DNA of 6,469 nt, taken from contig JAUVKM010000128.1 of the NCBI GenBank assembly GCA_030596265.1, positions 1 to 6,469 of the forward strand, read 5' to 3'. This document shows positions 1 through 6,469 of this stretch, piece by piece. Each line of letters starts with the position of its first letter. Within the stretch, counting starts at the first letter, position 1. Below the pieces are notes generated by a model that did no database searches, was not told the DNA's origin, and saw nothing but the letters and a program-made list of their open reading frames with translations. This stretch comes from Candidatus Cloacimonadota bacterium (GTDB lineage: Bacteria; Cloacimonadota; Cloacimonadia; Cloacimonadales; TCS61). Both the position numbers and the translations under genes were made by a program.

Positions 1-99
1 TTGCAGAAGAGTAAAAATGGAAATATTGTCAGAATCAATTTCAATTTCATTTTGTTTTAGGAACACTCTGAGCAAACTATAAAATTTTATTTTAATCAT
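1..99 (-). CDS. MoaD/ThiS-like ubiquitin-fold protein, N-terminal part (runs off left edge)
   Basis: The first 33 codons of a minus-strand gene begin with ATG at 99-97 and stay open to the window edge. The peptide starts MIKIKFYSLLR and continues with EIEID and an ISIFTLLQ segment. This matches the beginning of MoaD/ThiS proteins: a first beta strand, the FxxLR turn, a second strand with alternating acidic residues, and the start of the first helix. Family members are about 75-90 residues long and end in a Gly-Gly tail that carries sulfur for molybdopterin, thiamine or tungsten-cofactor synthesis; that tail is outside the window. No clear Shine-Dalgarno sequence precedes the ATG, so the start rests on the family match. 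The gene lies beyond a terminator and is probably not part of the redox operon to its right. Which cofactor pathway it serves cannot be told. Confidence 0.6.
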   Translation of the reverse strand, partial: MIKIKFYSLLRVFLKQNEIEIDSDNISIFTLLQ

Positions 100-165
100 A
101 AAGAAGATGGAATTTATTACATCAATTATGTCAAATAAAAAACGCTCCGATATCGGGGTATGTCG

Positions 166-185
166 GGGTTTGCCACGGCAAGCCC
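166..185. repeat. Imperfect inverted repeat, spacer hairpin 1
   Basis: GGGTTTGCC and GGCAAGCCC flank a two-base centre (AC). They form a nine-pair stem with one G-T wobble. No T-run follows on either strand, so it is not a typical intrinsic terminator. Its arms closely resemble those of the inverted repeat at 228-249 and the GGCTTGC/GCAA core of the repeats at 2315-2374, suggesting one family of small palindromic elements. The surrounding spacer (100-334) holds no gene that I can support. Confidence 0.6.
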
Positions 186-227
186 TCTTTATCGTTTGAG
201 ACGCAAAATGTTGCATCTTTACAGGAT

Positions 228-249
228 AGGGCTTGCTGTAGCAAGCCCT
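228..249. repeat. Perfect 10-bp inverted repeat, spacer hairpin 2
   Basis: AGGGCTTGCT and AGCAAGCCCT are perfect inverted copies around a central GT. The arms share GGGCTTGC/GCAAGCCC with the hairpin at 166-185. A stretch between the two (191-206, ATCGTTTG..ACGCAA) resembles the minus-strand reading of the repeats at 2315-2374. No T-tract follows, so termination is unlikely. A REP-like palindromic repeat fits best. Confidence 0.7.
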
Positions 250-276
250 TACTCTTTATCTTTGCAAAAGGAAAAC

Positions 277-308
277 AAAAAAAGCCCCTCGGTTTTCACC
301 GAAGGGCT
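277..308 (-). terminator. Rho-independent terminator of the redox operon
   Basis: Read on the minus strand, AGCCC, one mismatch base, and TCGG pair with CCGA, one mismatch base, and GGGCT around a six-base loop. A run of seven T residues follows directly (283 down to 277). The hairpin begins 26 bases after the TAG stop of the selenoprotein gene. This orientation and position fit termination of the operon transcribed from the right, and separate it from the MoaD-like gene. Confidence 0.9.
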
Positions 309-334
309 AAATGCTAATTTCTAACTGCTAAATA

Positions 335-2296
335 CTATTTGATTAACAGCATCTTCTTTGAAACTTCAGAAGAAACTGTTTTCATTTTCACAAAGTACAT
401 TCCACTAGACGTTGAATTGCCATTGTTGTCTTTTCCATTCCAAACAAAGTTTGTAGTTTGTACAACTTCATTATTCACAATTGTTTTAACAAGCTGTCCT
501 TTTATGTTGAATATCTCAATTGATACAGGCTGTTGAATATCATTCTCATTAATTGAAAGAGCAATGTTTGCTGTCGGATTGAACGGATTTGGGTAAACAG
601 AGATAGAATTAATAGCGATCACATCAACTGTATTATCATCAGAATCTGTTGGTCCCATACTATTAGGACCGCCATAAGCACCCATATCGTTTCTTGATCC
701 ATCAGGATCGTTGTACATTGCATCAGGATTACCGGCATTTATGCAAGGTGAACCAGTTTGCAGCCACCAAGATGCGATAAGTCCGTTATAGTCTGTTCCA
801 TCTCCGGCTGTTGGTGCTACGAAGAGTGGATCTTCATCAATATTACCCTCACCTGCAAATCCACCTGTTACACAACTATATGTAATTTCAGGAGTACCTG
901 GGTAATGAATTTCACCATTATCTATGATGATTGAGTTGGTAATAATTGGAACTGAATTCAAAAGGAACATCAGATATGATGTTGAATTAGTTGATAAATT
1001 ATTCGCTATAGTATTGTTAGTTAAAATTGCATTAGAATCATTTTTGAAACTGAATGCTCCCCACTGTCCTGTGTTGTTTACAATAGCATTGTTTACTATC
1101 TCTATAGTAGATGCAGTACATCTTATACCACCTGCACAGCCTGCACTTGTATTATTGGAAATAATATTTTGTGAGATTAGAACATTATCAGATCCTACAA
1201 TCTCAAATGCTGCAGCTTGTGAAGTAGTATTGTTATTAAATATCTTACATCCGATAATATCAACCTTAGAATCACCTTCAACTTTGATTGCAGAAATAGT
1301 AGCTTTGGAGATCTCACAATTAGCAAGAATATTATCCTCTTGAGTATCAAAGAATCTAATACCATTCCATGAAGTATCTGAAGTGAAAACAATAGGTTCA
1401 CTTCTTGTAGAAGAAGCATCTGCTACCAGAGTCCCATTGACCATAAATTGCACATCATCTGAGAATTGTAATTCAACATCAGGATTTATTATTAGTTCAT
1501 CACCTTCTGCAATACTAACATCACCTGTTATAATGTATGTATACTCAGGATGCCAAATGCCTGAAAGATGTCCGTAAATATTGGATCCATCATTGACCGT
1601 GATATAATTTTCAAGAGTTTTTGTATCACTTTCACCATCAAGATATACTGTAAGTGAAACATCATAGGTTCCCTGCTCAGTATATAGATAATAAGGATCT
1701 TCTTCTGTGCTGTCAATCTCACCATCACCATCAAAATCCCATTCCCAGGCATCAATTACTCCTGTTGGTGAGGTTGACATGCTTGTAAACTGCACACCGA
1801 GATCTAAAGGACCAATTTGTACATTAGATGCTATACCAGCACTAAGACCGAAATTTGCAATAGCATTATCAAGTGGACCAGAAATTCCATTAACGCCATT
1901 GTCACCATAGTAAAGTTCGTTGAGTGGTCCTACCACTGCAAAAAATGGGACATATCCATTTCCCCAGTCCCAATATATTGCTCCAAGACCAGACCAATCT
2001 GGATGTGTATGGGTTGCTCCCCAATCAGTTTCCGATAAAAAATATGCATGTCCACCTGCTTCATATTGTTCCCATAAAGTTTGATAAGTCGGCGCCGCCG
2101 CTACACAGCCAGGTCAACCATAACCTCCCCAAAAGAATACAACTGCTTTTCCAGAAGCAGTTAATTCATAAATGGAATGAGCTTCTCCATTACTATCAGT
2201 CCAACTGACATCATTAACAATGTCTCCAACCTGATATTGTGCAAACGCACTAACAGAAAGGATCACTAAAAAAAACACTACTAAGATCTTTTTCAT
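335..2296 (-). CDS. Secreted selenoprotein: Sec-thioredoxin, PKD, beta-helix, T9SS sorting domain (in-frame UGA = Sec)
   Basis: This is a 653-residue reading frame from ATG 2296 to TAG 335, open except for one TGA at codon 61. A strong AAGGAG site (2308-2303) precedes the start. Residues 1-19 are a signal peptide (cut near AFA|Q). Residues 20 to about 155 are a redoxin/TlpA-like thioredoxin fold: the WTDSNGE strand, FFWGGYG-U-PGC with Sec61 and resolving Cys64, and the cis-proline motif GYVPFF (Pro117). The fold is completed only if the TGA is read through. Residues 165-236 form a PKD domain (WEWDFDGDGEID, GTYDVSLTV). Residues 238-545 are right-handed beta-helix repeats rich in N-N-T/I turns, ending SPCINAGNPD and GAYGGP. 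Residues 565-653 are a T9SS type A/FlgD-like sorting domain (YPNPFNP, SSGMYF, KKMLLIK). The protein should be exported and then attached to or released at the cell surface. Its substrate is unknown. A conventional gene caller would split it into a 60-residue fragment and a thioredoxin-less 533-residue protein starting at GTG 1936. Confidence 0.85.
2088..2104 (-). promoter_or_regulatory. Candidate bacterial SECIS hairpin
   Basis: In the mRNA just after the UGA, CGGC (bases 14-17 past the UGA) pairs with GCCG (bases 21-24) around a GGC loop (bases 18-20). GU (10-11) can pair with AC (25-26) across a two-base AG bulge. A short GC-rich apical stem, guanines at the start of a small loop, and a loop about 18-20 bases after UGA fit the general bacterial SECIS pattern bound by SelB. 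The stretch encodes Ala-Ala-Ala-Pro as GCG GCG GCG CCG, while nearby Ala codons are GCA or GCT, which suggests selection on RNA structure. A weaker alternative pairing uses GGC at bases 4-6 with GCC at 21-23. The exact fold is inferred by eye. Confidence 0.6.
2114..2116 (-). other. Recoded UGA (selenocysteine 61)
   Basis: The in-frame TGA stands at the first redox position of a thioredoxin motif and gives U-P-G-C, the Sec form of a CxxC site. The preceding FFWGGYG matches the strand and loop that lead to the active site in TlpA/ResA proteins; compare DFWATWCVPC in the gene at 4585-5124. No other gene in the window contains an in-frame TGA or ends in TGA: the six stops visible are TAA or TAG. 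A Gly-type reassignment of UGA would have scattered many TGAs, so site-specific Sec insertion is the best reading. Confidence 0.85.
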
Positions 2297-2310
2297 TTTT
2301 CTCTCCTTTT

Positions 2311-2384
2311 AAAAATCGGCTTGCTTTAGCAAACGATTTCCTTTTTTAAGAGTCGGCTTGCGTAAGCAAACGATCTCCTTTTTT
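2311..2384. repeat. Two tandem copies of a 37-bp palindromic repeat next to the selenoprotein RBS
   Basis: Two 23-base palindromic cores, 2315-2337 and 2352-2374, lie exactly 37 bp apart. Each has ATCG (or GTCG), GC, TTGC, a four-base loop, GCAA, A, CGAT. On the minus strand each unit is preceded by an AAAAAGGA(G/A)A run. A third such run (AAAAGGAGA, 2310-2302) is the selenoprotein ribosome binding site. The unit may therefore have duplicated, or inserted, at a Shine-Dalgarno sequence. The cores resemble the hairpins at 166-185 and 228-249. The repeat widens this gap to 87 bp, against 9-21 bp elsewhere in the operon. Confidence 0.75.
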
Positions 2385-3109
2385 TATTTAATTAAGATCA
2401 TTTTTCTTATTATCGAAGTTTTTATGCAATTTAATTTGTAAAAATAAACACCTGAGTTAACGACATTATTATTATTATTTCTTCCATCCCAAACAATATT
2501 CCCACTTGTATTTAGGTTTTTAAAAGTTCTAACTAATTGCCCTCTTGTATTGTATATTGTAATGTTTGCTTCCGCTAATTCTTCAGAAGTTAACTCATAA
2601 GAAATTATTGTACTTGGATTAAATGGGTTAGGATAGTTTTGAGAGAGTTTTGAGAGTAAAACTAATTCATCATTCGCACTTACATTGTCAGCAGTATTAA
2701 AAGTGAAATCTAAAATTATAGGTTCTGTAAGATCTCCACCATCAAGTGTAATATTCAAACCACAACCACCTGTACTATTCACACCCAACATAAAATGTAC
2801 TAATAAAGATTCACCAGCATTAATATCAACTGGAGCAGCCATATTGGCAATAAAACATAAACCCAAATCATTACAAACACTGGCTGTCCAATCAACCGGC
2901 AAATCACTGTAAGACCAAATTAGAGAATAAGTTTCATTTGTTGAACCAATATTCGTGATCGTTATCCAATCCGATTCAAAAATATAGGAACCAACTATTG
3001 AAAAATCATCACCGATCATATCCATATCAAATGGAATATCAACTTCTAACTCTGCAAAAACAAGACTCAAGCTCATAATCAAAAATGCGAATAAAATTAA
3101 CTTTTTCAT
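2384..3109 (-). CDS. Small secreted protein with T9SS type A sorting domain
   Basis: This is a 241-residue exported protein. Residues 1-19 are a signal peptide (cut at VFA|E). Residues 20-140 look like an all-beta, immunoglobulin-like domain: WITITNIGSTNETYSLIW, then PVDWTASVCNDLGLC, then GESLLVHFMLGV. It has three cysteines (79, 85, 116), and the W-x(4)-C-x(5)-C arrangement suggests a disulfide. Residues 155-241 are a typical T9SS/FlgD-like sorting domain with NYPNPFNPST, YNTRGQLV, VWDGR, NSGVYFYKL and RKMILIK. The start is supported by AAGGAG seven bases upstream, 19 bp after the stop of the barrel gene. The sorting domain implies passage through the T9SS to the cell surface. I do not recognise the N-terminal domain as a named family. 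Its cysteines make it a possible client or partner of the neighbouring thioredoxins, which is inference. Confidence 0.85.
   Translation of the reverse strand: MKKLILFAFLIMSLSLVFAELEVDIPFDMDMIGDDFSIVGSYIFESDWITITNIGSTNETYSLIWSYSDLPVDWTASVCNDLGLCFIANMAAPVDINAGESLLVHFMLGVNSTGGCGLNITLDGGDLTEPIILDFTFNTADNVSANDELVLLSKLSQNYPNPFNPSTIISYELTSEELAEANITIYNTRGQLVRTFKNLNTSGNIVWDGRNNNNNVVNSGVYFYKLNCIKTSIIRKMILIK
2465..2479. repeat. ATT x5 microsatellite inside the T9SS sorting domain
   Basis: Five perfect ATT units (AAT on the coding strand) encode Asn211-Asn215 in the loop following VWDGR. Related sorting domains have DxNG-type residues in this loop, so length changes by whole codons should be tolerated. 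It is a simple slippage-prone tract with no clear regulatory meaning. Confidence 0.8.
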
Positions 3110-3128
3110 TTTTTATCTCCTTAACTAT

Positions 3129-4574
3129 TTAAAACGTCGTTGTCACGGTCAGGCGAACTCCATCAAATTCTGCCTGATTTTTGCAAACACCATTACGGCA
3201 GACTATACCGCCTTTTTCTTTACCATAGAATAATCGCAAATCAGTATTATTGAATATTGTTGTTGCAATTTCTCCACCTATCCAGAATTCACCATCATCT
3301 CCGTCTTCTGCCGATTCCGATTCACCGATCTGATTTTCTACAGCAACAGATAAGGAATAGTTCCCAATTGAGATATCTGTCTGCAAACGTGGTTCAAAAT
3401 GAGAATGATTACCTGTTACCTTATCTTCTTCCTTATATTGATATTCAGCTTTTACCAAAACCGGACTATTTTTAATTAAAAAATCGAAAGTAAGAGTAGG
3501 AGTGATCTCCTTATACCATCTGTTTACATCTTCTTTATTAAGTTGCTCCAGCGATTCAAATTCAGCTTTAAACGACCAGTTCTCGAAATCATGTTTGAAT
3601 TCGGTATAAAGGTTGGATAACCGAACCATGTAATTACTATTCCAGCCTTCGGCATAATTTATTACAAATTCATTTTCATAATTAGGAATGAAACGGATCT
3701 CTCCCATCAGTCCTTCTTCATCTTTTCCCGGATCCCAACTGTGTTCCAATACTTGTCCAGCATGATTTACCATAGGAAGGTCGGATATTCTCACATCAAA
3801 ATTCTCATAATTTTTATAAGCACCCATTAGAGTGAATTTACCGAAGTAAGATGTAATGTTGGAATAGACCGCTGTTCCTTCTAAATTATAATCATCATTG
3901 CTTGTTGCATATTCAGCCATTAGATCGAATAGGGAAGAGGAGTAGTTAAATTTTCCAGCATAAACAGTTCTATTATTGAATTCATTTTCATCAGCATCAA
4001 AGAGCTCTTTATGTAGAACGTAACTACCACCTATCGTCAAATTATTCAATATATTGAAATCAACATCAAAGGCACCCACTTGATCATACTCATCTTCAAA
4101 GTTAGGATCAGGATTATCGCTTTCCATTTTACCAGCGAATAATTGTACTTGCCATCTATCATATACCGGATTTACATAACCACCGAATAATCTGGAGTCG
4201 GTTTCAAAATCATCATCATAAAAATTATGTAATACAATACCGGAACCAATTACAGCTTCATAAGTTCCAATTTGTGCAAACCAAACATCAGATTCGTATT
4301 GAAGATAATGCTTACCAAGGCGAATCTCATCATCTTCTTCAGAATTCAAAGAAAATTTGTCGAATTTTGGATGATAAAGATCACAATTGATGCCTGCCCT
4401 GAAGTTCTTGTATTGTGCCTGAATTTGGAATTCATTTGAAAAATAGTTTTTACCCTCATTGTCTTTATTAGAATATATATATTGAAATTCATTTAATCCT
4501 GAAAAACTTAGTTCAGAATAAAGCATATTCGCAGCAAAAAATATCACCAATAATGCAAATAAAATTTTTCTCAT
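3129..4574 (-). CDS. Outer-membrane beta-barrel protein (DUF6029-like)
   Basis: This is a 481-residue protein with a signal peptide (residues 1-20, cut near LYS|E). The rest alternates hydrophobic and polar residues in aromatic-rich strands joined by acidic loops (for example DDDFETD, SNDDYN, ESAEDGDDGE). It ends in a strand GVRLTVTTTF, whose terminal Phe fits the C-terminal beta-signal read by the BAM complex. The layout resembles the DUF6029-type barrels of FCB bacteria, including the penultimate hairpin KGGIVCRNGVCKN with Cys459 and Cys464. A GGTGA site lies six bases before the ATG, and only 10 bp separate it from the preceding thioredoxin stop, so the two are almost certainly co-transcribed. 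It could be a porin, a transporter, or an assembly or redox partner of the neighbouring thiol proteins; the sequence does not decide. The barrel call is firm, the family name less so. Confidence 0.8.
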   Translation of the reverse strand: MRKILFALLVIFFAANMLYSELSFSGLNEFQYIYSNKDNEGKNYFSNEFQIQAQYKNFRAGINCDLYHPKFDKFSLNSEEDDEIRLGKHYLQYESDVWFAQIGTYEAVIGSGIVLHNFYDDDFETDSRLFGGYVNPVYDRWQVQLFAGKMESDNPDPNFEDEYDQVGAFDVDFNILNNLTIGGSYVLHKELFDADENEFNNRTVYAGKFNYSSSLFDLMAEYATSNDDYNLEGTAVYSNITSYFGKFTLMGAYKNYENFDVRISDLPMVNHAGQVLEHSWDPGKDEEGLMGEIRFIPNYENEFVINYAEGWNSNYMVRLSNLYTEFKHDFENWSFKAEFESLEQLNKEDVNRWYKEITPTLTFDFLIKNSPVLVKAEYQYKEEDKVTGNHSHFEPRLQTDISIGNYSLSVAVENQIGESESAEDGDDGEFWIGGEIATTIFNNTDLRLFYGKEKGGIVCRNGVCKNQAEFDGVRLTVTTTF

Positions 4575-4584
4575 TTTTTCACCA

Positions 4585-5124
4585 TTAATTTTCCGGAACT
4601 TCAGTTTCGAACTCAGATGTGTTTTCTTCGGGTTTATTGATTTTCTGTTCTTCCAACCATTCCACGATCATCTCTTCATAATGTTTTTCATCACCCCGCT
4701 GGTAACCTGTATGGTTGTAAATTATTGTTCCATCCTGATCTATGATCAAAGTACGCGGAATATTTGTAATGTTATATTGCTTTTGAACAATTTTTTTCGA
4801 ATCGAATAACGTATGAAATTTAAACCGATTCGATTTTACATGAGAAATAGCATTAGATTTTTTTCGTGGTTTATCGACGTTGATTGCCAATACATTAACA
4901 TTATCATATTTCTCATGTAATTCATTCAGTTTAGGAAGTCCGTTTTTACAGGGAACACACCAAGTTGCCCAAAAATCTAATATCACTAAACCTTCTTTTT
5001 GAAAATCGGATAGTTTAACTTGTTTACCATCAATATTTTCCAGTTTAAAATCACCGGCTTTTTCAGCAGCAGTTAATTGAATTGCCAGAACCACGATCAG
5101 TATAGTTATAAAAATATTTTTCAT
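4585..5124 (-). CDS. Periplasmic TlpA/ResA-like thiol-disulfide oxidoreductase
   Basis: This is a 179-residue exported thioredoxin-fold protein. Residues 1-20 are a signal peptide (cut near TAA|E). Residues 22-160 are a complete redoxin/AhpC-TSA-type domain: GDFKLENIDGKQVKLSDF, the strand LVILDFWATW, the active site W55-C56-V57-P58-C59, LAINVDK, and TNIPRTLIID with cis-Pro123. The family transfers electrons to disulfides of envelope proteins, as in cytochrome c maturation or general disulfide reduction, usually recharged by a DsbD/CcdA-type membrane protein. Such a protein is suggested by the gene at the right edge. The last 20 residues form an acidic, Glu-rich tail with no known role. A TAAGGAG site lies nine bases before the ATG, and 21 bp separate it from the upstream gene. 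This is the window's canonical Cys-Cys counterpart of the Sec-Cys domain downstream. Confidence 0.93.
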   Translation of the reverse strand: MKNIFITILIVVLAIQLTAAEKAGDFKLENIDGKQVKLSDFQKEGLVILDFWATWCVPCKNGLPKLNELHEKYDNVNVLAINVDKPRKKSNAISHVKSNRFKFHTLFDSKKIVQKQYNITNIPRTLIIDQDGTIIYNHTGYQRGDEKHYEEMIVEWLEEQKINKPEENTSEFETEVPEN

Positions 5125-5145
5125 TATATATTACTCCTTAATTAT

Positions 5146-6261
5146 TTATAGAGAAACTTCTATTACGTTGTGTACAGCACATGAATTTTGATTATATTGT
5201 GTCTCTAAAGTTTGAACCCAGATCACAAGAGTAAGATCTTCAGGTAAGCCGGTTGCATTGTCTATATACCATTGTGGTAGAACATTCAGATCAGTTATTT
5301 CAAAATCAACAGAGACTGGATCATCAAAGTTTAGAGTCGAAATATCTATGGCTATTCGCTTTAAGGCAATGTTGTGATGTGGATTGCCATGATGATTCGG
5401 ATACTCCTCATTATAATCTTCCATCAAAACTGCAACTAATGTAAGATTTTCGGTTGGAATAGAAGGATTAATTTCGACATGGACAGATCCTGTAAGCAAA
5501 GAATCTGTAAGATTTGTTTGCACATCAGTTAATAGTACTGCGAGAGGTTCCTGAAGAAGGGGTGTTATTGCTGTTTCAATTTCAACCTCAATTTCCTCAA
5601 TGCTAGGAGCAGAATATACTATGTGAGCATTTCCGTTCACTATGCCAAGAGGTAAAGAACCAGTATTAGGATAATAACTGAATAAACCAGAGAAATCACC
5701 GGCAAGTTGATCTCCAATATGATATTCCACATACGAAAATCTGCTTCCATATTGCATTCTCAGGTTGTGTAATGCTTCTTCAGCATTTGGGCAATTAGAA
5801 CACCATTGACCCGTGAAAAGTTCTACTATGATCTTTCTTGCATTGTTTTGATCTCCATAAAATACAAATCCTTCATTTTCTTCAATTAAGAAGTCAATAA
5901 ATGTAATATCTGCCAGAATCTCGAGATCACTATTTATAGCTGTAAAATGCCAACTCACATTTAGTGATGGAGAGATTATAATCTCATCAGCACTGAATGT
6001 AGTATTCGGATCAATAAGAAAGAAACTGGCAAAATAATCTATTTTATCGTCTTTCGTGATGTCCTGATTATAATAATTATCGGAAAAAAGAAAACTGAGC
6101 TCCAGATAATTATTTTGGTTTGTAGAGGCAAATAGATCAGTGATTGACTCAGCAAATTCGTCTAAACCAATATTACTAACACCTGGCTCTAAAACGTGTT
6201 CAAATCTATCGCAGGAGAATAACACTAATGTGAGAAAAAACAAGATTAAGATCTTCTTCAT
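5146..6261 (-). CDS. Omp28-related thioredoxin-fold lipoprotein
   Basis: Starting at ATG 6261 this is a 371-residue lipoprotein. The signal peptide MKKILILFFLTLVLFS precedes the lipidated Cys17 (lipobox LFSC). Residues 20-140 are an all-beta or mixed region with no recognised family. Residues 145-230 are a thioredoxin-like domain: KIIVELFTGQWCSNC with Cys154 and Cys157, the helix PNAEEALHNL, YVEYHIGD, and the cis-proline motif GSLPLGIVNG (Pro204). Residues 235-371 match the beta-sandwich that follows thioredoxin in Omp28-type proteins (LTLVAVLMEDY, ALKRIAIDI, LTLVIWVQ). They also carry a histidine cluster (HHGNPHH, residues 291-296) and a lone Cys361 in a region where the family typically has VVAFVQD-like strands. 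The Asp after the lipid Cys would mean inner-membrane retention in E. coli, but that rule does not clearly hold in FCB bacteria. A GTG at 6267 could add two residues. The role is probably envelope thiol-disulfide exchange. Confidence 0.88.
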   Translation of the reverse strand: MKKILILFFLTLVLFSCDRFEHVLEPGVSNIGLDEFAESITDLFASTNQNNYLELSFLFSDNYYNQDITKDDKIDYFASFFLIDPNTTFSADEIIISPSLNVSWHFTAINSDLEILADITFIDFLIEENEGFVFYGDQNNARKIIVELFTGQWCSNCPNAEEALHNLRMQYGSRFSYVEYHIGDQLAGDFSGLFSYYPNTGSLPLGIVNGNAHIVYSAPSIEEIEVEIETAITPLLQEPLAVLLTDVQTNLTDSLLTGSVHVEINPSIPTENLTLVAVLMEDYNEEYPNHHGNPHHNIALKRIAIDISTLNFDDPVSVDFEITDLNVLPQWYIDNATGLPEDLTLVIWVQTLETQYNQNSCAVHNVIEVSL

Positions 6262-6263
6262 TT

Positions 6264-6270
6264 TCACCTT
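6264..6270 (-). promoter_or_regulatory. Ribosome binding site that decides the Omp28-like start
   Basis: AAGGTGA matches the right half of the Shine-Dalgarno consensus (GGAGGTGA) and lies just before ATG 6261. The alternative GTG start at 6267-6265 is inside this motif, so it would have no properly spaced site of its own. The motif begins immediately beyond the TAG stop of the preceding gene (6273-6271). Confidence 0.65.
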
Positions 6271-6469
6271 CTAATTTTTTGGAGTTAATGCAATATAGGT
6301 TGGCAAGCCGATTACTTCAAAGTGCTTCAGTATCTCTTTTGTAGGAGATGCTTTGAGATTCTCAGCTTTATATTTCACTAAAATATAATTATCGAATTCT
6401 TCAATCACTTTTTCATCCTTAAAAGTAGTTGCATCCATTACCAGGCAGTTCTTACACCAGGTTGCCCAG
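6271..6469 (-). CDS. DsbD-gamma-like thioredoxin-fold protein, C-terminal part (starts beyond right edge)
   Basis: The last 65 codons of a gene entering from the right edge end at TAG 6273-6271. The peptide begins WATWCKNC and continues LVMDATTF, VIEEFDNYILVKY and the cis-proline motif VIGLPTYIAL. The WCxNC-x(2)-MD-x(2)-TF signature is that of the C-terminal domain of DsbD and of related DUF255-like or thioredoxin_7 proteins. In DsbD this domain receives electrons from the membrane domain and passes them to periplasmic partners. The protein stops only about three residues after the strand following the cis-proline. Usual DsbD-gamma domains continue with a final strand and helix, so this copy is short. 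Whether a membrane DsbD/CcdA-like domain precedes it cannot be seen. Nine bp separate it from the Omp28-like start, so it is very likely in the same operon. Confidence 0.8.
   Translation of the reverse strand, partial: WATWCKNCLVMDATTFKDEKVIEEFDNYILVKYKAENLKASPTKEILKHFEVIGLPTYIALTPKN

Follow-up and report, generated by a model that had tools for sequence, protein, structure and literature searches.

Selenoproteins of prokaryotes have been sorted into 119 families or subfamilies in Table 1 of a 2026 paper (PMC13188914), by its own count, and three of the families named there combine a thioredoxin fold with a UxxC motif, in which selenocysteine (Sec) takes the place of the first redox-active Cys: the "Thiol-disulfide isomerase-like protein" (cd02966), the "Redoxin family protein" (PF08534), and the "Prx-like thiol:disulfide oxidoreductase" (PF00578). 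The protein analyzed here, from a member of the Cloacimonadota, shares with the UxxC selenoproteins, as far as that paper describes them, the Sec-first UxxC, a SECIS-like hairpin after the UGA, and the existence of Cys homologs, but it differs from their descriptions in having a thioredoxin-fold domain that falls below domain cut-offs, sequence motifs of its own, and a place as the head of a multidomain protein that has a sorting tail; its architecture is absent from that Table 1 when families are compared by name, not by sequence. ResA/TlpA oxidoreductases are the nearest described relatives of the head in kind, with 11 to 18% identity in the structures matched; unlike them, our protein would have Sec in place of the first Cys and would carry the domain as the head of a large exported protein. 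The C terminus resembles that of type IX secretion system (T9SS) cargo with a type A sorting domain, except that here the cargo would contain Sec. In open papers, selenocysteine and the T9SS occurred together in two, each with a single mention of either term, and no bacterial selenoprotein with a PKD domain was found in the open literature. Open papers, a scope that leaves paywalled work and preprints outside, likewise held nothing on Cloacimonadota together with selenoprotein or selenocysteine. A Cloacimonetes-type tRNA-Sec is mentioned in PMC5330540, and the presence of tRNA-Sec in the phylum is thus already in print; the string Cloacimon- does not occur in the passages of PMC12013277 consulted. 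The protein family itself was not found in print; we regard it as a new family, of a kind that is known but with an architecture that is unusual.

Our results strongly suggest that this gene encodes an exported selenoprotein in which Sec is inserted at residue 61 with the aid of a hairpin, that the protein is probably delivered to the cell surface by the T9SS, and that its head acts as a ResA/TlpA-type oxidoreductase; we give this reading a probability of about 0.95. Taken together, the genes are best read as coding for a new family of UxxC selenoproteins that are exported. In the window, by which we mean the whole stretch of 6,469 nucleotides analyzed, the complete gene occupies positions 335 to 2296 of the minus strand: it opens with an ATG at 2296, continues for 60 codons to a TGA, remains open for a further 592 codons, and closes with a TAG ending at 335, giving 653 residues if the TGA is read as Sec. 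The frame holds one TGA over its whole length, at positions 2114 to 2116 (minus strand), which would place Sec61 at position 1 of the motif UPGC (residues 61 to 64). The second member of the UxxC pair, Cys64 (TGT, positions 2105 to 2107, minus strand), is Cys in all 37 rows of the head alignment and in the row omitted from it. Pro117 (positions 1946 to 1948, minus strand), presumed to be the cis-Pro that faces the active site, is likewise Pro in 37 of 37 rows. The initial annotation had claimed a 60-codon frame continued beyond the TGA without a stop, a Cys three residues after the TGA, and a cis-Pro at 117, and each was found at the stated place, the cis state of the proline being presumed. 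The span it had given, 2060 to 2296, takes in the TGA and the hairpin along with the N-terminal part of the protein, but the gene extends to 335; the hairpin, the spread of the family through the phylum, the PKD, beta-helix, and T9SS-type parts, and the link to selC, selA, and selB had no place in that annotation.

The predicted protein is built from several recognizable parts. Residues 1 to 19 (positions 2240 to 2296, minus strand), which begin with MKKILVVFFLVILSVSAFA, look like a signal peptide when judged by eye, in agreement with the initial annotation. They are followed by a thioredoxin-fold domain (residues 20 to 150; positions 1847 to 2239, minus strand), assigned from an AlphaFold model and ResA-type matches; a PKD domain (residues 166 to 234; positions 1595 to 1801, minus strand; Pfam PF18911, E value of 1.9e-10, best stretch 168 to 234), with a second PKD match to Pfam PF00801 over residues 166 to 229; a right-handed beta-helix region (residues 317 to 461; positions 914 to 1348, minus strand; Pfam PF13229, E value of 2.5e-8); and a T9SS-type C-terminal sorting domain/FlgD-Ig (residues 567 to 649; positions 350 to 598, minus strand; Pfam PF18962, E value of 1.8e-9), for which TIGR04183 gave a score of 36.7 against a cut-off of 23. 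A gene for a SprA-like translocon was over the cut-off in seven of seven relatives' genomes tested, and the PorU sortase model reached its cut-off in one of the seven. The AlphaFold model had a mean pLDDT of 87.2, with block means of 88 to 97 for residues 21 to 150, and contains a helix at residues 62 to 79, with Pro117 standing immediately before the strand 118 to 122. In the model, the head thus has the thioredoxin fold, with the UxxC at the N terminus of the catalytic helix and the conserved Pro opposite. Its scores were below the Pfam cut-offs for Redoxin (23.9 versus 26.6 bits) and AhpC-TSA (23.6 versus 26 bits), and we therefore treat it as a domain that works like ResA/TlpA and forms a family of its own; the NCBIfam matches at E values up to 1 included no selenoprotein model. 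Several members, L043 and L048 among them, carry the Sec head on different C-terminal bodies, which suggests that the head is an exchangeable module. No beta-helix domain is among the precomputed Pfam matches of P0014, under which the L043 protein is found in the database; P0014 is 99% identical over the overlap to the member in genome G074, yet it is labeled Armatimonadetes in NCBI, perhaps because of a mislabeled bin. Downstream of the selenoprotein gene, G100 has another such body (L067, 10189 to 11706), with 77% identity to residues 150 to 653.

The same in-frame TGA recurs in many genomes of the phylum, far more than chance would explain. Among 124 Cloacimonadota genomes, 38 matches had E values of 1e-20 or below (matches above 1e-20 were treated as ordinary thioredoxins), and 37 of them, in 32 genomes, contain exactly one TGA. 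A scan of genome contigs had already shown at least four Cloacimonadota genomes among the matches listed, each with the TGA at the same codon, and full-length tblastn alignments to residues 1 to 653 were obtained in five loci (L001, L002, L003, L053, and L067). A Cys follows three residues after the TGA in all 38 TGA sites, the window included; sites were located by a pattern that requires this Cys, and L048 (L061) was found without that condition. The sole exception among the 38 strong matches is a degenerate paralog (G068:C160; L059, 1482 to 1931) that has no TGA and has Ser at both active-site positions; redox chemistry seems to have been lost from its head. A weak relative, G107:C101 (L060; E value of 3.9e-7), has TGA-PNC with a further TGA soon after, may be a short selenoprotein of another type or else a broken gene, and was excluded from the TGA-site, codon, pair, and alignment counts. 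In the head alignment (A3, with all of the 38 TGA sites except the second copy in G101), the protein is conserved both before and after the TGA, and the invariant columns of the 37 heads include the TGA column, Cys64, Ala68, Pro69, Trp92, Asn113, Gly114, and Pro117, with distinctive motifs around UxxCxAAAP and GNGYxPFF. Identity to the head of the window's protein is 36 to 57%, except in four near relatives at 72 to 92%; those in G100 and G001 are 90% identical, which, together with the shared gene order described below, indicates that the window itself belongs to this phylum. Outside the phylum, the scan of genome contigs listed a distant Omnitrophota locus (L005) with 24% identity, which has CPHC at the site and no TGA. 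No match was found in phage records (megablast) or plasmid records, and none was confirmed in viral contigs.

The DNA that follows the TGA appears to be under selection beyond its coding function. Thirteen nucleotides past the TGA, the near-constant sequence CGGCGGCGCCG, which encodes the end of the AAAP motif, is exact in 33 of the 38 sites. Over the 38 frames, GCG accounts for 100 of the 103 Ala codons at +4 to +7 after the TGA but for 97 of the 1469 Ala codons outside this stretch, and the Pro codon of the motif is CCG in 35 of 38, compared with 141 of 901 elsewhere in these frames. The heads are mostly 36 to 57% identical to that of the window's protein, yet these GCG and CCG codons are nearly fixed, which points to constraint on the nucleic acid. 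We propose that this stretch forms a SECIS hairpin (positions 2086 to 2104, minus strand), on the evidence of this codon bias, of covariation, and of a pattern survey. Its core, CGGC-GGC-GCCG, lies at 2100 to 2090; the GGC loop begins after 17 nucleotides following the UGA, and the core stem is 4 bp in the window and longer in many relatives. The published model of the bacterial SECIS (PMC13188914) sets rules on loop, stem, spacing, and G position, and the hairpin fits these rules as that paper gives them. The same model sets a minimum free energy of at most -7.5 kcal/mol; the window hairpin has -5.4 kcal/mol for 24 nucleotides and -8.0 kcal/mol for 45 nucleotides, and several outer pairs do not match in the window's own copy. 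Folding the window alone, over 60 nucleotides from just before the UGA, gave no signal: 188 of 200 shuffles folded as well as the native sequence.

Across 37 distinct rows, 80.1% of the hairpin's cells are paired (shuffled mean, 73.1), and the covariation score of 0.218 (shuffled, 0.117) was reached by 0 of 500 shuffles; alignment A4 leaves out one of the 38 TGA sites, as an identical row. Changes on both sides were seen in five of eight hairpin pairs, which 23 of 500 shuffles equaled, and of five pair-count measures, four were unreached by the 500 shuffles and the fifth was reached by 23. Versions of the hairpin slid along the alignment scored 0.026 to 0.127 in covariation, and both the percentage paired and the covariation score of the proposed hairpin were above those of all six. 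A compensatory change is seen in G094, where GAGGC-GGC-GCCTC replaces GCGGC-GGC-GCCGC. RNAalifold favored another pairing, of columns 8 to 12 with 19 to 23, for which there was no covariation. Across the 124 genomes, the pattern TGA-N13-CGGCGGCGCCG had 40 exact matches, of which 32 belong to these genes and 8 fall outside them, and a reversed control pattern had no match in any genome listed. The eight matches outside the family lie in G024, G027, G028, G052, G053, G058 (two), and G070. Rfam gave four matches on the window, all below their gathering scores. The strictly conserved hairpin offers a clean natural data set on the recognition by SelB of its mRNA signal.

The machinery for Sec insertion, which the initial annotation had proposed to look for in the genome, was found in relatives. 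Over the 124 Cloacimonadota genomes, selB was detected in 58 (E value of 1e-60 or below; 55 over the cut-off), tRNA-Sec over the cut-off in 62, and selD over the cut-off in 59. The 32 gene-bearing genomes include 28 with selB, 29 with tRNA-Sec, 30 with either one, and, by a hand count, 24 with selD. At least one of selB and tRNA-Sec is thus present in 30 of 32 genomes with the gene versus 36 of the 92 others (Fisher p of 2.4e-8, uncorrected for kinship); in two gene-bearing genomes, G067 and G088, neither was found. Both tRNA-Sec and SelB were over their cut-offs in all of the first four relatives, and selA was identified in one locus, L063. SelD itself carries a TGA of its own in several genomes, for example one each in G001, G003, and G100; G100, nearest to the window by its head, has selB, tRNA-Sec, and this TGA-bearing selD. 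The window contains no tRNA.

Under the standard code TGA is a stop, and if it were one here, through pseudogenization or a sequencing error, the locus would yield a 60-residue fragment and a separately started downstream protein. Public annotation has largely this form. Three protein searches returned 29 database proteins. Two of them span the head completely; for the remaining 27, which include the window's own, coverage of the searched head is just 21 to 63%, and the nine inspected besides the window's own start at varying internal codons after the TGA. Gene callers typically start selenoproteins at internal codons past the UGA. The inspected downstream pieces, for their part, have no signal peptide and an incomplete thioredoxin fold, which argues against independently started proteins, as do the synonymous constraint after the TGA and the conservation of the protein on both sides of it. 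The TGA is found again at 37 sites, spread over 32 other genomes; this recurrence excludes a sequencing error, a possibility that the initial annotation had raised, and led us to reject a pseudogene as well, so that a true stop at this codon is in our view very improbable. With 27 of 29 database copies lacking a complete head, the catalytic site is invisible in current annotation, as the initial annotation had anticipated.

Two other ways of reading through the codon were weighed. TGA might be a sense codon throughout the lineage, for Trp or Gly, for example, and none of the six window frames checked ends in TGA; genes of the relatives do, however, such as selB in L064 (5839 to 7770), and the 38 frames contain 395 TGG codons past the TGA, from which we rejected a genome-wide reassignment. 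The TGA is moreover single, both in the window frame and in the matched stretch of each strong TGA match, and the homologs have Cys at the site, not Trp or Gly. We give lineage-wide sense decoding hardly any weight at all. These Cys forms, two among the 29 database proteins, are P0002 (GLGCGGC; CGGC) and P0013, from a more distant clade (ESWCADC; CADC), and they provide the Cys homologs that the initial annotation had suggested seeking. They are also what would be expected if UGA were recoded as Cys by a mischarged tRNA with a UCA anticodon. Against such recoding, the tRNAs with tca anticodons found by ARAGORN in eight loci were called tRNA-SeC, and selA beside the gene in L063, together with selD in the proportion of genomes given above, indicates that the usual Sec pathway is present; decoding as Cys seems to us most improbable. 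The recurrent TGA, the Cys homologs, and the machinery in the relatives thus support the earlier proposal that the UGA is read as Sec.

On the reading that this is an exported selenoprotein, SelB and Sec-tRNA-Sec, aided by the hairpin after the UGA, would insert Sec at residue 61, as suggested by the conservation of the site and the machinery of the relatives. The signal peptide would take the protein across the inner membrane, and the T9SS may then recognize the C-terminal tail and probably deliver the protein to the cell surface. There the Sec61/Cys64 head, with its fold taken from the model, could function as an oxidoreductase of the ResA/TlpA type that acts on thiols and disulfides (or on peroxide), carried on a PKD/beta-helix body. 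These findings add a selenoprotein family in about a quarter (32 of 124) of the Cloacimonadota genomes searched and place selenium chemistry on an apparently exported multidomain protein.

In 7 of the 32 gene-bearing genomes (G108, G109, G110, G112, G114, G115, and G124), the gene and tRNA-Sec are neighbors on one contig, in the same orientation. Six of these seven loci also have selB on the contig, the G108 piece being a fragment below the SelB cut-off, and in G124 selB is on another contig. The row in G115 (L063, 3203 to 8609) consists of the selenoprotein gene (3203 to 5131), tRNA-Sec (5163 to 5257), selA (5285 to 6670), and selB (6672 to 8609), with only 31, 27, and 1 bases between them, an arrangement suggestive of a single transcript. 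We speculate, as an unlikely extension of our results, that these are surface selenoproteins particular to the Cloacimonadota and that in one group the lead gene of the gene-selC-selA-selB row doubles as a selenium sensor. The arrangement is seen in the genomes; how it might work is a guess, in which UGA decoding, or termination under selenium starvation, would set the transcript amounts of selC, selA, and selB.

The neighborhood in the window is of a different kind and is itself conserved. Four genes on the minus strand lie beside the selenoprotein gene: one for a 241-residue protein with a sorting tail (positions 2384 to 3109), conserved next to the selenoprotein gene; one for a DUF6029 protein of 481 residues (3129 to 4574; Pfam PF19494, E value of 7.8e-24); one for a TlpA-type thioredoxin of 179 residues with the motif CVPC (4585 to 5124; Pfam PF00578, E value of 1.4e-24); and one for a lipoprotein-like protein of 373 residues with a CSNCPN motif and a weak, sub-cut-off match to DUF1223 (5146 to 6267). 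The last three are likewise syntenic, all four occurring in the same order in L001, L003, L053, and L067; in L002, the DUF6029 protein and the short tail protein are kept, and then the contig ends. Palindrome-like intergenic stretches of the GCTTGC..GCAAGC type are found in the window at 2310 to 2395 and at about 150 to 250, and a similar one immediately precedes the gene in L002; by eye, they look like an interspersed repeat.
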